From Oenococcus oeni DSM 20252 = AWRIB129 (GTDB lineage: Bacteria > Bacillota > Bacilli > Lactobacillales > Lactobacillaceae): a stretch of 64,000 nt of DNA. Positions 1 through 64,000 of this stretch are shown here, piece by piece (position 1 is the stretch's first letter; every line of letters starts with the position of its first letter). The translations under genes and the position numbers were made by a program. The DNA lies in NCBI RefSeq assembly GCF_000372485.1, contig NZ_AQVA01000001.1, positions 124,001-188,000 of the forward strand, written 5' to 3'. The notes under the pieces are model-generated. The model had not been told where the DNA came from. It worked only from the letters and a program-made list of their open reading frames with translations, and did no database searches.

Positions 1-680
1 AACAGGTGGCTCGCAGAATCATTTATACGGTCATCGTAGCGGCGGTACTTTATACCTTGTTTGCAATTGTTTTGACTGGAAGGGTTAATTATACGAAATT
101 AAATGTCAGCGATCCGGCTTCGTTTGCCTTTACTTTCGTCGGTCAAAAAGGGTTGGCTTCGGTGATTGGAATCGGTTCGATGATTGGCATGTTTACGGGT
201 GTTTTAGCCTTGGTGTTTGCTTCTTCTCGTTTAATTTATTCTTTTGGTCGCGATGGTTTGTTACCAAATTTTATTGGGAAAATTTCCGGTAGCCAACATG
301 TGCCCTTTAATGCGCTTCTGATTGCTGGTGTGGTTGAAATTATTTTGGCCGGCTTTGTGCCTTTGTCCTATCTTGCTTCTCTAATCAATGCAGGTACCTT
401 GGCGGCTTTCACATTTGTTAATTTTGGTATCATACCGCTCCGCCATCGGACAGATTTACCAAATGAAAACGGTTTTCGGGTACCTGGTTATCCAATCATT
501 CCAATTATTGGTGGTTTAACAAGTTTCTTTTTTATAACTCAGTTAGAGACAAAAACCTTGGTAATGTTTGGCGTCTGGACATTGGTTGGTTTATTGATCT
601 ATTTCACCTATGGAGTTCGTCATTCAATGGTTAAAGAAAGCAAATTTGACCAGTCAATAATTAAAGAAAATAATGCTTGA
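1..680 (+). CDS. APC-family amino-acid permease, C-terminal part (5' truncated by window edge)
   Basis: The reading frame is open to the left edge, so only the last ~226 residues are present. The protein is highly hydrophobic, with about six membrane segments. The motif FGRDGLLP after a transmembrane segment, followed by a loop ending in VPFNALL, is typical of the amino acid-polyamine-organocation (APC) superfamily, cationic amino acid transporter/YfnA-like branch. It would be a cytoplasmic-membrane amino-acid symporter or exchanger. The substrate cannot be read from this fragment. The tail is short and charged. The tRNA-Gln promoter overlaps its stop codon. Confidence 0.85.
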   Translation, partial: QVARRIIYTVIVAAVLYTLFAIVLTGRVNYTKLNVSDPASFAFTFVGQKGLASVIGIGSMIGMFTGVLALVFASSRLIYSFGRDGLLPNFIGKISGSQHVPFNALLIAGVVEIILAGFVPLSYLASLINAGTLAAFTFVNFGIIPLRHRTDLPNENGFRVPGYPIIPIIGGLTSFFFITQLETKTLVMFGVWTLVGLLIYFTYGVRHSMVKESKFDQSIIKENNA

Positions 681-706
681 ATTTTCATTAGATATCATGT
701 TAAAAT
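677..706 (+). promoter_or_regulatory. Probable promoter of tRNA-Gln
   Basis: TTGAAT (677-682), an 18-nt spacer and TAAAAT (701-706) lie 14 nt before the first base of the tRNA. The -35 overlaps the stop codon of the upstream permease gene. Confidence 0.45.
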
Positions 707-719
707 GATATTTTGTTAG

Positions 720-792
720 TGCCCTTTGGCCAAGTTGGTAAGGCAATGGCTTCTGGTGCCATCATGCGCTGGTTCGAGTCCAGCAAGGGCAA
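720..792 (+). tRNA. tRNA-Gln (anticodon CUG)
   Basis: A full cloverleaf can be folded. The acceptor is 720-726 with 785-791 (7 of 7 pairs, including the U1-A72 pair typical of tRNA-Gln). The D stem is 729-731/742-744, the anticodon stem 746-750/758-762, and the T stem 768-772/780-784 with a TTCGAGT loop. The anticodon loop 751-757 gives CTG at 753-755, which reads CAG (Gln). The 3' CCA is not encoded. It stands alone rather than in a tRNA array and has its own promoter and terminator. Confidence 0.93.
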
Positions 793-801
793 TAGTTAAT
801 T

Positions 802-839
802 AAAGCTGGCATGTTTAAGTAAAGACATGCTAGTTTTTT
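802..839 (+). terminator. Rho-independent terminator after tRNA-Gln
   Basis: A 13-bp stem (802-814 with 825-837, two G-U pairs, top GCATGT/ACATGC) with a 10-nt loop is followed by a T tract. Confidence 0.8.
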
Positions 840-1308
840 AATACACAAAATAAATAAAGTGCAACGTGTGTTAGCAATTTTTGCTTAATAATTTGGATCT
901 TGACAAACTCCTGATACAAGGTTGTATATAAAGTTCAAAAATAAAAAATATGCTGTTTAATTGTTATGGTTTTGCGCCCCGTCGATTGCTGATCTTTATC
1001 TTTATTTAAATTAAAGACACCGTTGATCAATTTCACAACTGAAAATGGGAGATAACGTTATTTTAGACAAACAAGATCGTCCGATTTTCAAAATGTATAA
1101 TGAGAAAGGGATAAGAGTTATTTTTAAATAAAAGGAATTAGCTTTTTAATATTCAGTGGATCTTGGAGAATCAAGATTTCATTATTTTTTATTCGAGACA
1201 GATTGTTATATGTTGCTTTTTTGACAATAAAAGCTCCCGTTAACAAAGTTTTTTATTTTTATATCGGTAATTATTGGGTGTGCTTTAAGGTCTAATCTGT
1301 TAATCAAT
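840..1308. other. AT-rich intergenic region, ~470 bp
   Basis: No convincing gene. A possible promoter has TTGACA at 900-905 and TGTATA at 923-928 (17-nt spacing). A 28-codon ORF at 1045-1131 begins MGDNVILDKQ; it has no Shine-Dalgarno site and its frame is closed just upstream at 1024, so it may be a decayed remnant. The rest is A/T-rich leader for the membrane protein that follows. Confidence 0.4.
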
Positions 1309-2928
1309 ATGTTTATTCAATTATTTATTATCTTTTTAACAATTATTGGAATATTCTTCTTAAATCGTTCCAGCTTATTTAAAAATCGTTCACAATATTT
1401 TCGAATAGCTGCCATGTCAATTATTTTCCTGACGGCTTTTATTAGAATATTTCGCTATAGTTCGATAATGGGACTTAATTTGGACGAAGCAATGGGTGGC
1501 TATAATTCCTGGAGCTTGGCCCACTACGGTGTTGATTCGGCTTTAAATCGTAACCCTGTCTATTTGTATGCTTGGGGCACGGGCATGAACCTTCTTTATC
1601 CCTTGATCAGCGTTCCTTTTATAAAATTGATCGGGCTTAGTTTGGTCGCTTATCGTTTACCGATGGTAATTCTCAGCATCGGATCGATTTTTTCTCTTGT
1701 GGTTGGAATGCTGATGTATAAATTACCGAACAGATTGATTTTGCTGAGTTTGGCAACCGTTTTTCTTAGCCCTTGGTCAATTATGGCTAATCGTTGGGGC
1801 TTGGAGAGCAATCTTTTCCCAATTATTTTCACTTTTGCTGCTTCGGCCTTTTTGCTTTTTTTAAGTAAACAGGCAAATCATCCGAAACAAGCAAAAATGT
1901 ATCTCTATATCTTTGCTTTTTTAATTGCTCTTAGCGCTTATGCTTATTCGAATAATTGGTTTATGCTGCCGTTTTTCGTTTGCGGGATTTTTGGATATTT
2001 ATATCTAAAGAAAAAAGCGTCTCTTAAAAGCCTGTCGGCACCTGCTTTTTTGATCTTGTTGATCATTTGGCCACTTTTATTATTTGCCAAAATTAATTAT
2101 TTTTCGGGGAAAACATTCAAAATATTATCTTTGACGATCCCAAAACTTTCAAGCAGTCGTAGCAATTCGGAATTAATTATTGGTCATGGAAATATTTTTT
2201 ATTCGATTTCGAATAATATTTTCAAGTTTATTAAGCTAATGGTGACTGGGAATGATCATCTTATCTGGAATTCTTTACCTCAAATCGGTATTTTATATCC
2301 TTTTATGTTTATATTCTGTATTGTCGGTATTGTAATTGCTTTTAAAAAACGCAACGATTGGGATAACTTTATGTTAATTTCTTTATTATCCTGTTTCCCA
2401 ATTGTCATGATTATTAAAATCAATGCAAATCACTTGAATGCGTTAATGTTGCCGATTTTATATTTTGAGGCGCTCGGTCTTTATTATTCGCTAAAAGGGC
2501 CGATCCTTAAGATGGCATTCACAATAGTTTTTTCTCTTTATTTTGTTACTTTTTCTTTCTTTTATTTTCATGCCGATCAAACTTTGCTAACACAGGGAAG
2601 GACCTTAACACCCTCGATTTTGGGCAAAGCGATTCGATTTGCCAATAAAAGCAAAGCGAAAAAAATTTATATCACTTGTCTGCCGAAGGGTGGATATGTG
2701 ATTCCACGCTTTTATTGTCCAATTAGTCCGGTTGCTTTTAATAAAGAAAAACCCAATGTTACTTTTAAAACTGAATCGAATTATAAATCTTATGGCAAGT
2801 GGTATTTTAAGCAACCAAAAAAGATGAGCAATAATTCTGTCCTGATTGTTAAAAAGGGTCAAAAACTTCACTTCAGGCTGAGAAATAGACACAAGAAAGA
2901 TTTCGGGCAATATCGTGTTTACTACTAA
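1309..2928 (+). CDS. Polytopic membrane protein, GT-C glycosyltransferase-like (PMT/ArnT type)
   Basis: 539 aa with about eleven hydrophobic segments and a basic C-terminal domain of ~110 residues. The first outward loop (about residues 50-65) carries LNLDEAMGGYNSW. An acidic Asp-Glu pair in this position is the hallmark of GT-C glycosyltransferases that use polyprenyl-phosphate sugars (PMT/ArnT/Pfam DUF families). The role is probably transfer of a sugar to a wall polymer, lipid or protein on the outer face of the membrane. ATG start; no strong Shine-Dalgarno site. Another GT-C-like gene follows within ~20 nt, so the two form an operon. Acceptor and sugar are unknown. Confidence 0.6.
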   Translation: MFIQLFIIFLTIIGIFFLNRSSLFKNRSQYFRIAAMSIIFLTAFIRIFRYSSIMGLNLDEAMGGYNSWSLAHYGVDSALNRNPVYLYAWGTGMNLLYPLISVPFIKLIGLSLVAYRLPMVILSIGSIFSLVVGMLMYKLPNRLILLSLATVFLSPWSIMANRWGLESNLFPIIFTFAASAFLLFLSKQANHPKQAKMYLYIFAFLIALSAYAYSNNWFMLPFFVCGIFGYLYLKKKASLKSLSAPAFLILLIIWPLLLFAKINYFSGKTFKILSLTIPKLSSSRSNSELIIGHGNIFYSISNNIFKFIKLMVTGNDHLIWNSLPQIGILYPFMFIFCIVGIVIAFKKRNDWDNFMLISLLSCFPIVMIIKINANHLNALMLPILYFEALGLYYSLKGPILKMAFTIVFSLYFVTFSFFYFHADQTLLTQGRTLTPSILGKAIRFANKSKAKKIYITCLPKGGYVIPRFYCPISPVAFNKEKPNVTFKTESNYKSYGKWYFKQPKKMSNNSVLIVKKGQKLHFRLRNRHKKDFGQYRVYY

Positions 2929-2948
2929 AAAAGTTGGTTGAAAATAAT

Positions 2949-4214
2949 ATGGCTATAAAAAATATTAAAGAAAAAGAACTTCAACGCGAGTCGGAATTTG
3001 AAAAAAGAATAATTGTCTTTTCTTTTTTAGTCATGTATTTGTTGGCCGTCTTTTTTATCAGCAGCGTTATGGATGTTCGACGTTTTAATATTCCCTGGGC
3101 TTTAGAGATTCCAAAAAATTATTTCAACATTTACAGCAGTAAAATTCACCCGTTAGTTAACTACCCACCTTTAATCCCTTTGATATTAGGTGTAATTGGT
3201 TCCTTCTTGAACTTCGTTCATATCTCGCTGGGTCTGAGAGGATTACCTTTTTATTTTTTATGTAACGGTTTGGTAAAGCTACCTTCCTTGATTGGCACTT
3301 TTGCCTTTATTACTTGGCTTAAAAAAGAACGGTCTTCATTCAACGGAAATAATTGGCCTTTGGTCTTACTGTTTCTTTGTTCACCGGCTTTGTTTCTCAA
3401 TACCACTGTTTGGGGGCAATTTGATGTAATCAGCGTGATTACGCTGATTTTGTCTTTTTATTACTTGGAGAATAAACATGTTGAACTTGCATCTTTTTGG
3501 ATGGCGGTCTCATTATTATCGAAACTTCAGGCAGTCTATTTTTTCCCAATCTTTGTTTTATTCCTAATCATTCACTATAAACTTCTTGATTATTTGAAAT
3601 CTTTTATTACCGGCAGTCTGACTTTTCTTGTTCCTTGGTTTCCTTTGATGATTATTAATCATGACTTTTTCTTACCGATTAAATTATATTTAAATGGAAG
3701 CGGCCGTTATTTAGCTATTAACGATCATACTTTTAATTTTTGGTCGGTTTTTTATCCTTATTCGGTTAAATTGCTGCCAAAAGTTAACGACGTTTTTGCT
3801 TTCGGTCTTACTTTTAAGAATTTGAATTTTCTGATCTTGTTGATCATTCTTGCGATAATTTTCTTAATGATTTTGCGTTTTCATTTCGATTTGAATGAAG
3901 CTTTATTAATGTATTCGTTATGGATTTTTACTTTTACAATGCAACAACATGAGAGATATGAAATCCCAAGTCTTGCATTTATTTTCCTGATCCTTATTTT
4001 AAAAAAGGATCGTCAAAGCAATTTAGCTTATCTACTGATTTTTGGCGCTTTGAATATTTTAATTTTCTTTAATCAGTTGAATGTCTATTTGTCCCACGCG
4101 GCTGAGATTTCTTTTGGCAGTATTTTTGTACTCATTGCTTCAATTATCTCGGTCTGTTTAACAATTACGATTTCTGTCTACTTAGTATTCAAAGATAAAT
4201 TGGAAACAAATTAA
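2949..4214 (+). CDS. Polytopic membrane protein, GT-C mannosyltransferase-like
   Basis: About 421 aa with ~10 membrane segments. The motif WGQFDV after the fourth or fifth segment and QQHERYEIPS near the C-terminus resemble GT-C enzymes of the mannosyltransferase/DUF2029 kind, where Q-H-E-R-Y is a conserved loop. It lies directly behind the previous GT-C-like gene and probably acts with it in building a surface glycan. The start could also be TTG at 2934, only 5 nt past the upstream stop; ATG 2949 is preferred because neither has a good Shine-Dalgarno site. Function is inferred from topology and motifs only. Confidence 0.6.
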   Translation: MAIKNIKEKELQRESEFEKRIIVFSFLVMYLLAVFFISSVMDVRRFNIPWALEIPKNYFNIYSSKIHPLVNYPPLIPLILGVIGSFLNFVHISLGLRGLPFYFLCNGLVKLPSLIGTFAFITWLKKERSSFNGNNWPLVLLFLCSPALFLNTTVWGQFDVISVITLILSFYYLENKHVELASFWMAVSLLSKLQAVYFFPIFVLFLIIHYKLLDYLKSFITGSLTFLVPWFPLMIINHDFFLPIKLYLNGSGRYLAINDHTFNFWSVFYPYSVKLLPKVNDVFAFGLTFKNLNFLILLIILAIIFLMILRFHFDLNEALLMYSLWIFTFTMQQHERYEIPSLAFIFLILILKKDRQSNLAYLLIFGALNILIFFNQLNVYLSHAAEISFGSIFVLIASIISVCLTITISVYLVFKDKLETN

Positions 4215-4298
4215 TTAATAAAGTTTTTTCCGGCCAATATATTTTCAGATTTATAATATCTTAAAAATAGATTCGCTTAGATCATAAATTTGCTATTT

Positions 4299-4329
4299 AA
4301 AAAACTGTTGCGATTACAACAGTTTTTTT
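4299..4329 (+). terminator. Rho-independent terminator of GT-C pair
   Basis: Inverted repeat AACTGTTG / CAACAGTT with a 6-nt loop, flanked by A and T runs (T7 on the 3' side). Confidence 0.85.
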
Positions 4330-4496
4330 AGGCACAAAATTCATTCAATAAAAATACAAACATCAAATGTTTTTTTAAGTAGGTATTAAAAAAATATGGG
4401 TTTAATTCTTTGATAATCGCAACTCATTTTTTAAGATAATTTCTTCTAAATAGTTGCTATACTTGGGTTTTTAAATCTTGTTGTTTTTTGTAAAAC

Positions 4497-4526
4497 TTGA
4501 CAAGCGTTGGATATTTATGGTAAAAA
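4497..4526 (+). promoter_or_regulatory. Probable promoter of opp operon
   Basis: A perfect -35 TTGACA (4497-4502) is followed 18 nt later by TAAAAA (4521-4526), a weak -10 preceded by TATGG. It sits about 60 nt before oppD. Confidence 0.45.
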
Positions 4527-4581
4527 CAACACTAATAATTTAAATTTGTAAGTTTTAATTTAAGGGGAGGAATTAATTAAT

Positions 4582-5604
4582 GTGGCAACTGAAAAAATTT
4601 TAGACGTAAGGGATGTTAGCACGGCCTTCAAAATCGATGGCCATTTTTATGATGCCGTCACTCACGTAAATTTACAAATAAAAAAAGACGAGATTCTTGC
4701 AATTGTGGGTGAATCCGGTTGTGGAAAAAGTACTCTGGCTACAACGATTATGGGTCTGCATGATCCGGCAGAAACGAAAATTTCCGGTGAAATAGACTTT
4801 GAAGGAACCAATTTGGTTGGATTGCCTGAAGACAAATACAACAAGATTAGAGGAGCCAAAATCGGCATGATCTTTCAGGATCCTTTGTCATCATTAAACC
4901 CGTTAAAAAGAGTTGAAGATCAAATAAAAGAAGTGATGGACTATCATACTGATCTGTCTTCCGAAAAGAAGCATGCTCGAGTAATTGAGCTGCTTAGTCA
5001 AATGGGAATTGTTAATCCTGAACGGACCGCTCATCAGTTTCCGCATGAACTTTCCGGTGGAATGCGGCAAAGAGTGGTCATCGCAATTGCAATCGCCTGC
5101 AAACCGGATCTTTTAATCGCTGATGAGCCGACAACTGCTTTGGATGTTACGATTCAGGCTCAGATTCTGGATGTTTTGTTAAATATTCAAAAAGAAAATC
5201 ATGCCGGAATTGTTTTGATTACCCATGATTTAGGTGTTGTTGCTCAAACAGCTGATAAAGTCGCTGTTATGTATGCCGGACAAATTGTTGAATATGGTTC
5301 GACAAAACAAATTTTTAAAACACCAAAGCATCCTTATACGCGGTCTTTATTACGTTCGATACCACAGTTGGGCGGCGAGAGCGATGATTTATATGTAATT
5401 TCCGGTAATGTTCCTTCGCTGCAAAAAATGCCCGCGAGCGGAGACCGTTTTGCTTCCAGAATTCCATGGATTCCAGCTTCCGATCATGAAAAGAATCCGC
5501 AGATGCACGAGGTAAGCAGTGGTCATTTGGTTCGTTGTACCTGTTATAAGAGTTTTTATTTTCCTGATCAAAAGAAAAAGAAGGTCGCAAATGAGCTTAA
5601 TTGA
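4582..5604 (+). CDS. oppD: Oligopeptide ABC transporter ATP-binding protein OppD
   Basis: 340 aa. One of two cytoplasmic ATPases that energise peptide import. Walker [10 protein letters not shown] (~residues 44-52), Q-loop region [11 protein letters not shown], signature LSGGMRQRV, Walker B plus Glu in [11 protein letters not shown], and the switch His in LITHDLG are all present. The C-terminal ~80 residues match the oligopeptide/dipeptide transporter extension ([16 protein letters not shown]). The start is GTG 4582; the ATG at 4580 is out of frame, and the GGGGAGG run lies upstream at good distance. It overlaps oppF by 14 nt. First gene of oppDFBCA. Confidence 0.95.
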
Positions 5605-6559
5605 GATTAATAATTTAAAAGTTCATTATCCGATTCGTTCAGGTTTTTTCAATCGTGTTACCGACTCGGTCAAAGCAGTTGATGGAATTAGTTTCAATAT
5701 CGAAAAAGGGCAAACATATGGTCTAGTCGGCGAATCAGGATCGGGAAAATCGACAACCGGGAAATCAGTTGTCGGTCTTGAGAAAGTTACTAGCGGTTCG
5801 ATTCTCTACAACGGCGTCGATATTACCAGTGAAAAAAACCGAAAAAAATTGAATTATAACCGCGATGTACAAATGATTTTTCAGGATTCTCTTTCAAGTT
5901 TGAATCCAAGAAAACGAATTGAGGACATTATTGCCGAACCATTAAGAAATTTTGAGCATTTGAGCAAGAATGAAGAAAAAATGCGTGTCCTTCGTTTACT
6001 CGACATCGTTGGTTTGAGTGTAGACGCCTTGTATCAATATCCTCACCAGTTTTCCGGTGGACAAAGACAAAGAATCGGTATTGCCAGAGCCGTAGCTACA
6101 AATCCAAAATTGATCGTTGCTGACGAACCGGTCTCTGCCTTGGATCTTTCTGTTCAGGCCCAAGTTTTAAATTTTATGAAAAAAATTCAAAGAGAATTCG
6201 GAATCACATACCTGTTCATTTCTCATGATTTGGGTGTTGTTCGCCATATGTGCAATAACATCGCAATCATGAACAAGGGAAGGCTGGTCGAAGTCGGTAG
6301 TCGTGATGATATTTATAATCATCCTTTACACATATACACGAAACGACTACTGGCTGCAATTCCCCAAATCGATGTTGATCATCGGGAAGAGCACCGTGAA
6401 AAAAGGCTTCAGATTGAAAAAATATATCAGGAACAGTCCTCGAAATATTATGATCAAAATGGTTTGGCTTATCCACTAGTTAAAGTTTCTTCTATGCATA
6501 GTGTTGCTTTGCCACCTCAGGAAGCCAAGAAATATTCAGAAAAAGAGGTGGAAGTATAA
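5591..6559 (+). CDS. oppF: Oligopeptide ABC transporter ATP-binding protein OppF
   Basis: 322 aa from ATG 5591; the frame is open further upstream, but the protein family begins at [10 protein letters not shown]. Second ATPase of the Opp complex. Walker A GESGSGKST, signature FSGGQRQRI, Walker B IVADEPVSALD and switch ISHDLG are intact. The C-terminal ~60 residues are charged and species-specific. The gene start lies inside the oppD end (14-nt overlap) and its stop overlaps the oppB ATG by 1 nt, so translation is coupled. Confidence 0.95.
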   Translation: MSLIEINNLKVHYPIRSGFFNRVTDSVKAVDGISFNIEKGQTYGLVGESGSGKSTTGKSVVGLEKVTSGSILYNGVDITSEKNRKKLNYNRDVQMIFQDSLSSLNPRKRIEDIIAEPLRNFEHLSKNEEKMRVLRLLDIVGLSVDALYQYPHQFSGGQRQRIGIARAVATNPKLIVADEPVSALDLSVQAQVLNFMKKIQREFGITYLFISHDLGVVRHMCNNIAIMNKGRLVEVGSRDDIYNHPLHIYTKRLLAAIPQIDVDHREEHREKRLQIEKIYQEQSSKYYDQNGLAYPLVKVSSMHSVALPPQEAKKYSEKEVEV

Positions 6560-7518
6560 TGTGGAAAACAATTTTACGCAGGATTTTAATAATGATACCG
6601 GAAATTATCATATTAAGTATTATTGTTTTCCTGCTTGCTAAAGCAATGCCCGGAGATCCCTTTACCGGATCAATCAACCCGCGCGCTGGAGTTGCACAAA
6701 TTCATCATTTGATGGAAGTAAACGGTTTGTACGATCCTTGGTACCAACAGTATTGGAATTGGGTCGTTCACTTATTCCATGGAAATCTGGGTGAAAGTTA
6801 TCAATATAACGAACCTGTCACACGCATAATCGGTCAAAGAGCTGTCAATACTTTATGGCTATCTTTGTTCACGGTGGTATTGACTTACTTAATTGCTTTG
6901 CCGATGGGGATTTATGCCGGACGTCATGAAGGAAAATTGCCGGATACGGTTATCCGTTTTTACACTTATGTGACCTATTGCATTCCTTTTTTCGTAATCC
7001 TGGTTTTGGGGATCTGGATTTTTGGCTATGTTTTAGGTTGGTTCCCAACAACTGGATCGGTTTCTCCGACCGCTAATGGCACTTTTGCAACGATCGGATC
7101 AAGATTCTATCATATGCTTTTGCCTGGCATACTGGGAGCTTTGTTTGGAACAGTCAACATTGTTCAGTATTTGCGTTCTGAAGTTGTCGATGCTAAATCC
7201 TCCGATTACGTTCGGACTGCACGGGCGAAAGGAGTTCCGATCAACGATATATATCGGCACCATATTTTTAGGAATTCCTTACTACCGATTGCAGCTTTTG
7301 CTGGTTACTCGATTACCGGATTGTTAAACGGCGCTATTTTTACCGAAAGTGTTTTTTCCTATCCTGGAATGGGATTATTATTTGTAAATTCTATTTCTTA
7401 TCGTGATTACACGGTAATAACTGCACTGGTATTACTATTTGGAATTCTTAATATCTTTGGGACCCTTCTATCAGACATAATTTTGAGCATAGTGGATCCT
7501 CGGATCAGGATCGAATAA
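6559..7518 (+). CDS. oppB: Oligopeptide ABC transporter permease OppB
   Basis: 319 aa membrane permease with six predicted segments. The N-terminal pattern ending AMPGDPF is typical of OppB/DppB. The cytoplasmic EAA loop reads TARAKGVPINDIYRHHIFRNSLLP, the docking site for OppD/F. The C-terminal VDPRIR is characteristic. ATG overlaps the oppF stop by 1 nt. Confidence 0.95.
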   Translation: MWKTILRRILIMIPEIIILSIIVFLLAKAMPGDPFTGSINPRAGVAQIHHLMEVNGLYDPWYQQYWNWVVHLFHGNLGESYQYNEPVTRIIGQRAVNTLWLSLFTVVLTYLIALPMGIYAGRHEGKLPDTVIRFYTYVTYCIPFFVILVLGIWIFGYVLGWFPTTGSVSPTANGTFATIGSRFYHMLLPGILGALFGTVNIVQYLRSEVVDAKSSDYVRTARAKGVPINDIYRHHIFRNSLLPIAAFAGYSITGLLNGAIFTESVFSYPGMGLLFVNSISYRDYTVITALVLLFGILNIFGTLLSDIILSIVDPRIRIE

Positions 7519-7531
7519 GGGGGTAAAGGAG

Positions 7532-8479
7532 ATGAAACAAACTGGTGAAAATTATGAAGAAATCTCAACTGAAGATTTAAAACGCTTATCAAAACAAGCT
7601 GAAAAAGAGGCAGCGCCATCGGCTGGACGAATAATTTGGAATGAATTCAAAGCCGACCGTCCGGCTTTGATTGCCTTGGTAATCGTTGTGGCCTTTATTC
7701 TCTTTGTTGTAATTGCATCTTTATTTATCAATACATCAAAAATGATGGAAACCAATATTTTGGATTATTTCGATGCTCCTTTTAAAGATGGTTTTCTTTT
7801 AGGAGCTGATGCCGGTGGTCGTTCGATTGCCCAACAATTGATTGTCGGTTCGAGAAATTCAATCGGAATCGCTTTGGGGTTGACTGTGATTTCCTCGACT
7901 TTCGGAATTGCTTGGGGGCTTATTTCCGGATATTTTGGCGGTTTTGTCGATTGGGGCATGCAGCGTGTCTATGATTTTATGATGATGCTGCCAATGACGA
8001 TGATGATTATTGTCATTGTGACAATAATCAATAACTACAATGCAGTAACTTTGACATTGATTTTTTCCTGCTTTTATTGGTTGGGGACTTCCAGACTGAT
8101 TCGCTCGCGAACACTTGCAGAATCTAAAAAAGACTATGTTGCTGCTTCGATTACTTCTGGTACGAATCCTTGGAAAATTATTTTTCGAGAAGTGATGCCG
8201 AATATTTCCTCTTTGATTATTGTCGATACGACTTTATCTTTCGCCGAAAACATTGGGGTTGAAACTGGTCTTTCGTATTTGGGATTTGGGTTACCGGCTC
8301 AAACACCCTCCTTGGGAACTTTGATTGCGAATGCCAATGATCCGAACAATATTACCGAATATTGGTGGACTTGGTTTCCTGCAGCTTTAGAGATCATTAT
8401 CTTGTGTTTGGCAATTAGCTATATTGGCCAAGTTGCCAGACGTGCTGCTGATTCTTCGCAACGCAAAAGCAACAAATGA
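7532..8479 (+). CDS. oppC: Oligopeptide ABC transporter permease OppC
   Basis: 315 aa, partner of OppB. It has an ~50-residue cytoplasmic N-terminus, then six membrane segments. The motif LGADAGGRSIAQQLIVGSRNS is the OppC/DppC periplasmic signature (usually LGTDxxGRD), and an EAA loop includes AASITSGTNPWKIIFREVMPN. AGGGGG at 7518-7523 is the likely Shine-Dalgarno site (8-nt spacing); a second purine run AAAGGAG abuts the ATG. Confidence 0.95.
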   Translation: MKQTGENYEEISTEDLKRLSKQAEKEAAPSAGRIIWNEFKADRPALIALVIVVAFILFVVIASLFINTSKMMETNILDYFDAPFKDGFLLGADAGGRSIAQQLIVGSRNSIGIALGLTVISSTFGIAWGLISGYFGGFVDWGMQRVYDFMMMLPMTMMIIVIVTIINNYNAVTLTLIFSCFYWLGTSRLIRSRTLAESKKDYVAASITSGTNPWKIIFREVMPNISSLIIVDTTLSFAENIGVETGLSYLGFGLPAQTPSLGTLIANANDPNNITEYWWTWFPAALEIIILCLAISYIGQVARRAADSSQRKSNK

Positions 8480-8596
8480 AAAATCTGTCATTTAAGGAGA
8501 TGATGCCAGCTGAAAAGTTTTTTAAAAATGAGTCAATTTACAACATAATTTTGAAGAGTTAGTTTACTTATAAAAAAATATTTGTGGGAGGTAATA

Positions 8597-10387
8597 GTGA
8601 GTAAATCTAAAAAAATTACCCTTTCGGCAATGGCAGTTTTATCGGCTGTTGCGTTAGCCGCTCATCCGGTCAGCGCTAAGAGCACTTCTGGAACAGTCAG
8701 TTTTCCGTCAGCATATAAGAACACCAGTGCTGCCAGTAAAAGTGCCAATAATAAAAGTACCTTAAAGGTTGCAGAACCTAACGATTCGCCTTTTGAGGGA
8801 ATTTCTGATCCGGTATTAGCATCAAATGCAGAAGATGCCGATGTGTTTGCACCTGGTGGATTGGATACGTTATTTTTTAACGATAAGAACTATAAAATAG
8901 TTAATGGCGGACTTGCCAACTTAAAATTAGACCGAAAGGCCAAGACGGCAACAATTACGATCCGCAAAAATGCTAAATGGTCAAATGGAATGGCCGTGAC
9001 AGCGAAAGATGTTGAATATGCATACGAAGTAATCGCCAATCCGAATACTACTTCACAACAATATTCTTCTGATTTTGCGACCATCGAAGGTATGACTGCT
9101 TACCACGCCGGCAAAGCTAAAACGATCTCCGGATTCACTTATCCGGATGGACAGAATGGTAAACAAGTTGTAATTCACTTTACCAAGATGTCCCCAAGCA
9201 TGAAATATGCCGGTAATTCTTTCATTTGGGATTCTGTTGAACCATATGAATACATCAAAAATGTTTCAATTGCAAAACTGGCTTCGTCAAGTCAAGTACG
9301 TAAGAACCCTATTTTTACTGGTGCCTACAAGCTCGACAAAGTAGTTGAAGGAGAATCGACAACTTGGTCTCCTAACAAGTACTATTTTGGCAAAAAGGCA
9401 AAAATCAAGCATATTGTAATTAGTGTCGTTTCTTCTAGCAACGTTGACAAGGCTATCCAGTCAAAGAAATATGATTTCACTTCACCTAATGGCGTTATGC
9501 ACGGAACCGATTATAAAGAACTGAAAAATCTTAAAGATTATTCAGTCATCGGTCTGCCGGAATTGGGTTACGATTACTTTGGTTTTAATGTCGGCCATTA
9601 CGATACTAAGACACAAAAGAATGTCATGGATAAAAACAGTAAAATGGCAAATCGCAGTCTCAGACAGGCAATGATGTATGCTTTGAATTTGGATGCGGTT
9701 GAAAAGAAGTTTGGTTATGGTGTTAGTTGGCGTGCCAATACACTCCTTCCACCAGTCTTTAGCAAATACTATAATAAATCAGCTAAAGGTTATCCATTGA
9801 ACATTAAAAAAGCCAATGAATTGCTTGATAAGGCTGGTTATAAGAAAAAGGGCAAGTGGAGAGTACGCCCTAACGGAAAACCATTAACAATTTACTTTGG
9901 TGCAATGCAGGGAACTTCCGCTCAACAAGCCGAATATCAAGATTACTTGCAGCAATGGCATAAAATTGGTCTGAATGTCAAATTGGCTACAGGCAAAGAA
10001 ATGGAAATGAATAGTTTCTATGATACTTTGGAAAAACCAAAACAAAGTAAAATCGATGTTTATGCCGCAGCTTGGAGCCTATCTTCCGAACCGACACCAA
10101 CACAAATTTACGGTGAGGATGCACCTTATAACATGGGTCATTTTGTTTCAAAGGAAAATACCAAGTTAATGAATGAAATGAATGGAAGCAAGGCTTGGAC
10201 TGAAAGTTATCGAGTTAAAGTCTTCAAAAAGTGGCAGGCATATATGAACAAAGAAGCCGCTTATGCTCCAGGCAGCTTTAGTTATACATGGGCTCCTGTT
10301 AACCATCGTGTTAAAGGATACAATGTCAGTCCTTCTAACAACGAATTCTGGAGTAATTTGTCACTTACTTCGTCTAAGATTAAGTAA
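8597..10387 (+). CDS. oppA: Oligopeptide-binding protein OppA (no lipobox)
   Basis: About 596 aa from GTG 8597, chosen because GGGAGG (8586-8591) lies 5 nt upstream; a TTG at 8582 in the same frame has no such site. Family 5 extracellular solute-binding protein: WSNGMAVTAKDVEYAYE and the C-terminal WAP..HRVKGY motifs fit OppA. The N-terminus is a signal peptide ending PVSA-KS, a signal peptidase I type site. There is no cysteine anywhere in the protein, so it cannot be lipid-anchored in the usual way. It captures peptides for OppBCDF. A 117-nt gap after oppC separates it from the transporter genes. Confidence 0.93.
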   Translation: MSKSKKITLSAMAVLSAVALAAHPVSAKSTSGTVSFPSAYKNTSAASKSANNKSTLKVAEPNDSPFEGISDPVLASNAEDADVFAPGGLDTLFFNDKNYKIVNGGLANLKLDRKAKTATITIRKNAKWSNGMAVTAKDVEYAYEVIANPNTTSQQYSSDFATIEGMTAYHAGKAKTISGFTYPDGQNGKQVVIHFTKMSPSMKYAGNSFIWDSVEPYEYIKNVSIAKLASSSQVRKNPIFTGAYKLDKVVEGESTTWSPNKYYFGKKAKIKHIVISVVSSSNVDKAIQSKKYDFTSPNGVMHGTDYKELKNLKDYSVIGLPELGYDYFGFNVGHYDTKTQKNVMDKNSKMANRSLRQAMMYALNLDAVEKKFGYGVSWRANTLLPPVFSKYYNKSAKGYPLNIKKANELLDKAGYKKKGKWRVRPNGKPLTIYFGAMQGTSAQQAEYQDYLQQWHKIGLNVKLATGKEMEMNSFYDTLEKPKQSKIDVYAAAWSLSSEPTPTQIYGEDAPYNMGHFVSKENTKLMNEMNGSKAWTESYRVKVFKKWQAYMNKEAAYAPGSFSYTWAPVNHRVKGYNVSPSNNEFWSNLSLTSSKIK

Positions 10388-10451
10388 GCTGCCGAGCATT
10401 AATTCGATAGTTTACAATTATTGATAAAGTAAAAGATATAAGTTTAGATGC

Positions 10452-10480
10452 AAGACGAGAACGTAGTTCTCGTCTTTTTA
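10452..10480 (+). terminator. Terminator of opp operon
   Basis: Perfect 11-bp stem, AAGACGAGAAC / GTTCTCGTCTT, with a 3-nt loop and a T run. Confidence 0.9.
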
Positions 10481-10511
10481 TCTGAATTTTTTTATATTTA
10501 TAAGTTAGCCT

Positions 10512-10544
10512 AAAAACTCCCGATTAATTAATCGGGAGTTTTTA
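10512..10544 (-). terminator. Terminator of the ribose operon (also works on + strand)
   Basis: Long palindrome around AATTAATT: AAAAACTCCCGATT pairs with AATCGGGAGTTTTT. A and T tracts on the two sides make it functional in both directions. Confidence 0.85.
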
Positions 10545-10569
10545 AGTAAAGATTCAAATGATTGAATAT

Positions 10570-11916
10570 TTATTTTATTGCTAATTTTTGTTTGGAAATA
10601 TCCAAGCGGTGTTCGAAATAAAAATAAGTAGTAACTATTACATAACAAATTGTTGGAACGATAAATGATAATTGCATCGAACCACTGATATCGGAAACCA
10701 GCCCCTGAATTGCCGGGATAACGGCTCCACCAACGATTGCCATTACTATAAAGGCGCCAGCTGTTTCTGTAAATCTCTTGTCCTCGACTGTATCCAAAGT
10801 GTGGGCATAGATTGTTGGCCATTCTGGTCCGAAAAAGAAACTTGTTGCAATTGCCGCATAGACAGCAGTCATGTTTGTAACCGTAGTTGTTATCAGCAAA
10901 GCGATAGTACCGAGAGCGGAAAAAACAGTCAAAACTTTTGTTACGGAAAAGCGGTTCATTAGTAGGTTGGCAACGATTTTTCCGAAGAACCAAACGGCGT
11001 AACTGTAAATCATAAAGGTACTGGCATCGCTATCGCTTATCGAATGATTCAGATCAAGTGCCAAGCGAATTGTAAATGACCAAACTGTCGTTTGCATGCC
11101 GACATAAAAGAATTGTGCCATGACACCTTTTTTAAAGCGAGAATTCTTTGCCAGATATACTAGCGTTTCTTTTAGACTCGGGCTGCTTTTCTTATCTTTA
11201 CTTGTACTGATTGCTTTTGATTTCGGCATTGGTGTGAAAGCCAAAATAGCGAGCATCAGAACCAAAACAAGCAGGATGTATTTATAGGGTTCCAGCGTTA
11301 GCTGAAGCATCTTTTCGCCATAAGCCAGTCTTTGAGCACCATGCATATTTTTCATTGTCTCTGACAAGTTTCCGACGGAACCGAAGATCAAATATTTTCC
11401 CAAAATAATTCCCATCATATCGCCCAGTGGAACCAGGGTTTGAGAAATATTCAGCCGGATATTTGCTTGTTTTTTAGGTCCAAGCATCGAACTGTAAGTA
11501 TCACAGGATGTTTCCAAGAAACTTAGACCGATTGCGATCGCGAAAATAGCAACGAGAAACATGCTGTATGTTGCCATGTTCGATGCTGGGAAAAATAATC
11601 CACAGCCGACAATGTAAAATACCAAACCGGTCATGATCGCAAATTTATAACTATTTTTTTTGATGATTAGTGAAGCTGGTATTGCAATTAAGAAGTAGGC
11701 TCCATAGAAAGCACTTTGTACAAAAGCTGTCGAAGCATCGTTCAGTTGGAAAACAGTTTTGAACTGGGTAATTAAAATATCATTTAAAGATGCTGCCGCT
11801 CCCCAAAGCGGAAATATAAGAGAAACGATTACGAATTGGAAAATGGGTGTTTTATCCAAATATCCATCGGATAACTGAATCCATCCATGTTTTTTTTCGA
11901 CTGCTGTTGATTCCAT
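10570..11916 (-). CDS. MFS sugar:H+ symporter (FucP-like), probable ribose permease
   Basis: 448 aa, twelve predicted membrane segments. It resembles the FucP subfamily of the major facilitator superfamily: an N-terminal segment with FPLWGAAASLNDILI and the central SFLETSCDTYSSMLGP motif. FucP itself carries L-fucose, but here the gene is third in an operon with rbsK and rbsD, and no fucose-pathway gene is nearby, so D-ribose import is the better inference. Shine-Dalgarno GGAGG lies just upstream. There is no rbsABC transporter here, so this would be the only ribose uptake route in the cluster. Confidence 0.8.
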   Translation of the reverse strand: MESTAVEKKHGWIQLSDGYLDKTPIFQFVIVSLIFPLWGAAASLNDILITQFKTVFQLNDASTAFVQSAFYGAYFLIAIPASLIIKKNSYKFAIMTGLVFYIVGCGLFFPASNMATYSMFLVAIFAIAIGLSFLETSCDTYSSMLGPKKQANIRLNISQTLVPLGDMMGIILGKYLIFGSVGNLSETMKNMHGAQRLAYGEKMLQLTLEPYKYILLVLVLMLAILAFTPMPKSKAISTSKDKKSSPSLKETLVYLAKNSRFKKGVMAQFFYVGMQTTVWSFTIRLALDLNHSISDSDASTFMIYSYAVWFFGKIVANLLMNRFSVTKVLTVFSALGTIALLITTTVTNMTAVYAAIATSFFFGPEWPTIYAHTLDTVEDKRFTETAGAFIVMAIVGGAVIPAIQGLVSDISGSMQLSFIVPTICYVIVTTYFYFEHRLDISKQKLAIK

Positions 11917-11949
11917 AATTTTAAACCTCCATGATTTTTTTAAGTTGAA

Positions 11950-12345
11950 TTAAAAGACTACGCCGGATTCCAAAATAATATTTGAAAATGCTGTCATCTC
12001 TCCCGTTCTGATAAAGGCATGCGTTTTGGCAAGATCTTTTTTTAATTCGGAATGAGGAACAAATTCTATTTCGACATTTGGCATCAGTTGTTTGATTGCC
12101 TGCAATTGTTCCGGATTTTTTGTTTTTATTTCATCTGCTAGATAGATTTTTTGGACTTCTAATTCTGTTAACACGTTCTTTAAAACATCGATAAAACTTG
12201 GTAAATTTTTCGTCAGAGCCAAATCGATTTTTTTTGTTCCAAGCGGAACCGGCATTCCGGCATCGCCGATTCCCAGCCAATCCATGTGTCCCATTCCGGC
12301 AATTACACTTGATATCTCTGAATTAATAACTGTTGTTTTTTTCAT
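11950..12345 (-). CDS. rbsD: D-ribose pyranase RbsD
   Basis: About 131 aa. Interconverts beta-pyranose and beta-furanose forms of ribose, giving ribokinase its substrate. The N-terminal [20 protein letters not shown] has the conserved His of the GHMD motif, and the core IGDAGMPVP is diagnostic. ATG 12345 fits the family start; TTG at 12357 is possible. The purine run AAAAAGG is 15 nt from the ATG and 3 nt from the TTG, so the start is not certain. It lies between rbsK and the symporter. Confidence 0.93.
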
Positions 12346-12402
12346 ATTGAATTTCAATTTCCTTTTTAATTATTTTTTAAAGAATGACCGAATAAATTTA
12401 AA

Positions 12403-13338
12403 TCAGTTTTTAACACTTTCATAGTTCTTCTCTGCAATTCTAATTTCGTTTAGAGTTGGAATAGAAGGTTGGGCTCCCAGTCGCTGAACTGTTATTGAAC
12501 TGGCGCATTGAGCAAATGATATAGCGGATTTAATGTTTGACAAATCTTTTTTCAGCTGCGAACTTAGTGCGCCGATGAAGGTGTCTCCGGCGGCTGTTGT
12601 ATCAACTGCTTTGACATGATATGCGGATACTAATTCACTTTTTTCTTTTGTAGAATAAAAGACCCCTCTATCGCCGATTGTGATAATTAAATTATCGATA
12701 CCCATTTTTGAAAATGCTTTTGCGGTTTCAATCATCGACTTTTCATCGGTAATTTTTATGCCGGTTAAAACTGTACTTTCTGTTTCATTTGGCACGATTA
12801 AGTCGGTTAAAGTTAATAAACTAGAATCGATTTTGGACGCCGGCGCAGGATTCAAAATAGTTGTAAGACTATTTTCTTTTGCTATTTCGAAAGCTGCTTT
12901 AGTAGCATTTTGCGGGGTCTCGAATTGAGATATTAAAAAATCCGAATTTTTGATGTTGTCGCTTATTTTTTTAATATCTTCTGGACTTATTTTTTGATTT
13001 GCGCCTCCATATACTAAAATGCAATTTTGACCATTCTCGTCTAATAAAACAGTTGCTGTGCCAGTTCCTACTGTGTCATTGACCGTAATCGGCGAAACAT
13101 TGATGTGATCATTTTGAAGCGAGTCAATCATGAATTTTCCTAAATCATCATGACCGATTTGCCCAATCATTGTTGTTTGAGCACCTGAACGGACGGCGGC
13201 TACGGCTTGATTTGCTCCTTTTCCGCCGGCAGCAGAGCTTTTATCTAAAGTTTCTAGTGTTTCTCCAGGATTTGGGAAACGCTTTATTTTTAGAATAGTA
13301 TCAACATTTAAACTGCCTAAAACTATTACCTTATTCAC
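12403..13338 (-). CDS. rbsK: Ribokinase RbsK
   Basis: 311 aa from GTG 13338, supported by AGAGG upstream and by the family start (VNKVIVLGSLNVD). PfkB-family kinase that phosphorylates ribose to ribose 5-phosphate. The N-terminal GGKGANQA substrate loop and the C-terminal DTTAAGDTFIGA motif with catalytic Asp are intact. The frame stays open to 13425, but the extra 29 residues are not family-like. First gene of the operon; a RbsR-like operator and a cre-like site lie upstream. Confidence 0.95.
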   Translation of the reverse strand: MNKVIVLGSLNVDTILKIKRFPNPGETLETLDKSSAAGGKGANQAVAAVRSGAQTTMIGQIGHDDLGKFMIDSLQNDHINVSPITVNDTVGTGTATVLLDENGQNCILVYGGANQKISPEDIKKISDNIKNSDFLISQFETPQNATKAAFEIAKENSLTTILNPAPASKIDSSLLTLTDLIVPNETESTVLTGIKITDEKSMIETAKAFSKMGIDNLIITIGDRGVFYSTKEKSELVSAYHVKAVDTTAAGDTFIGALSSQLKKDLSNIKSAISFAQCASSITVQRLGAQPSIPTLNEIRIAEKNYESVKN

Positions 13339-13382
13339 AAGATCAACCTCTTTCTTATCCAAGATGAAATTCGTAAAAATTA

Positions 13383-13398
13383 AGTAAAACGCTTTACT
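13383..13398 (-). promoter_or_regulatory. RbsR/LacI-type operator before rbsK
   Basis: AGTAAAACGCTTTACT is a palindrome (7 of 8 half-site pairs) centred on CG, as expected for LacI-family repressors. It lies about 45 nt before the rbsK start, downstream of a plausible promoter (TTGAAA, 17 nt, TAGACT on the minus strand). No repressor gene is adjacent. Confidence 0.6.
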
Positions 13399-13429
13399 AA
13401 CTTCATCAATTAAATAGTCTAGCATTGTT

Positions 13430-13443
13430 TGAAAGTGTTTTCA
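13430..13443. promoter_or_regulatory. cre-like site (CcpA) between rbsK and rpiA
   Basis: TGAAAGTGTTTTCA matches the consensus TGWAANCGNTNWCA in 13 of 14 positions (T for the central C). It overlaps the predicted -35 of the rbs operon, so it would give carbon catabolite repression. Confidence 0.6.
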
Positions 13444-13538
13444 ATAATTTTTTTAATTCGGTAAAATATAAATCAATTTATTGATTGGATTATTTGAGTC
13501 TCTGATTTTTTTAAAAATTTAGGTGTATATATATTTGT

Positions 13539-14236
13539 ATGGAGAAAAATTTACAGAACGAACTTAAAAAAGAAGCCGCCATTCGGGCAGCTGAATTTGT
13601 TGAAAACGATACTGTTGTTGGCCTAGGTACTGGATCAACAGTCAAGTTTTTGGTTGATGAGTTGGGACGGAAGGTTAGAGAAGAAAATTTATCCTTTACC
13701 GGAGTGACTACTTCTAAGAGAACTGCTTCTCAAGCGGAGTCTTTGGGAATTAAGATTGTCAGTCTTGATTCAATTCCACGGATTGATCTGACGATCGATG
13801 GAGCCGATCAGGTTGATAATAATTTCAATGGGATCAAGGGTGGGGGAGCCGCTTTGCTGTGGGAAAAAATCGTTGCCACAAATTCTAAAAAAATATCTGG
13901 ATTGTCGACCAATCCAAGCTGGTCGACAGAATTGGAAGCTTTCCGCTTCCGGTTGAAGTTATTCCCTTTGGTACTTTACATGTCTTAAATAAATTCGAAG
14001 AGCTCAATCTCAATCCGGTTTTGAGATTGACGGAAAATGGAAAGAAAGTCATGACTGATTCCCAAAATTATATTATCGATTTGCATTTAAATCAGATTAT
14101 TGATCCGGCCAAGCTTTCCAATCAATTGATTAATACAGTTGGCGTGGTTGAGCATGGATTATTCTTAAATGTAGTCGATAAGGTTGTTGTTGGCAAAAAA
14201 GGCCAACCCCTCATTCTGGAAAATCCCGATAAATAA
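13539..14236 (+). pseudogene. rpiA: Ribose-5-phosphate isomerase A, frameshifted
   Basis: RpiA interconverts ribose 5-phosphate and ribulose 5-phosphate. Residues 1-116 are normal: GLGTGSTV phosphate-binding loop, TIDGADQVD and KGGGAALLWEK. The frame then breaks at the A7 tract 13887-13893. With one more A the frame continues as KKNIWIVDQSKLVDRIG and FPLPVEVIPFG, ending in GVVEHGLFL. Without it the first frame stops at 13988 and the second half is read only from about 14021. The repaired product would be 232 aa, the normal RpiA length. Either a recent mutation or a homopolymer sequencing error. It is divergent from rbsK, in keeping with ribose use. Confidence 0.9.
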
Positions 14237-14358
14237 TCAAAGCCAAAAGTATTTATATATTTTTTTGTTTTTTGTTTAATCTTCGTCTTCTTTTGTGTGT
14301 ATAATTATGCAATTTAATTTTCATTTTATGAAATGAGAAGGAAGGAGATTAAAAAACA

Positions 14359-16017
14359 CTGGGATTGATTAATTTTAAAAAACGGACAAACGTATTGCTA
14401 TTGGGAAGCTTGCTTTTGGCTAGTATCGGAAATGGTCTATTTATACCGACTGTGGCCAGTGCCAAAACAAATCCGACACTGTATTTCTCGATGCCGACTG
14501 ATTTGACAACGATGGATATGGCTTTAATGACCGATGCTTATGCCGACCAGATTGCGATTAATGTTCAGGAAGGCTTACTCAGTCGAAATGCCAAAGGCCA
14601 AGTCAAGGCTGGATTGGCTGAAAAATGGAAACATAGTTCTGACGGAAAAACTTGGACTTTTACTCTGAGAAAAGGTCTTAAATGGTCAAATGGTGACAAA
14701 CTGACTGCTTCGGATTTTGTTTATGCTTGGCAAAGAGTCGTTAATCCGAAAACTTCCAGTCAGGCGGCTTACAAATATTCTGGAATTAAAAATGCCGACG
14801 AGATTCAGGCCGGGAAAGCGAAGGTCAGTTCACTTGGAGTCGTGGCAAAAAATGATCGAACTTTAGTGGTAACGCTGGATCATCCAATGCCGCAATTTGA
14901 ATTGGAGATGGCCTCTCAATCATTCTTTGCTCAAGACCCAAAGGTCGCTAAAAAGTATGGTAAACAGCTTGGAACGGCCTCTAATAAGCAGGTTTACGAT
15001 GGCCCTTATAAGTTAACCGGTTGGAATGGTACTAACGGAAAGTTTACCTTGGTCAAGAACGAAAACTATTGGGACAAAAAACATGTTAAAACTGATAAAG
15101 TCGTTGAAACGGTCGTCAAAGAACCAACGGCTGCAATTGGTTTGTACAAAAGGGGAAAATTGGATCTAGCTCCATTGAGTTCTCAACAATCGGTTACAGC
15201 TAATAAAAAACGGTCTGATTTTAAAAAGTATTCTGGGGATGCGGTTTATTATCTCGAATATAATCAAACAGGCAAAAATAAGGGACTTGCCAACAAAAAT
15301 ATCAGGCTCGCCTTAAGTTATGCAATTGACCGGAAGGCCGTTGCTAACGAGATATCCGGTGGTATGTATACAGCGGCCACGAGTCTCGTTCCGGAAGGTG
15401 CCGGTGGCAAGACTTCAACTGGTGAGGATTTTGCAAAAGCGGCCAAAAAATATACTGGGAAATATTATAAATACAATATGAAAAAAGCCAAAAAACTTTT
15501 CAAGACCGGTTTGAAAGAGGCTGGTTTGAAAAGTTTGAAGATTTCGGTTGAAGCAACCGCTGAAAGTCCTGTGTCGAAGCCTGAAGTTGATTATCTTCAA
15601 CAAACTTGGCAGAAACTCGGTAATATAAAAGTTACGGAAAAATTCGTTCCATTCAAGCAAAGGCTACAGGATCAACAGAACCAAAATTTCGATGTAATGG
15701 TTGCTGGTTGGTCCTCTGATTTTGCCGAACCGACTGGTTTTCTGACTTTATTTACTAATAACGGAACCAATAATGATGGCAAATGGATTTCAAAAGCTTA
15801 TACGAATGCTTTTAATCGAGCAATGGACCAAGATGCTTTGAATACCAAAGCTCGGACGAAAGATGAAATCAGTGCCGAAGTTGCTCTTGCTAAAAATGCT
15901 GGAGCATCACCGGTTTACTGGAATGCTTATCCAAGTTTGGTTAATCCGAAGTTAAAAGGATTACAAAATTTTAATTCTGGTGATTCATTCTATTATAAAT
16001 ATGATTATCTTAAGTAA
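14359..16017 (+). CDS. Orphan oligopeptide-binding protein (OppA-like, no lipobox)
   Basis: About 550 aa, family 5 solute-binding protein: WKHSSDGKTWTFTLRKGLKWSNGD, then DFVYAWQRVVNP and the C-terminal SPVYWNAYPSLV. Signal peptide ends TVASA-KT (signal peptidase I type). There is no lipobox cysteine. No permease or ATPase genes flank it, so it probably shares OppBCDF at 4582-8479. Start unclear: TTG 14365 is 17 nt after the GGAG (14344-14347), while CTG 14359 in the same frame is 11 nt after it; a stop at 14350 closes the frame. This entry uses CTG. Confidence 0.88.
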   Translation: MGLINFKKRTNVLLLGSLLLASIGNGLFIPTVASAKTNPTLYFSMPTDLTTMDMALMTDAYADQIAINVQEGLLSRNAKGQVKAGLAEKWKHSSDGKTWTFTLRKGLKWSNGDKLTASDFVYAWQRVVNPKTSSQAAYKYSGIKNADEIQAGKAKVSSLGVVAKNDRTLVVTLDHPMPQFELEMASQSFFAQDPKVAKKYGKQLGTASNKQVYDGPYKLTGWNGTNGKFTLVKNENYWDKKHVKTDKVVETVVKEPTAAIGLYKRGKLDLAPLSSQQSVTANKKRSDFKKYSGDAVYYLEYNQTGKNKGLANKNIRLALSYAIDRKAVANEISGGMYTAATSLVPEGAGGKTSTGEDFAKAAKKYTGKYYKYNMKKAKKLFKTGLKEAGLKSLKISVEATAESPVSKPEVDYLQQTWQKLGNIKVTEKFVPFKQRLQDQQNQNFDVMVAGWSSDFAEPTGFLTLFTNNGTNNDGKWISKAYTNAFNRAMDQDALNTKARTKDEISAEVALAKNAGASPVYWNAYPSLVNPKLKGLQNFNSGDSFYYKYDYLK

Positions 16018-16020
16018 ATA

Positions 16021-16054
16021 AAAAACGAGCTTCTAAATTGAAGCTCGTTTTTTT
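16021..16054. terminator. Bidirectional terminator
   Basis: ACGAGCTTC / GAAGCTCGT stem with 6-nt loop, A5 on one side and T8 on the other. Serves the peptide-binding gene and the convergent nucleoside operon. Confidence 0.9.
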
Positions 16055-17009
16055 ATTCCGATTTAATGTAATTAATTCCGTCTTCTTTAGGAGCTTTTGT
16101 TTTTCCAAAGAAGAGGGTCAAAACAATGATTGTTAGAACGTAAGGGAAAATTTGCAACCAGACGGCAGGAATATTTTTAATAACTGGAATTTGAGTCCCG
16201 ATTACCGATAATGATTGCGAAAGGCCGAAAAACATCGAAGCCAACATGGCTCCAATTGGGTTCCAACGGCCATAAATCATTGCTGCCATTGCAATAAAAC
16301 CTTGGCCGGCAATTGTTGAATTGGCGAAGTTCAAAGCAATCGATTCGGCGTAAAGCGCGCCACCGATTCCTCCAAGGAAACCTGAAATCAATACGCCTTG
16401 ATAACGCAAACGAGCAACATTCAAACCTAATGTATCGGCAGCTTGTGGGTTTTCGCCTACCGAACGAAGACGTAAACCGAAACGAGTTTTATAAATCACA
16501 TATGAAGCGAGAATCGATACCACGATTGACAGCAGCGCTGGATAGCTTGTATTTTGAAAGAAGAGTTTTCCCAGAATTGGAATTTTATCCAACAGAGGAA
16601 TATCGGAATAACCAAAGCTCTCATTAATTTGATTAGTCTGACCTTTTCCGTAGATTACTTTGATTAAAAAAACACCAAGAGCTGGGGCGATCAAGTTGAT
16701 AACCGTACCAGAAACGATGTGGTCTGCTCGCAGGGTAACAGTAGCTAAAGCGTGAACCCAGGCAATTGCCAGCCCGATCAGCGCTCCGACCAATAGGCCA
16801 ATCCATGGCGTTAAACTTCCAAACTGATCGGCAAAGGTTAGATTAAAAACGATTGAGCTGAAAGCACCCATGGTCATAATTCCTTCCAGACCAACGTTGA
16901 CAACACCACCATGTTCCGAGAAAGCACCGCCGACAGCTGTAAAAGCAAGTGGAGCGGAATAAATAATCGTAGTGCTGATTAATAGTGCGAGAATTGATAG
17001 AAAACTCAT
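16053..17009 (-). CDS. nupC: Nucleoside ABC transporter permease (NupC/NupQ type)
   Basis: 318 aa, about nine hydrophobic segments. Belongs to the branched-chain permease-like superfamily (Pfam BPD_transp_2): AFTAVGGAFSEHGGVVNVGLEGIM at the N-terminus and GLRLRSVGENPQAADTLGLNV in the cytoplasmic coupling loop. Last gene of bmpA-nupA-nupB-nupC; overlaps the upstream permease by 4 nt. Names follow the Lactococcus lactis BmpA-NupABC importer; substrate is inferred from that family. Confidence 0.88.
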   Translation of the reverse strand: MSFLSILALLISTTIIYSAPLAFTAVGGAFSEHGGVVNVGLEGIMTMGAFSSIVFNLTFADQFGSLTPWIGLLVGALIGLAIAWVHALATVTLRADHIVSGTVINLIAPALGVFLIKVIYGKGQTNQINESFGYSDIPLLDKIPILGKLFFQNTSYPALLSIVVSILASYVIYKTRFGLRLRSVGENPQAADTLGLNVARLRYQGVLISGFLGGIGGALYAESIALNFANSTIAGQGFIAMAAMIYGRWNPIGAMLASMFFGLSQSLSVIGTQIPVIKNIPAVWLQIFPYVLTIIVLTLFFGKTKAPKEDGINYIKSE

Positions 17010-18151
17010 GCTTCCAACTCCTTTTGTTCTTTTTTGCTAATCTTTTTTTGTTGCTGCTTTCCAGCGCCGGGGCCTTTTCCTTTATTCGAAGACGCTTGAT
17101 CGGCTGATTTTATTTTTTCGATCATTAAATCGATTAGATATCCGGTTCCAACAAAGAAAATAATCAACGCAATTACGATCGCGACGAGTTCGGTAGGAAC
17201 GCCTGATATATTTGGCATTCCCGCTCCTCCAACGGTTAAAGCAGAGAAGAGAGCGGCGGCTAAAATGACTCCAATAAAGGATCCCGATCCTAATAAGGCA
17301 ACCGCCATACCATTGAAGCCTGTCTCGGGGGTTGAATTCTGGACAAAAACATTCCCATAATGTCCTAATCCTTCTGTGACACCGCCAAGGCCCGACAAGG
17401 CTCCGGATAAAGTCATCGCCCAAATTTGCGTGGCTTTTTCATTAATACCGGCATATTTGGCTGCATCGGCATTTTTTCCAACAGCATCAATCGAAAAGCC
17501 TAAAGTCGTTTTCTTCATCACAAACCAGATTAAAAGAGTTGTAATCAGAGCGATAAAAATTCCGGCCGAAATCGATGATTGGTTGGTTAGATCCGATAAC
17601 CATTTCAAACCGATTCCACCATGATTTCCGACTTGATTGCTGGAATCAACCGTTTGTTTGATCGAGTTAGGAAAGACAGCTGTAATGGCATCATTACCAA
17701 GGTATAAGATTACATAATTCATCATTATTGTGATAATAACTTCTGAAGCTCCGAACCTGGCCCTTAAATAACCGGGAATGAAACCGGAAATTGCGCCGAT
17801 CACAACTCCGAAAGTTGTTGCGCCAATGATTATCAAAAAATCAGGTAAATGGGGGAAAGTCAGTGCGAACCAGACACTACCGACCCAAGCTCCGAAAAGT
17901 TGACCAGACATTCCAATATTGAAAAACCCTGCTTGTTGAGCAATCAAAAAAGATAATCCGGTCAAAATCAAAGGAGTCATTTGCGAGAAAATTTCACCAA
18001 TGTTTTGTGGCGTCCCAAAAGCGGTGCTGATTAAAGAACCATAGCCGGAAAAAGGATTATATCCGAAAAAGAGCATAATGATTGCTCCGGCGATCAGGCC
18101 GAAGACAACAGAGCAGATGGCAATGATCGTTTTGTTGTTTCTTGATTGCAT
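17006..18151 (-). CDS. nupB: Nucleoside ABC transporter permease (NupB/NupP type)
   Basis: 381 aa permease, same fold as its partner. FFNIGMSGQLFGAWVG near the N-terminus and GFSIDAVGKNADAAKYAGIN in the coupling loop are typical. The C-terminus has a long Lys/Gln-rich cytoplasmic tail. It overlaps the ATPase stop by 1 nt and the next permease by 4 nt, so the three are translationally coupled. Confidence 0.88.
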   Translation of the reverse strand: MQSRNNKTIIAICSVVFGLIAGAIIMLFFGYNPFSGYGSLISTAFGTPQNIGEIFSQMTPLILTGLSFLIAQQAGFFNIGMSGQLFGAWVGSVWFALTFPHLPDFLIIIGATTFGVVIGAISGFIPGYLRARFGASEVIITIMMNYVILYLGNDAITAVFPNSIKQTVDSSNQVGNHGGIGLKWLSDLTNQSSISAGIFIALITTLLIWFVMKKTTLGFSIDAVGKNADAAKYAGINEKATQIWAMTLSGALSGLGGVTEGLGHYGNVFVQNSTPETGFNGMAVALLGSGSFIGVILAAALFSALTVGGAGMPNISGVPTELVAIVIALIIFFVGTGYLIDLMIEKIKSADQASSNKGKGPGAGKQQQKKISKKEQKELEA

Positions 18152-19737
18152 TATTTAACTCCTGCCTTATTTTTGTTTTTGCTTGCTTCCAGTTCTTTTC
18201 TAGCACTCTTCAAGCCGACCCCGGTCATCATCAAACCAAGTTCTTCTTTGGTTGTGTCTTTGGTGTTGACAACGCCGATAATTTTTCCGGACGATATAAC
18301 CGCAATTCTATCAGCCAGATCCAGAATTTCATCAAGCTCGAAGCTTATGAGCATAACTGCTTTTCCAAGATCTCTCTGTTTAATTAATTGTTTGTGAATG
18401 TATTCGATGGCTCCGACGTCAAGACCACGCGTCGGTTGAGCAGCAACAATCAGTTTGGAATCACGCGAAAGTTCTCTTGCGACGACGGCTTTTTGTTGAT
18501 TACCGCCTGACAAGGATCCAGCTGGTTCATCGATCGAAGTCATTTTGACATCGAATTGTTTAATTAATTTTTTGGCATGATCGGCAATTGCTTTTCCCTG
18601 AAGAATTCCCATTCTGGCATATGGTTTTTCGTAGAAATTTTCAATCACCATATTGTCAGCAAGCGGCATATTGATTTCTAACCCATGACGCAGGCGGTCT
18701 TCTGGAATATGGGAAGTACCGGCTTTGATTATTTTTCTTGGTGTCTTATTGGTAATATTCTTGCCGTCTAAAATAATTTCTCCGGATTGTGAGTGTGTTA
18801 AGCCGGTAACTGTTTGAACCAATTCTGTCTGACCATTGCCGTCGATTCCGGCGATACCGATAATCTCGCCAGCACGAATATCGAGAGAGAGGTGATCGAC
18901 TTTAGTAACATTTTCTGCGTCTTTAACGACAAGATCGTTGATTTTTAAAATATCTTTGCCTGTTTTGGCTGCTTTTTTCTCAGTTGTAAAAGAAACTTTT
19001 CTGCCAACCATTTTTTCTGCCAAAGTTATTGCAGAAACATTCTTTGCATTAAAAGTTTCAAGCGATTTTCCTGATCGGATAACGGTAACTCGATCTGCTG
19101 CCTGACGAATTTCTTCGAGTTTATGAGTTATTAAAATGATCGCTTTTCCTTCGGCGGCCAAATTCTTCATTGTCGCGATCAATTCTTGAATTTCTTGGGT
19201 AGTTAAAACAGCTGTCGGTTCGTCGAAAATTAAAATATCGGCTTTTCGATAGAGAGTTTTTAAAATTTCAACACGTTGTTGTTGACCGACTGAAATATCG
19301 GTTATCAAAGCATCTGGATTAACTTTTAATTTATATTTATCGACAAGGGCTTGGATTTCCTTTTTTGCAGTCTCGATATCCAACGATGCCCCCTTGGTTT
19401 TTTCGGCACCAAGCATAATATTTTCCGTCACTGTAAAGGCATCTATCAGCATAAAATGTTGATGGACCATTCCAATTCCAAGCTTGGAAGCTGCCGCCGG
19501 ATTTTTGATCTTGACTTTTTTTCCTCGCAAAAATATCTCGCCGGATGTTGGTTGCAACAAGCCCGACAAGATATTCATTAAAGTTGATTTTCCGGCGCCG
19601 TTCTCACCAAGCAATGCATGAATCTCACCGGCTTTTACCTCGAGATTAATATCATCATTGGCAGCAAAATTGCCAAATTTTTTGACTATATGTTCCATTT
19701 TAATTGCCGGAATTTTTTCTTTTATTTGCTCCATCAT
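18151..19737 (-). CDS. nupA: Nucleoside ABC transporter ATP-binding protein, double domain (NupA/NupO type)
   Basis: 528 aa with two ATPase domains. The first has Walker A GENGAGKST, signature ISVGQQQRV and Walker B ILIFDEPTAVL. The second has a degenerate Walker A (GIDGNGQTE), signature LSGGNQQKA and a Walker B in which the usual Glu is Gln (VAAQPTRGLD). This asymmetry is normal for sugar/nucleoside importers of the RbsA/NupO class. Start ATG 19737 (a second ATG follows at once) with GAGGAAAA upstream. Confidence 0.92.
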   Translation of the reverse strand: MMEQIKEKIPAIKMEHIVKKFGNFAANDDINLEVKAGEIHALLGENGAGKSTLMNILSGLLQPTSGEIFLRGKKVKIKNPAAASKLGIGMVHQHFMLIDAFTVTENIMLGAEKTKGASLDIETAKKEIQALVDKYKLKVNPDALITDISVGQQQRVEILKTLYRKADILIFDEPTAVLTTQEIQELIATMKNLAAEGKAIILITHKLEEIRQAADRVTVIRSGKSLETFNAKNVSAITLAEKMVGRKVSFTTEKKAAKTGKDILKINDLVVKDAENVTKVDHLSLDIRAGEIIGIAGIDGNGQTELVQTVTGLTHSQSGEIILDGKNITNKTPRKIIKAGTSHIPEDRLRHGLEINMPLADNMVIENFYEKPYARMGILQGKAIADHAKKLIKQFDVKMTSIDEPAGSLSGGNQQKAVVARELSRDSKLIVAAQPTRGLDVGAIEYIHKQLIKQRDLGKAVMLISFELDEILDLADRIAVISSGKIIGVVNTKDTTKEELGLMMTGVGLKSARKELEASKNKNKAGVK

Positions 19738-19766
19738 TTTTCCTCAAGTCTCTCCATACTATGTAG

Positions 19767-19791
19767 GCTCGCCGCCATTAGGCAGGTGAGC
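19767..19791 (-). promoter_or_regulatory. Intercistronic hairpin between bmpA and nupA
   Basis: GCTC-CC-GCC pairs with GGC-GG-GAGC around a 4-nt loop, with one mismatch and one bulge; no T tract. It sits in the 62-nt gap. Hairpins here commonly stabilise the binding-protein mRNA or limit read-through. Confidence 0.5.
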
Positions 19792-19799
19792 AGTTAAGA

Positions 19800-20885
19800 T
19801 TATTGTACCGAAGCATAAGATTTTGGATGGATCGGAACCTTGATACTTCCGGATTCAACTTTTTTCTTTGCAGCTTGAACAGCTGACCAAACGCTGGAAC
19901 TCATTGAATCTTTTGCTAGATAAACTCCATGTTCTTTAAAACCAAAGCTGACGGTTTTTCCACCAGGGAACTTTCCGGCTTGAGCTTTTTTGGAGATATC
20001 AATTACGGCTTGACCAACTTCTTTCACTGCTGAAGCCAGAGTGAAGTTTGATTTGTTGCCGTTTTTATCTGTGTAATTACCATCGGATTTTTGATCACGA
20101 TCAACACCGATAACCCAAACTTTTTTGTCAGCTGCTTGTTTTTGGTTCAAGGCTTTTGCTTGAGCGAAAACACCATTACCGGTTCCACCGGCGGCGGTAA
20201 AGATCACATCGTCGCCATCAGCATACATGGCTGAAGCGATTGTTTTTCCTTGAGCGGCATCAGAATATGAATTGGCATATTGAACATTTATTTGTATATT
20301 CTTATTGACGGATTTGGCTCCGGCAACGTAACCGGCCTGGAAAGTATCGATAATGTCGCCTTTGACACCACCGACAAAGCCGATTTTTTGTGTCTTCGAC
20401 GCTTTGGCGGCAGCAACACCGGCCAAATAAGAAGACTGTTCGGTATGGAATGTTATCGAGACAACGTTCTTAATATTTGGAATTGTGTCATCGATAATAC
20501 CGAAATTGGTTTTTGGATTTTGTTTGGCCGCTTGTTTGACAGCCGGTTCCAGATCATATCCAATGCCGAAAATTGTTTTAAATTTTGCTTGGATAGCAGA
20601 GTTGATATTTGGTTTATAATCAGACTCATCATTACTCTGGAAGTAGTTATATCCATTATTTCCTTTGGATAAACCTTCTTCTTTACCATATTTCTGCAAA
20701 CCTTCCCATGCAGATTGGTTAAAGGAATGATCATCGATTCCCCCAGTATCGGTGATAATCGCGACTGATTTTTTCCCCGAATCATTAGTGGAAGTTTTTT
20801 TCCCACCATTCAGACCGAAATAAGCACCGACTGCTGCAATGACCACTACGACTATTGCTACGATAGTCCAACGAAAACGATTCAT
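19800..20885 (-). CDS. bmpA: BMP-family nucleoside-binding protein (no lipobox)
   Basis: 361 aa. Basic membrane protein/PnrA-like family: AIITDTGGIDDHSFNQSAWEGL, then IGFVGG..GDIIDTFQAGY, FTAAGGTGNGVF and VWVIGVDRDQ, all typical of purine-nucleoside-binding proteins. Family members in Gram-positives are lipoproteins with a Cys; this one starts with a single hydrophobic stretch (residues 6-25) and contains no cysteine at all, so it is either membrane-anchored by that segment or cleaved after AVGA. First gene of the operon. Confidence 0.9.
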   Translation of the reverse strand: MNRFRWTIVAIVVVVIAAVGAYFGLNGGKKTSTNDSGKKSVAIITDTGGIDDHSFNQSAWEGLQKYGKEEGLSKGNNGYNYFQSNDESDYKPNINSAIQAKFKTIFGIGYDLEPAVKQAAKQNPKTNFGIIDDTIPNIKNVVSITFHTEQSSYLAGVAAAKASKTQKIGFVGGVKGDIIDTFQAGYVAGAKSVNKNIQINVQYANSYSDAAQGKTIASAMYADGDDVIFTAAGGTGNGVFAQAKALNQKQAADKKVWVIGVDRDQKSDGNYTDKNGNKSNFTLASAVKEVGQAVIDISKKAQAGKFPGGKTVSFGFKEHGVYLAKDSMSSSVWSAVQAAKKKVESGSIKVPIHPKSYASVQ

Positions 20886-21233
20886 AAATCTCTCCTAACT
20901 TAATTAGCTAAAAGCCCACACTTTCAGAGAGTCTTCGATTTATCATTCGGAATATCCCCTGAAATGCGTTACTAAATAGCCTAAAAGTACAATAGCTTAT
21001 AAATACACGAACGTTGAAAATTAGAATATTACATTTTGGATAAAGGAATATCGTCTTTATTTTCTAAATTTTGCTATTTTTGTTAATTAAAGAGCTTAAA
21101 ATTGCTGCTTTAAAAAAAGATAATTTTATTTATTTCTATTTGGATAATAATTTACTTATTTTTTTATCGATTTTATTGCTTGAATAGGAAATAAAGTTCG
21201 GAAAAACCGGCTTAAAATACTAAGATACTTATA
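20886..21233. other. Divergent intergenic region, bmpA / metallophosphatase
   Basis: 348 bp, very AT-rich. A Shine-Dalgarno site AGGAGAG for bmpA lies next to its ATG. I found no purine-riboswitch core and no strong hairpin. Promoters are expected in both directions, but none can be placed with confidence. Confidence 0.4.
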
Positions 21234-22067
21234 ATGAATAAATTTGAAGTTCACGAACAATTGGACAAAGTAATTCTTGTTTCCGATATTCATGAAAATT
21301 GGCAGGCTTTAAAAAAAATCGTTGATTTGCCGGAATATGGAAAAAGCGACTATACTCTGGTTTTTCTCGGTGATTATACTGATGCCAATGGTTCTAATCT
21401 GCATGAGCCTATTAAAGTGATTAATTTTATTATGGATCAGGTCAAGAATCATGGCGCTTTGGCAATTCATGGAAATCACGATGACATGCTCTATGGTACA
21501 GCCATCGGCGATTCTGACAAATTTTTTAATTGGGGAAACAATGGAATTTTAGAAACCCAGGAATTATTGGGTTTAACAGCTAACGATGTTAATATCGAAT
21601 TAACAAAAAATGAATTGAACGAGAAATATTCCGAATATATCGATTTTCTTGATGAAATTCCTTACGCTATTGAAGACCAAAAGCGTTTATTCGTTCATGC
21701 GGGTATTGATTGGACTAAGAATAATTACCACGATACAGCAGTTGAGGATTTGATCTGGATTCGCGAAAAATATTTTTTCAGTAATTTTTCAGCGGCATCT
21801 TTATATGATCCTGTTAAACGACCAATTGTAGATAAGGCTTGGCACAGAAATACTAGCAACAAAGTAATTGTTGCCGGGCATACACCGAGTTATTTTTTGT
21901 CAGCCGATCAGTCAAATCCAATTGTCGAAATGAGAAATAATCAAAATGATTTTTCCCGCTATGATATTGACGGCGGTTCTCATTCGGCTGATATCGAAGC
22001 GGCTTTGAATATTTTGATTTTAGATAAAGAAGGAAAAGAGATTCGCCGGGATCGCTTACTCGCTTAA
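21234..22067 (+). CDS. Calcineurin-like metallophosphatase
   Basis: 277 aa. Metallophosphoesterase signature motifs in order: VSDIHENW (residues ~17-24), LGDYTD, HGNHDDM, then VHAGIDW and AGHTPS. This spacing fits the serine/threonine phosphatase/diadenosine-tetraphosphatase-like branch; two-metal active site in the cytoplasm. The substrate is unknown. The ATG has no Shine-Dalgarno site. The next gene starts 52 nt downstream and may be co-transcribed. Confidence 0.8.
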   Translation: MNKFEVHEQLDKVILVSDIHENWQALKKIVDLPEYGKSDYTLVFLGDYTDANGSNLHEPIKVINFIMDQVKNHGALAIHGNHDDMLYGTAIGDSDKFFNWGNNGILETQELLGLTANDVNIELTKNELNEKYSEYIDFLDEIPYAIEDQKRLFVHAGIDWTKNNYHDTAVEDLIWIREKYFFSNFSAASLYDPVKRPIVDKAWHRNTSNKVIVAGHTPSYFLSADQSNPIVEMRNNQNDFSRYDIDGGSHSADIEAALNILILDKEGKEIRRDRLLA

Positions 22068-22119
22068 TGTGCAAGAAATTTTTTCGACAAGAGGATCAGT
22101 CTAGCTGCATAATTAAAGA

Positions 22120-22818
22120 ATGAGAAAAGTGGTTGACGAAGTTTTGAAGAGATATAAAGCAGGGTGGGAAAATTTTTTTGTGATTGCCCTGACTGGTTCG
22201 GTGTCGGTGGGGAAGTCAACGATTTCTCAGCAATTATCCGATGAATTAAAGAAATCTTTCCCCGGCGTAACAACCGCTATTATTTCTGTCGATTCTTTTA
22301 TTTTTTCTAATGAAGAATTGAAATCCCGTGGAATTTTTTCTGAAAAAGGTTTCCCTAAAAGCTATGATTTAAAAGCGTTGTCGGCAGCGTTATTTGAATT
22401 AAAAAACGGTTCTAACGAGATTAAGATTCCCGTTTACTCTCAGGCGATCAACAATATTGCTGCAGGTGAGTTCGAAACAATTAAAAAACCAAAAATCTTG
22501 ATAGTTGAAGGGGTTTGCGCTTTTAGGATCGATAATTATGATTTATCGATTTATGTCGATGCCGATGAAAAACTGATTTACCAATGGTTTTTGAAACGGA
22601 CGCTCTCTTTTATTAGGAATAGTAAAGATGATCCGAACAATTTTTATTATCAGTTTTCAAAGATGCCGATCCCTAAAATCATGCCAGCGATTAATCAAAC
22701 TTGGGAACAGACCGATTTAAGGAACCTGACCGAATTTATCGAACCGATGAAAAAGAAGGCTGATATGGTCATACATAAAACAAAGGGACACCGGATCGAC
22801 AGGATTATTGTCAATTAG
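22120..22818 (+). CDS. Type I pantothenate kinase-like protein, short N-terminus
   Basis: 232 aa. P-loop GSVSVGKST at residues ~26-34, then DSFIFSNEEL..RGIFSEKGFPKSYD, PVYSQAIN, and the C-terminal pattern NLTEFIEPMKKKADMVIHK match CoaA. CoaA is usually ~310 aa, with ~70-80 more residues before the P-loop; here an in-frame stop at 22114-22116 rules out an upstream extension. It phosphorylates pantothenate in CoA synthesis, or a related small substrate. A promoter with TCGACA (22084-22089), 18 nt, CATAAT (22108-22113) would put the transcript start almost on the ATG. Confidence 0.7.
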   Translation: MRKVVDEVLKRYKAGWENFFVIALTGSVSVGKSTISQQLSDELKKSFPGVTTAIISVDSFIFSNEELKSRGIFSEKGFPKSYDLKALSAALFELKNGSNEIKIPVYSQAINNIAAGEFETIKKPKILIVEGVCAFRIDNYDLSIYVDADEKLIYQWFLKRTLSFIRNSKDDPNNFYYQFSKMPIPKIMPAINQTWEQTDLRNLTEFIEPMKKKADMVIHKTKGHRIDRIIVN

Positions 22819-23014
22819 ACATCGCTTTTAAGTTTTTAGATGTTGCTGTTTTTCTAATCAAAGAATTGATTTTCTTATTAAGCCATTTAATTGAATTGTG
22901 TCCTACGATAAAAATAATGAATGCCTATTTTTTGCCTTGTGAATTATGTAAGCCATTTTATGAAAAATATAGTACAATTATATTGTGAATTAACATACAA
23001 AGGATGTGTAAATT

Positions 23015-23788
23015 ATGACAAATAAAGTCGCAATTGTTACCGGTGGTGTTCAGGGAATTGGCCGTGGAATCGCTCTGCGCCTATCAAAAGACGGATATTC
23101 AGTGATTATTAATGGAAGAACTCAGGAGAAACTAGACAAAGTTGCTGAGGAGATCAAAAACAACAACGGAAAGGTGATTACTTTTGTTGGAGATGTCTCA
23201 AGCAAGTCTGCTAACGAGCAGTTAGAAAAAAAAGCCGAATCCTAATTTGGACGTTTGGACGTTTTTGTAGCCAACGCCGGAATCGATTGGGTTGATACTA
23301 TCGAGGGAACACCGGCAGACCAAGTAGATAATGTAATAAATATTAATTTGAAATCGCAAATTTGGGCCTTGCAAACGGCGCCGAAAGTTATGCGAAAAAG
23401 TGGCGATGGAGGTTCAATCGTTTTGGCTTCATCAATTGCCGGCATGGAAGGTTTCGAGATGCTGGGAATCTATTCTGCGACTAAATTTGCAACTCGCGGA
23501 TTGGTTCAAGCGGCAGCAAAAGAATTGGCCGTCGACAAGATTCGCGTCAATGCCTATAACCCAGGAATTGTTCTGACACCAATGTGGGATGAAATCGATG
23601 CCCGTTTTGCCGAGCGTAAAAACGTCCCCGTTGGATCGACACGCCAGGCATTTATAGATGGAATTCTATTGGGACGTGGTGAAGAACCTGAAGATGTTGC
23701 TAAATTGGTCAGCTTCTTGTCCGGCGATGAAAGTGATTATATTACCGGTCAGTCAATCGCGGTCGATGGTGGAATTAAATTTTCTTAA
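23015..23788 (+). pseudogene. Acetoin/diacetyl reductase-like SDR, interrupted by an internal stop
   Basis: Short-chain dehydrogenase. TGGVQGIGRGIA is the NAD(P) loop; the catalytic Ser (SSIAG) and YSATK are intact; NPGIVLTPMWDEID is typical of acetoin/diacetyl reductases (ButA/BudC). The frame is continuous across 23015-23788 except for TAA at 23243-23245, between residue 76 and FGRLDVFVANAGIDW. A C-to-T change of a CAA Gln codon would explain it. Without the stop, the protein is 257 aa, the usual length. The upstream AAGGATG Shine-Dalgarno site is kept. The fragment after the stop could start at an ATG-like codon but lacks the cofactor loop, so function is probably lost. Confidence 0.88.
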
Positions 23789-23832
23789 TTGCCAGGAATG
23801 GAAGATTAAAATTTGTCTTGTTTAAAAGAAAG

Positions 23833-23868
23833 AGTCAGTTAGGCTGAAAAAGGCTTGATTGACTTTTT
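23833..23868 (+). terminator. Terminator after the SDR pseudogene
   Basis: 13-bp stem (23833-23845 with 23852-23864) in which four pairs are G-U, 6-nt loop, then a T run. Confidence 0.65.
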
Positions 23869-23934
23869 GATTGTCAAAAACGAATACTGTTTTCAGAAAA
23901 TATTCATCTTCAACTTTCAAATCACAAGGGATAA

Positions 23935-23966
23935 CGGGGTAAATAATAATCGGGGTAAATAATAAT
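23935..23966 (+). repeat. Tandem 16-bp duplication in the apbE leader
   Basis: CGGGGTAAATAATAAT occurs twice in direct succession (23935-23950, 23951-23966). The second copy runs into the apbE ATG at 23965, so the ribosome-binding region is duplicated. Confidence 0.9.
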
Positions 23967-25040
23967 GAAGAAGAAAATTTGGGTCTTTTTAGTTCTAATT
24001 GTCCTTTCTTTGTCTGCAATTTTTGCCTATTTCTACATTAGCAACAAACAGAAATCGGCTGTTCAATATGCAGATGTTCCTTATCAAAAAAATGAATTCC
24101 TTATGGGAACGATTTGTACATTGACGATTTACGATAAGGGAAAATCAGCTGTCTTGAACAAAGGAATGGCTACGATCCGTCACTTTGACAAAGAAGCAAC
24201 TTTAACGGAAAAAGGTTCTGTTCTTGATAAAATAAATGCAAATGCCGGTATCAAACCGGTCAAGGTTCCCGATGATTTTTGGCCCTTGATTGAGAAGGCC
24301 ATGTATTTTTCTAAGAACTCCGATGGAAGTTTTGATATGGCAATCGGTGCGGTGACAAATCTTTGGAAAATTGGTCTCCCTGGGGCACGCGTTCCCTCGG
24401 ATTCCGAAATTAAATCCGCCCTGCCCCTGCTCAATTATCACGATGTAATTTTGAATAAGAAAAAACATACTGTCTATCTAACCCGAAAGGGCATGAGACT
24501 TGATTTTGGGGGAATCGCTAAAGGGTATATTGCGGATCAGGTTAAGAAAACATTTTTAAAAAATCATGTTACAAGCGCAATTGTCAGTTTGGGCGGTAAT
24601 ATTTATGTGATTGGTAAGAGCCATCCAACTTCTGGAACAAGAGACTGGAATGTCGGCATCCAAAATCCCAATCAATCAAGAGGATCAAGTGTTGGCTATG
24701 TTCGTGAGTCCGATATGTCGATTGTGACTGCCGGTACTTACGAGCAGTATTTAATTTCTCATGGTCATAAATATATTTATTTGATGAATCCTAAAACCGG
24801 TTATCCATATGAAAATAATTTGGTTTCAGTGACAATTATTTCCAAGAAATCTGTTGATGGGGATGCATTATCGAATGCAGCTTTCGACAAAGGTCTAAAA
24901 AAGGTCTTAAATATATGAACAAGAAAAATAAGCAAAACATTCAAGCTATTTTTATTACAAAAGATAAAAAAATATACATTACGAATGGTTTAAAAAATAA
25001 TTTTAAACTAACCAACCATAAATTTAAAATGGGTAATTAA
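23965..25040 (+). pseudogene. apbE: FAD:protein FMN transferase ApbE, frameshifted near its C-terminus
   Basis: ApbE attaches FMN to Thr of flavoproteins outside the membrane. The main frame (317 aa) has an N-terminal membrane segment, FLMGTICTLTIYD, DFGGIAKGYIADQ and the metal-site region DGDALSNAAF. It ends at 24918, but the family C-terminus follows in another frame, in QAIFITKDKKIYIT to 25040. One extra A in the A6 tract 24897-24902 joins them as GLKKGLKYMN. The lost ~45 residues close the fold. No lipobox Cys follows the hydrophobic N-terminus. Could be a sequencing error. Confidence 0.85.
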
Positions 25041-25057
25041 ATAAAATATTCTTCTTT

Positions 25058-25086
25058 AAGCAGTTGTTTAATAGCAGCTGTTTTTT
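25058..25086 (+). terminator. Terminator after apbE
   Basis: AAGCAGTTG / CAGCTGTTT stem with 8-nt loop and T6. Confidence 0.75.
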
Positions 25087-25148
25087 AAATCCTAAAAGAA
25101 ACTGATTATTTTTTTATTTATATTCTTTACTATTGCCAAATCAAAAAA

Positions 25149-25883
25149 TTAAAAACTCTCGGTCGGAATTCCATCGAGTTTTGCCTGCCAATCGATATCC
25201 GGATAACGTTTAAGAAGCGCATTTTTTAAAATTCTTTTTGCTAGATTACCGTTGCGCGTCAAAATTGGACCGTGAAAATAAGTCCCATAGACTTGTTTAT
25301 AGATAACGCCTTCGGTTTTATCGTCGCCATTATTGCCATTGCCGGATACGACCGTTCCCAGAGCTTTTTCGCCTTTGCCAAGGAAAGTCCTTCCCTGATG
25401 ATTTTCAAAGCCGTGATAAGTTTCGCCGCTTTCGTTGTTTTTGATTTGGATATTGCCAATCAAGCGTTTCCCGCGCATGTTATCAAACAATTCGGAAGAA
25501 TTCAAATTAACTGTATGATGGCTCATTGCTCCAATTCCGTTAATTATTTTTCCGTTAGCAAATTCCATTGTTGTTCCAAGCAGCTGAAAGCCGCCGCAGA
25601 CAGCAACCAAAGAACCATTATTTTCGATATATTTTTTTATTTCATCCGATTTGCTGGGCAGGTCTTTTGCAGTCACCGATTCCTCATAATCTTGGCCACC
25701 ACCGAAAAGAACAAAGTCGTAATCGTCGGCTTTAAAGGAGTCCCCAAGTGAAATTAAATGGTAATCGGTTTCAACCTGAATTTGTTTGGCATAATATTTA
25801 ATCGCAATCACATTTCCGTAATCACCATACGTATTCATCAAATCCCCATATAGATGAGCAATTCTCAGTTGATAATTTTCCAT
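25149..25883 (-). CDS. gatD: Lipid II isoglutaminyl synthase, glutamine amidotransferase subunit GatD
   Basis: 244 aa class I glutaminase. The nucleophile elbow is VAVCGGFQLLG (Cys96) and the His is in GTYFHGPIL (His204), as in the CobB/CobQ-like GatD. It releases ammonia that MurT uses to amidate D-Glu of lipid II. Its ATG overlaps the murT stop at 25883, so the two subunits are co-translated. Confidence 0.93.
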   Translation of the reverse strand: MENYQLRIAHLYGDLMNTYGDYGNVIAIKYYAKQIQVETDYHLISLGDSFKADDYDFVLFGGGQDYEESVTAKDLPSKSDEIKKYIENNGSLVAVCGGFQLLGTTMEFANGKIINGIGAMSHHTVNLNSSELFDNMRGKRLIGNIQIKNNESGETYHGFENHQGRTFLGKGEKALGTVVSGNGNNGDDKTEGVIYKQVYGTYFHGPILTRNGNLAKRILKNALLKRYPDIDWQAKLDGIPTESF

Positions 25884-27244
25884 TAAAAACTCTCCTTCGC
25901 CAAACCGGCTTTGGCCAATTCTTCACGAAACATCAACATACTTGTATAAGTTGCAGCGACATATACGTTTTTGGTTGGCAACCCTTTGATTCGGTCGATT
26001 AACTTGGCAAAATCCTGTTCGACAATTTGATTTTTAAAGCCTGCCATTTTTAGTCGAACACTGAAGTCTTTATAACGCTGTCCGCCTACAATAATTTTTT
26101 TCAGGGCCGTCTGGTGTAGCTTTTCGAATTCAGCATCGAAGATCCAACTTGTGTCGATACCGTCGGCATAATTAGCGTTTAGTAAAGTTACCAAACTGAA
26201 TTCTTCCGGATCGGTCATCATCATATCGATTACAGAGTTAGCTCCAACCGGATTTTTTATCAAAACAATCGTAACCAAGTGGCTGCCAATTGTTAATTGT
26301 TCCTGACGACCAAAAATTCTTGAATCTTCGTTTAAAGCATTGAAAATATCTTCAGCGGAAATTTGGAATTCCCGTCCTAAAGAATAAGCGGCCAAAGCAT
26401 TATAAATATTATAAAGACCGCCCAGCGGTAATGTGAATTTATTTCCAGCTATTTCAAATTCCGATTTCGATGGAGTTAATGAATTAATTTTGTTCACCGA
26501 GTATTTGAGTTGTGGCCGTTTGAAAGAACCATCTTTTGTGAAATAATCTCCAAGATTGGCATATGTTAAGTAATGATAGTGGAGAACCTGGTCGTTAGTC
26601 GGTGCCAGTACTCCATCGGTATTATTTGGAGCACGCAGGTCGCCAGCTGATTTTTTGTGGGTGAAACCAAAATAAACAGCTTGATTTTTATAGGGCTTTC
26701 GAGCAAAGATTGGTGAATCCCCGTTGGCAACGACCTTTGCTTTTGGTGCAGTTTTGATTCCGTCTGTTATTTTTTCGTAAGTTGTATATATTTCGCCGTA
26801 TCGATCCATTTGGTCGCGAAAAATATTTGTCAAAACAAAATGAGTTGGCTGTAAGATTTTTGCAACTTCTTTTACATTGGCTTCATCGACTTCTAATACT
26901 GCAATCGGAATCGTGCCGTGACGAATTGATTTTTTAATTTTGTCTTTCTGGGAAAGTAGAGCGGCGACAATTCCTTGAATCATATTTGAACCGGAATTAT
27001 TTGTTACAACGACACGATTTGTTTTTTTAAGAACTCTTGCGCAAAGAGCAGTTGCCAACGTTTTACCGTTTGTACCGCTCACAATTACCGTTTCAATCTG
27101 ATCGCGAAATTCTTCAAGAAAAGTTGGATCAATCCGATAAGCGATCTTGCCCGGAAGCGAAGTACCACCGCGATGGAGAATTTTATGTAAAAGTATGTAG
27201 CTGCTTGAGCCGGCAAACAAGGCAAATTTGCTTCTAATAGTCAT
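25883..27244 (-). CDS. murT: Lipid II isoglutaminyl synthase, Mur ligase subunit MurT
   Basis: 453 aa from ATG 27244 (TTG 27250 also open). Mur-ligase ATPase site VSGTNGKT and central domain are intact, as are the C-terminal DUF1727 motifs (LLNANYADGID, YVAATYTSML). It activates the D-Glu carboxylate for amidation by GatD ammonia. MurT proteins normally carry a four-Cys zinc ribbon in the centre; the aligned stretch (about residues 210-248) here reads APTND and YFTKDGSFKRP with no Cys. There is no Shine-Dalgarno site: a TATAAT at 27251-27256 (minus strand) is only 6 nt from the ATG, so the mRNA is probably leaderless. Confidence 0.9.
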   Translation of the reverse strand: MTIRSKFALFAGSSSYILLHKILHRGGTSLPGKIAYRIDPTFLEEFRDQIETVIVSGTNGKTLATALCARVLKKTNRVVVTNNSGSNMIQGIVAALLSQKDKIKKSIRHGTIPIAVLEVDEANVKEVAKILQPTHFVLTNIFRDQMDRYGEIYTTYEKITDGIKTAPKAKVVANGDSPIFARKPYKNQAVYFGFTHKKSAGDLRAPNNTDGVLAPTNDQVLHYHYLTYANLGDYFTKDGSFKRPQLKYSVNKINSLTPSKSEFEIAGNKFTLPLGGLYNIYNALAAYSLGREFQISAEDIFNALNEDSRIFGRQEQLTIGSHLVTIVLIKNPVGANSVIDMMMTDPEEFSLVTLLNANYADGIDTSWIFDAEFEKLHQTALKKIIVGGQRYKDFSVRLKMAGFKNQIVEQDFAKLIDRIKGLPTKNVYVAATYTSMLMFREELAKAGLAKESF

Positions 27245-27250
27245 AAACAA

Positions 27251-27285
27251 ATTATAGACTAGCCGAAAAAGATGATTGATATAAT
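27251..27285. promoter_or_regulatory. Divergent murT / tdk promoters with -10 boxes next to the start codons
   Basis: Minus strand: TATAAT (27256-27251) ends 6 nt before the murT ATG. Plus strand: an extended -10, TGATATAAT (27277-27285), ends 7 nt before the tdk ATG at 27293. No good -35 is seen for either. Both transcripts would start at or near AUG. Confidence 0.55.
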
Positions 27286-27292
27286 TAGGGGC

Positions 27293-27910
27293 ATGACACA
27301 GCTATTTTTTGAGTACGGTGCGATGGGTTCCGGAAAGACTATTGAAATTTTAAAAGTTGCCCACAACTATGAGTCACAAGGCAAAAAAGTCTTGTTAATG
27401 ACTCCGGCGGTTGACGATCGGGCAGGTATCGGAGTTATTTCCAGCCGAATCGGTCTGAAAAGAGAAGCGATTGCTATTCATAAAACGGACAATTTATTTA
27501 CGGAGGTTTCAAGAGTCGATGGAGAACTTGCTGCCGTTTTAATTGATGAAGCCCAATTTTTAGAACCATTTCAGGTTGACCAGCTGGCTGATGTTGTTGA
27601 TAAGCTTAATATTCCGGTGATGACTTTTGGATTGCGCCAGGATGCTTTCAATCATCTTTTCCCTGGGTCGAAACGGCTTTTTGAAATCGCTGACAAACTT
27701 GAAGAAATGAAAACGATTTGTACTTTTTGTGAAAAAAAGGCAATTACTCAGTTACGTGTCGTTGATGGCAAGCCTCAGTATCAAGGCAGCCAGGTTTTTA
27801 TTGGCGGAGACGAAACTTATATACCGGTTTGCCGAAAACATTGGAAAAACCCAGATCTCAAAAAGTTGAAAGAATTTTTTCCGGCAAACAAAAAAGTATC
27901 GAAACAGTAA
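27293..27910 (+). CDS. tdk: Thymidine kinase
   Basis: 205 aa from ATG 27293; an ATG at 27272 is in frame but MTQLFFEYGAMGSGKT is the family start. Salvages thymidine to dTMP. Walker A GAMGSGKT, the lid/active-site stretch VLIDEAQFLE with catalytic Glu, and a zinc site (CTFC and VCRKH) are present. The downstream terminator overlaps its last codons. Confidence 0.95.
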   Translation: MTQLFFEYGAMGSGKTIEILKVAHNYESQGKKVLLMTPAVDDRAGIGVISSRIGLKREAIAIHKTDNLFTEVSRVDGELAAVLIDEAQFLEPFQVDQLADVVDKLNIPVMTFGLRQDAFNHLFPGSKRLFEIADKLEEMKTICTFCEKKAITQLRVVDGKPQYQGSQVFIGGDETYIPVCRKHWKNPDLKKLKEFFPANKKVSKQ

Positions 27911-27929
27911 TTTGTTCCGATACTTTTTT
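27895..27929. terminator. Bidirectional terminator, tdk / bioY
   Basis: AGTATCG / CGATACT stem extended by AACA/TGTT past one mismatch; A run before and T run after. It contains the tdk stop codon (27908-27910). Confidence 0.85.
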
Positions 27930-27946
27930 GTTAGTGAGGATAAAAA

Positions 27947-28480
27947 TTAACGGTAAAGAACTGGGACTCGTTGGGCAAACAAGCGAGCAACGGCTACGAT
28001 TGCGACTATTTTAATAGCTCCTGGTACCAAGAAAGGCAAAACGCCGTTTGCGATTGCTGCCTGTGGGGTTAAATGAGCCACAAACATTAGCCAAGCGGCC
28101 CCGATAAATAGTTGCAGTGTTGCGGCGGTTAGATTAGCAACACCGATTTTTAAAGTGGCCTTCGAATTATGAAGCATGAACTTGACCAAAAATGCGTAGA
28201 TCAAGAATCCCCAAATATAGCCACCGGTTGTTCCGAAAATAACTGCAATTCCGGAATGAGCTCCGGCAAAGACTGGTAAGCCAAAAGCGCCCATTAAAAT
28301 GTATAAACTAATTGATTCCAAACTAATATTTAGACCAAACATTGTTGCGATTAATCCAATCGCCAACGTTTGACAAGTGATTGGAACGAAAAGCAAAGGG
28401 ACCGTGATTTGAGAACTAAGCGCCAAGAAAATGGCCAGGACAAGACTTAGTCCGAAATTTTTTAAAGTTTGTTTATTCAT
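27947..28480 (-). CDS. bioY: Biotin transporter substrate-binding subunit BioY
   Basis: 177 aa, about six membrane segments. BioY S-component of ECF transporters: VPITCQTLAIGLIATMFG, then GAFGLPVFAG and FGTTGGYIWGF, all conserved. The energising EcfAAT module is not in the window. It overlaps birA by 8 nt and is under the same BirA-box promoter. Confidence 0.95.
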   Translation of the reverse strand: MNKQTLKNFGLSLVLAIFLALSSQITVPLLFVPITCQTLAIGLIATMFGLNISLESISLYILMGAFGLPVFAGAHSGIAVIFGTTGGYIWGFLIYAFLVKFMLHNSKATLKIGVANLTAATLQLFIGAAWLMFVAHLTPQAAIANGVLPFLVPGAIKIVAIVAVARLFAQRVPVLYR

Positions 28481-29462
28481 GATATTTTCCTTCTAAAAGA
28501 TTAAGTTTTATAATTTCTCCACTACTAATAGTTAATAATTGATTATTATCATTTTTTAGCAGAATAGCTCCTTGACTATTAATTTTTTCAACTTTTCCGA
28601 TTATTTTCTTTCGATTAACAACTATGGCGATTTTTTTACCCAACACAATTGAATGCCGACGATATTCTTCCAAGAAATCTCCACTGCGATAATTTCTGTA
28701 AATATCGAAAAAAAAGTTAATAAATTCTGCGATTAACAGGTTTCTTTTCGAACTGTCGCCTTTACTGATTGCTCCGGCTTTGCCGAGTAATTCGGTTGGC
28801 ATTTTTTTTGTATCCAGAGTTAGATTAAGCCCGATTCCAATCACCAACGAAGCAATTCGCCCAGATTCCAAGTCGGTTATTGCCTCAGTCAAAATTCCGC
28901 CACACTTTCGATTGTTTAGAATTAGATCATTTACCCACTTGTATTTAACCTGTCGATGAAAGACTTTTTTTATTGCTCTTCCGGCGGCGACAGCAGTTGC
29001 CGTTGTCAAGAGACCCGGATTTACTTTTTCATCAATTGACAGCGGCAAAGCAATGCTCATATAAATACCGGATGCAGCCGGCGAATAGAATTTTCTGTCG
29101 AAACGTCCACGGCCGGCTGTCTGCTGATTTGCAAGTATTACTGCTGGTTTTTTCAAGTCCTCAAACAGCATTTGTTTGGCGATTGTGTTCGTTGAAGAAA
29201 CCTTGTTATAAACAACAATTCTTGGCTGATGGTCCAGTCTCAATTCCTGGGAAATTAAGGCGGCATTTAGTTGATTGTCGATCATTAACCGATAGCCAAG
29301 CCCATGCCGACTCTCAAGGCTGTACCCTTGTTCTTCCAACAAACGAATTCCCTTCCAGACTGCCGTCCGACTAAGTTCTAATTGGGAAGCCAATTGATTT
29401 CCGGAGAACCATTTTTCCGGATAGGAACTCAAGAAAGTCAGCAGTTTTTGGCTGGTTGACAT
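28473..29462 (-). CDS. birA: Bifunctional biotin-protein ligase / biotin operon repressor BirA
   Basis: 329 aa. N-terminal winged helix (GNQLASQLELSRTAVWKGIRLLEEQG) is the DNA-binding domain. The ligase core has QTAGRGRFDRKFYSP (biotinyl-AMP loop), KWVNDLILNNRKCGGIL and a C-terminal SH3-like domain. It charges AccB with biotin and represses in the presence of excess biotinyl-AMP. SD GGAGGTGAAAAA precedes the ATG. A matching BirA operator sits in its own promoter. Confidence 0.95.
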   Translation of the reverse strand: MSTSQKLLTFLSSYPEKWFSGNQLASQLELSRTAVWKGIRLLEEQGYSLESRHGLGYRLMIDNQLNAALISQELRLDHQPRIVVYNKVSSTNTIAKQMLFEDLKKPAVILANQQTAGRGRFDRKFYSPAASGIYMSIALPLSIDEKVNPGLLTTATAVAAGRAIKKVFHRQVKYKWVNDLILNNRKCGGILTEAITDLESGRIASLVIGIGLNLTLDTKKMPTELLGKAGAISKGDSSKRNLLIAEFINFFFDIYRNYRSGDFLEEYRRHSIVLGKKIAIVVNRKKIIGKVEKINSQGAILLKNDNNQLLTISSGEIIKLNLLEGKYHE

Positions 29463-29476
29463 TTTTTCACCTCCAT

Positions 29477-29515
29477 TTGTTAACCAATTTACCCCTTAAC
29501 GTTAACTAATGTCAA
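29477..29515 (-). promoter_or_regulatory. BirA operator and birA-bioY promoter
   Basis: TTGTTAACC (29477-29485) and GTTAACTAA (29501-29509) form the inverted half-sites of a Gram-positive BirA box, 15 nt apart. A perfect -35 TTGACA (29515-29510, minus strand) abuts it and the -10 (GTAAAT, 17-nt spacing) falls inside, so bound BirA would block RNA polymerase. Points to autoregulation. Confidence 0.85.
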
Positions 29516-29643
29516 GATTTTATTTGATATTCGAAGTAAATTATTTGCAACTTATAGGAAGGATTAATTTGTAATTTTTCAGTGAAAAGACCCGTTTTAA
29601 GGCGTTTTTTTAGGATTAGACGTTTTTTTGAATTGCGAAATAA

Positions 29644-29672
29644 TTGACAAGCAAAATACCAATTGTTAGTAT
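29644..29672 (+). promoter_or_regulatory. Probable promoter of fatty-acid operon
   Basis: TTGACA (29644-29649), 17 nt, TAGTAT (29667-29672), about 50 nt before fabZ1. Confidence 0.6.
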
Positions 29673-29680
29673 ACATAGCA

Positions 29681-29698
29681 CAAACACTTTGATGTTTG
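29681..29698 (+). promoter_or_regulatory. Inverted repeat in fab leader, candidate FabT operator
   Basis: CAAACA-N6-TGTTTG lies just after the predicted -10 of the fab promoter and before the fabZ1 Shine-Dalgarno site, the right place for a repressor. The regulator gene fabT is second in the operon. The assignment to FabT is inferred from position. Confidence 0.45.
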
Positions 29699-29722
29699 AA
29701 ATAAATTTAAGGAGGTTGGCTG

Positions 29723-30166
29723 GTGTTATTAAATGTTCAGCAGATTGCTGATTTAATTCCCAACAGATATCCGATTGCATGGATTGACGGCGTAACGGAT
29801 TTTATTCCCGATCAATCAATCACAGCTTTCAAAAATGTGACAATCAATGAACGATTCATTCAGGGACGAAAAGACGAAAAAGTAGTTCCAAATATATTCC
29901 TCATTGAAATGTTGGCTCAAGCGGCTTCGATTTTGATCCTTAAATCGCCTAAGTTTGCACACAAAACCGCATATCTCGGTGGGATTCATTCGGCCCGTTT
30001 CAAAAGATCGGTTGAACCCGGAGAAAAGATTGAATTATCAATTTTACTGACTAAAGTTCGCGAAAACATGGGAGTCGTCGATTGCACCGCTGCAGTTGGA
30101 GAAGAAGAAATTTGCCATGCCCAGCTATTATTTGTCGTTTCACCGGAGGAACCGGCCGTTGATTAA
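29723..30166 (+). CDS. fabZ1: FabZ-like 3-hydroxyacyl-ACP dehydratase paralogue lacking the catalytic His
   Basis: 147 aa, GTG start with AAGGAGG upstream. Single hot-dog domain. NRYPIAWID, FKNVTINERF and IEMLAQAAS align well with FabZ2 at 36368. However, the FabZ motif [11 protein letters not shown] is replaced by GRKDEKVVPN: Arg49 stands where the catalytic His should be and the PG turns are gone. The active-site Glu (Glu62 in LIEMLAQ) remains. Many Lactobacillales operons begin with a FabZ1 that may make unsaturated acyl chains; this copy may be inactive, structural or changed in chemistry. Confidence 0.85.
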   Translation: MLLNVQQIADLIPNRYPIAWIDGVTDFIPDQSITAFKNVTINERFIQGRKDEKVVPNIFLIEMLAQAASILILKSPKFAHKTAYLGGIHSARFKRSVEPGEKIELSILLTKVRENMGVVDCTAAVGEEEICHAQLLFVVSPEEPAVD

Positions 30167-30185
30167 AAGAATGTCGATCTGGAGT

Positions 30186-30209
30186 ATTTCGATATTTAAA
30201 TATCAAAAT
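30186..30209 (+). promoter_or_regulatory. Palindrome before fabT, candidate autoregulatory operator
   Basis: A 14-bp perfect palindrome GATATTTAAATATC (30191-30204) extends, past one mismatch, to 24 bp with ATTT/AAAT ends. It lies 14 nt before the fabT ATG and just upstream of its Shine-Dalgarno site. Confidence 0.45.
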
Positions 30210-30223
30210 AAAAGGGTAGCTAT

Positions 30224-30676
30224 ATGACTGATCGCAAAATCAGACAAATCAGCGCTTTGCTGATCGAAGTTTACAACGGCATTATGCAAGTTGAAGATAA
30301 ATATTTGCGGACCACTCAATTCCGTGATATCACCGTTAAAGAGGTTCATACGATAGATGCAATTACGATGTATGACCATAAAACGACGACCGCTGTTGCT
30401 CGACAGTTGAGGCTTTCGCCCGGGACCGTCACTGCTTCGATCGATAAATTGGTTCGAAAAGGATACGTTGTTCGTTTGCAGTCAAAAGACGATCAACGGG
30501 TTATTCGTTTGGGTTTAACCCGACGAGGCCGCTTGATTTATCGAGCTCACCAATCTTTCCACCGACAAATGACCGAGAGCTTCCTTAATGGAATGGATCT
30601 CGAACAAGTTGACATTATTGAACATTCGCTGCTTAATCTGCAGACGTTTTTTGCAAATTGCAGACGAGAAGGGTGA
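30224..30676 (+). CDS. fabT: MarR-family regulator FabT
   Basis: 150 aa winged-helix protein: KEVHTIDAI..TTTAVARQLRLSPGTVTASIDKLVRKGYVVR, with the wing QSKDDQRVIRLGLTRRG. Position between fabZ1 and fabH is that of FabT, the repressor of fatty-acid genes that uses long-chain acyl-ACP as co-repressor. Shine-Dalgarno AAAGGG upstream. Confidence 0.9.
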   Translation: MTDRKIRQISALLIEVYNGIMQVEDKYLRTTQFRDITVKEVHTIDAITMYDHKTTTAVARQLRLSPGTVTASIDKLVRKGYVVRLQSKDDQRVIRLGLTRRGRLIYRAHQSFHRQMTESFLNGMDLEQVDIIEHSLLNLQTFFANCRREG

Positions 30677-30681
30677 TTCCA

Positions 30682-31653
30682 ATGAGAACGATTAAAATTA
30701 TTCAAACGGCAAGCCAACTTCCTGAGAAAATTGTCAGTAATGACGATCTTGCCGGAATGATGGACACATCGGATGAATGGATTCGCAGTCGAACCGGAAT
30801 TTTCAAACGGCACATTGCTGTTGATGAAACGACTGCCTCGTTGGCTGCTTCTGTTTTGCAAAAATTATTAAAAGGGAGTGGAATTTCTGCCGATCAAATC
30901 GATTTTGTACTTGTTGCGACAATGAGTCCGGATTCGATGGCACCATCGACGGCCGCTCAGGCTTCTGCGTTGGCTGGTTTAAGCAATGCCTTTGCCATGG
31001 ATATCAATGTTGCTTGCTCCGGTTTTGTTTACGGCTTGACTTTGGCTCATGGCCTGGTCAATACTTTGGGTTCTCATTATGGAGTTGTAATTGGGGCTGA
31101 GACGCTTTCCAAACTGGTTGATTGGCAGGAACGTAGTACAGCCGTCCTGTTCGGAGATGGAGCAGCCGGAGTTCTTGTTGAAGCTGTCGATGGGCCTGAA
31201 CGTTTGTTGGCGGCTGATCTGAAAACTTTTGGCAAAGAGGCGAAATCCTTAACAGCTGGACATTTGTGGTCATCGACAACTTGGAATCAGCCGGAAAAGG
31301 GAAGTCGCTATTTTCAAATGGACGGCCACGCGGTCTATTCTTTTGCCACTAGGCAGGTAGCGGCTTCGATTAAAAGAACCTTCGAAAAAATTTCTGCTGA
31401 TATCGGTGATACAGATTATTTTTTGCTTCATCAGGCCAATCAGCGAATTATTGACAAGGTAGCTGATTTATTAAAGCAGCCTGCAGATCGTTTTCTTAGT
31501 AACCTGAGTAAATATGGCAATACTTCCGCTGCCAGCATTCCTTTATTACTGGATGAAATGGTTACAGGAAATATTGTTAAATCCGGACAATTATTAACTT
31601 TCAGCGGTTTTGGCGCGGGCCTCAGCGTTGGAAGCATAGTCTACAAGTATTAA
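30682..31653 (+). CDS. fabH: 3-oxoacyl-ACP synthase III FabH
   Basis: 323 aa from ATG 30682, after GAAGGG and 5 nt past the fabT stop; an upstream ATG at 30658 is inside fabT. Starts chains by condensing acetyl-CoA with malonyl-ACP. The catalytic Cys (NVACSGFVYGL), His (FLLHQANQRI) and Asn (YGNTSAASIP) are all present. SRTGI near the start and the C-terminal FGAGLSVGSIV are typical. Confidence 0.95.
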   Translation: MRTIKIIQTASQLPEKIVSNDDLAGMMDTSDEWIRSRTGIFKRHIAVDETTASLAASVLQKLLKGSGISADQIDFVLVATMSPDSMAPSTAAQASALAGLSNAFAMDINVACSGFVYGLTLAHGLVNTLGSHYGVVIGAETLSKLVDWQERSTAVLFGDGAAGVLVEAVDGPERLLAADLKTFGKEAKSLTAGHLWSSTTWNQPEKGSRYFQMDGHAVYSFATRQVAASIKRTFEKISADIGDTDYFLLHQANQRIIDKVADLLKQPADRFLSNLSKYGNTSAASIPLLLDEMVTGNIVKSGQLLTFSGFGAGLSVGSIVYKY

Positions 31654-31705
31654 AAAAACAAAAACATCAAATCAATTAATTTATTAAATTTTGGAGGACA
31701 TAAAA

Positions 31706-31957
31706 ATGTCAAAAGAAGAATTATTCAACAAAGTAAAAGATATTATTGCAGATCAGACTGGCGAAGACGCTTCAAAAATCACTATGACCACAAATATTAA
31801 AGATGATTTGGACGCTGACAGTTTGGACATTTTTGAAGTTATGAATGAAATCGAAGATCAATTGAATGTCAAAATCGAAGTCGAAGAGGGCTTGGATACG
31901 GTTGGCGATCTCGTGAACTTTGTCGACAAACAATTGGCTAACGCTAAAGGAGAATAA
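31706..31957 (+). CDS. acpP: Acyl carrier protein
   Basis: 83 aa from ATG 31706 with GGAGG at 31693-31697. Acidic four-helix protein; the phosphopantetheine serine is in DADSLDIFEVM. Carries the growing acyl chain. The ~50-nt gap after fabH is the widest in the first half of the operon, which may allow an extra promoter, although none was recognised. Confidence 0.96.
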   Translation: MSKEELFNKVKDIIADQTGEDASKITMTTNIKDDLDADSLDIFEVMNEIEDQLNVKIEVEEGLDTVGDLVNFVDKQLANAKGE

Positions 31958-31962
31958 TAATT

Positions 31963-32919
31963 ATGGAATTAAGTCCATTTTTTAAATCACTGGGCTTACG
32001 TTATCCAATCTTTCAAGGTGGAATGGCTTGGGTAGCTGACGGCAAGCTCGCAGCAGCAGTCTCCAATGCTGGTGGAATGGGAATTATTGGCGCCGGTCAT
32101 GCACCGGCAGATGTTGTTCGTCATGAAATCGAAGTTGCTAAATCATTAACATCTCGACCTTTTGGCGTTAATGTAATGCTTTTATCGCCGCATGTTAAAG
32201 AAGTTGTGAAAGTTATTTTAGAAGAAAAAGATTCAATCGCTCTAATCACAACCGGAGCCGGCAATCCTTCTGAATATCTGGAGGGATTTCAAAAAGCGAA
32301 TATTCGTGTGATTCCAGTTGTTCCTTCGACCGGGATGGCCCGAATTATGGCTCGCGAAGGCGTAGATGCTGTGATTGCCGAAGGAATGGAATCTGGTGGG
32401 CATATTGGCCGGATGACAACGATGGCTTTGGTACCTCAAGTTGTTGACGCTGTTGACATTCCGGTTATTGCTGCCGGTGGAATTGGTGATGGTCGTGGTT
32501 TGGCTGCTTCAATCATGCTTGGAGCTCAAGGCGTCCAAATGGGAACAAGATTCCTGGTTGCTGAAGAATGTCATATTCATCCGCGTTATAAAGAGTCGGT
32601 TTTAAAAGCAAAAGATATCGATACGCTGGTAACCGGTAAATTTGCTGGTCATCCGGCACGTGTTTTAAAAAACAAGATGGCTGTTAATTTTATTCGTCAG
32701 GAAAAATCAGAGGCTCAAAAGGAAAATCCTGATTTTGGCGGAGTTGAAGAATTAGGCAATGGAAGTTTGCGTAGGGCGGTTGAAACCGGCGATGTAGAGA
32801 AGGGTTCTTACATGGCTGGAGAAATTTCCGGCTTGGTTACTAAAGAACAACCAGTTGCTGAAATTCTACAGGAAGTAACTGATCAGGCTGCAAAATTACT
32901 TGGAGGTTACGGCAATTAA
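31963..32919 (+). CDS. fabK: Enoyl-ACP reductase II FabK (FMN)
   Basis: 318 aa. TIM-barrel flavoenzyme of the 2-nitropropane-dioxygenase-like family: PIFQGGMAWVAD at the N-terminus, SGGHIGRMTTMALVPQVVD with the active-site His, then AAGGIGDGRGLAAS and GTRFLVAEEC. It reduces enoyl-ACP with NAD(P)H, as in Streptococcus; no FabI-type reductase occurs in this operon, so this is the chain's reductase. Its stop overlaps the start of fabD. Confidence 0.95.
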   Translation: MELSPFFKSLGLRYPIFQGGMAWVADGKLAAAVSNAGGMGIIGAGHAPADVVRHEIEVAKSLTSRPFGVNVMLLSPHVKEVVKVILEEKDSIALITTGAGNPSEYLEGFQKANIRVIPVVPSTGMARIMAREGVDAVIAEGMESGGHIGRMTTMALVPQVVDAVDIPVIAAGGIGDGRGLAASIMLGAQGVQMGTRFLVAEECHIHPRYKESVLKAKDIDTLVTGKFAGHPARVLKNKMAVNFIRQEKSEAQKENPDFGGVEELGNGSLRRAVETGDVEKGSYMAGEISGLVTKEQPVAEILQEVTDQAAKLLGGYGN

Positions 32920-33847
32920 ACTCGCTTATTTATTTAGCGGTCAGGGTGGAAAAATCGAGCCACTCGACCAGTCACTTTACCTTGAATCGAGCAGTTTTCG
33001 TGAAACTTTCGATCAAGCAAAATCGCTTTTGGGAGTTGATTTATGGAACCTTTGGCAAAGCGGGGACAAACGTTTGGCAGAAACGCGTTTTGCTCAACCG
33101 GCAATATTTGTTTTAAGTACGGCTCTTTATCGCACCATAAAGAATGAACTGCCACAGGCAAGTGCTCTTGTCGGTCTGAGTTTGGGTGAATACAGTGCTT
33201 TGGTTGCTGGTGATGCTTTGGACTTTTCAGAGGGTTTGAAACTAATTGAAAAACGTGGGCAGTTAATGCAACAAGCCAGTGAGGAGTTTCCCGGTGCCAT
33301 GGCTGCGGTTATGAGCCAAGATACAAAATTGATTGAAGATGTATGTCAAGATGTTTTTCAATCAAGTGGCCAAAAAGTTCAGATTGCTAATTATAACTAT
33401 CCAAAACAGACCGTCATCGGTGGCCAAGTGGATGCTGTTAAAACAGCAGTTGAAGCTCTTCATCAAGCCGGTGTCCAGCGAATTGTTGATTTGCCGGTTA
33501 GTGGAGCTTTTCATACTCCTTTGATGGAATCAGCCAATCGACAATTTTTACCGGATTTGGAAAAGATTCAGTTCAAAGACCCGATCATTCCAGTTGTAAG
33601 CAATACTACCGGAAAAGTTTTCACGGATTCCTCAATCGGCGAGACTCTCAGCAAACAAATGATCAGTTCAACTCGTTTTACCGACTGCTTGTTTGAATTA
33701 CGGGATCTTGGTGTTGATTCTGTTGTTGAATTGGGTCCTGGACATTCGCTGGTTTCTTTTGCCAAGAAAACTCTAAAACTTGATGGATATTATGCTGTCA
33801 ATGATTCAGCTTCCTTGAAGAAAGCTCTAGCCGCCTTAACAGCCTAA
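32915..33847 (+). CDS. fabD: Malonyl-CoA:ACP transacylase FabD, probable ATT start
   Basis: About 310 aa. GLSLGEYSAL carries the active Ser; the catalytic His is in PVSGAFHTPLM. Family members begin MKLAYLFSGQG; here the matching codons are ATT AAA CTC GCT with GGAGG (32902-32906) 8 nt upstream, so initiation at ATT 32915 is likely. The only conventional start in frame is TTG 32900, which has no Shine-Dalgarno site. The start overlaps the fabK TAA (32917-32919), giving translational coupling. It loads malonyl onto ACP. Confidence 0.9.
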   Translation: MKLAYLFSGQGGKIEPLDQSLYLESSSFRETFDQAKSLLGVDLWNLWQSGDKRLAETRFAQPAIFVLSTALYRTIKNELPQASALVGLSLGEYSALVAGDALDFSEGLKLIEKRGQLMQQASEEFPGAMAAVMSQDTKLIEDVCQDVFQSSGQKVQIANYNYPKQTVIGGQVDAVKTAVEALHQAGVQRIVDLPVSGAFHTPLMESANRQFLPDLEKIQFKDPIIPVVSNTTGKVFTDSSIGETLSKQMISSTRFTDCLFELRDLGVDSVVELGPGHSLVSFAKKTLKLDGYYAVNDSASLKKALAALTA

Positions 33848-33870
33848 GTTTGAAAATTAAAGGAGTTTAT

Positions 33871-34602
33871 ATGGATTTACAAGATAAAACCGTACTTGTC
33901 ACTGGCAGTACTCGCGGAATCGGCTTAGCAATTGCAAAAGCTTTCTATTCACGTGGTTGCAATATTGTATTGAACAGCCGACATGCAATTCCTGAAGAAG
34001 TATTGAAGCAATTCCCCGATAACAATCGTGTATTTTCTGCAATTGGAGATGTTGCCGATGAAAAAGAAGCTCAATATATAGTCGAGCAAACGATAGAACA
34101 TTTTCATCAAATTGATGTGTTGGTTAACAACGCTGGTATCAATCGTGATATGTTGGCTAATCGGATGTCTTCAGAAGATTTTCAAGCTCCGATTAAAACT
34201 AATCTAATTGGTAGTTTTAATGTCACTCAGCCGGCGCTTAAGACGATGTACCATCAAAAAAGAGGCAGCATTATCAATATTTCCAGTGTTGTTGCTTTGA
34301 TAGGCAATATTGGCCAACTTAATTACGCTGCCAGTAAAGCTGGTTTAATTGGTTTGACAAAAACACTTGCTAGAGAAGCTGCTCGTCGTCATGTGCGTTG
34401 TAATGCAATTGCGCCGGGCATGATCTCGACCGATATGGTTTCTGCTCTGGCTGAAAAAAATCAAGAACAGTTAAAAAAACAAATTCCTTTAGGTGATTTT
34501 GGATCACCTGACGAAGTTGCTCAAGCGGCGGTTTTTTTAGCGGAAAATGACTATGTTACAGGTCAAGTAATCACCATTGATGGTGGTTTGTCGATGGCTT
34601 GA
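33871..34602 (+). CDS. fabG: 3-oxoacyl-ACP reductase FabG
   Basis: 243 aa from ATG 33871 with AAGGAG at 33859-33864. SDR: TGSTRGIG cofactor loop, NNAGI, ISSVVALIG catalytic Ser, YAASKAG, and PGMISTDM. Reduces ketoacyl-ACP using NADPH. Confidence 0.95.
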   Translation: MDLQDKTVLVTGSTRGIGLAIAKAFYSRGCNIVLNSRHAIPEEVLKQFPDNNRVFSAIGDVADEKEAQYIVEQTIEHFHQIDVLVNNAGINRDMLANRMSSEDFQAPIKTNLIGSFNVTQPALKTMYHQKRGSIINISSVVALIGNIGQLNYAASKAGLIGLTKTLAREAARRHVRCNAIAPGMISTDMVSALAEKNQEQLKKQIPLGDFGSPDEVAQAAVFLAENDYVTGQVITIDGGLSMA

Positions 34603-34629
34603 ATTATTTAGACAAGATGGAGGTATTTA

Positions 34630-35862
34630 ATGACACGAGTAGTAATCACTGGTATGGGTGCCGTAACGCCGTTGGGAAGTTCGGTTAATGAATTTGTTTC
34701 CGGCTTGCGAAAACAACAGGTTGGTTTTCGACCGATCTCGACTTTTGATTCAAGCGCAACCGGCGTGACTTTAGCTGGTGAAGCAGCAGACTTTGATCCT
34801 TTGGTTCGTTTAAGCAAAAAAGATTTGCGGAGAATGGATCGCTTTTCGCAATTTGCCGTTTATTCGGCTTTGGAAGCTTATCAACAAGCTGGGTTGGAAG
34901 ATCAAACACCCGATTCCGAACGTTTTGGAGTAATTTATGGTTCTGGAATCGGCGGTTTAACAACTATTCAAGAACAGGTTATTAGAATGCACGATCTTGG
35001 TGCTGATCGCGTTTCGCCAATGTTTGTTCCAACTGCAATCGCGAATATGGCGGCCGGAAATTTGGCGATCCGTTTTCATGCACAAAATATCTGCATGACG
35101 ATCGTAACAGCATGTTCTTCCGGCGCAAACGCGATCGGCGAAGCTTTTCGAGCAATCGAGTCCGGCCGAGCCGATATAATGCTAACCGGTGGTTCTGAGG
35201 CTTCGATTAATGAAATTGGAATCGGTGGTTTCGCTGCTCTTTCGACTCTGTCCAAAGCAACTGATCCAACAAAAGCTTCTCTACCCTTTGATAAAAACCG
35301 TAACGGCTTTGTGATGGGAGAAGGAGGCGGAACACTTATTTTAGAGTCGCTCGAACACGCCCAAAAACGTGGCGCTGAAATTCTTGGCGAATTAGTTGGC
35401 TATGGTGCCAGCGAAGATGCTTACCATATTACAAGTCCCGACCCGGCTGGAACTCAAGCAGCTAGAGCTATGCGATTGGCAATTGAAGAGGCTGGCTTAA
35501 AAGCAGAACAAATTGGTTACATAAATGCTCATGGCACAGCTACTCATGGCAATGATTTCGCTGAAGCTGCCGCAATTAATCAAGTTTTCTCTAAAGATCA
35601 GCAGGTTTTGGTCAGCAGCTCTAAATCAATGACCGGTCATTTGCTTGGTGCAGCTGGTGCGATCGAGGCAGTTGCGACTGTTAGCGCATTGCGTGATGGG
35701 CAGTTGCCAGTCAACGTCGGGATTACTGAACAGGATCCGGAATGTCAAGTTAATCTAGTTACTGAAGAGAATGCTCAAACAAAAGTTGACTATGCTTTGA
35801 GTAATTCCTTTGGGTTTGGGGGCCATAACGCTGTTTTGGCCTTTAAAAAATGGAGTGATTAA
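34630..35862 (+). CDS. fabF: 3-oxoacyl-ACP synthase II FabF
   Basis: 410 aa elongation condensing enzyme. Active Cys in VTACSSGANAIG; two His in NAHGTATHGND and MTGHLLGAAGA. GGAGG upstream of the ATG. The accB Shine-Dalgarno site lies within its last codons. Confidence 0.96.
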   Translation: MTRVVITGMGAVTPLGSSVNEFVSGLRKQQVGFRPISTFDSSATGVTLAGEAADFDPLVRLSKKDLRRMDRFSQFAVYSALEAYQQAGLEDQTPDSERFGVIYGSGIGGLTTIQEQVIRMHDLGADRVSPMFVPTAIANMAAGNLAIRFHAQNICMTIVTACSSGANAIGEAFRAIESGRADIMLTGGSEASINEIGIGGFAALSTLSKATDPTKASLPFDKNRNGFVMGEGGGTLILESLEHAQKRGAEILGELVGYGASEDAYHITSPDPAGTQAARAMRLAIEEAGLKAEQIGYINAHGTATHGNDFAEAAAINQVFSKDQQVLVSSSKSMTGHLLGAAGAIEAVATVSALRDGQLPVNVGITEQDPECQVNLVTEENAQTKVDYALSNSFGFGGHNAVLAFKKWSD

Positions 35863-35864
35863 GC

Positions 35865-36371
35865 GTGGACGAAAAAACTATTAAAGATCTAATTGAACAG
35901 ATCAATCAAAGTTCGATTCGTGAATTTGATTTAACTGTTGACGGGGTTCGTTTATATTTGTCGAAAAACAAAAATAATCGTGAAAGTTCAACTTCTAAAA
36001 CAGCTGATAAACCAGCTTCCTCGGCACAAGTTCCTTTGGATTCTAACAACTCCGATTCTAATGATGAAGTTTCCGAGGCAGACAAAGGAAAAGCTAAAGC
36101 CAAACAACAAGAGGACGAAAATACGAGCACTATTAACTCTCCTTTAGTTGGAGTGGCTTACTTGCAGGCCAATCCAGATGCAGAGTCATACGTGAAAGTT
36201 GGCGATCAGGTTAAGGCTGGCGATGTTGTCTGTGTTATCGAGGCAATGAAAATGATGACTGAAATTAAAAGCTCGGTCAGCGGCACAGTTGCCGAAATTT
36301 TAATTGATAACGAATCAATGGTTGATTATGATCAGCCTTTAATTAAAGTACACACGGAGGCAAAGAAATGA
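35865..36371 (+). CDS. accB: Biotin carboxyl carrier protein of acetyl-CoA carboxylase AccB
   Basis: 168 aa, GTG start only 2 nt after the fabF stop, with GGAG 9 nt upstream. N-terminal helix, then a long Ser/Asp/Lys-rich linker (residues ~45-90), then the biotinyl domain with EAMKMM, whose Lys is charged by BirA. The stop overlaps fabZ2 by 4 nt. Confidence 0.95.
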
Positions 36372-36805
36372 CGGAACAAATTGTAATGACAGCGACTGAG
36401 ATTCAGAAAGTTTTACCTCATCGTTATCCGATGTTAATGGTTGATCGGGTTTTGGAATTAGTATCTGGTGAACGAATTTTGGCCCAAAAAAATGTCACAA
36501 TTAACGAAGAATTTTTTCAGGGGCATTTTCCTGGGAATCCGGTTATGCCGGGTGTTTTGATTGTTGAAGCACTTGCCCAGGCTGGCGCGATTGCATTGCT
36601 TAAAATGGATCGTTTTGCTGGCAAAACACCTTATTTTGGTGGTGTCGATAAGGTCAAATTTAGAAGAATGGTTCGTCCCGGCGATACTCTAACCTTGAAT
36701 GTGACTTTGGACAAATTAAAAGACAACATTGGTAGTGCACATGCTCTGGCAACCGTTGATGGAGAAAAAGCTTGTTCTGCGGATTTGCTCTTTTTGATCA
36801 AGTGA
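36368..36805 (+). CDS. fabZ2: 3-hydroxyacyl-ACP dehydratase FabZ (canonical)
   Basis: 145 aa. [13 protein letters not shown], then [14 protein letters not shown] with the catalytic His and [10 protein letters not shown] with the Glu are intact, in contrast to fabZ1. This should be the working dehydratase of the operon. Confidence 0.95.
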
Positions 36806-36815
36806 GGTGAAATAA

Positions 36816-38198
36816 ATGTTTAAACGTGTTTTGATTGCTAATCGTGGTGAAATTGCTGTCCGGATTATTCGCGCCCTTCGTGAGATGGGGATCGAATCAG
36901 TTGCGGTTTATTCAACGGCTGATCGCGATAGTCTTTTTGTTAAATTGGCAGATATCGCCGTTTGTATCGGTGGGCCGCAGCCGGCCGATTCTTATTTAAA
37001 CATTCAGAACATCGTCAGTGCGGCTGTTCTTTCTGGAGCCGACGCAATTCATCCTGGCTTTGGTTTTTTGTCTGAAAACGCCGAGTTTGCAAGAGTTTGC
37101 GCTGAATGCGGCGTTATTTTTATTGGCCCGGAGGCCAAGACAATTGAATTAATGGGTAATAAGTCCAATGCTCGCAGCACAATGAAAAAACATGGTGTCC
37201 CGGTTGTTCCCGGCAGCAATCAATCGATTAAAAATATCGATGCTGCACTCGAAATCGCTGATCAAATCGGTTATCCGGTTATGTTAAAAGCGGCAGCTGG
37301 TGGTGGGGGTAAAGGAATTCGTGCTATTAAAGATCGGGAAGATCTGATTAAAAAATTTCCTGACGCACAGCGGGAAACGAAACTTTCTTTTGACGATGAC
37401 GATATGTACATCGAAAAGATTATCCAATCCCCCAAGCATGTCGAAGTTCAGGTAATGGGAGATAGTGCTGGAAACATCTTGGCTTTTCCCGAGCGTGACT
37501 GTTCTTTGCAGCGTGGCCATCAAAAAATGGTTGAGGAAAGTCCTTGCCCTTTGATTAACCCTTCAGAACGTGAATACTTGATGTCGGTTGCCGCCAAGGC
37601 TGCCAAGGCAATCAATTATTTGAATACCGGTACTTTTGAGTTCTTGATGGATGACCAGCATCATTTTTATTTCATGGAAATGAATACTCGTCTGCAAGTT
37701 GAACACCCGATTACAGAAATGGTAACGGGTATCGACCTAGTCAAAATGCAAATATGCGTTGCTTCTGGAGAAAAGATCTCTTTGAAACAAAGCGATATTA
37801 AAATTCATGGAACGGCAATTGAGTGCCGAATCAACTCCGAAGATCCGGTTCATAATTTTCTGCCTCAAGCCGGAAAAATAAAATCTGTTCATTTTCCACT
37901 GGGATGTCCGGGTGCACGCGTCGACTCGGCTATTGAAAACGGGAGTACAATTCCGCCTTTCTATGATTCGATGATAGCGAAATTAATTGCTCACGGGTCG
38001 AATAGAAAGGAGGCTTTGGCAATTATGGATCGTATGTTGGATGAGATGTCGCTTGTTGGAGTTAAAAGTAATTTGGATTTTCAACAAAGGCTTCTTCATT
38101 CCCCGGCTGTCATCAAAGGCAATACAACGACTGATTATATTGAAAAAGAATTTTTGCCCTATTGGCAGGCCCAATTGTCTGAGGAGAAGGTAGGATGA
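36816..38198 (+). CDS. accC: Acetyl-CoA carboxylase, biotin carboxylase AccC
   Basis: 460 aa ATP-grasp enzyme. RVLIANRGEIAVRI at the start, glycine-rich lid AAAGGGGKGI, EKIIQSPKHVEVQV, and MNTRLQVEHPITEMV with the catalytic Arg/Glu. Carboxylates biotin on AccB. Overlaps accD by 4 nt. Confidence 0.96.
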   Translation: MFKRVLIANRGEIAVRIIRALREMGIESVAVYSTADRDSLFVKLADIAVCIGGPQPADSYLNIQNIVSAAVLSGADAIHPGFGFLSENAEFARVCAECGVIFIGPEAKTIELMGNKSNARSTMKKHGVPVVPGSNQSIKNIDAALEIADQIGYPVMLKAAAGGGGKGIRAIKDREDLIKKFPDAQRETKLSFDDDDMYIEKIIQSPKHVEVQVMGDSAGNILAFPERDCSLQRGHQKMVEESPCPLINPSEREYLMSVAAKAAKAINYLNTGTFEFLMDDQHHFYFMEMNTRLQVEHPITEMVTGIDLVKMQICVASGEKISLKQSDIKIHGTAIECRINSEDPVHNFLPQAGKIKSVHFPLGCPGARVDSAIENGSTIPPFYDSMIAKLIAHGSNRKEALAIMDRMLDEMSLVGVKSNLDFQQRLLHSPAVIKGNTTTDYIEKEFLPYWQAQLSEEKVG

Positions 38199-39064
38199 CC
38201 TGGTTTAACCGACTTAAAGACTATTCCAAACAACAAACCGACAAGTTGCTTAACCGATATTTAACTCAAATACCTTCTGGGATTTGGCGGGAATGTCCAA
38301 GATGCCATTCGCGTTTTTATTATCGTCGTTTTGGAAATTTCGATGTTTGTCCCGAATGTGGTTATGGATTCCGTTTAACAGCCCGCAAAAGATTGAGAAT
38401 GCTCACTAAGGATGCTGTTGAATGGGACGCTGATTTAGTTACTAAAGATCCGCTTTCCTTTCCTGGGTATTCGGAAAAATTGCAGCGGGCTCAAAAAATA
38501 ACTAAATTGAATGAAAGTGTATGGACAGGACTGGCTCTTTTGGATAAAAGATCGGTTGCTCTGGGGATCATGGATCCTTATTTCATTATGGGAAGTTTGG
38601 GAATGATTACCGGTGAAAAACTGGCTCGTTTGTTCGAACGGGCTACTCTTCATGAATTGCCGGTGATTCTTTTTACAGCTTCCGGCGGTGCCCGTATGCA
38701 GGAAGGAATTCATTCTCTAATGCAAATGTCCAAAGTCACAGCGGCCGTTAATCGTCATCGCCAGGCAGGACTTTTGTATATTGTTGTTCTAACTGATCCA
38801 ACGACTGGCGGTGTTACAGCCAGCTTTGCGATGGAAGCTGACATTACAATCGCCGAACCAAAAGCTTTAATCGGTTTTGCCGGGCGGCGTGTTATCGAGC
38901 AGACTGTCAAACAAAAATTGCCTGCCGATTTTCAAAGTGCCGAGCAATTACAAAAAAATGGTTTCGTTGACGAAATAGTCCCGCGTGAACATTTGACCGA
39001 AGAATTGAAACTTCTTTTGGATATGAATCAATCAAACGCTTGGAGAGCCAATCATGACAAATAA
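38195..39064 (+). CDS. accD: Acetyl-CoA carboxyltransferase beta subunit AccD
   Basis: 289 aa. The N-terminal zinc ribbon is intact (CPRCH at ~33 and CPECG at ~52). The crotonase-like carboxyltransferase domain has TASGGARMQEG and DPTTGGVTASFA. Pairs with AccA; overlaps it by 11 nt. Confidence 0.96.
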   Translation: MTWFNRLKDYSKQQTDKLLNRYLTQIPSGIWRECPRCHSRFYYRRFGNFDVCPECGYGFRLTARKRLRMLTKDAVEWDADLVTKDPLSFPGYSEKLQRAQKITKLNESVWTGLALLDKRSVALGIMDPYFIMGSLGMITGEKLARLFERATLHELPVILFTASGGARMQEGIHSLMQMSKVTAAVNRHRQAGLLYIVVLTDPTTGGVTASFAMEADITIAEPKALIGFAGRRVIEQTVKQKLPADFQSAEQLQKNGFVDEIVPREHLTEELKLLLDMNQSNAWRANHDK

Positions 39065-39824
39065 GGAAAAAGTTTCAGCTGCGGAAGTCGTTAAACGAGC
39101 TCGTAGTGATAATAAAACTGATAGTAGAGTAATGATTAAGCAATTGCTGACTGATTTTCGTGAATTTCATGGCGATCGCAATAGTGCTGATGATCCGGCC
39201 ATTATCGGTGGAATCGGTCGGCTTTTGGATCGATCGGTGACTTTGATTTCTACTCAAAAAGGCCATGATGTCGAGAACAGATTGGCAACCCATTTCGGCA
39301 GCCCGGAGCCTTGGGGATATCGAAAAGCAATCCGACTCATGAAACAGGCCGAACTTTTTTGTCGTCCGGTCGTTACTTTGATTAATACACCGGGTGCTTT
39401 TCCGGGGATGGACGCTGAAAAAGCCGGCCAGGGCGAAGCGATTGCATCTTGTATTGCTACAATGATGAATTTAAAAGTTCCGGTTATCTCGCTTATTTTC
39501 GGTGAAGGAGGTAGTGGTGGAGCGCTTGCTTTGGCCAGCAGCGATCGTGTCTGGATGACTGAACATAGTGAGTATGCCGTACTTTCTCCAGAAGGATTTG
39601 CCTCGATTTTGTGGAAAGATGCCAAGCGTTCTTCGGAAGCCGCTGAAGTCATGGGATTGACTCCGGCCGCTTTATTGGATGCTGGCGTTGTTGAACAAAT
39701 TTTACCGGAGCCTTTGGATTTGGTCGGACTTCGTCAGCAATTGTTTTCAGCTTTTAACGAATTATTCGCTTTGACGCCTGATGCTTTGGTTGAACAGCGT
39801 TATCAACGTTTTCGGAAGTTTTAA
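39054..39824 (+). CDS. accA: Acetyl-CoA carboxyltransferase alpha subunit AccA
   Basis: 256 aa. FREFHGDRNSADDPAIIGGIG, then NTPGAFPGMDAEKAGQGEAIA and GEGGSGGALAL, as in AccA. It lacks the long N-terminal helix of the enterobacterial protein, as usual in Lactobacillales. Last gene of the operon: there is no fabI or fabM after it. Confidence 0.95.
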   Translation: MTNKEKVSAAEVVKRARSDNKTDSRVMIKQLLTDFREFHGDRNSADDPAIIGGIGRLLDRSVTLISTQKGHDVENRLATHFGSPEPWGYRKAIRLMKQAELFCRPVVTLINTPGAFPGMDAEKAGQGEAIASCIATMMNLKVPVISLIFGEGGSGGALALASSDRVWMTEHSEYAVLSPEGFASILWKDAKRSSEAAEVMGLTPAALLDAGVVEQILPEPLDLVGLRQQLFSAFNELFALTPDALVEQRYQRFRKF

Positions 39825-39865
39825 ATCGTTTTATTTTGTCAACGTTAATCAACTATTATAGATAA

Positions 39866-40939
39866 GTGGACAAAATCTTTGCACAAATTCAAAACGTAGT
39901 TGATCGTTACGATGAACTTAACGAGCTGCTGGCCGATCCCGATGTGGCTTCTGATAGCGGCAAATATACTCGTTATGCCAAAGAACTTGGTGAGATTACG
40001 CCAATTGTCGAAAATTATCGCAGATATCAACAGTTAACCAATGAAATCAACGATGACAAAGAACTTTTAAATGATAAAGAAATGGCTTCTTTGGCAAAAA
40101 AAGAATTGTCTGAATTGGAACCGGAACAATCCGAACTATCAGAGAAACTCAGAGTTCTGATGATCCCAAAGGATCCGAATGACGATAAGAATATTATCAT
40201 GGAAATTCGTGGTGCTGTTGGTGGAGATGAAGCCAACCTGTTTGCTGGTGATCTGCTGAACATGTATGCCCATTATGCCCAATCGCAGAATTGGAGTTTT
40301 GAGATTGTTGACCAGACAGTCGGCGAGGCTGGTGGTTTTAAGGAAGCGGTTATCAATATTTCTGGTGAAAATGTTTATAGCAAACTGAAGTTTGAATCCG
40401 GAGCTCATCGGGTCCAAAGAGTTCCCGTTACAGAGACTCAGGGGCGTGTTCATACCAGTACTGCAACTGTTGGAGTTATGCCTGAGTTTGAAGATATTGA
40501 TACAGAGGGCCTGATCGATCCGAAGGACGTTCGTGAGGATGTCTATCGTTCTTCAGGTGCTGGAGGCCAGCATATCAATAAAACCAGTTCGGCAGTCCGT
40601 CTTGTCCATCTCCCAACCGGAATCAAAGTCGAAATGCAGGAGCAACGTTCCCAACAACAAAATCGAAGTAAAGCTTGGCAGATTCTTCGTTCGCGGGTCT
40701 ATGATCATTTTGCCCAGGAAAACCGTGAACAATACGATCAACAGCGACGGACAAAAATCGGCAGCGGCGATCGCTCGGAACGGATCCGTACCTATAATTT
40801 TCCTCAAAATAGAGTTACCGACCATCGAATTAATTTCACTTTGAATAAACTGGACAAGGTAATTAACGGCGATTTGGAAGAAATTATTGATGCTTTAATA
40901 ATTGCTGATCAAACTAAGCGCTTAGAGGAAATGATTTAA
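39866..40939 (+). CDS. prfA: Peptide chain release factor 1
   Basis: 357 aa, GTG start. GGQ motif in SSGAGGQHINKTSSAVR; VTETQGRVHTSTATVGVMPE precedes it. Recognises UAA/UAG and triggers peptidyl-tRNA hydrolysis. No Shine-Dalgarno site is visible; TATAGA-like sequence ends a few bases before the GTG. prmC follows 15 nt downstream. Confidence 0.95.
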   Translation: MDKIFAQIQNVVDRYDELNELLADPDVASDSGKYTRYAKELGEITPIVENYRRYQQLTNEINDDKELLNDKEMASLAKKELSELEPEQSELSEKLRVLMIPKDPNDDKNIIMEIRGAVGGDEANLFAGDLLNMYAHYAQSQNWSFEIVDQTVGEAGGFKEAVINISGENVYSKLKFESGAHRVQRVPVTETQGRVHTSTATVGVMPEFEDIDTEGLIDPKDVREDVYRSSGAGGQHINKTSSAVRLVHLPTGIKVEMQEQRSQQQNRSKAWQILRSRVYDHFAQENREQYDQQRRTKIGSGDRSERIRTYNFPQNRVTDHRINFTLNKLDKVINGDLEEIIDALIIADQTKRLEEMI

Positions 40940-40954
40940 CTATAATAAAGGCTA

Positions 40955-41782
40955 ATGACCACTTTACGGCAAATTAGAAATGATTTTTTTAAAACATCAG
41001 TCGACTTTGAAACGATCGATGTTTTTTTGCGCGGAGAATTGAAAATTAACAATACCGAACTTTTGTTAAGGTTTTCCGAACAAATTCCGGCACGAACCGA
41101 AAGCAAGCTCAGACTGGATTTCGACAAAGTCCAAGCCGGTGAACCTGTTCAATATGTACTCGGCTTTGCCAATTTTTATGGGCGGGATTTTTCGGTTGGA
41201 CCACAGGTCTTGATTCCGGAAGTTGAGACAGCCGAGTTGATTGACCACGTTAAGAACGCTGTATTGCTGCCCTTGGAAGATGATTTTTCAATTTTGGATA
41301 TCGGTACCGGGAGTGGAAATCTGGCGATTACTTTGGCGCTGGAACTGAAAGCGAAAAATGTTTTAGCTGTCGATATCAGTCAGGATGCTTTGGACCTGGC
41401 TAAAAAAAATTCGCAAAATTTGTCGGCTACCGAAGTTAAATTCATTCGTTCCGATCTTTTGGAGAATGTTAATGGCCTGTTTGATTTGATTGTTTCCAAC
41501 CCGCCTTATGTTAAGACTGGTGAAAAAGAAATTGACAAACAGGTTGTTGATTTTGAGCCACATCAGGCTCTTTATGCCGGTGCCGATGGTATGGATGTTT
41601 TTAGGAAAATGATTCCGGAAACTGTTAAGCATTTAAAACCGGACGGTTATGCAATTTTTGAAATGGATTATCGTCAGGGTGATGAAATCAAATCTTTGAT
41701 TAAAAAGAATTTTCCAAAAGCCCAGATAGAAATTTTTAAAGATATTTCCGGATTGGATCGTTTTATCGCATGGAGGAATTAG
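40955..41782 (+). CDS. prmC: Release factor glutamine methyltransferase PrmC
   Basis: 275 aa. N-terminal helical domain, then SAM site ILDIGTGSGNLAITLAL and the NPPYV motif. Methylates the Gln of the GGQ loop in PrfA, its upstream neighbour. Start ATG with AAAGG upstream. Confidence 0.93.
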   Translation: MTTLRQIRNDFFKTSVDFETIDVFLRGELKINNTELLLRFSEQIPARTESKLRLDFDKVQAGEPVQYVLGFANFYGRDFSVGPQVLIPEVETAELIDHVKNAVLLPLEDDFSILDIGTGSGNLAITLALELKAKNVLAVDISQDALDLAKKNSQNLSATEVKFIRSDLLENVNGLFDLIVSNPPYVKTGEKEIDKQVVDFEPHQALYAGADGMDVFRKMIPETVKHLKPDGYAIFEMDYRQGDEIKSLIKKNFPKAQIEIFKDISGLDRFIAWRN

Positions 41783-41786
41783 AAGT

Positions 41787-42800
41787 ATGACCTTGGTATT
41801 GAAAACAAGTGAAAAGGCAATTGCCGAAGCGGCCAATATAATGGCCAGCGGAGGGGTTGTTGCTTTCCCGACTGAAACTGTTTATGGGATTGGTGCTGAT
41901 GCCACTAAACGTGATGCAGTGGAAAAGGTCTTTGCTGCCAAAAAGCGCCCGCACGACAATCCTTTAATCGTAACTGTATCCAATGCTGAAATGGCTTCTC
42001 GTTTTGCTAAACTGGATTGGCGTGCCGAAAAATTGATTGAAAATTTTTGGCCTGGTTCTTTAACAATGATTTTGCCTTTAATTGATCAGGATATTCTGCC
42101 GGATAACGTTACCGCCGGACTATTAACGGCGGCTTTTAGAAATCCAAAAAACGATGTGACTCGTCATTTGATTACCTTGTTAAATAATCCTATCGTTGGC
42201 CCTTCAGCTAATTTATCGACCAAACCTTCTTCGACAACTGCCGAACATGTTCTCCATGATATGGATGGGAGGATTGATGCTGTCATCGACGATGGCCCAA
42301 CTGAGATTGGCGTTGAATCAACAATTGTCGATCTGTCAGTCAAACAAGCGACCATTTTACGTCCAGGAGCAGTCACGGCCGATCAGGTCTCTTCTGTGTT
42401 GGGAGAAAAAGTAATTGATCCGACTGGACCAATCTCGCTTGCTGCGAACATCGCTCCAAAAGCTCCCGGAATGAAATATCGTCATTATGCTCCCAGCAAG
42501 GCAGTCGTGATTTTCAATCAAACCGACTTAAAAGATTTAAAACAGCAGCTTAAAAAAAATGATGCCGTTGTCGCTTTAGAAGACAGCTTGAATCAATTAA
42601 AACTTGATCGCCGGCATTCCTGGTCTCTGGGTGAAACGGCCGATTCGGCAACCGAAGAATTATTTTCCGCTTTAAGGTTTTTCGACGATCAAAAAGATAT
42701 TCAAACAATTTATGTTGAGTCCCTGCCTAGTGAAGGAATTGGAGAAGCTTATATGAATCGTCTGGAAAAATCGGCTGGCGGCCAACATTTCGGATTGTAA
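41787..42800 (+). CDS. Threonylcarbamoyl-AMP synthase (Sua5/YwlC type)
   Basis: 337 aa. N-terminal YrdC domain: GGVVAFPTETVYGIGADA, KKRPHDNPLIV, GPSANLSTKPSSTTAEHV; then a linker and the C-terminal Sua5 domain (APGMKYRHYAPSKAVVIF). Makes the TC-AMP used for t6A37 in tRNAs reading ANN codons. Its GGAGG lies in the prmC end, suggesting co-translation. Confidence 0.92.
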   Translation: MTLVLKTSEKAIAEAANIMASGGVVAFPTETVYGIGADATKRDAVEKVFAAKKRPHDNPLIVTVSNAEMASRFAKLDWRAEKLIENFWPGSLTMILPLIDQDILPDNVTAGLLTAAFRNPKNDVTRHLITLLNNPIVGPSANLSTKPSSTTAEHVLHDMDGRIDAVIDDGPTEIGVESTIVDLSVKQATILRPGAVTADQVSSVLGEKVIDPTGPISLAANIAPKAPGMKYRHYAPSKAVVIFNQTDLKDLKQQLKKNDAVVALEDSLNQLKLDRRHSWSLGETADSATEELFSALRFFDDQKDIQTIYVESLPSEGIGEAYMNRLEKSAGGQHFGL

Positions 42801-42829
42801 TGATAGTATAGAAAAGGGTTATTAAAAAC

Positions 42830-43459
42830 ATGTCTAAATTTACTGTAATCAATCATCCATTGATTCAACACAAATTACGAATTTTACGTGATAAAAATAC
42901 TAGTACGAAAGACTTTCGCGACTTGGTTAATGAAATCGCGATGCTGATGGCTTACGAAGTCAGCCGTGATATGCAGCTGGAAGATGTCGAAATAGATACA
43001 CCTGTTGCCCATGCGACAGTTAAACAATTAACTGGTAAAAAGGTCGCTGTTGTGCCGATTTTACGAGCTGGTTTAGGGATGGTCGACGGTGTCGTTAAAT
43101 TAATTCCGGCCGCTCGAATTGGCCATATTGGAATGTATCGTGATGAGAAAACGCTCGAACCGCACGAATATTTCATTAAATTGCCCGAAGATATTGAAAA
43201 AAGAGAAGTAATTGTTGTTGATCCAATGCTCGCAACCGGTGGTTCTGCTAAAGATGCGATAGCCGCCCTAAAGAAGCGTGGCGCGAAATACATAAAATTA
43301 ATGGTGCTTGTTGCTGCACCGGAAGGTGTTAAGGCTGTTCAGGCAGCTGACCCGGATGTCGATATTTATGCAGCAGCACTTGATGATCATTTAAATCAAA
43401 ATGGTTATATCGTTCCCGGTCTAGGAGATGCCGGCGATCGTTTATTCGGCACGAAGTAA
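42830..43459 (+). CDS. upp: Uracil phosphoribosyltransferase
   Basis: 209 aa. [16 protein letters not shown] is the PRPP loop; [12 protein letters not shown] and the C-terminal [13 protein letters not shown] are diagnostic. Salvages uracil to UMP. Followed directly by a terminator. Confidence 0.96.
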
Positions 43460-43468
43460 ATAACTATT

Positions 43469-43495
43469 GATCGCTTTTTTAGCGGTCTTTCTTTT
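43469..43495 (+). terminator. Terminator after upp
   Basis: GATCGCT / AGCGGTC stem (one G-U) with T5 loop and a T-rich tail. Confidence 0.7.
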
Positions 43496-43504
43496 TGGAG
43501 TCTT

Positions 43505-44288
43505 ATGTTTGAAAAACGTGTTTTAAAAATAAAAGGTGGTTCTAATTTTCGTGACCTCGGCGGTTTATCAGACCCATGACGGAAAAAAAATTCTTTGGGG
43601 CAGGCTTTTTCGCGGTTCTGCACTGAACAATTTTACCAATCATGATCTTCGGGTTCTAAAGCGCCGCCATATCAATACGATTATTGATTTTCGCAGTCTT
43701 GACGAGAGCTTAAATGATCCTGATATTTATCCAGAGACCTCCAATGATATAAGATTGACAGTTTTAGACCAGGACACGACTTATTCGACGATTACTCCGG
43801 AAGAATTTCATCGCTTATCCCACAGTAACGGTTTTGCATATAAGCAAATGATGAATACTTATCGGCGTTTGATCACTGATGAATTTTCTCAACAAGCCTA
43901 TCGGCAATTTTTTGATTACTTGTTGAATCAGGACGATGGTGCAATTTTATTTCACTGTACGAAAGGAAAAGATCGAACAGGTATTGCGACGGCACTCTTT
44001 TTTTTGGCCGTTGGCATTGACAAAAAAACTATTTTTCAGGATTACCTGTTGACGGATACTTATAATCATGAACAGACAGAGGTTGAGTTAGAGCGGATGG
44101 TTGAAAGAGGAGAGGACGATGACGATATAGATAATGTAAAACATTTTTTGCTGACAGATCGTAACTATCTCGAAAATGCTTTCGCTGCTATGGATGAAAT
44201 CGCTGGAAGCCCCCAGGCCTATTTAAAAAAATACCTTGGCCTTAGTGATGAAAAGATTCAAATTTTACGGAATAAGTACTTGTCTTAG
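43505..44288 (+). pseudogene. IphP-type tyrosine phosphatase, frameshifted near the start
   Basis: Signature HCTKGKDRTG (CX5R) with upstream IDFRSLDE; family of bacterial Tyr/Ser phosphatases. GGAG (43497-43500) and ATG 43505 open the frame MFEKRVLKIKGGSNFRDLGG, the correct family start, but the frame stops at 43577-43579. The rest (YQTHDGKKILWGRLFRG onwards) is in another frame. Removing one T from TTT at 43564-43566 restores a single ~260-aa protein. The long downstream ORF begins at 43536 but its first residues are an artefact. Either lost recently or a sequence error. Confidence 0.85.
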
Positions 44289-44348
44289 TTTTTATTGATT
44301 TTTTTCCTTTGCTAAAACAGGTTTTTGTATTTTCTGCTATTTTTTGCT

Positions 44349-45197
44349 TTAAAATTTAACCACTTTTTCAAAATAATTTTGACAGCTGGCATTTATTACT
44401 CCACCGATCAGAATAATGGAACTAGAAAAATTAAGCCAAAACATCAATAATATAAAGCTTCCGATTGTCTGATACGAAGAAACCCGTTGGGCAAAATATT
44501 CAACATATAGCTGAAATCCCTGAGCCAGTAATAGCCAGCCCAAAGACGTAAATACTGCGCCAATCCAGACGTAGCGCCATTTTATTTTGGCCTGAGGTAC
44601 GAAATAATAAATTAATATCAGGAGAGAAAATAAACCGACCAAACCAATTAAATTTTTTGCTCCAAGCAGACTCGTCAGCCAACCGAGAGACGTGCCAAAG
44701 TTATTTTTCAGTAATTTGAGAAGGTATTGGCCAAACAGCATTATTGATAGAAGAAGAGCGAACAATAGAAAAGCCAGTAAGAGCAGGATAAAAGAAAGAA
44801 TTCTGCTTACAATGGCATTTTGTTTGCTCGAAGAATTGTAAATCTGATTGAAGCAGCGTCGAAGCGTCGCAATTAATCCGGATGCCGACCAGATTGTAAC
44901 TAAAATTCCAATTGACAAACTACTATTGCTGCCGTTAGTCAGAAAGGAATTGATAATCGGTTTGATAATATTACTCATATCAGACGGTGTGATTTGAATA
45001 ATGTAATTAAGAATCGTCCTAACACCGATTTTCAGATGTGCCAGCAAATTTCCAAGTATCAAAATAATTGGTGGTAGGGAAAGCAATAAATAGTAAGACA
45101 AGATTATCGCATTATTATTAACATTCCCCTGTTGGTAATATTTTTTAAATAATTTAGCCCAACGAAGAAAACTGTTCAACAATTTATGTTTGTTCAT
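44349..45197 (-). CDS. YihY/UPF0761 family membrane protein
   Basis: 282 aa, six predicted membrane segments. N-terminal AIILSYYLLLSLPPIILILGN and GLIATLRRCFNQIYN fit the YihY family, formerly mis-called ribonuclease BN. No catalytic function is established. Convergent with the phosphatase remnant; ATG start, AGGGGGAG upstream. Confidence 0.85.
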   Translation of the reverse strand: MNKHKLLNSFLRWAKLFKKYYQQGNVNNNAIILSYYLLLSLPPIILILGNLLAHLKIGVRTILNYIIQITPSDMSNIIKPIINSFLTNGSNSSLSIGILVTIWSASGLIATLRRCFNQIYNSSSKQNAIVSRILSFILLLLAFLLFALLLSIMLFGQYLLKLLKNNFGTSLGWLTSLLGAKNLIGLVGLFSLLILIYYFVPQAKIKWRYVWIGAVFTSLGWLLLAQGFQLYVEYFAQRVSSYQTIGSFILLMFWLNFSSSIILIGGVINASCQNYFEKVVKF

Positions 45198-45266
45198 TGA
45201 GCTCCCCCTAATTTATCGAAAAAGAAAATTAACCCGAATAACTCAACTTAATTATATAAGTATCCA

Positions 45267-46151
45267 TCAAAGTATGTTCGTTCTATTTTTTCCGCTCAGT
45301 CGTTTTCGATAATCGGTTGGCGTCACTTTGTAGATTCGTTTAAAAGTTCTCGTAAAAGCTTTTTCATTCGGAAATCCAACTTGAGTAGAAATTACCAGGA
45401 TTGATTTTTTTGTATTTGTTAGTAGCTGATATGCTTCATGAAGACGAACCAGATTCAAATATTCAATTACCGAGTTGCCCATATAATACTTAAAATTTCT
45501 CGAAAAATAACTAGTAGACAAATTAAAATGATCGGCAATTTTTGTAACTGTCAAAGCTTCTTTGGCGTGTTCTTGAATAAACATGATTATTTCATCCAAA
45601 CGTTCAAATGGTTTATCGGTTGTGGCAAGATCGTTTGGCGTCGTTACGATACTGGAGAAATTTTTTGTTAGCAGGTAGAGAATCTGTAATATTTGCGAAG
45701 TTTTGCTGATCTCATCCAAAGAATTTGTTTGATGGGAAGCAAATTGGAAGAATTTTTTTAAAATCCCTTCCAATTCTGCTAAATTCTGTTGATTATTTGC
45801 TGTTAATAATTCCTTATCGGGAATTTCATATCGACGATAGCGATAATTAGGAACTATTTTCATTAGAAAAGGATAAGGGAATATTAAACTTAAAGCCAAA
45901 CTATCTTGCCGTTTTTTTGTTTTCGGGAAAAACACCGAGTGAATCTCATTGGAATTAACAACTAAAATCGTTCCCGGTCGGGTTGAATAGTGTTTCCCGG
46001 CAATTGTGAAATCGGGAATGCTGCCCTGATAGGTATAACTTATTTCCAAAGAACGATGCCAGTGTTTTGGAACATTAACTGCCTTATCATGCAGAATTAT
46101 CTTGACTGGAAAGATTTTGGATTTGCTATCGATTGATTCATGATAATACAT
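45267..46151 (-). CDS. AraC-family regulator with cupin sensor
   Basis: About 295 aa from ATG 46151 (TTG 46166 also in frame; no clear Shine-Dalgarno site for either). N-terminal cupin (HWHRSLEISYTYQG..DFTIAG) with sugar-sensor look; C-terminal AraC double HTH: LTVTKIADHFNLSTSYFSRNFKYYMG and QVGFPNEKAFTRTFKRIYKVTPTDYRKR. Divergent from the MFS gene at 46395, which it probably controls in response to a sugar or glycoside. Confidence 0.85.
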   Translation of the reverse strand: MYYHESIDSKSKIFPVKIILHDKAVNVPKHWHRSLEISYTYQGSIPDFTIAGKHYSTRPGTILVVNSNEIHSVFFPKTKKRQDSLALSLIFPYPFLMKIVPNYRYRRYEIPDKELLTANNQQNLAELEGILKKFFQFASHQTNSLDEISKTSQILQILYLLTKNFSSIVTTPNDLATTDKPFERLDEIIMFIQEHAKEALTVTKIADHFNLSTSYFSRNFKYYMGNSVIEYLNLVRLHEAYQLLTNTKKSILVISTQVGFPNEKAFTRTFKRIYKVTPTDYRKRLSGKNRTNIL

Positions 46152-46270
46152 AAGTTTTACTTTCAATAATGATTGAAGAGCTCTTTTTTAAAATTCAGAA
46201 TATAAATATTGTTCGCTTAAGAAAAAGATGTCATAAAAAGACTGAAAAGAGGGTCGCAATTCGCTCTTAA

Positions 46271-46284
46271 AGTAACCGCTTTCA
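46271..46284. promoter_or_regulatory. cre-like site, AraC/MFS divergent region
   Basis: On the minus strand TGAAAGCGGTTACT fits the cre consensus TGWAANCGNTNWCA in 13 of 14 positions. It lies ~110 nt before the MFS start. Confidence 0.7.
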
Positions 46285-46394
46285 TTGTAACCTAACTTTG
46301 TACAGGGATTTAACTTAAAAAGAATTTAGTGATTTGCCGGCAGAAATAATTATTAAGCAAATACTTGTACGAAATTAATTTGGAGGTATAAAAC

Positions 46395-47606
46395 ATGCAA
46401 GAAGAGAATATAGTTCACAGACCTTTATTCAAACTATCAATTCTTTCAATCTCTTTGATGACGATGATCGCTCCGGCTATTTCATCAGCTTTACCCTTGA
46501 TGTATGGATCTTTTAAAGGGGAAACGGAAACGGCTGTGGAAACTTTGGTAACGGTCCCGAATTTTGGTATTATTGTCTTCCTTTTCTTGAGTACTTTTGT
46601 TATTAAACTAATTGGAGGAAAAAACACAGTGATTTTTGGTCTATTGCTTGCACTCGTTGCCGGTATAATTCCGGTTTTTTCGAACGATTATGCACTCGTT
46701 TTTGTTTCCAGATTTCTCTTGGGATCCGGAATCGGTCTTTTTAATTCCATGTGCGTCAGTCTTATTGCGAGATTTTATAAGGGTGATGAATTATCGACGA
46801 TGATGGGTTTTCAGGGGGCGACTGGATCGCTTGGAGGCGCCTTGGGAGCCTTCCTTGTAAGCTGGCTGGTTACTTTGGGTTGGCACCAGACTTTTCTGAT
46901 TTATCTAATTGCATTACCGATTATGGCTTTGTTTATTTTCTGTATTCCACGACAGCTGTTAAATGAAGGTAAAAGTGTTTCTTCTTCAGGAAAACAAGTA
47001 TCTTCAAATTCCGGTAAACAAACAATCAATCTTCCGGTTTGGGGACTGTCGGTTTTGATTTTTTTGGTTTTTGCGTTTTTCCTGGCTTCCCAATTACAGC
47101 TTCCAGCCTTGGTAACGGCTAAAAAAATTGGTAGTTTGAGCCAGGTATCTGTTTTAAACGGAATTACAACTTTGTTTGGTATTCCGATTGGAGCCGTTTA
47201 TGGCAAAGTAAGTAAATTCCTAAAGAACCTTACTTTATCTGCAGGATTCTTATTTGCTGCCCTTGGATTTTCACTGATTGCTTTTGGCAGTGATTTGTTG
47301 ATCGTTGGTTTAGGCGCAATTGTTTCCGGTGTTGGTTTTGGACTTATGGTACCGTCGATTTATGTCTGGATGGCTAAGGTTGCACCAAAGAATTCGGAAA
47401 ATTTGGCATCTACTGTTTTATTAGTTACTACTAATATTGGAGTTTTTGCCTGCCCGACAATTTTGAATTTTCTCGGAGGATTATTTTGGACAGCCGGCGC
47501 TCAGTCGAGCATGCTGGTCGCGATGATCGCTTTTATTGTTATGTTCGTGATATCAATTTTTTCAATATTTTCTTTTAAAACGAGAAACAAGAAAGAAATT
47601 GTTTAA
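46395..47606 (+). CDS. MFS transporter, first paralogue of glycoside region
   Basis: 403 aa, twelve predicted segments; GGAGG upstream. DHA/sugar-type MFS with FLLGSGIGLFNSM in segment 4 region. Its paralogue at 51564 has the same length and matching stretches (ETLVTVPNFG.. versus ESLVTIPSFS..; LIGGKNTVIFGL versus LIGKKKTVLLGL). The place between an AraC gene and hydrolases suggests import of a glycoside or oligosaccharide rather than drug export; substrate unproven. Confidence 0.8.
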   Translation: MQEENIVHRPLFKLSILSISLMTMIAPAISSALPLMYGSFKGETETAVETLVTVPNFGIIVFLFLSTFVIKLIGGKNTVIFGLLLALVAGIIPVFSNDYALVFVSRFLLGSGIGLFNSMCVSLIARFYKGDELSTMMGFQGATGSLGGALGAFLVSWLVTLGWHQTFLIYLIALPIMALFIFCIPRQLLNEGKSVSSSGKQVSSNSGKQTINLPVWGLSVLIFLVFAFFLASQLQLPALVTAKKIGSLSQVSVLNGITTLFGIPIGAVYGKVSKFLKNLTLSAGFLFAALGFSLIAFGSDLLIVGLGAIVSGVGFGLMVPSIYVWMAKVAPKNSENLASTVLLVTTNIGVFACPTILNFLGGLFWTAGAQSSMLVAMIAFIVMFVISIFSIFSFKTRNKKEIV

Positions 47607-47661
47607 ATTGAATGTTTTTAATTTAAATTTCTTATAAATAAAATAAAAATCAGGATTAAAT

Positions 47662-48573
47662 ATGTCAGAAATAGTTTTAAAAAAAATCGAAAAGTTTAAG
47701 CAGGAATGGGGAAAAGCCGATGCAAAACGCGATGAAGGCTTATCAACCTCGCCAAAAGGTATTAAACGCTATGATAATTTGAGCTATGGTTCCCACGGCA
47801 AGGATAATTTGTTCGATATATATCTACCGGAGGATCATGATCTTCCGATTCCAATGCTTATCAGCATTCACGGCGGTGGTTTTTTCTATGGAAATAAAGA
47901 AGGATATCAGTTCTATTGTTTGGGCATGGCTCAACGCGGTTTTGGAGTTATCAATTTTAATTATCGCTTAGCGCCTGATCATCCCTATCCAGCCGCTTTG
48001 GAAGATGTTAACGAAATGATGAATTGGCTCGGCAACCATGCCCGGGATTATGGTTTGGATCCACAATCAGTCTTTGTTGTCGGCGACAGTGCTGGTGGGC
48101 AATTGGCTGAACAATATTTGACGATTCTCAGCAATCCGGATTTTAAAAAATTGTTTGATTACAATTCACCCAAACTAAGAATTCTGGCGACTGGTCTGAA
48201 TTCCGCTCTTTCTTGTCTGGCTGATCCGGAAAGCATGCCGGAGGACAGTGAAGTCGAAGCCTATTTTGGCAAAAATGCTTTGGAAAAATGGGGACAACAA
48301 CTACGGACGGAGGAGTATCTGACAAAAGATTTTCCACCAGTTTATATTGTCACTGCTGTAGACGATTTCTTAAAACATCAGTCGCTCCAATTGGCAGAAA
48401 AACTTAAAAAGGTCGGCGTTAATGTTCAACAACGGGTATTTGGCGATGACCAGCATCCAAGAGGGCATGATTTCCAACTTGATCAAAGAGATGAATTGGC
48501 AAAAGAATGCAATGATCTTGAAGCCGATTTTTTCCGCAACATTTATGAAAGTTCTAACAGATCAGTAGAATGA
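47662..48573 (+). CDS. Alpha/beta-hydrolase, HSL-type esterase
   Basis: 303 aa. HGGGFFYG oxyanion motif, GDSAGGQLAEQY nucleophile elbow, Asp in VTAVDDFLKH and His in HPRGHDF complete the triad. Resembles Aes/acetyl-esterase type enzymes. No signal peptide. In this context it could remove acyl groups from imported plant glycosides. 56 nt after the MFS gene; probably one operon. Confidence 0.85.
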   Translation: MSEIVLKKIEKFKQEWGKADAKRDEGLSTSPKGIKRYDNLSYGSHGKDNLFDIYLPEDHDLPIPMLISIHGGGFFYGNKEGYQFYCLGMAQRGFGVINFNYRLAPDHPYPAALEDVNEMMNWLGNHARDYGLDPQSVFVVGDSAGGQLAEQYLTILSNPDFKKLFDYNSPKLRILATGLNSALSCLADPESMPEDSEVEAYFGKNALEKWGQQLRTEEYLTKDFPPVYIVTAVDDFLKHQSLQLAEKLKKVGVNVQQRVFGDDQHPRGHDFQLDQRDELAKECNDLEADFFRNIYESSNRSVE

Positions 48574-48614
48574 TTACTTCATTTTTAATAGGGCTTTTAT
48601 ATAAGCTATATTCA

Positions 48615-48646
48615 AAAAAAGAATTCTAAAAGAGAATTCTTTTATT
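48615..48646. terminator. Bidirectional terminator
   Basis: AAAAGAATTCT / AGAATTCTTTT stem with 5-nt loop; T-rich tail on the plus side and A-rich on the other. Serves the esterase and the convergent AraC gene. Confidence 0.8.
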
Positions 48647-48695
48647 TTATTATCCCAATTAAGTTTTTTATGAACATGTTTATTACTAAGTTTTC

Positions 48696-49859
48696 TCAGA
48701 CTTTGCCGAATGTATTGCGATATTTTAGTGGTATCATGCCGATAATTCTTTTAAACACACTTCCATAGTGACTTGTCGATGCATAAGCAAAATTGAGTGC
48801 AACCGTATTGATCGGCAAGTCTGCATAAATCAAATCGCGTTTGCTCGCTTCGATTTTTTCCCTCTGAATATATTCATTTACAGTTGTTTGCTGAGTATTG
48901 TGAAATATTTTGGATAAGTATTGTTCGCTGACATTACAATATTTGGCGAGTTTTTCAAGATGAATTTTATTGTGCAAATGAGTTTGGATATATTTTTTGC
49001 AGCGTTTGATGATTAAATTGGTCTTTGTCTTTTCGACTGGATAATTAATATTATGAACCAACTCGGTATATTGGATTTTTGCCTGCAAACTTAAAGCAAT
49101 TACGTCCTGAACATTATTGGCTTGTTCAACCGATCGAATATATTGGTCATTGATTGTAAAAGATTGTTCATAATCAATTCCGCCTTTAATGGCGGCTCGT
49201 GCTAACAAGGCCAAATCAACAATTGCCAGATTTTTCAAAGAACGCAATTTGGTTGGTCCAAGTGTAGCAAAACTCCCTTCGTATGACTCGTGGATACTTT
49301 CCTTCATGGCCGATAAGTTACCTTCCGTCACGCTGCGAAGCTCTCTTACTTCCTGATCGTATGGATTATGAACAAATTCGTTTTCTTGGTTGTCACTGGA
49401 ATAACGGGCTATTTGTGCATCGTTGTTTCTAATTTTATTTTCGCTCAAGTGATTATTGATAAAAATGTCCGAATTTTGAAGATCGCTTCCATGAATTGCG
49501 TTTTGCAGCAAATTTAATTCTTCGAATAAAAATTCTGTCGAATAAGTAGAATCGTCGGTTTGAGCGAAAACGGGTGTTTTCTCAGATGAATCATTAATAG
49601 TAACCGGACCAATCAGGTATTTAATATTTTTACCGGAAATTACGGCAATCACTTTTTGTGCCGACAAATATTTTAAATATGGAAAATCTTTACTCGAATC
49701 GAGCAATAGTTGATTAATCAATTCACGATTATCGATTAATTTGTCTGAATGTGGAGGATGCCCCCAGTACTGAATTAAACGATCCTGCTGAAATAAGCGA
49801 ATCGGGACCCGGAGGACTCTTATAAGATGATTCAAAATGGCATCCAATGCGGTTTTCAA
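48696..49859 (-). CDS. AraC-family regulator with long N-terminal domain
   Basis: 387 aa, TTG start with AAGAAGG 8 nt upstream. The ~280-residue N-terminal region has a possible sensor domain (IQYWGHPP, KVIAVISGKNIKYLIGPV). C-terminal HTH pair: LEKLAKYCNVSEQYLSKIFHNTQQT and NTVALNFAYASTSHYGSVFKRIIG. Similar to YesN/Lactobacillales glycoside regulators. Divergent from abf and, through it, the second MFS and GH3 genes. Confidence 0.85.
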   Translation of the reverse strand: MKTALDAILNHLIRVLRVPIRLFQQDRLIQYWGHPPHSDKLIDNRELINQLLLDSSKDFPYLKYLSAQKVIAVISGKNIKYLIGPVTINDSSEKTPVFAQTDDSTYSTEFLFEELNLLQNAIHGSDLQNSDIFINNHLSENKIRNNDAQIARYSSDNQENEFVHNPYDQEVRELRSVTEGNLSAMKESIHESYEGSFATLGPTKLRSLKNLAIVDLALLARAAIKGGIDYEQSFTINDQYIRSVEQANNVQDVIALSLQAKIQYTELVHNINYPVEKTKTNLIIKRCKKYIQTHLHNKIHLEKLAKYCNVSEQYLSKIFHNTQQTTVNEYIQREKIEASKRDLIYADLPINTVALNFAYASTSHYGSVFKRIIGMIPLKYRNTFGKV

Positions 49860-49961
49860 TGACTGAGCCTTCTTAAGAATTTAAATCTAGTTAAGTTGCA
49901 ATTAGCAAATTTTTATAATAATTCAGCATAAAAATTTGCTAATCTGTTTAAAATTCTTATA

Positions 49962-49975
49962 TTAAAACGCTTACA
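49962..49975 (+). promoter_or_regulatory. cre-like site upstream of abf
   Basis: TTAAAACGCTTACA fits cre in 13 of 14 positions. It lies 40 nt before the abf ATG, within or just after the promoter region, a typical place for catabolite repression. Confidence 0.7.
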
Positions 49976-50014
49976 TTATTATTACAATAGATTTCGTAAG
50001 GAGGCAACAAATTT

Positions 50015-51537
50015 ATGAAGATAAATATTAATGACCAAAATAGTTACGGACAAATTAATCCGAATTTGCATGGTCAATTTATTGAATTTTTAGGAAATTG
50101 CATCGATGAAGGAATCTGGGTAGGCAAGGATTCCAAAATTCCCAACATCGACGGGATGCGAAAAGGAACTGTCGATGCCCTAAAAAACTTGCTCCACCAG
50201 TTGTACGTTGGCCTGGTGGATGTTATGCCGACACCTATCATTGGCGAGACGGTATTGGTCCACAGAAAGATCGACCGATTTCCTTCAATGAAAATTTTGG
50301 AACCTATCAAAGAGATCGACATTCGTTTGGCACGGATGAATTTATGGAATTCTGTGAATTAATCGGTGCCCAGCCCTGGTTCAATATGAATATGCTCAGC
50401 GCTAGTGTCCAGGAGATGAAGGATTGGATGGAGTATTGCAATCGCAGTGAAAAAACCTCGTTATCGAATCAAAGAAAAGATAATGGGCACGCTGAACCAT
50501 ATGCTGTTAAATATTAGGGAATTGGTAATGAGGTTTGGGGCGGTGGCGGATCAATGACACCGGAAATGTATGCCGACAAGTATCGGGAATATGCATCGGC
50601 GATGCCGACCTTCCAAAAAAGCATTTTTGATCAGAACCCAATCTATAAAATTGCAAGCGGCCCCGATGGCAATAAGCCGATAGAACGTGTTAAGTGGACA
50701 AAAGATTTCTTGAAGGCTTTTTCCCGTTATCGGCAACCGGGCATTAACGCTATGGATCTGCACTTTTATAACTGGAACATTGAACACGAATCCGATACGC
50801 CGACGGATTTTGGCGAAGATGACTGGTACCGAGTTATCAACGGGACTCGGGAGTTAGATCAGATTATCAATCAACAGGCTGATTTGATTAAAGAGGGTTT
50901 GCAAAATATACCTCAACCCGAATCATCGCTGGACCACAGACTTGATCGAATTGATTTGGTGGTTGGCGAATGGGGCAATTGGCATAGAACTGCTTTTACT
51001 GCCAAACCAGCATTAAAACAGCAGGTCACGATGCGGGATGCAATTTCAACGGCTCTCATGTTGGATATTTTGCAGAAAAATTCCGATAAAGTAACGATGG
51101 CTTGTGTTGCTCAAACAATTAACGTTTTAAACGCCCTGATATTGACTGAAGGCGACCAGACAATTCTGACGCCGAACTATGATGTTTTCATGATGTATAA
51201 GGCACATAGAGGCAATTCTGCTTTGAAAATTCAGACTAATCAGGATCAAAAAAACGTTTATACTTTTGCTTCGAAAAAAGATGGAGAAATTATTCTCGAT
51301 GTTATTAACGCTAATTTAAACGATCAGGTCAAGCTGACAGTTGAATTAAACAGGGAAATTGAAAGTATTAGCAAAGATTTTCTGCAATCTGATCGTCCTA
51401 CCGATTTTAATTCGTCCGATAATCCCGACTTGATTAGGATGCAGCAAACGGAAGTTAAAGATTTTAGTAAAGGAGAAATAACTTTAGAGCTGTCACCAGC
51501 TTCAGTCAATGTTTTTCATATAAAAACAATTGATTGA
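50015..51537 (+). pseudogene. GH51 alpha-L-arabinofuranosidase, frameshift plus internal stop
   Basis: GH51 removes terminal arabinofuranosyl groups. N-terminus [21 protein letters not shown] is normal. At the A6 tract 50182-50187 one A is missing: with it the frame reads [23 protein letters not shown]. Further on, TAG at 50515-50517 replaces the Trp of WGIGNEVWG, next to the catalytic acid/base Glu; the rest runs to 51537 (includes the nucleophile region VGEWGNW). The repaired length is ~507 aa, right for GH51. No signal peptide. Two independent lesions make true inactivation likely. AAGGAGG Shine-Dalgarno site is kept. Confidence 0.92.
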
Positions 51538-51563
51538 GAACTGCTCTTTAGAGGTATATAACC

Positions 51564-52775
51564 ATGGACAAAAAAACAAATAATTTGGGTTTAAAGCTTG
51601 GCATCTTGGCAACTTCTTTGTTAATAAGCGACGCCACAGCAATTTCGGTTACCGTTGCACCGATGGAAGCAACTTTTTCAAATATCAGTGCGACAACCGT
51701 CGAATCCCTTGTAACGATTCCATCATTTTCAATGTTGTTGTTTATTTTGCTTAGCAATTTTGTTATTAGATTGATTGGAAAAAAGAAAACTGTTTTGTTG
51801 GGACTCTCTATGGCATTTATTGGAGGTGTTTTGCCTGCTTTTGTTACGAGCTTTCCAGCTATTATTTTTTGCCGATTTTTGTTGGGTGCCGGAGTTGGAA
51901 CCTACAACACACTTGCCGTTGGCTTGATTAGCGACTTTTTTACCGGAGTCGAACAGAAAAAACTTTTAGGTTTTCAAACGGCTACCTCGGCAATCGGGTC
52001 GGCCTTAACAACCTTTCTAGCCGGAATTTTAGTAAGTTATGATTGGCATTACGCATATTTGGTTTATGCTTTGTCGATTCCGATTTTGCTCGTTTTCTAC
52101 CTTAATGTTCCTGAACCAAGCAAAAAAATTGCTAACGATAGTTCTGCCTTGAATGCCCAGGAAAAAAATAAAATAAAACTTAATTCAACTGTCATTTTAT
52201 CGGTTGTTAGTATGTTCTTCATGTTTGTTTTTCTGATGAATATAGCCACGAAAACAAGTGAATTTCTCACCGAACAAAATATTAAAAATGCTGCTTTTCT
52301 TGGTACTGCATTAACAATTGGCGGCTTGTTAGGTGCTGTGAGTGGTTTCCTATATGGAAGAGTTTATGTCCATCTGAAAAATATAACTCCTATTTTTTCC
52401 AGCGCGGTTGTTGCTCTCGGCTTTGCCGGCGTCGCTTATAGTAGCGAAATGATTCTCTTTACGGTTGGAACTTCACTCGTATATATCGGTTACAGTATGC
52501 TTATATCTTATTTGTACGGAGTGATATTCGATAATGTTAACGCTGCATCGAAAAATATATCTGTATCATTAGCGATGGTTGCATGTAATTTAGAGGCCTT
52601 CTTTTCTCCGTATATCGTGTCGATTATATCGAATGCAATCGGCAACAGTAGCGCTAAAGAGGGCTTATCAATGTCCGTCTTGTTCTATGGTGTTTTAGCG
52701 GTTATCTTTGTTTTTCCGGTATTCAAAAAGGGTATCGGATCAAACACAACTAAAGCAATCGATGGAAATAATTAA
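51564..52775 (+). CDS. MFS transporter, second paralogue of glycoside region
   Basis: 403 aa; twelve predicted membrane segments; paralogue of the product at 46395. Motif FLLGAGVGTYNTLAVGL corresponds to FLLGSGIGLFNSM there. 26 nt behind the abf pseudogene and ahead of the GH3 gene, so all three form one operon. Likely imports the glycoside cleaved by the cytoplasmic hydrolase; substrate unproven. Confidence 0.8.
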   Translation: MDKKTNNLGLKLGILATSLLISDATAISVTVAPMEATFSNISATTVESLVTIPSFSMLLFILLSNFVIRLIGKKKTVLLGLSMAFIGGVLPAFVTSFPAIIFCRFLLGAGVGTYNTLAVGLISDFFTGVEQKKLLGFQTATSAIGSALTTFLAGILVSYDWHYAYLVYALSIPILLVFYLNVPEPSKKIANDSSALNAQEKNKIKLNSTVILSVVSMFFMFVFLMNIATKTSEFLTEQNIKNAAFLGTALTIGGLLGAVSGFLYGRVYVHLKNITPIFSSAVVALGFAGVAYSSEMILFTVGTSLVYIGYSMLISYLYGVIFDNVNAASKNISVSLAMVACNLEAFFSPYIVSIISNAIGNSSAKEGLSMSVLFYGVLAVIFVFPVFKKGIGSNTTKAIDGNN

Positions 52776-52865
52776 ATACTTGCTTTATTCGCCAATTTAG
52801 AAATTTGTTAAATTTTCTACTGATATTCAATTTAACAAAAATTTTCATTTTAAAAGGAGTCTAAC

Positions 52866-55079
52866 TTGTCTAAGATTACTTCAATTATTTCAGGATTATC
52901 TTTAAAAGAAAAAGCCGATCTTGTTTCCGGCAAAGATTTTTGGTTTACCGCTCAAGTTTCCGGTTTAGATAGAATGATGGTTTCCGATGGACCGTCTGGA
53001 CTGAGAAAACAGGCTGATGCTTCCAATGCTTTGGGCCTGAACAAAAGCGTCGTTGCAGTTAATTTTCCTTCTTCGTCTTTGACGGCTGCTTCCTTTGATC
53101 GTGCTCTGCTGCAGGAATTGGGCAGAAATCTTGGCCAGGCGGCCAAGGCTGAACGAGTCGGGATTTTATTAGGGCCCGGTATCAATCTAAAAAGAAGTCC
53201 TTTGGCCGGACGTAATTTTGAATACTTTTCTGAAGATCCTTATCTTACTGGTGAATTGGCCAGTTCCTATGTTCAAGGTGTTCAAGAAAGTGGTGTCGGC
53301 GTCAGCCTAAAACATTTTGCCGCTAACAATCGGGAGGACCAGCGTTTTACAGCTTCCTCCAATATTGATCAACGCAGTCTGCATGAATTATATCTTTCAG
53401 CTTTTGAAAAGGCTGTTAAAATGGCTCGACCGGCAACAATCATGTGCTCTTATAATGCGATTAACGGAACCCTCAATTCCCAAAACCAACGCTTGTTGAC
53501 GCAAATTTTAAGAGAAGAATGGGGATTCAAAGGACTTGTGATGTCCGATTGGGGCGCTGTCAGTGATCATGTTGCGGCCTTAAAAGCTGGTTTGGATTTG
53601 GAAATGCCTGGCAAGGGAAACGAGTCGACTAGTGAGATTATCGAAGCCGTTAACAAAGGTCAACTGGATGAAAAAGTTTTGGAGCGGGCTGCCTCAAGAG
53701 TTATCCAAATGGTTGAAAAATGGCAGCCGGAAAATAAGACGGTTATCTCTTATGATCTGGAAAAACAGCATCGATTTGCTCGCCAGCTTGCCGGTGAAAG
53801 TATTGTTCTATTAAAAAACGAGCAACAGCTCTTACCGCTTAAATCTAATCAGTCTTTAGCTGTGATTGGACAATTAGCTGAAAAACCACGTTATCAGGGG
53901 TCCGGCAGTGCTCATGTCAATGCCTTTAATACCACTACTCCGCTAAAAGTTGTTCAGGATATTTTGCCGAAGACTGCTTATCAAGCGGGTTATCAAATAG
54001 ACTCTGATCAAATCGATCAGCAGGCCGAACAAGCGGCAGTCGATCTGGCAAAGCAAGCCGATCAGGTAGTTGTTTTTTCCGGTTTTCCAAGTTCTTATGA
54101 ATCGGAAGGTTTTGATAAGAAAACGATTAGTTTGCCTGATAATCAAAATCATTTAATCGAACGATTAGCTGCTGTTAATAAAAAAATAATCGTTGTTTTA
54201 GAGAACGGATCGGCTCTTGAAATGCCTTGGGTTGGACAGGTAGAAGCAATCGTCGAGACCTATTTGGCTGGCGAGGCCGTTGGCGAGGCTACGTGGGATA
54301 TTCTATTTGGTCGTGTTAACCCGTCAGGCAAGTTGGCCGAAAGTTTTCCTATAAAATTGGCCGATAATCCGACTTATTTGACTTTTAACGCAGATCGGAA
54401 AAATGAGAATTATCATGAAGGTCTCTTCGTTGGTTACCGCTATTATGACAAGAAAAAACAGGAAGTCCTGTTTCCTTTTGGTCATGGACTGAGTTATACA
54501 ACTTTCGAATATAGAAAACTGGAACTTTTAAAAAGCGATCATGAAGTAACTGTTAGTTTTGAAATTAAAAATACCGGTTCGGTTGCCGGCAAAGAAACAG
54601 CTCAGATATATCTTTCCAATCAGACTAGTGAAATCGAAAAACCGCTGAAGGAACTAAAAGGTTTTGCCAAAGTTTCTTTGAATCCGGGACAGACAAAACA
54701 AGTCGAAATTGTCTTGGATAAAAGATCTTTTAGCTGGTACAATCCTGAGACTGATAAATGGCAGGTTGACAATGGCTCTTACCAAATACAGTTGGCTGCC
54801 TCCAGTCGCGATATTCGTTTAACCAAGAATTTGCTTATCGATTGGTCGGAGAATAAAGTGCAGGCACTTAGCCCTGACAGTTATCTGAGTGATATTTTAA
54901 AGGAGCAGGCTTTTAAAGCACCTTTGAAAGAGAGCGGATTGGATAAATTGTTGGAACAACTGGCCGGCGATGAGAATAATCAAGCAATTTTGACCAATAT
55001 GCCTCTGAGAGCTTTGATGATGATGGGCGTTTCCAATCATCAAATTCAACAATTTATTAAACTCGCCAATCAAAGTTAA
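52866..55079 (+). CDS. GH3 family beta-glycosidase (probable beta-glucosidase)
   Basis: 737 aa, TTG start with AAAGGAG 6 nt upstream. Domains: GH3 N-terminal barrel with KHFAANNREDQR and nucleophile Asp228 (GLVMSDWG), GH3 C-terminal domain with acid/base region (VVVFSGFPSSYESEGFDK), then the fibronectin-III-like domain (FPFGHGLSYTTFEY). No signal peptide, so it acts on imported substrates. Together with an arabinofuranosidase it could release aglycones from arabinosyl-glucosides, the aroma precursors of grape. Confidence 0.92.
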   Translation: MSKITSIISGLSLKEKADLVSGKDFWFTAQVSGLDRMMVSDGPSGLRKQADASNALGLNKSVVAVNFPSSSLTAASFDRALLQELGRNLGQAAKAERVGILLGPGINLKRSPLAGRNFEYFSEDPYLTGELASSYVQGVQESGVGVSLKHFAANNREDQRFTASSNIDQRSLHELYLSAFEKAVKMARPATIMCSYNAINGTLNSQNQRLLTQILREEWGFKGLVMSDWGAVSDHVAALKAGLDLEMPGKGNESTSEIIEAVNKGQLDEKVLERAASRVIQMVEKWQPENKTVISYDLEKQHRFARQLAGESIVLLKNEQQLLPLKSNQSLAVIGQLAEKPRYQGSGSAHVNAFNTTTPLKVVQDILPKTAYQAGYQIDSDQIDQQAEQAAVDLAKQADQVVVFSGFPSSYESEGFDKKTISLPDNQNHLIERLAAVNKKIIVVLENGSALEMPWVGQVEAIVETYLAGEAVGEATWDILFGRVNPSGKLAESFPIKLADNPTYLTFNADRKNENYHEGLFVGYRYYDKKKQEVLFPFGHGLSYTTFEYRKLELLKSDHEVTVSFEIKNTGSVAGKETAQIYLSNQTSEIEKPLKELKGFAKVSLNPGQTKQVEIVLDKRSFSWYNPETDKWQVDNGSYQIQLAASSRDIRLTKNLLIDWSENKVQALSPDSYLSDILKEQAFKAPLKESGLDKLLEQLAGDENNQAILTNMPLRALMMMGVSNHQIQQFIKLANQS

Positions 55080-55124
55080 AGAGTAGAGCACTCTAATTAT
55101 TTTATATATTTTCATCTTCTATTA

Positions 55125-55159
55125 AAAATCTGTCGTTATTTGAAACGGCAGATTTTTTT
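55125..55159 (+). terminator. Terminator after GH3 gene
   Basis: AATCTGTCGTT / AACGGCAGATT stem (one G-U), loop of ~6 nt, T7 tail. Confidence 0.85.
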
Positions 55160-55205
55160 AAATATTTAAAATCCATATCTTCTGTATTTTTTTAGGTTTA
55201 TCCGA

Positions 55206-55769
55206 TTAAATTTTTTTTGCTGTCAAAAGCGGCATTTGTTTTGCCAATAAATTTTTTGCGAAATTAGAATCATAAATCCAACGATTGATTTCTTCTTTCT
55301 TTAGAATCAAAGGCATTCGATTATGAATCGGAGCGACGGAAGCATTAGGCACAGTCGTAATCAAAATCGATTTTGCTTGGCCATCAAAAAAGTTATAAAA
55401 ACCGGCAATATAGAGTGCACTCGGCTTTTCTTGATAGTTGAAATAGATTTTTTGTTTATCCTTGGTCCACTCAAAGAAACCACTTGTCGGATAAACGCAG
55501 CGATATTTGATAAAAGCATCGGCAAAGATTTCCTTATTCATAATCGTTTCTGCACGGGCATTGATGATTATTTGTTTTTCTTTAAAACCGGGAAAACCCC
55601 AAGGCATTTGAACGATTCTGACCTGTTTTTTGCCGGCAACAATCAGTGCCGTTTGATCTGTTGGAAAGATTTCTCCACTTTTTAGTTGATATCCATTATC
55701 AAGAGCCAATTGATAGATTCGTTGAATTTCTGGACTATCCGTTGGTTTAAACATAAAACGCCCACACAT
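55206..55769 (-). CDS. yedK: SRAP-domain protein (YedK/HMCES)
   Basis: 187 aa from ATG 55769, preceded by AAAGGGG. The Met-Cys start (MCGRF) is essential: after Met removal Cys2 forms the crosslink to abasic sites in single-stranded DNA. NARAETI, Glu in YPTSGFFEW and His in APIHNRMPLIL complete the active site. The frame is open 33 nt further, but a longer N-terminus would block the Cys. Confidence 0.92.
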   Translation of the reverse strand: MCGRFMFKPTDSPEIQRIYQLALDNGYQLKSGEIFPTDQTALIVAGKKQVRIVQMPWGFPGFKEKQIIINARAETIMNKEIFADAFIKYRCVYPTSGFFEWTKDKQKIYFNYQEKPSALYIAGFYNFFDGQAKSILITTVPNASVAPIHNRMPLILKKEEINRWIYDSNFAKNLLAKQMPLLTAKKI

Positions 55770-55944
55770 TTTACACCCCTTTTTTAGTCTAACAGCAAGC
55801 AAAACTTAGTGAAAAATTGATTGACTTTTGCTAAAACTCTTTCTTGCATGAATTTTAAAAACAATTTTATTTTTAAAACGTTTGACATATATTTCGAAGT
55901 AAGATATCTTATGTAAGAATATTTCATCACTTTGGAGAGACATA

Positions 55945-56412
55945 ATGAATAAAATCGAACAATTGCCATCAAGAATCAAATTCATTTGGCTAATTCACGT
56001 TTTCGGGAATTTGCTTTTACTTGTCATCGGTATGGTATTGCTGGAATTTGCCATTCATTATTGGAAACTGGCCGATTGGTTGATCTATCCAGCCTTAGTT
56101 TTAGCTTTATTGATTATTTCTTTTGAACTGCTTTCAATTCCTTATCGTTATCGTTTTTGGCAATATAAAATTACCAATGATTCAGTTGAAATACAGTCCG
56201 GTTTTATTTTTCGTGACCGGGTGGCGATTCCAATTGCCCGGGTTCAAAACGTCACTTTATCAGCCGGCCCTGTACTTCAATGGCAAAAACCGGAGAAAGT
56301 GGTCGTTGCAACTGCCTCCAGTAGTCATAAGATTGACGGTTTAAAAGACGATACCGCAAGGCGGCTGCGTGATCAGATTATGCACTTGGCTTTGGAGGCC
56401 CGCGATGAATAA
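55945..56412 (+). CDS. PH-domain (bPH2/YdbS-like) membrane protein
   Basis: 155 aa. Two N-terminal membrane segments then a bPH2 domain (YKITNDSVEIQSGFIFRDRVAIPIARVQNVTLSAGPVLQ). In Bacillus, YdbS and YdbT form a pair that is linked to resistance to foreign amylocyclicin; function otherwise unknown. GGAGAG upstream. It overlaps the next gene by 8 nt. Confidence 0.85.
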   Translation: MNKIEQLPSRIKFIWLIHVFGNLLLLVIGMVLLEFAIHYWKLADWLIYPALVLALLIISFELLSIPYRYRFWQYKITNDSVEIQSGFIFRDRVAIPIARVQNVTLSAGPVLQWQKPEKVVVATASSSHKIDGLKDDTARRLRDQIMHLALEARDE

Positions 56413-57874
56413 GATTATGAATAAAAATAGTCGTTTGCATCCATTGGCCTTTTTTGTTTTTTTATACAATAATTTGAAAAGATATCTTTTATTTATTATT
56501 TTTTTATTTTTTGAAATTATTGGGGACCGCCATTCAGGATTATTACTGTATGGATCATTAATTCTTCTACTGATTTTTTCTTTTATAGATGCCTTATTTA
56601 GATATATATTTTTTGCTTATCGATTTGACGAAAACAGTTTAACGATTGATTCTGGAGTTTTTGTCCGTCATCATGAACACATTCCGTTTAATAAGATCCA
56701 AACAATTCAGCATAAACAATGGTTTTTCTTGCAGCCTTTTGGTCTTGAATCGCTTTCAATCGAAACGGCCGGTCATAATGATGGAAAAGCCGAAGCGATT
56801 TTGCCGGTTATTCCTTTAAAAATTTCCAATTTTATTGAAAAACTAAATCAACAGTCTCGTCTGGAAGACGTTTCGTCGGAAGTTGTTCCCCAACAAGCCA
56901 AAAATAAAAAAATTGATAGCAACTATCAAATAAATTTTCATGATTTATCAAAATATGCCTTGACTTCATTCGGCATTATTCCAACCCTTTTGGGTTTTGT
57001 TGGATTCTTTTCTCAGGTTGATGATTATTTACCGCAAAGCATTAAGAAGCCGGTTGAATCGACAATTAACAGTTTGGTCGCACAGGAATTTTTAATTATC
57101 CTAATCCTGATCCTGCTTTTCAGTTTGCTTGCCTCCTATTTGACCACTGTCCAAAAGTATTATCACTTCACTTTGATTAAGAGTGAGCATAAGTTAACGA
57201 CGATTCGTGGTTTTTTTCAAAGATATGTTGTTAGTTTGCCCTTAAAAAAAATCCAAGCAGTTTTTGTCAAGCAAAGTATTTTACGTCAGTGGTTGAAATT
57301 AGCAACTGTTGAAACAATCGTTGCTTCGGATGCCGGTAAAAACGAGAAGGATGCCGGCGATCTGGTTATTCTTCCTGTTATTGAAAAACAACAGCTTTTT
57401 CAACAAGTTCAGAAATTTATTTCCTACTTTCCTAAACAAATGCCTAAATTAACCCACTTACCGACTTTTCAGAGTTGGTATTTTATCCGTAATGCTATTC
57501 TGGTTTGCTTGCTTCCGATCGTAGCCTTGATATATTTCTATCATTTTTGGGGTTGTTTTTCATTGCTGATTGTTCCTCTGGTTATCAGTCTTGGCTACTA
57601 CAAAAGCCGCCATATGGCTTTTGCAATTATCCCCGGTGGGCGTTATTTATTTCAAAGCGGTCGTTTTTGGACTAATGAGCTCTATTTGATTCAGCAAAAT
57701 AAAATACAATCTGTCAGTTATCGGCAAACTATTTGGATGGCTCGCAAACATTTAGTTCATTTATCTATCAGTATTCGTCACGCTAATTCTAATCATGAAG
57801 TTCAGATTCGCTATCTTCCAGAAAAGGAAGCTCGTCGGATTTATAATTGTTATTTGAATAAATCCAATACTTAA
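56405..57874 (+). CDS. PH-domain (bPH2/YdbT-like) membrane protein
   Basis: 489 aa from ATG 56405 with GGAGG at 56394-56398. Three bPH2 repeats (DENSLTIDSGVFVRHHEHIPFNKIQTIQ; SEHKLTTIRGFFQRYVVSLPLKKIQAV; RYLFQSGRFWTNELYLIQQNKIQSV), each after a pair of membrane segments. Partner of the previous gene. Confidence 0.85.
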   Translation: MNKIMNKNSRLHPLAFFVFLYNNLKRYLLFIIFLFFEIIGDRHSGLLLYGSLILLLIFSFIDALFRYIFFAYRFDENSLTIDSGVFVRHHEHIPFNKIQTIQHKQWFFLQPFGLESLSIETAGHNDGKAEAILPVIPLKISNFIEKLNQQSRLEDVSSEVVPQQAKNKKIDSNYQINFHDLSKYALTSFGIIPTLLGFVGFFSQVDDYLPQSIKKPVESTINSLVAQEFLIILILILLFSLLASYLTTVQKYYHFTLIKSEHKLTTIRGFFQRYVVSLPLKKIQAVFVKQSILRQWLKLATVETIVASDAGKNEKDAGDLVILPVIEKQQLFQQVQKFISYFPKQMPKLTHLPTFQSWYFIRNAILVCLLPIVALIYFYHFWGCFSLLIVPLVISLGYYKSRHMAFAIIPGGRYLFQSGRFWTNELYLIQQNKIQSVSYRQTIWMARKHLVHLSISIRHANSNHEVQIRYLPEKEARRIYNCYLNKSNT

Positions 57875-57882
57875 TACTTCAA

Positions 57883-58776
57883 TTATCTGTCCTGATCGAA
57901 GACGCTGTTGTTTCTTAATTCTTCGACTATCCTTTTAATTCCAGGGATTTGTAAATCTTTTTTATAAACAAAACTGATAATAAATTCCGGAACTTTTTCG
58001 TTGCTCAATTCCAAGGTTGCCAAATTATCCTGTTTTTCAACTGCTATCTCAGCGATAAAACCAATCCCGGTTTTTTCAGCAATCATTTTCTTTAAAATAT
58101 TGATATCCGGTGTTTCGTAAATAATTTTCGGGTAAACATTGTAAGTTTCTTCCAATTTACGAAAAGCAATTGGGTGAACATTACCTTCTTTTAAGGAGAC
58201 AAATTTCTCGTCGGCGAGATCTTCAAAAGAAACCTTTTTTTGTTTAGCTAAAGGATTATCTTTATTGACAACAATCGAATATTTTTTTCGATCGATTTCA
58301 ATTGTTTCCAAACCTTCAATTTTTACCGGTTCAACCGAAGAAATAATTGCCAAATCCAGCCGGTGATTTTTTAAAGCCCCTAAAAGTAGGTTGGAGCCGG
58401 CTTCATTAGTCGCAACATTTTGAAAAAAGGGATTGCCGACAAAATGTTTGACTAATTTTGGTAAATAATAATTTCCAATAATTTGCGGCAAACCGAATTC
58501 AATTGTTGGTTGATTCATTCGGTCAATTTCTTCGTGGGCGGCAACCACTTCTTGAAGAATTTTTTTGGCGTGTTTTTCAAAAACTTTTCCAGCTTCCGTC
58601 AAAGAAATCTCGCCATGCGACCGATTGCGATTAATTAGAGTTTTTTTCATCTCGTTTTCTAAACGCTGAATGGCAAAGGAAATTGTCGGTTGACTGACAT
58701 TGAAAAAAATAGCTGTTTTTGAAAAGGATTCAAGTTCGGATAACTTGTCGAAGTATTCGATATCGGTGAATTTCAT
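57883..58776 (-). CDS. mleR: LysR-type regulator MleR
   Basis: 297 aa. N-terminal HTH (FSKTAIFFNVSQPTISFAIQRLENEMKKTLINR), then a substrate-binding domain. It is divergent from mleA, as in O. oeni, and would activate malolactic genes with malate. The ATG has no Shine-Dalgarno site; a perfect inverted repeat starts 4 nt upstream of it. Confidence 0.93.
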   Translation of the reverse strand: MKFTDIEYFDKLSELESFSKTAIFFNVSQPTISFAIQRLENEMKKTLINRNRSHGEISLTEAGKVFEKHAKKILQEVVAAHEEIDRMNQPTIEFGLPQIIGNYYLPKLVKHFVGNPFFQNVATNEAGSNLLLGALKNHRLDLAIISSVEPVKIEGLETIEIDRKKYSIVVNKDNPLAKQKKVSFEDLADEKFVSLKEGNVHPIAFRKLEETYNVYPKIIYETPDINILKKMIAEKTGIGFIAEIAVEKQDNLATLELSNEKVPEFIISFVYKKDLQIPGIKRIVEELRNNSVFDQDR

Positions 58777-58779
58777 ATA

Positions 58780-58793
58780 AGATAATTTTATCT
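58780..58793. promoter_or_regulatory. Inverted repeat in mleR-mleA region, candidate MleR box
   Basis: AGATAA-TT-TTATCT is perfect (6-2-6) and lies 12 nt upstream of the mleA -35, next to the mleR start. The place fits a LysR recognition site that activates mleA and represses mleR. Confidence 0.6.
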
Positions 58794-58805
58794 CTTTTAT
58801 AAGTT

Positions 58806-58835
58806 TTGACTATATTAATCCTAATGGAATACAAT
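58806..58835 (+). promoter_or_regulatory. mleA promoter
   Basis: TTGACT (58806-58811), 18 nt, TACAAT (58830-58835); AAGGAG Shine-Dalgarno at 58848-58853, 5 nt before the ATG. Confidence 0.7.
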
Positions 58836-58858
58836 AGTCTGGTTCTTAAGGAGAAAAT

Positions 58859-60484
58859 ATGACAGATCCAGTAAGTATTTTAAATGATCCTTTTATTAAC
58901 AAAGGAACTGCTTTTACGGAAGCGGAGAGAGAGGAGCTTGGTTTAAACGGTTTATTACCGGCCAAGGTTCAGGCTTTACAAGAGCAAGTTGATCAGACTT
59001 ATGCTCAATTTCAAAGCAAGGTTTCAAATCTCGAAAAACGATTGTTTTTAATGGAAATATTCAATACGAATCACGTGTTGTTTTATAAGCTTTTTTCTCA
59101 ACATGTTGTTGAATTTATGCCAATTGTTTATGACCCGACAATTGCTGATACAATTGAAAATTATTCGGAATTATTTGTTGAACCGCAAGGTGCCGCTTTT
59201 TTGGATATTAATCATCCGGAAAACATTCAATCGACTCTGAAAAATGCTGCTAATGGCCGCGATATCAAGCTGCTGGTCGTTTCTGATGCCGAAGGTATTC
59301 TTGGGATTGGAGACTGGGGTGTCCAGGGTGTTGATATTGCTGTCGGCAAACTGATGGTTTATACAGTTGCGGCCGGAATCGATCCATCAACAGTTCTTGC
59401 AGTTGTTATTGATGCTGGAACAAATAACGAAAAGCTTTTGAAAGATCCTATGTATTTGGGAAATAAATTTAATCGTGTTCGTGGCGATAAGTACTATGAT
59501 TTTATCGACAAATTTGTTAATCATGCCGAATCGCTTTTTCCTAATTTATATTTGCATTGGGAAGATTTTGGCCGTTCGAATGCTTCTAATATCTTAAACA
59601 GCTATAAAGATAAAATTGCTACTTTTAATGATGATATTCAAGGAACTGGAATCGTCGTTCTTGCCGGCGTTCTTGGAGCGTTGAAGATTTCCGGTCAGAA
59701 ATTAACTGATCAAACTTACATGAGCTTCGGTGCCGGAACTGCTGGAATGGGAATTGTTAAACAGTTGCATGAAGAAATGGTTGAACAGGGTCTTTCCGAC
59801 GAAGAGGCTAAAAAGCATTTCTTCCTTGTTGACAAACAAGGCCTCTTGTTTGATGATGATCCGGATTTAACTCCAGAGCAAAAGCCTTTCGCTGCTAAAC
59901 GAAGTGATTTCAAAAATGCTAATCAATTGACCAATCTCCAAGCAGCTGTTGAAGCTGTCCACCCGACCATTTTGGTCGGAACCTCGACACATCCAAATTC
60001 CTTTACTGAAGAAATTGTTAAAGATATGTCTGGTTATACTGAAAGACCAATCATTTTTCCAATTTCCAATCCAACAAAATTAGCCGAAGCAAAAGCCGAA
60101 GATGTTTTGAAATGGTCTAATGGAAAAGCCTTGATCGGTACTGGTGTTCCAGTTGACGATATTGAATATGAGGGCAACGCTTACCAAATCGGTCAGGCCA
60201 ACAATGCCTTGATCTATCCAGGTCTTGGCTTTGGTGCCATTGCCGCTCAATCAAAGCTGCTTACGCCTGAAATGATTTCTGCTGCTGCCCATAGTCTTGG
60301 AGGAATCGTTGATACAACAAAAGTTGGTGCTGCTGTTTTGCCACCAGTTTCAAAATTAGCCGACTTTTCGCGTACAGTCGCTGTCGCTGTCGCTAAAAAA
60401 GCTGTTGAACAAGGTCTTAATCGCCAGCCGATTGATGATGTTGAAAAGGCCGTCGACGATTTGAAGTGGGAGCCGAAATACTAA
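58859..60484 (+). CDS. mleA: Malolactic enzyme
   Basis: 541 aa NAD+- and Mn2+-dependent enzyme that converts L-malate to L-lactate and CO2, the reaction of wine malolactic fermentation. NAD site [14 protein letters not shown], metal/substrate region [14 protein letters not shown] and [12 protein letters not shown] are typical of the malic-enzyme family. The length and sequence match O. oeni MleA. Its TAA shares a base with the mleP ATG. Confidence 0.98.
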
Positions 60485-61428
60485 TGAATGCTTTTATTAC
60501 GAGTGTTGAGAGTGTCGTAGAAATTATTCTAGTGATCGCTTTAGGTTATGTTTTAAGGAGATCGGGTAAATTAGCCGACTCTTTTAAAGGGAATATCTCG
60601 TATTTGATTATGAATATTGCCCTGCCGCTGTCGATTTTTGTTAGCGTGCTGACTTATTTGACCCGTGATAAATTAGTTAGTCTGTCTGGCGGTTTGGTTT
60701 TCGCTGCGGCTAGTTTTGCTGTCAGCTACGTGCTCGCTTATTTGATCACAAAAATTTTTAAAATTCGGGTTGGTCGTCGTGGAACATTTATCAATATGTT
60801 TGTTAACGCTAATACGATTTTTATCGGTTTACCGCTAAATTCGGCTTTGTTCGGTACGAAGTCTATGCCTTATTTCTTAATTTATTATGTTATGAATACA
60901 ATCTCGACGTGGGCAATTGGCATCTTCTTTTTTTCATCCGATGATCCAACGAGGGATAAGACGGAAAAACAAAGTTTTAATTGGAAAAAGTTATTACCAA
61001 TGCCATTAGTTGGTTTCTTGATTTCGATTGTTGTTCTGCTTTTGGCAATCCCGATTCCCGGATGGGTTAGCACGACTTTTTCCATGGTTGGCGGAATTGT
61101 GACGCCTATGTCTCTGATATATATCGGAATTATTTTGGCTGATGCTGGATTGAAATCGATTCATTTCGATCGCGATTCGATTTTAGCCTTAATCGGCCGT
61201 TTCATCATTGTTCCGGCGGTTATGATTATAATTTTAAAATTGTTTGGCGGATCAATGCCAAAGCTTGAATCTTCAACGCTGATTATTCAAGCAGCTGCTC
61301 CTGGGCTGGCTGTTTTGCCGATCTTGGTTGGACAAAATCATGGTGACGTTGAATATGCAACAAATGTCGTTACGACTTCAACGGTGCTCTTCGTGATTGT
61401 TGTGCCGATCTTGATGCAGTTTGTCTAA
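60484..61428 (+). CDS. mleP: Malate permease MleP
   Basis: 314 aa from ATG 60484 (GTG 60466 in frame is less likely); GGGAG at 60467-60471. About ten membrane segments, AEC (auxin efflux carrier) family: VEIILVIALGYVLRRSGKLA, NTIFIGLPLNSALFG, and C-terminal AAPGLAVLPILV. Carries malate in with mleA encoded just before. Confidence 0.96.
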   Translation: MNAFITSVESVVEIILVIALGYVLRRSGKLADSFKGNISYLIMNIALPLSIFVSVLTYLTRDKLVSLSGGLVFAAASFAVSYVLAYLITKIFKIRVGRRGTFINMFVNANTIFIGLPLNSALFGTKSMPYFLIYYVMNTISTWAIGIFFFSSDDPTRDKTEKQSFNWKKLLPMPLVGFLISIVVLLLAIPIPGWVSTTFSMVGGIVTPMSLIYIGIILADAGLKSIHFDRDSILALIGRFIIVPAVMIIILKLFGGSMPKLESSTLIIQAAAPGLAVLPILVGQNHGDVEYATNVVTTSTVLFVIVVPILMQFV

Positions 61429-61444
61429 TGATAATTTACGATTG

Positions 61445-61474
61445 AAAGACTTACGCTCCGTAAGTCTTTTTTTC
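61445..61474 (+). terminator. Terminator after mleAP
   Basis: GACTTACG / CGTAAGTC stem, 3-nt loop, T7 tail; A run before. Confidence 0.9.
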
Positions 61475-61505
61475 TTGTACAATTTTAATCAGGTAGGAGG
61501 AAAAA

Positions 61506-61979
61506 ATGGCAGAAGTCGAAAGTTTTACATTGGATCACACAAAAGTTAAAGCACCATACGTGCGTTTGATTGAAGAACAGAAAGGACCAAAGGGTGGCAC
61601 AATCGCCAATTATGATTTACGTTTGGCCCAGCCAAACCAAACTTCGATTGAAACAGGCGGTCTTCATACCCTGGAACATTTATTTGCTTCTTTGATGCGG
61701 GACCGGCTTGATGGAATTATTGATATTTCACCTTTTGGTTGCCGAACTGGTTTTCATATGATTAGTTGGTATACCTACGATACTGAAACAGTTGCAAAAG
61801 CATTGAAAGAGACCTTAACGGAAATTCGCGATAGTATTGAATTTTCGGATATTCCTGGTGTCTCTGAAAAAACTTGTGGTAATTTCAAGGACCATTCTTT
61901 GTGGAGCGCTAAAAACTGGGCAAAGGTTATTTTGGATGAAGGTATCAGCAGCGATCCTTTTGAAAGAAAAGTTGTTTGA
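61506..61979 (+). CDS. luxS: S-ribosylhomocysteine lyase LuxS
   Basis: 157 aa. HTLEH metal site ([15 protein letters not shown]), [11 protein letters not shown] with the active Cys, and [10 protein letters not shown] with the third ligand. Cleaves S-ribosylhomocysteine to homocysteine and DPD (AI-2 precursor). AGGAGG 5-10 nt before ATG. Confidence 0.97.
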
Positions 61980-61998
61980 TTCAGTTAAAAATTTTTTC

Positions 61999-62027
61999 AA
62001 ACGCAGTTTAAACGACTGTGTTTTTTT
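61999..62027 (+). terminator. Terminator after luxS
   Basis: AAACGCAGT / ACTGTGTTT stem (one G-U), 7-nt loop and T tail. Confidence 0.8.
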
Positions 62028-62078
62028 ATAATTTATTATTAGAATTTTTAGATAAAACAAAGCAGACAGAAGGGGTTA

Positions 62079-62900
62079 ATGATGAAACAATTGAAAGTTT
62101 TGGCAGCGTCGGCATTGGTTGCCGAACTTGATGGATCTGTTTTAGCGGAGAAGAATGCCCATCAGCGAGTGCCGATTGCTTCGGTTACGAAATTAATTAT
62201 TATTTATCAACTTTATGCAGCTGTTGAAAGGCATCAGCTTAATTGGACCGATCAATTAACTACAACAAAAAGAATTGCTGAATTTACAAAGGGTGAAGTT
62301 GTTGCTGAAATAAAATTAACCGAAGGCGAAACTTATACGGTCAAGGATGCCCTTGATGCACTTTTGATTTTATCGGAAAATACTTTCGCCTTTGTTTTCG
62401 CAGAAAAACTTTTTAAAAACTTGACCAATTGGCATCGAAAAACGATTGCTCTTTTGGAATCCTGGGGTATTAATAACCCGATTATTCCCAATCCGGCTGG
62501 TCTTTCCAATCAAGATCTGGAAACTTATAAAGACCCCGAGATGACCGATTCTTACGAACCGCTTTTTTCGGCCAAAGAAGTCCTGATAATTACCGAAAAA
62601 ATTGTCGATCGTTTTCCGGAAGTTTTGAAGATTGCCCAAGAATGGAAATTTAATTTTAAAAGTAATCGGCAAGAATATCCTTATTTAAACCGTTTTAAAT
62701 TCCTAGCAATTACCAAGCACAAATGGATTGGTTTGAAAACAGGAACTTCACCCGATACGGAATCTTTTGTCGGAATTGTTCAATCTGATCAAAAACAATT
62801 TGTAACGGTATATCTTGCTGCCAAAATTGATTTTCTCGAGCCAAAGGGACGCAACTGCTATGTTGAATCAGAAAAAATGTTGTCTTCGGTACTCAAATAA
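62079..62900 (+). CDS. D-Ala-D-Ala carboxypeptidase/beta-lactamase-like serine hydrolase, no signal peptide
   Basis: 273 aa. Penicillin-binding fold motifs in order: SVTK (~residue 38, the catalytic Ser-x-x-Lys), SEN (in LILSENTF) and KTG (in GLKTGTSPD). Class of DacA/type-4 PBP-like enzymes. The protein starts only ~20 residues before the domain (AASALVAELDGSVL), with no signal peptide or membrane segment, and upstream stops (62049-62051) bar an extension. It also lacks a C-terminal anchor. A cytoplasmic or leaderless form is therefore likely. Two ATG codons at 62079 and 62082. Confidence 0.85.
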   Translation: MMKQLKVLAASALVAELDGSVLAEKNAHQRVPIASVTKLIIIYQLYAAVERHQLNWTDQLTTTKRIAEFTKGEVVAEIKLTEGETYTVKDALDALLILSENTFAFVFAEKLFKNLTNWHRKTIALLESWGINNPIIPNPAGLSNQDLETYKDPEMTDSYEPLFSAKEVLIITEKIVDRFPEVLKIAQEWKFNFKSNRQEYPYLNRFKFLAITKHKWIGLKTGTSPDTESFVGIVQSDQKQFVTVYLAAKIDFLEPKGRNCYVESEKMLSSVLK

Positions 62901-62937
62901 TAACTGATAATTTTATCTTTTTATTAAAGAATGCATT

Positions 62938-63756
62938 ATGAAAAAAACAAAAACCGTCATTATCACCGGGGCTTCTTCCGGTATGGGCTTCGCTGCGGCA
63001 GAATTATTTTCTAAACACGGTTGGCAGGTTTTCGCTGGTGCTCGTCGACTTGAACGAATGAAAGAATTAAAAAAATTCGGTGTTGAAACTTTTTTTCTTG
63101 ATCTTTCTAAGGATGACTCAATTGAAACTTTTTTTCGGCAGGTTCTACAAAAAAACGATGATATCGATGTTTTAATCAATAACGCCGGCTATGGAGAATA
63201 TGGCAGTCTTGAGGATACTCCAATCGAACAGGCGCGTGCACAATTCCAAGTTAATGTTTTTGCCGCGATGCAGTTGACCCAGCTACTTTTGCCGTTTATG
63301 CGAAAAAAACATAAGGGCAGAATTATCAATATCTCCTCGATTGCTGGTTTTCTCTACACTCCTCTGGGAGGTTGGTATGACGCGACGAAACATGCTTTGG
63401 AAACTTTAACCGATACCCTGCGTCTGGAGACGGAAAACTTTGGTATTCAGGCGATTTTAATTGAACCAGGCGGAACCCGCTCTGAATGGCTGGAGACAGC
63501 TTTGAAAAATGCTCGAAAAAATACGCCAAAAAATTCGATTTATTATTCTTTGATCGACGCTTTTGATAAAATGTTTTCACCAATGTCATCGAAACGAAGC
63601 AGTCAGGATTTAGCAGAATTATTCTATCAAGCGGCAACTGTCGAACATCCGAAAGCTCGTTACGCCGATGGCTTTTCCAACCGAACAGTAATCTGGGCTT
63701 TCCGTCATTTGCCCTATAGTCTTACCGATATGGTTATTAAGAAATTGATGAAATAG
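62938..63756 (+). CDS. Short-chain dehydrogenase/reductase
   Basis: 272 aa classical SDR. TGASSGMGFAAAELF cofactor loop, NNAGYGEYG, ISSIAGFLYTP, YDATKHALE. C-terminal portion ~50 residues longer than the FabG core, as in YqjQ/retinol-dehydrogenase-like SDRs. Substrate unknown. Ends 12 nt before cysS. Confidence 0.9.
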   Translation: MKKTKTVIITGASSGMGFAAAELFSKHGWQVFAGARRLERMKELKKFGVETFFLDLSKDDSIETFFRQVLQKNDDIDVLINNAGYGEYGSLEDTPIEQARAQFQVNVFAAMQLTQLLLPFMRKKHKGRIINISSIAGFLYTPLGGWYDATKHALETLTDTLRLETENFGIQAILIEPGGTRSEWLETALKNARKNTPKNSIYYSLIDAFDKMFSPMSSKRSSQDLAELFYQAATVEHPKARYADGFSNRTVIWAFRHLPYSLTDMVIKKLMK

Positions 63757-63768
63757 TAAAATGAAGAC

Positions 63769-64000
63769 ATGCTGAAAGTTTTCAATACTGCTACTTTAAA
63801 AAAAGAAGAGTTTAAACCAATCGTTCCGGGGAAAATTACCATGTATGTTTGTGGTCCAACCGTTTATAATTACATTCACGTTGGAAATGCCCGTAGTTCG
63901 ATTGCTTTCGACACGATTCGCCGCTACCTGCTCTATCGAGGCTATGATGTTAATTTTGTTTCTAATTTTACCGATGTCGACGACAAAATAATTAATCGTG
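63769..64000 (+). CDS. cysS: Cysteinyl-tRNA synthetase, N-terminal part (cut by window edge)
   Basis: The first ~77 residues: [44 protein letters not shown] with the HIGH-like HVGN and zinc-binding Cys in the MYVCG segment. ATG 63769, chosen because it opens the family start. No T-box fits in the 12-nt gap. Confidence 0.95.

Follow-up and report, generated by a model that had tools for sequence, protein, structure and literature searches.

The MurT protein of Oenococcus oeni DSM 20252 keeps the framework of the zinc-ribbon insertion and lacks all four of its cysteines, a state that it shares with one group of the Lactobacillaceae. We consider it very probable that the protein is a normal, functional MurT from the Leuconostoc/Weissella/Oenococcus branch of that family, in which the insertion has no metal site and is predicted to be metal-free yet structured. 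The cysteine loss has been in print at genus level since 2018 and is mostly ordinary. The passages of Morlot et al. 2018 (PMC6085368) that bear on it state that the Cys tetrad is replaced in Oenococcus, Weissella and Leuconostoc, and word the replacement as serine/aspartate pairs. The earlier note on this DNA had taken the loss to be special to one copy; its finding is thus already published for these genera, and the loss is common to nine genus codes. Morlot et al. was the only publication on a Cys-less MurT found in a non-exhaustive literature search. What is added here is a test of single origin, a longer list of genera and a second erosion in the core of Oenococcus; the further clade genera, together with deletions and partial losses outside the clade, are small additions to the published statement.

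The murT-gatD pair and its substituted ribbon

The window is the whole 64,000-nucleotide stretch analysed, from a genome of 1,737,581 bases. The features discussed below, in window coordinates, are as follows.

25883..27244, minus strand: murT, lipid II isoglutaminyl synthase subunit MurT, 453 aa from the probable ATG
25149..25883, minus strand: gatD, glutaminase partner, an open reading frame with a GATase_3 match of 128.5 bits and a one-base overlap with murT
26510..26659, minus strand: zinc-ribbon-like insertion, window residues ~198-247 against S. pneumoniae 187-236, limits taken from the structural account in Morlot 2018 (PMC6085368)
26594..26605, minus strand: first knuckle, A-P-T-N for C-P-x-C, from the alignment
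26528..26539, minus strand: second knuckle, T-K-D-G for C-x-x-C, from the alignment
26699..26701, minus strand: Arg184, just before the insertion and Arg in every row of the Cys-less clade; a lead rather than an established part

The listed murT open reading frame (25883..27250, minus strand, 455 aa) opens at TTG 27250. The true start is probably ATG 27244, because residue 3, which is encoded by an ATG, is where the alignment with 6fqb_A starts, and the murT loci of relatives likewise show ATG at this place. Both the Mur ligase middle domain (PF08245, 47.4 bits against a cut-off of 24) and the MurT C-terminal domain (PF08353, MurT_C, 120.4 bits against a cut-off of 25) are present, and phmmer against PDB sequences matched the protein to the MurTs of S. 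pneumoniae (6fqb_A, E 5.4e-113) and S. pyogenes (9sq9_A, E 8.1e-112). The NCBIfam MurT equivalog NF045635 is covered over profile positions 1-441 of 447 at 486.9 bits, below its cut-off of 800, so that this model alone would leave an intact protein unnamed. Since the cut-off is a threshold for naming and no biological feature, we retained the name MurT. The closest named MurT is that of O. kitaharae (78% identity); identity to the window's MurT is 78 to 93% in four other Oenococcus genomes and 62% in a fifth.

The residues K59, N85, D112, E113, D136, R140 and D355 are invariant in 27 chosen MurTs including the window's (numbering of L150, equal to that of S. pneumoniae by our count on the 6fqb_A alignment). 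In the S. pneumoniae enzyme, mutation of K59, N85, D112/E113, D136, R140 or D355 lowers activity, according to the mutagenesis passages of Morlot et al. 2018 (PMC6085368). The partner GatD retains its catalytic Cys and His, as the earlier note had read, at Cys96 and His204 in the alignment. In 143 aligned GatD rows, the catalytic Cys is present in 142 and replaced by Gly in 1, and the His is present in all 143. The tdk gene diverges from the murT-gatD pair.

Aligned with 6fqb_A, the S. pneumoniae ribbon cysteines C205, C208, C227 and C230 lie opposite window A216 (26603-26605), N219 (26594-26596), T238 (26537-26539) and G241 (26528-26530), and the window's protein therefore has none of the four Cys in two CxxC knuckles that define a Cys4 zinc-ribbon MurT. 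All four substituted codons fall within 26501-26620, and the framework of the insertion (NTDG, HY, TYANLG and RP) is retained. This agrees with the earlier description of a kept framework in which every Cys is replaced, with one Cys elsewhere in the protein, which we locate at residue 70. A zinc ribbon elsewhere in the window's MurT was rejected because this is the single Cys of the whole protein. General cysteine loss, which had likewise been discounted from the sequence, was also ruled out: AccD keeps two CxxC pairs, Tdk keeps Cys143, Cys146 and Cys180, and the non-tetrad Cys per MurT, counted on stop-to-stop open reading frames, are similar in number, with means of 0.53 in Cys4 Lactobacillaceae (n=103) and 0.6 in the Cys-less clade (n=50).

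Distribution and origin of the Cys-less state

We read 238 genomes overall and took MurT from 325 loci, which gave 302 distinct sequences and, with the window's own, 303 alignment rows in which the window is counted twice (as 'win' and L037). At the four ribbon columns, the full CCCC set occurs in 243 rows, two or three Cys occur in 5, and 55 are Cys-free. Such an alignment, proposed in the earlier note as a check, shows that the Cys-less state is no oddity confined to a single sequence: 51 of the 303 rows (the window twice) are substituted, and all of them belong to one Lactobacillaceae group. The other 4 Cys-free rows have no ribbon altogether.

Genome sampling was uneven, and the counts by family are to be read as counts of the genomes covered. 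For the Lactobacillaceae, 89 of 201 family genomes were read; all 42 in nine genus codes are Cys-less and all 47 in the other 31 are CCCC. The 149 genomes from 55 other families are all CCCC save for losses in three families: f5 (4 partial Cys losses among 14 genomes read), f7 (one partial loss and one deletion among 3) and f107 (ribbon deleted in 3 of 3). Among 80 named loci, 66 are CCCC and 14 Cys-less, the latter from Oenococcus (1), Leuconostoc (3), Weissella (3), Fructobacillus (3), Convivina (1) and Lactobacillaceae MAGs (3). The order-level search matched 335 of 395 genomes, from which 30 loci and 30 hand-picked genomes were read, many of these chosen for weak matches; the phylum-level search matched 135 of 398 genomes, with 30 loci and 80 fetched regions read.

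Four MurT-like proteins (L294, L298 and L311 of family f107, and L173) lack the entire ribbon. A GATase_3 open reading frame adjoins the ribbon-less MurT of L298. In the 3.3 kb L173 locus, phmmer gave no match to GatD at 1e-5, and the one other open reading frame of at least 100 aa is LysR-like by eye; for these reasons the L173 protein may not be a partner of GatD.

We built a tree of 82 MurTs with the ribbon columns excluded, after thinning the Cys-less rows at ≥93% and the others at ≥70% likeness and excluding rows from outside the order. The 34 Cys-less rows lie on one side of a branch of length 0.36 with SH-aLRT 100, and one change from Cys to none suffices when gap rows are not counted. 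Treating the gap rows L170 and L173 as a separate group raises the number of changes for the Cys4 label to 3, as against 1 without them. The tree was made by a quick method with SH-aLRT in place of bootstrap support; 30 of its 79 inner branches are open, one joining of long branches was flagged, and the long rows flagged are L171, L173, L170, L175, L147 and L174. On this sequence evidence the Cys-less MurTs form one clade, which a single loss fits.

The tetrad that stands in place of the cysteines is S-D-S-D in 40 of the 50 clade rows, and SxTD occurs at both knuckles in 34. Five rows have SNSD, SDSS, SDST or SDSQ, and the remaining five form the Oenococcus core, window included, with ANTG, ANTA, ADTG and, twice, ADTK. 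The named rows of Leuconostoc, Weissella, Fructobacillus and Convivina belong to the same clade and share the window's Cys loss; they carry Ser-Asp-Ser-Asp, whereas the Oenococcus core does not. The core is nested within the clade (SH-aLRT 99) beside the Oenococcus genome G400, which has kept S-D-S-D. As judged from these sequences, the core has changed again, from Ser-Asp-Ser-Asp to Ala-(Asn/Asp)-Thr-(Gly/Ala/Lys), and the published serine/aspartate wording therefore fits the clade and not the window.

No MutS1 match over the cut-off was detected in 7 Oenococcus genomes (G000 and G395-G400, two of them 65-68% complete), which gave a weaker match only, in contrast to 5 of 5 relatives with a match over the cut-off. 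This agrees with the mutS-mutL loss stated for O. oeni in the relevant passage of a published study (PMC6498615). Faster mutation may have helped the second tetrad change in Oenococcus.

Predicted fold, function and competing readings

The AlphaFold2 model of the window's MurT has a pLDDT of 90.2 and a pTM of 0.90. Ten-residue blocks of the insertion have pLDDT values of 82-96, and ribbon strands are predicted at 222-226 and 232-235 (model numbering, two below that of the window's open reading frame), with Cys4 relatives present in the input alignment. That alignment held 67 sequences, namely 66 tree rows and the window; the divergent rows L147, L163, L164, L169, L170, L171, L173, L174 and L175 were left out, as were L070, L156, L166, L179, L183 and L184, two of which have partial Cys loss. 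The ribbon of the model may be carried over from Cys4 relatives, both those in the alignment and those in AlphaFold2's training set. The model supports a ribbon predicted to fold without Cys, and in doing so leans on these relatives.

We compared the model with known structures using VIA-align 2, which gave Z 42.2 and rmsd 2.7 over 381 residues of 383 for 6fqb_A, and Z 44.7 and rmsd 2.5 over 394 residues for 9sqj_AAA. The MurTs of S. pneumoniae (6fqb) and S. pyogenes (9sq9 and 9sqj, for which our literature search identified no publication) have the same fold, catalytic residues, insertion framework and gatD partner as the window's, with rmsd 2.5-2.8 A over 381-400 residues; unlike them, the window has A, N, T and G for the four ribbon Cys. 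The S. aureus MurT (6gs2, 6h5e, 7q8e) is the same enzyme, and zinc was seen in its Cys4 ribbon, as the structural description in Noldeke et al. 2018 (PMC6113224) has it, whereas the window has no Cys4. Its structures align with the model at 33% identity and rmsd 7.3-7.7, the rmsd perhaps reflecting a different domain angle.

We propose that the tetrad was probably lost once in the clade, with mostly Ser-Asp-Ser-Asp taking its place; the tetrad of the Oenococcus core then changed again, and the insertion kept its framework. The insertion would fold in the absence of zinc: hydrogen bonds in Ser/Asp (or Thr/Asp) turns, along with packing against the middle domain and GatD, would hold it in shape, and it would remain part of the MurT-GatD interface. 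Amidation of lipid II without zinc is plausible from the sequences and the model. The section of a 2014 review that treats amidation (PMC4155827) puts D-Glu amidation close to 100% for four lactic acid bacteria, Oenococcus not among them.

Apart from the model's reliance on Cys4 relatives, two results count against a metal-free, working MurT, one being the NF045635 score (486.9 against 800 bits) and the other the defects of the S. pneumoniae 4C4S protein, in which the four Cys are changed to Ser. The passages of Morlot et al. 2018 (PMC6085368) on this mutant report 23 +/- 10 % activity in vitro, altered association with GatD and instability in storage, and state that it was not tolerated in vivo, the cells being not viable; the authors judged the protein probably destabilised and deferred the role of zinc to later work. 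Given this low activity and the lack of viability, the clade has presumably adapted in other ways to the Cys loss.

We regard it as unlikely, and not fully exclusive of a metal-free, working MurT, that the insertion is an idle loop, degenerating because selection on it is relaxed, and that missing mismatch repair favoured this in Oenococcus. The second knuckle does drift (position 241 is G/A/K in the core, and four further rows of the clade have Q, S or T), MutS1 is below the cut-off in the 7 Oenococcus genomes and above it in the 5 relatives, and the ribbon is deleted in the 3 of 3 f107 MurTs read and in L173. However, N210, T211, D212, G213, L215, P217, L223, Y225, G234, F243, R245 and P246, twelve framework positions, are fixed in 50 of 50 rows of the clade, and G400 (65% complete), also without MutS1 over the cut-off, still has S-D-S-D.

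Rather doubtful is the idea that the zinc ribbon became a Ser/Asp ribbon, with SxTD at both knuckles, that uses a hard metal such as Mn or side-chain/main-chain hydrogen bonds together with the fixed Arg184, and that Oenococcus then dropped even that. If true, it would give a natural series of Cys4, Ser2Asp2, no polar tetrad and, with the ribbon-less MurTs of other families, deletion, all in a single enzyme, one that other species cannot live without.

It seems quite improbable that the Ser-Asp-Ser-Asp tetrad is a site for another metal with a preference for oxygen ligands (Mn, Mg or Ca) and that this site, too, disappeared later in the Oenococcus core. These bacteria are rich in Mn, and the replacement is an ordered one (S/D/S/D in 40 and SxTD at both knuckles in 34 of 50 rows), but two Ser and two Asp would make a weak metal site. 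Within the clade, conservation at the four columns that once held ligands is no more than average (0.82-0.94, with a median of 0.84 over columns 30-445). Core Oenococcus rows retain at most one of the four residues, and the window's gene is still open with gatD beside it. That murT is decaying and inactive in Oenococcus is hardly credible: the 4C4S result in S. pneumoniae (not viable, in the same passages of PMC6085368) would be in keeping with it, but murT is open and in frame, retains its catalytic residues and gatD, and encodes a protein that shares 78 to 93% identity with MurT from four other Oenococcus genomes.

With a working, metal-free MurT as the preferred reading, the Cys-less clade is a natural control for the role of the MurT ribbon, as it lives without the Cys that S. 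pneumoniae needs. The graded states Cys4, Ser-Asp-Ser-Asp, Ala-Asn-Thr-Gly and deleted would permit tests of zinc need, stability and GatD binding. Beyond the ribbon question, the Cys loss is a detail of one enzyme family.

Compensation candidates and neighbouring observations

Arg184 is Arg in 50 of 50 Cys-less clade rows, whereas 101 of 103 Cys4 Lactobacillaceae rows have Ser or Thr at this column. Over the whole alignment, where the region aligns loosely in distant rows, Arg occurs in 5 of 243 Cys4 rows, in 0 of 5 partial rows and in 3 of 4 ribbon-deleted rows (the three f107 MurTs and not L173). As a partner of the lost tetrad, Arg184 is a lead only. A comparison of the clade (50 rows) with Cys4 Lactobacillaceae (86 rows) shows differences at ten GatD columns, F57, Y22 and N126 among them. 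Compensation by GatD gained no support from these: by hand numbering, none of the ten is a ribbon-facing residue in the list given by Morlot et al. (PMC6085368).

Between the two divergent genes murT and tdk (27244-27293), hexamers resembling a -10 element lie right at the starts. On the murT side, TATAAT ends 6 nt 5' of the ATG in 6 of the 6 Oenococcus loci shown, with no clear Shine-Dalgarno sequence; among the other relatives shown, murT has a clear Shine-Dalgarno sequence in about 10 of 15 by eye, L150 not being one of them. On the tdk side, also by eye, TATAAT ends 7 nt 5' of the ATG in 5 of 6 loci, and the sixth has TATACT at 6 nt. The window's tdk has AGGGG between the hexamer and the ATG, which is not conserved in the other loci. 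TATAAT at 5-9 nt before a candidate start is found only for murT, tdk and 40955 among the 61 open reading frames of the window. This arrangement suggests that murT and tdk may be a pair of leaderless transcripts; among the publications listed, none has leaderless transcripts of Oenococcus oeni in its title. Elsewhere in the window, rpiA (ribose 5-phosphate isomerase A, 13539-14300) has its start and its remainder in different frames, with Pfam matching the first part only, and looks broken, whether by a true mutation or by a draft error.
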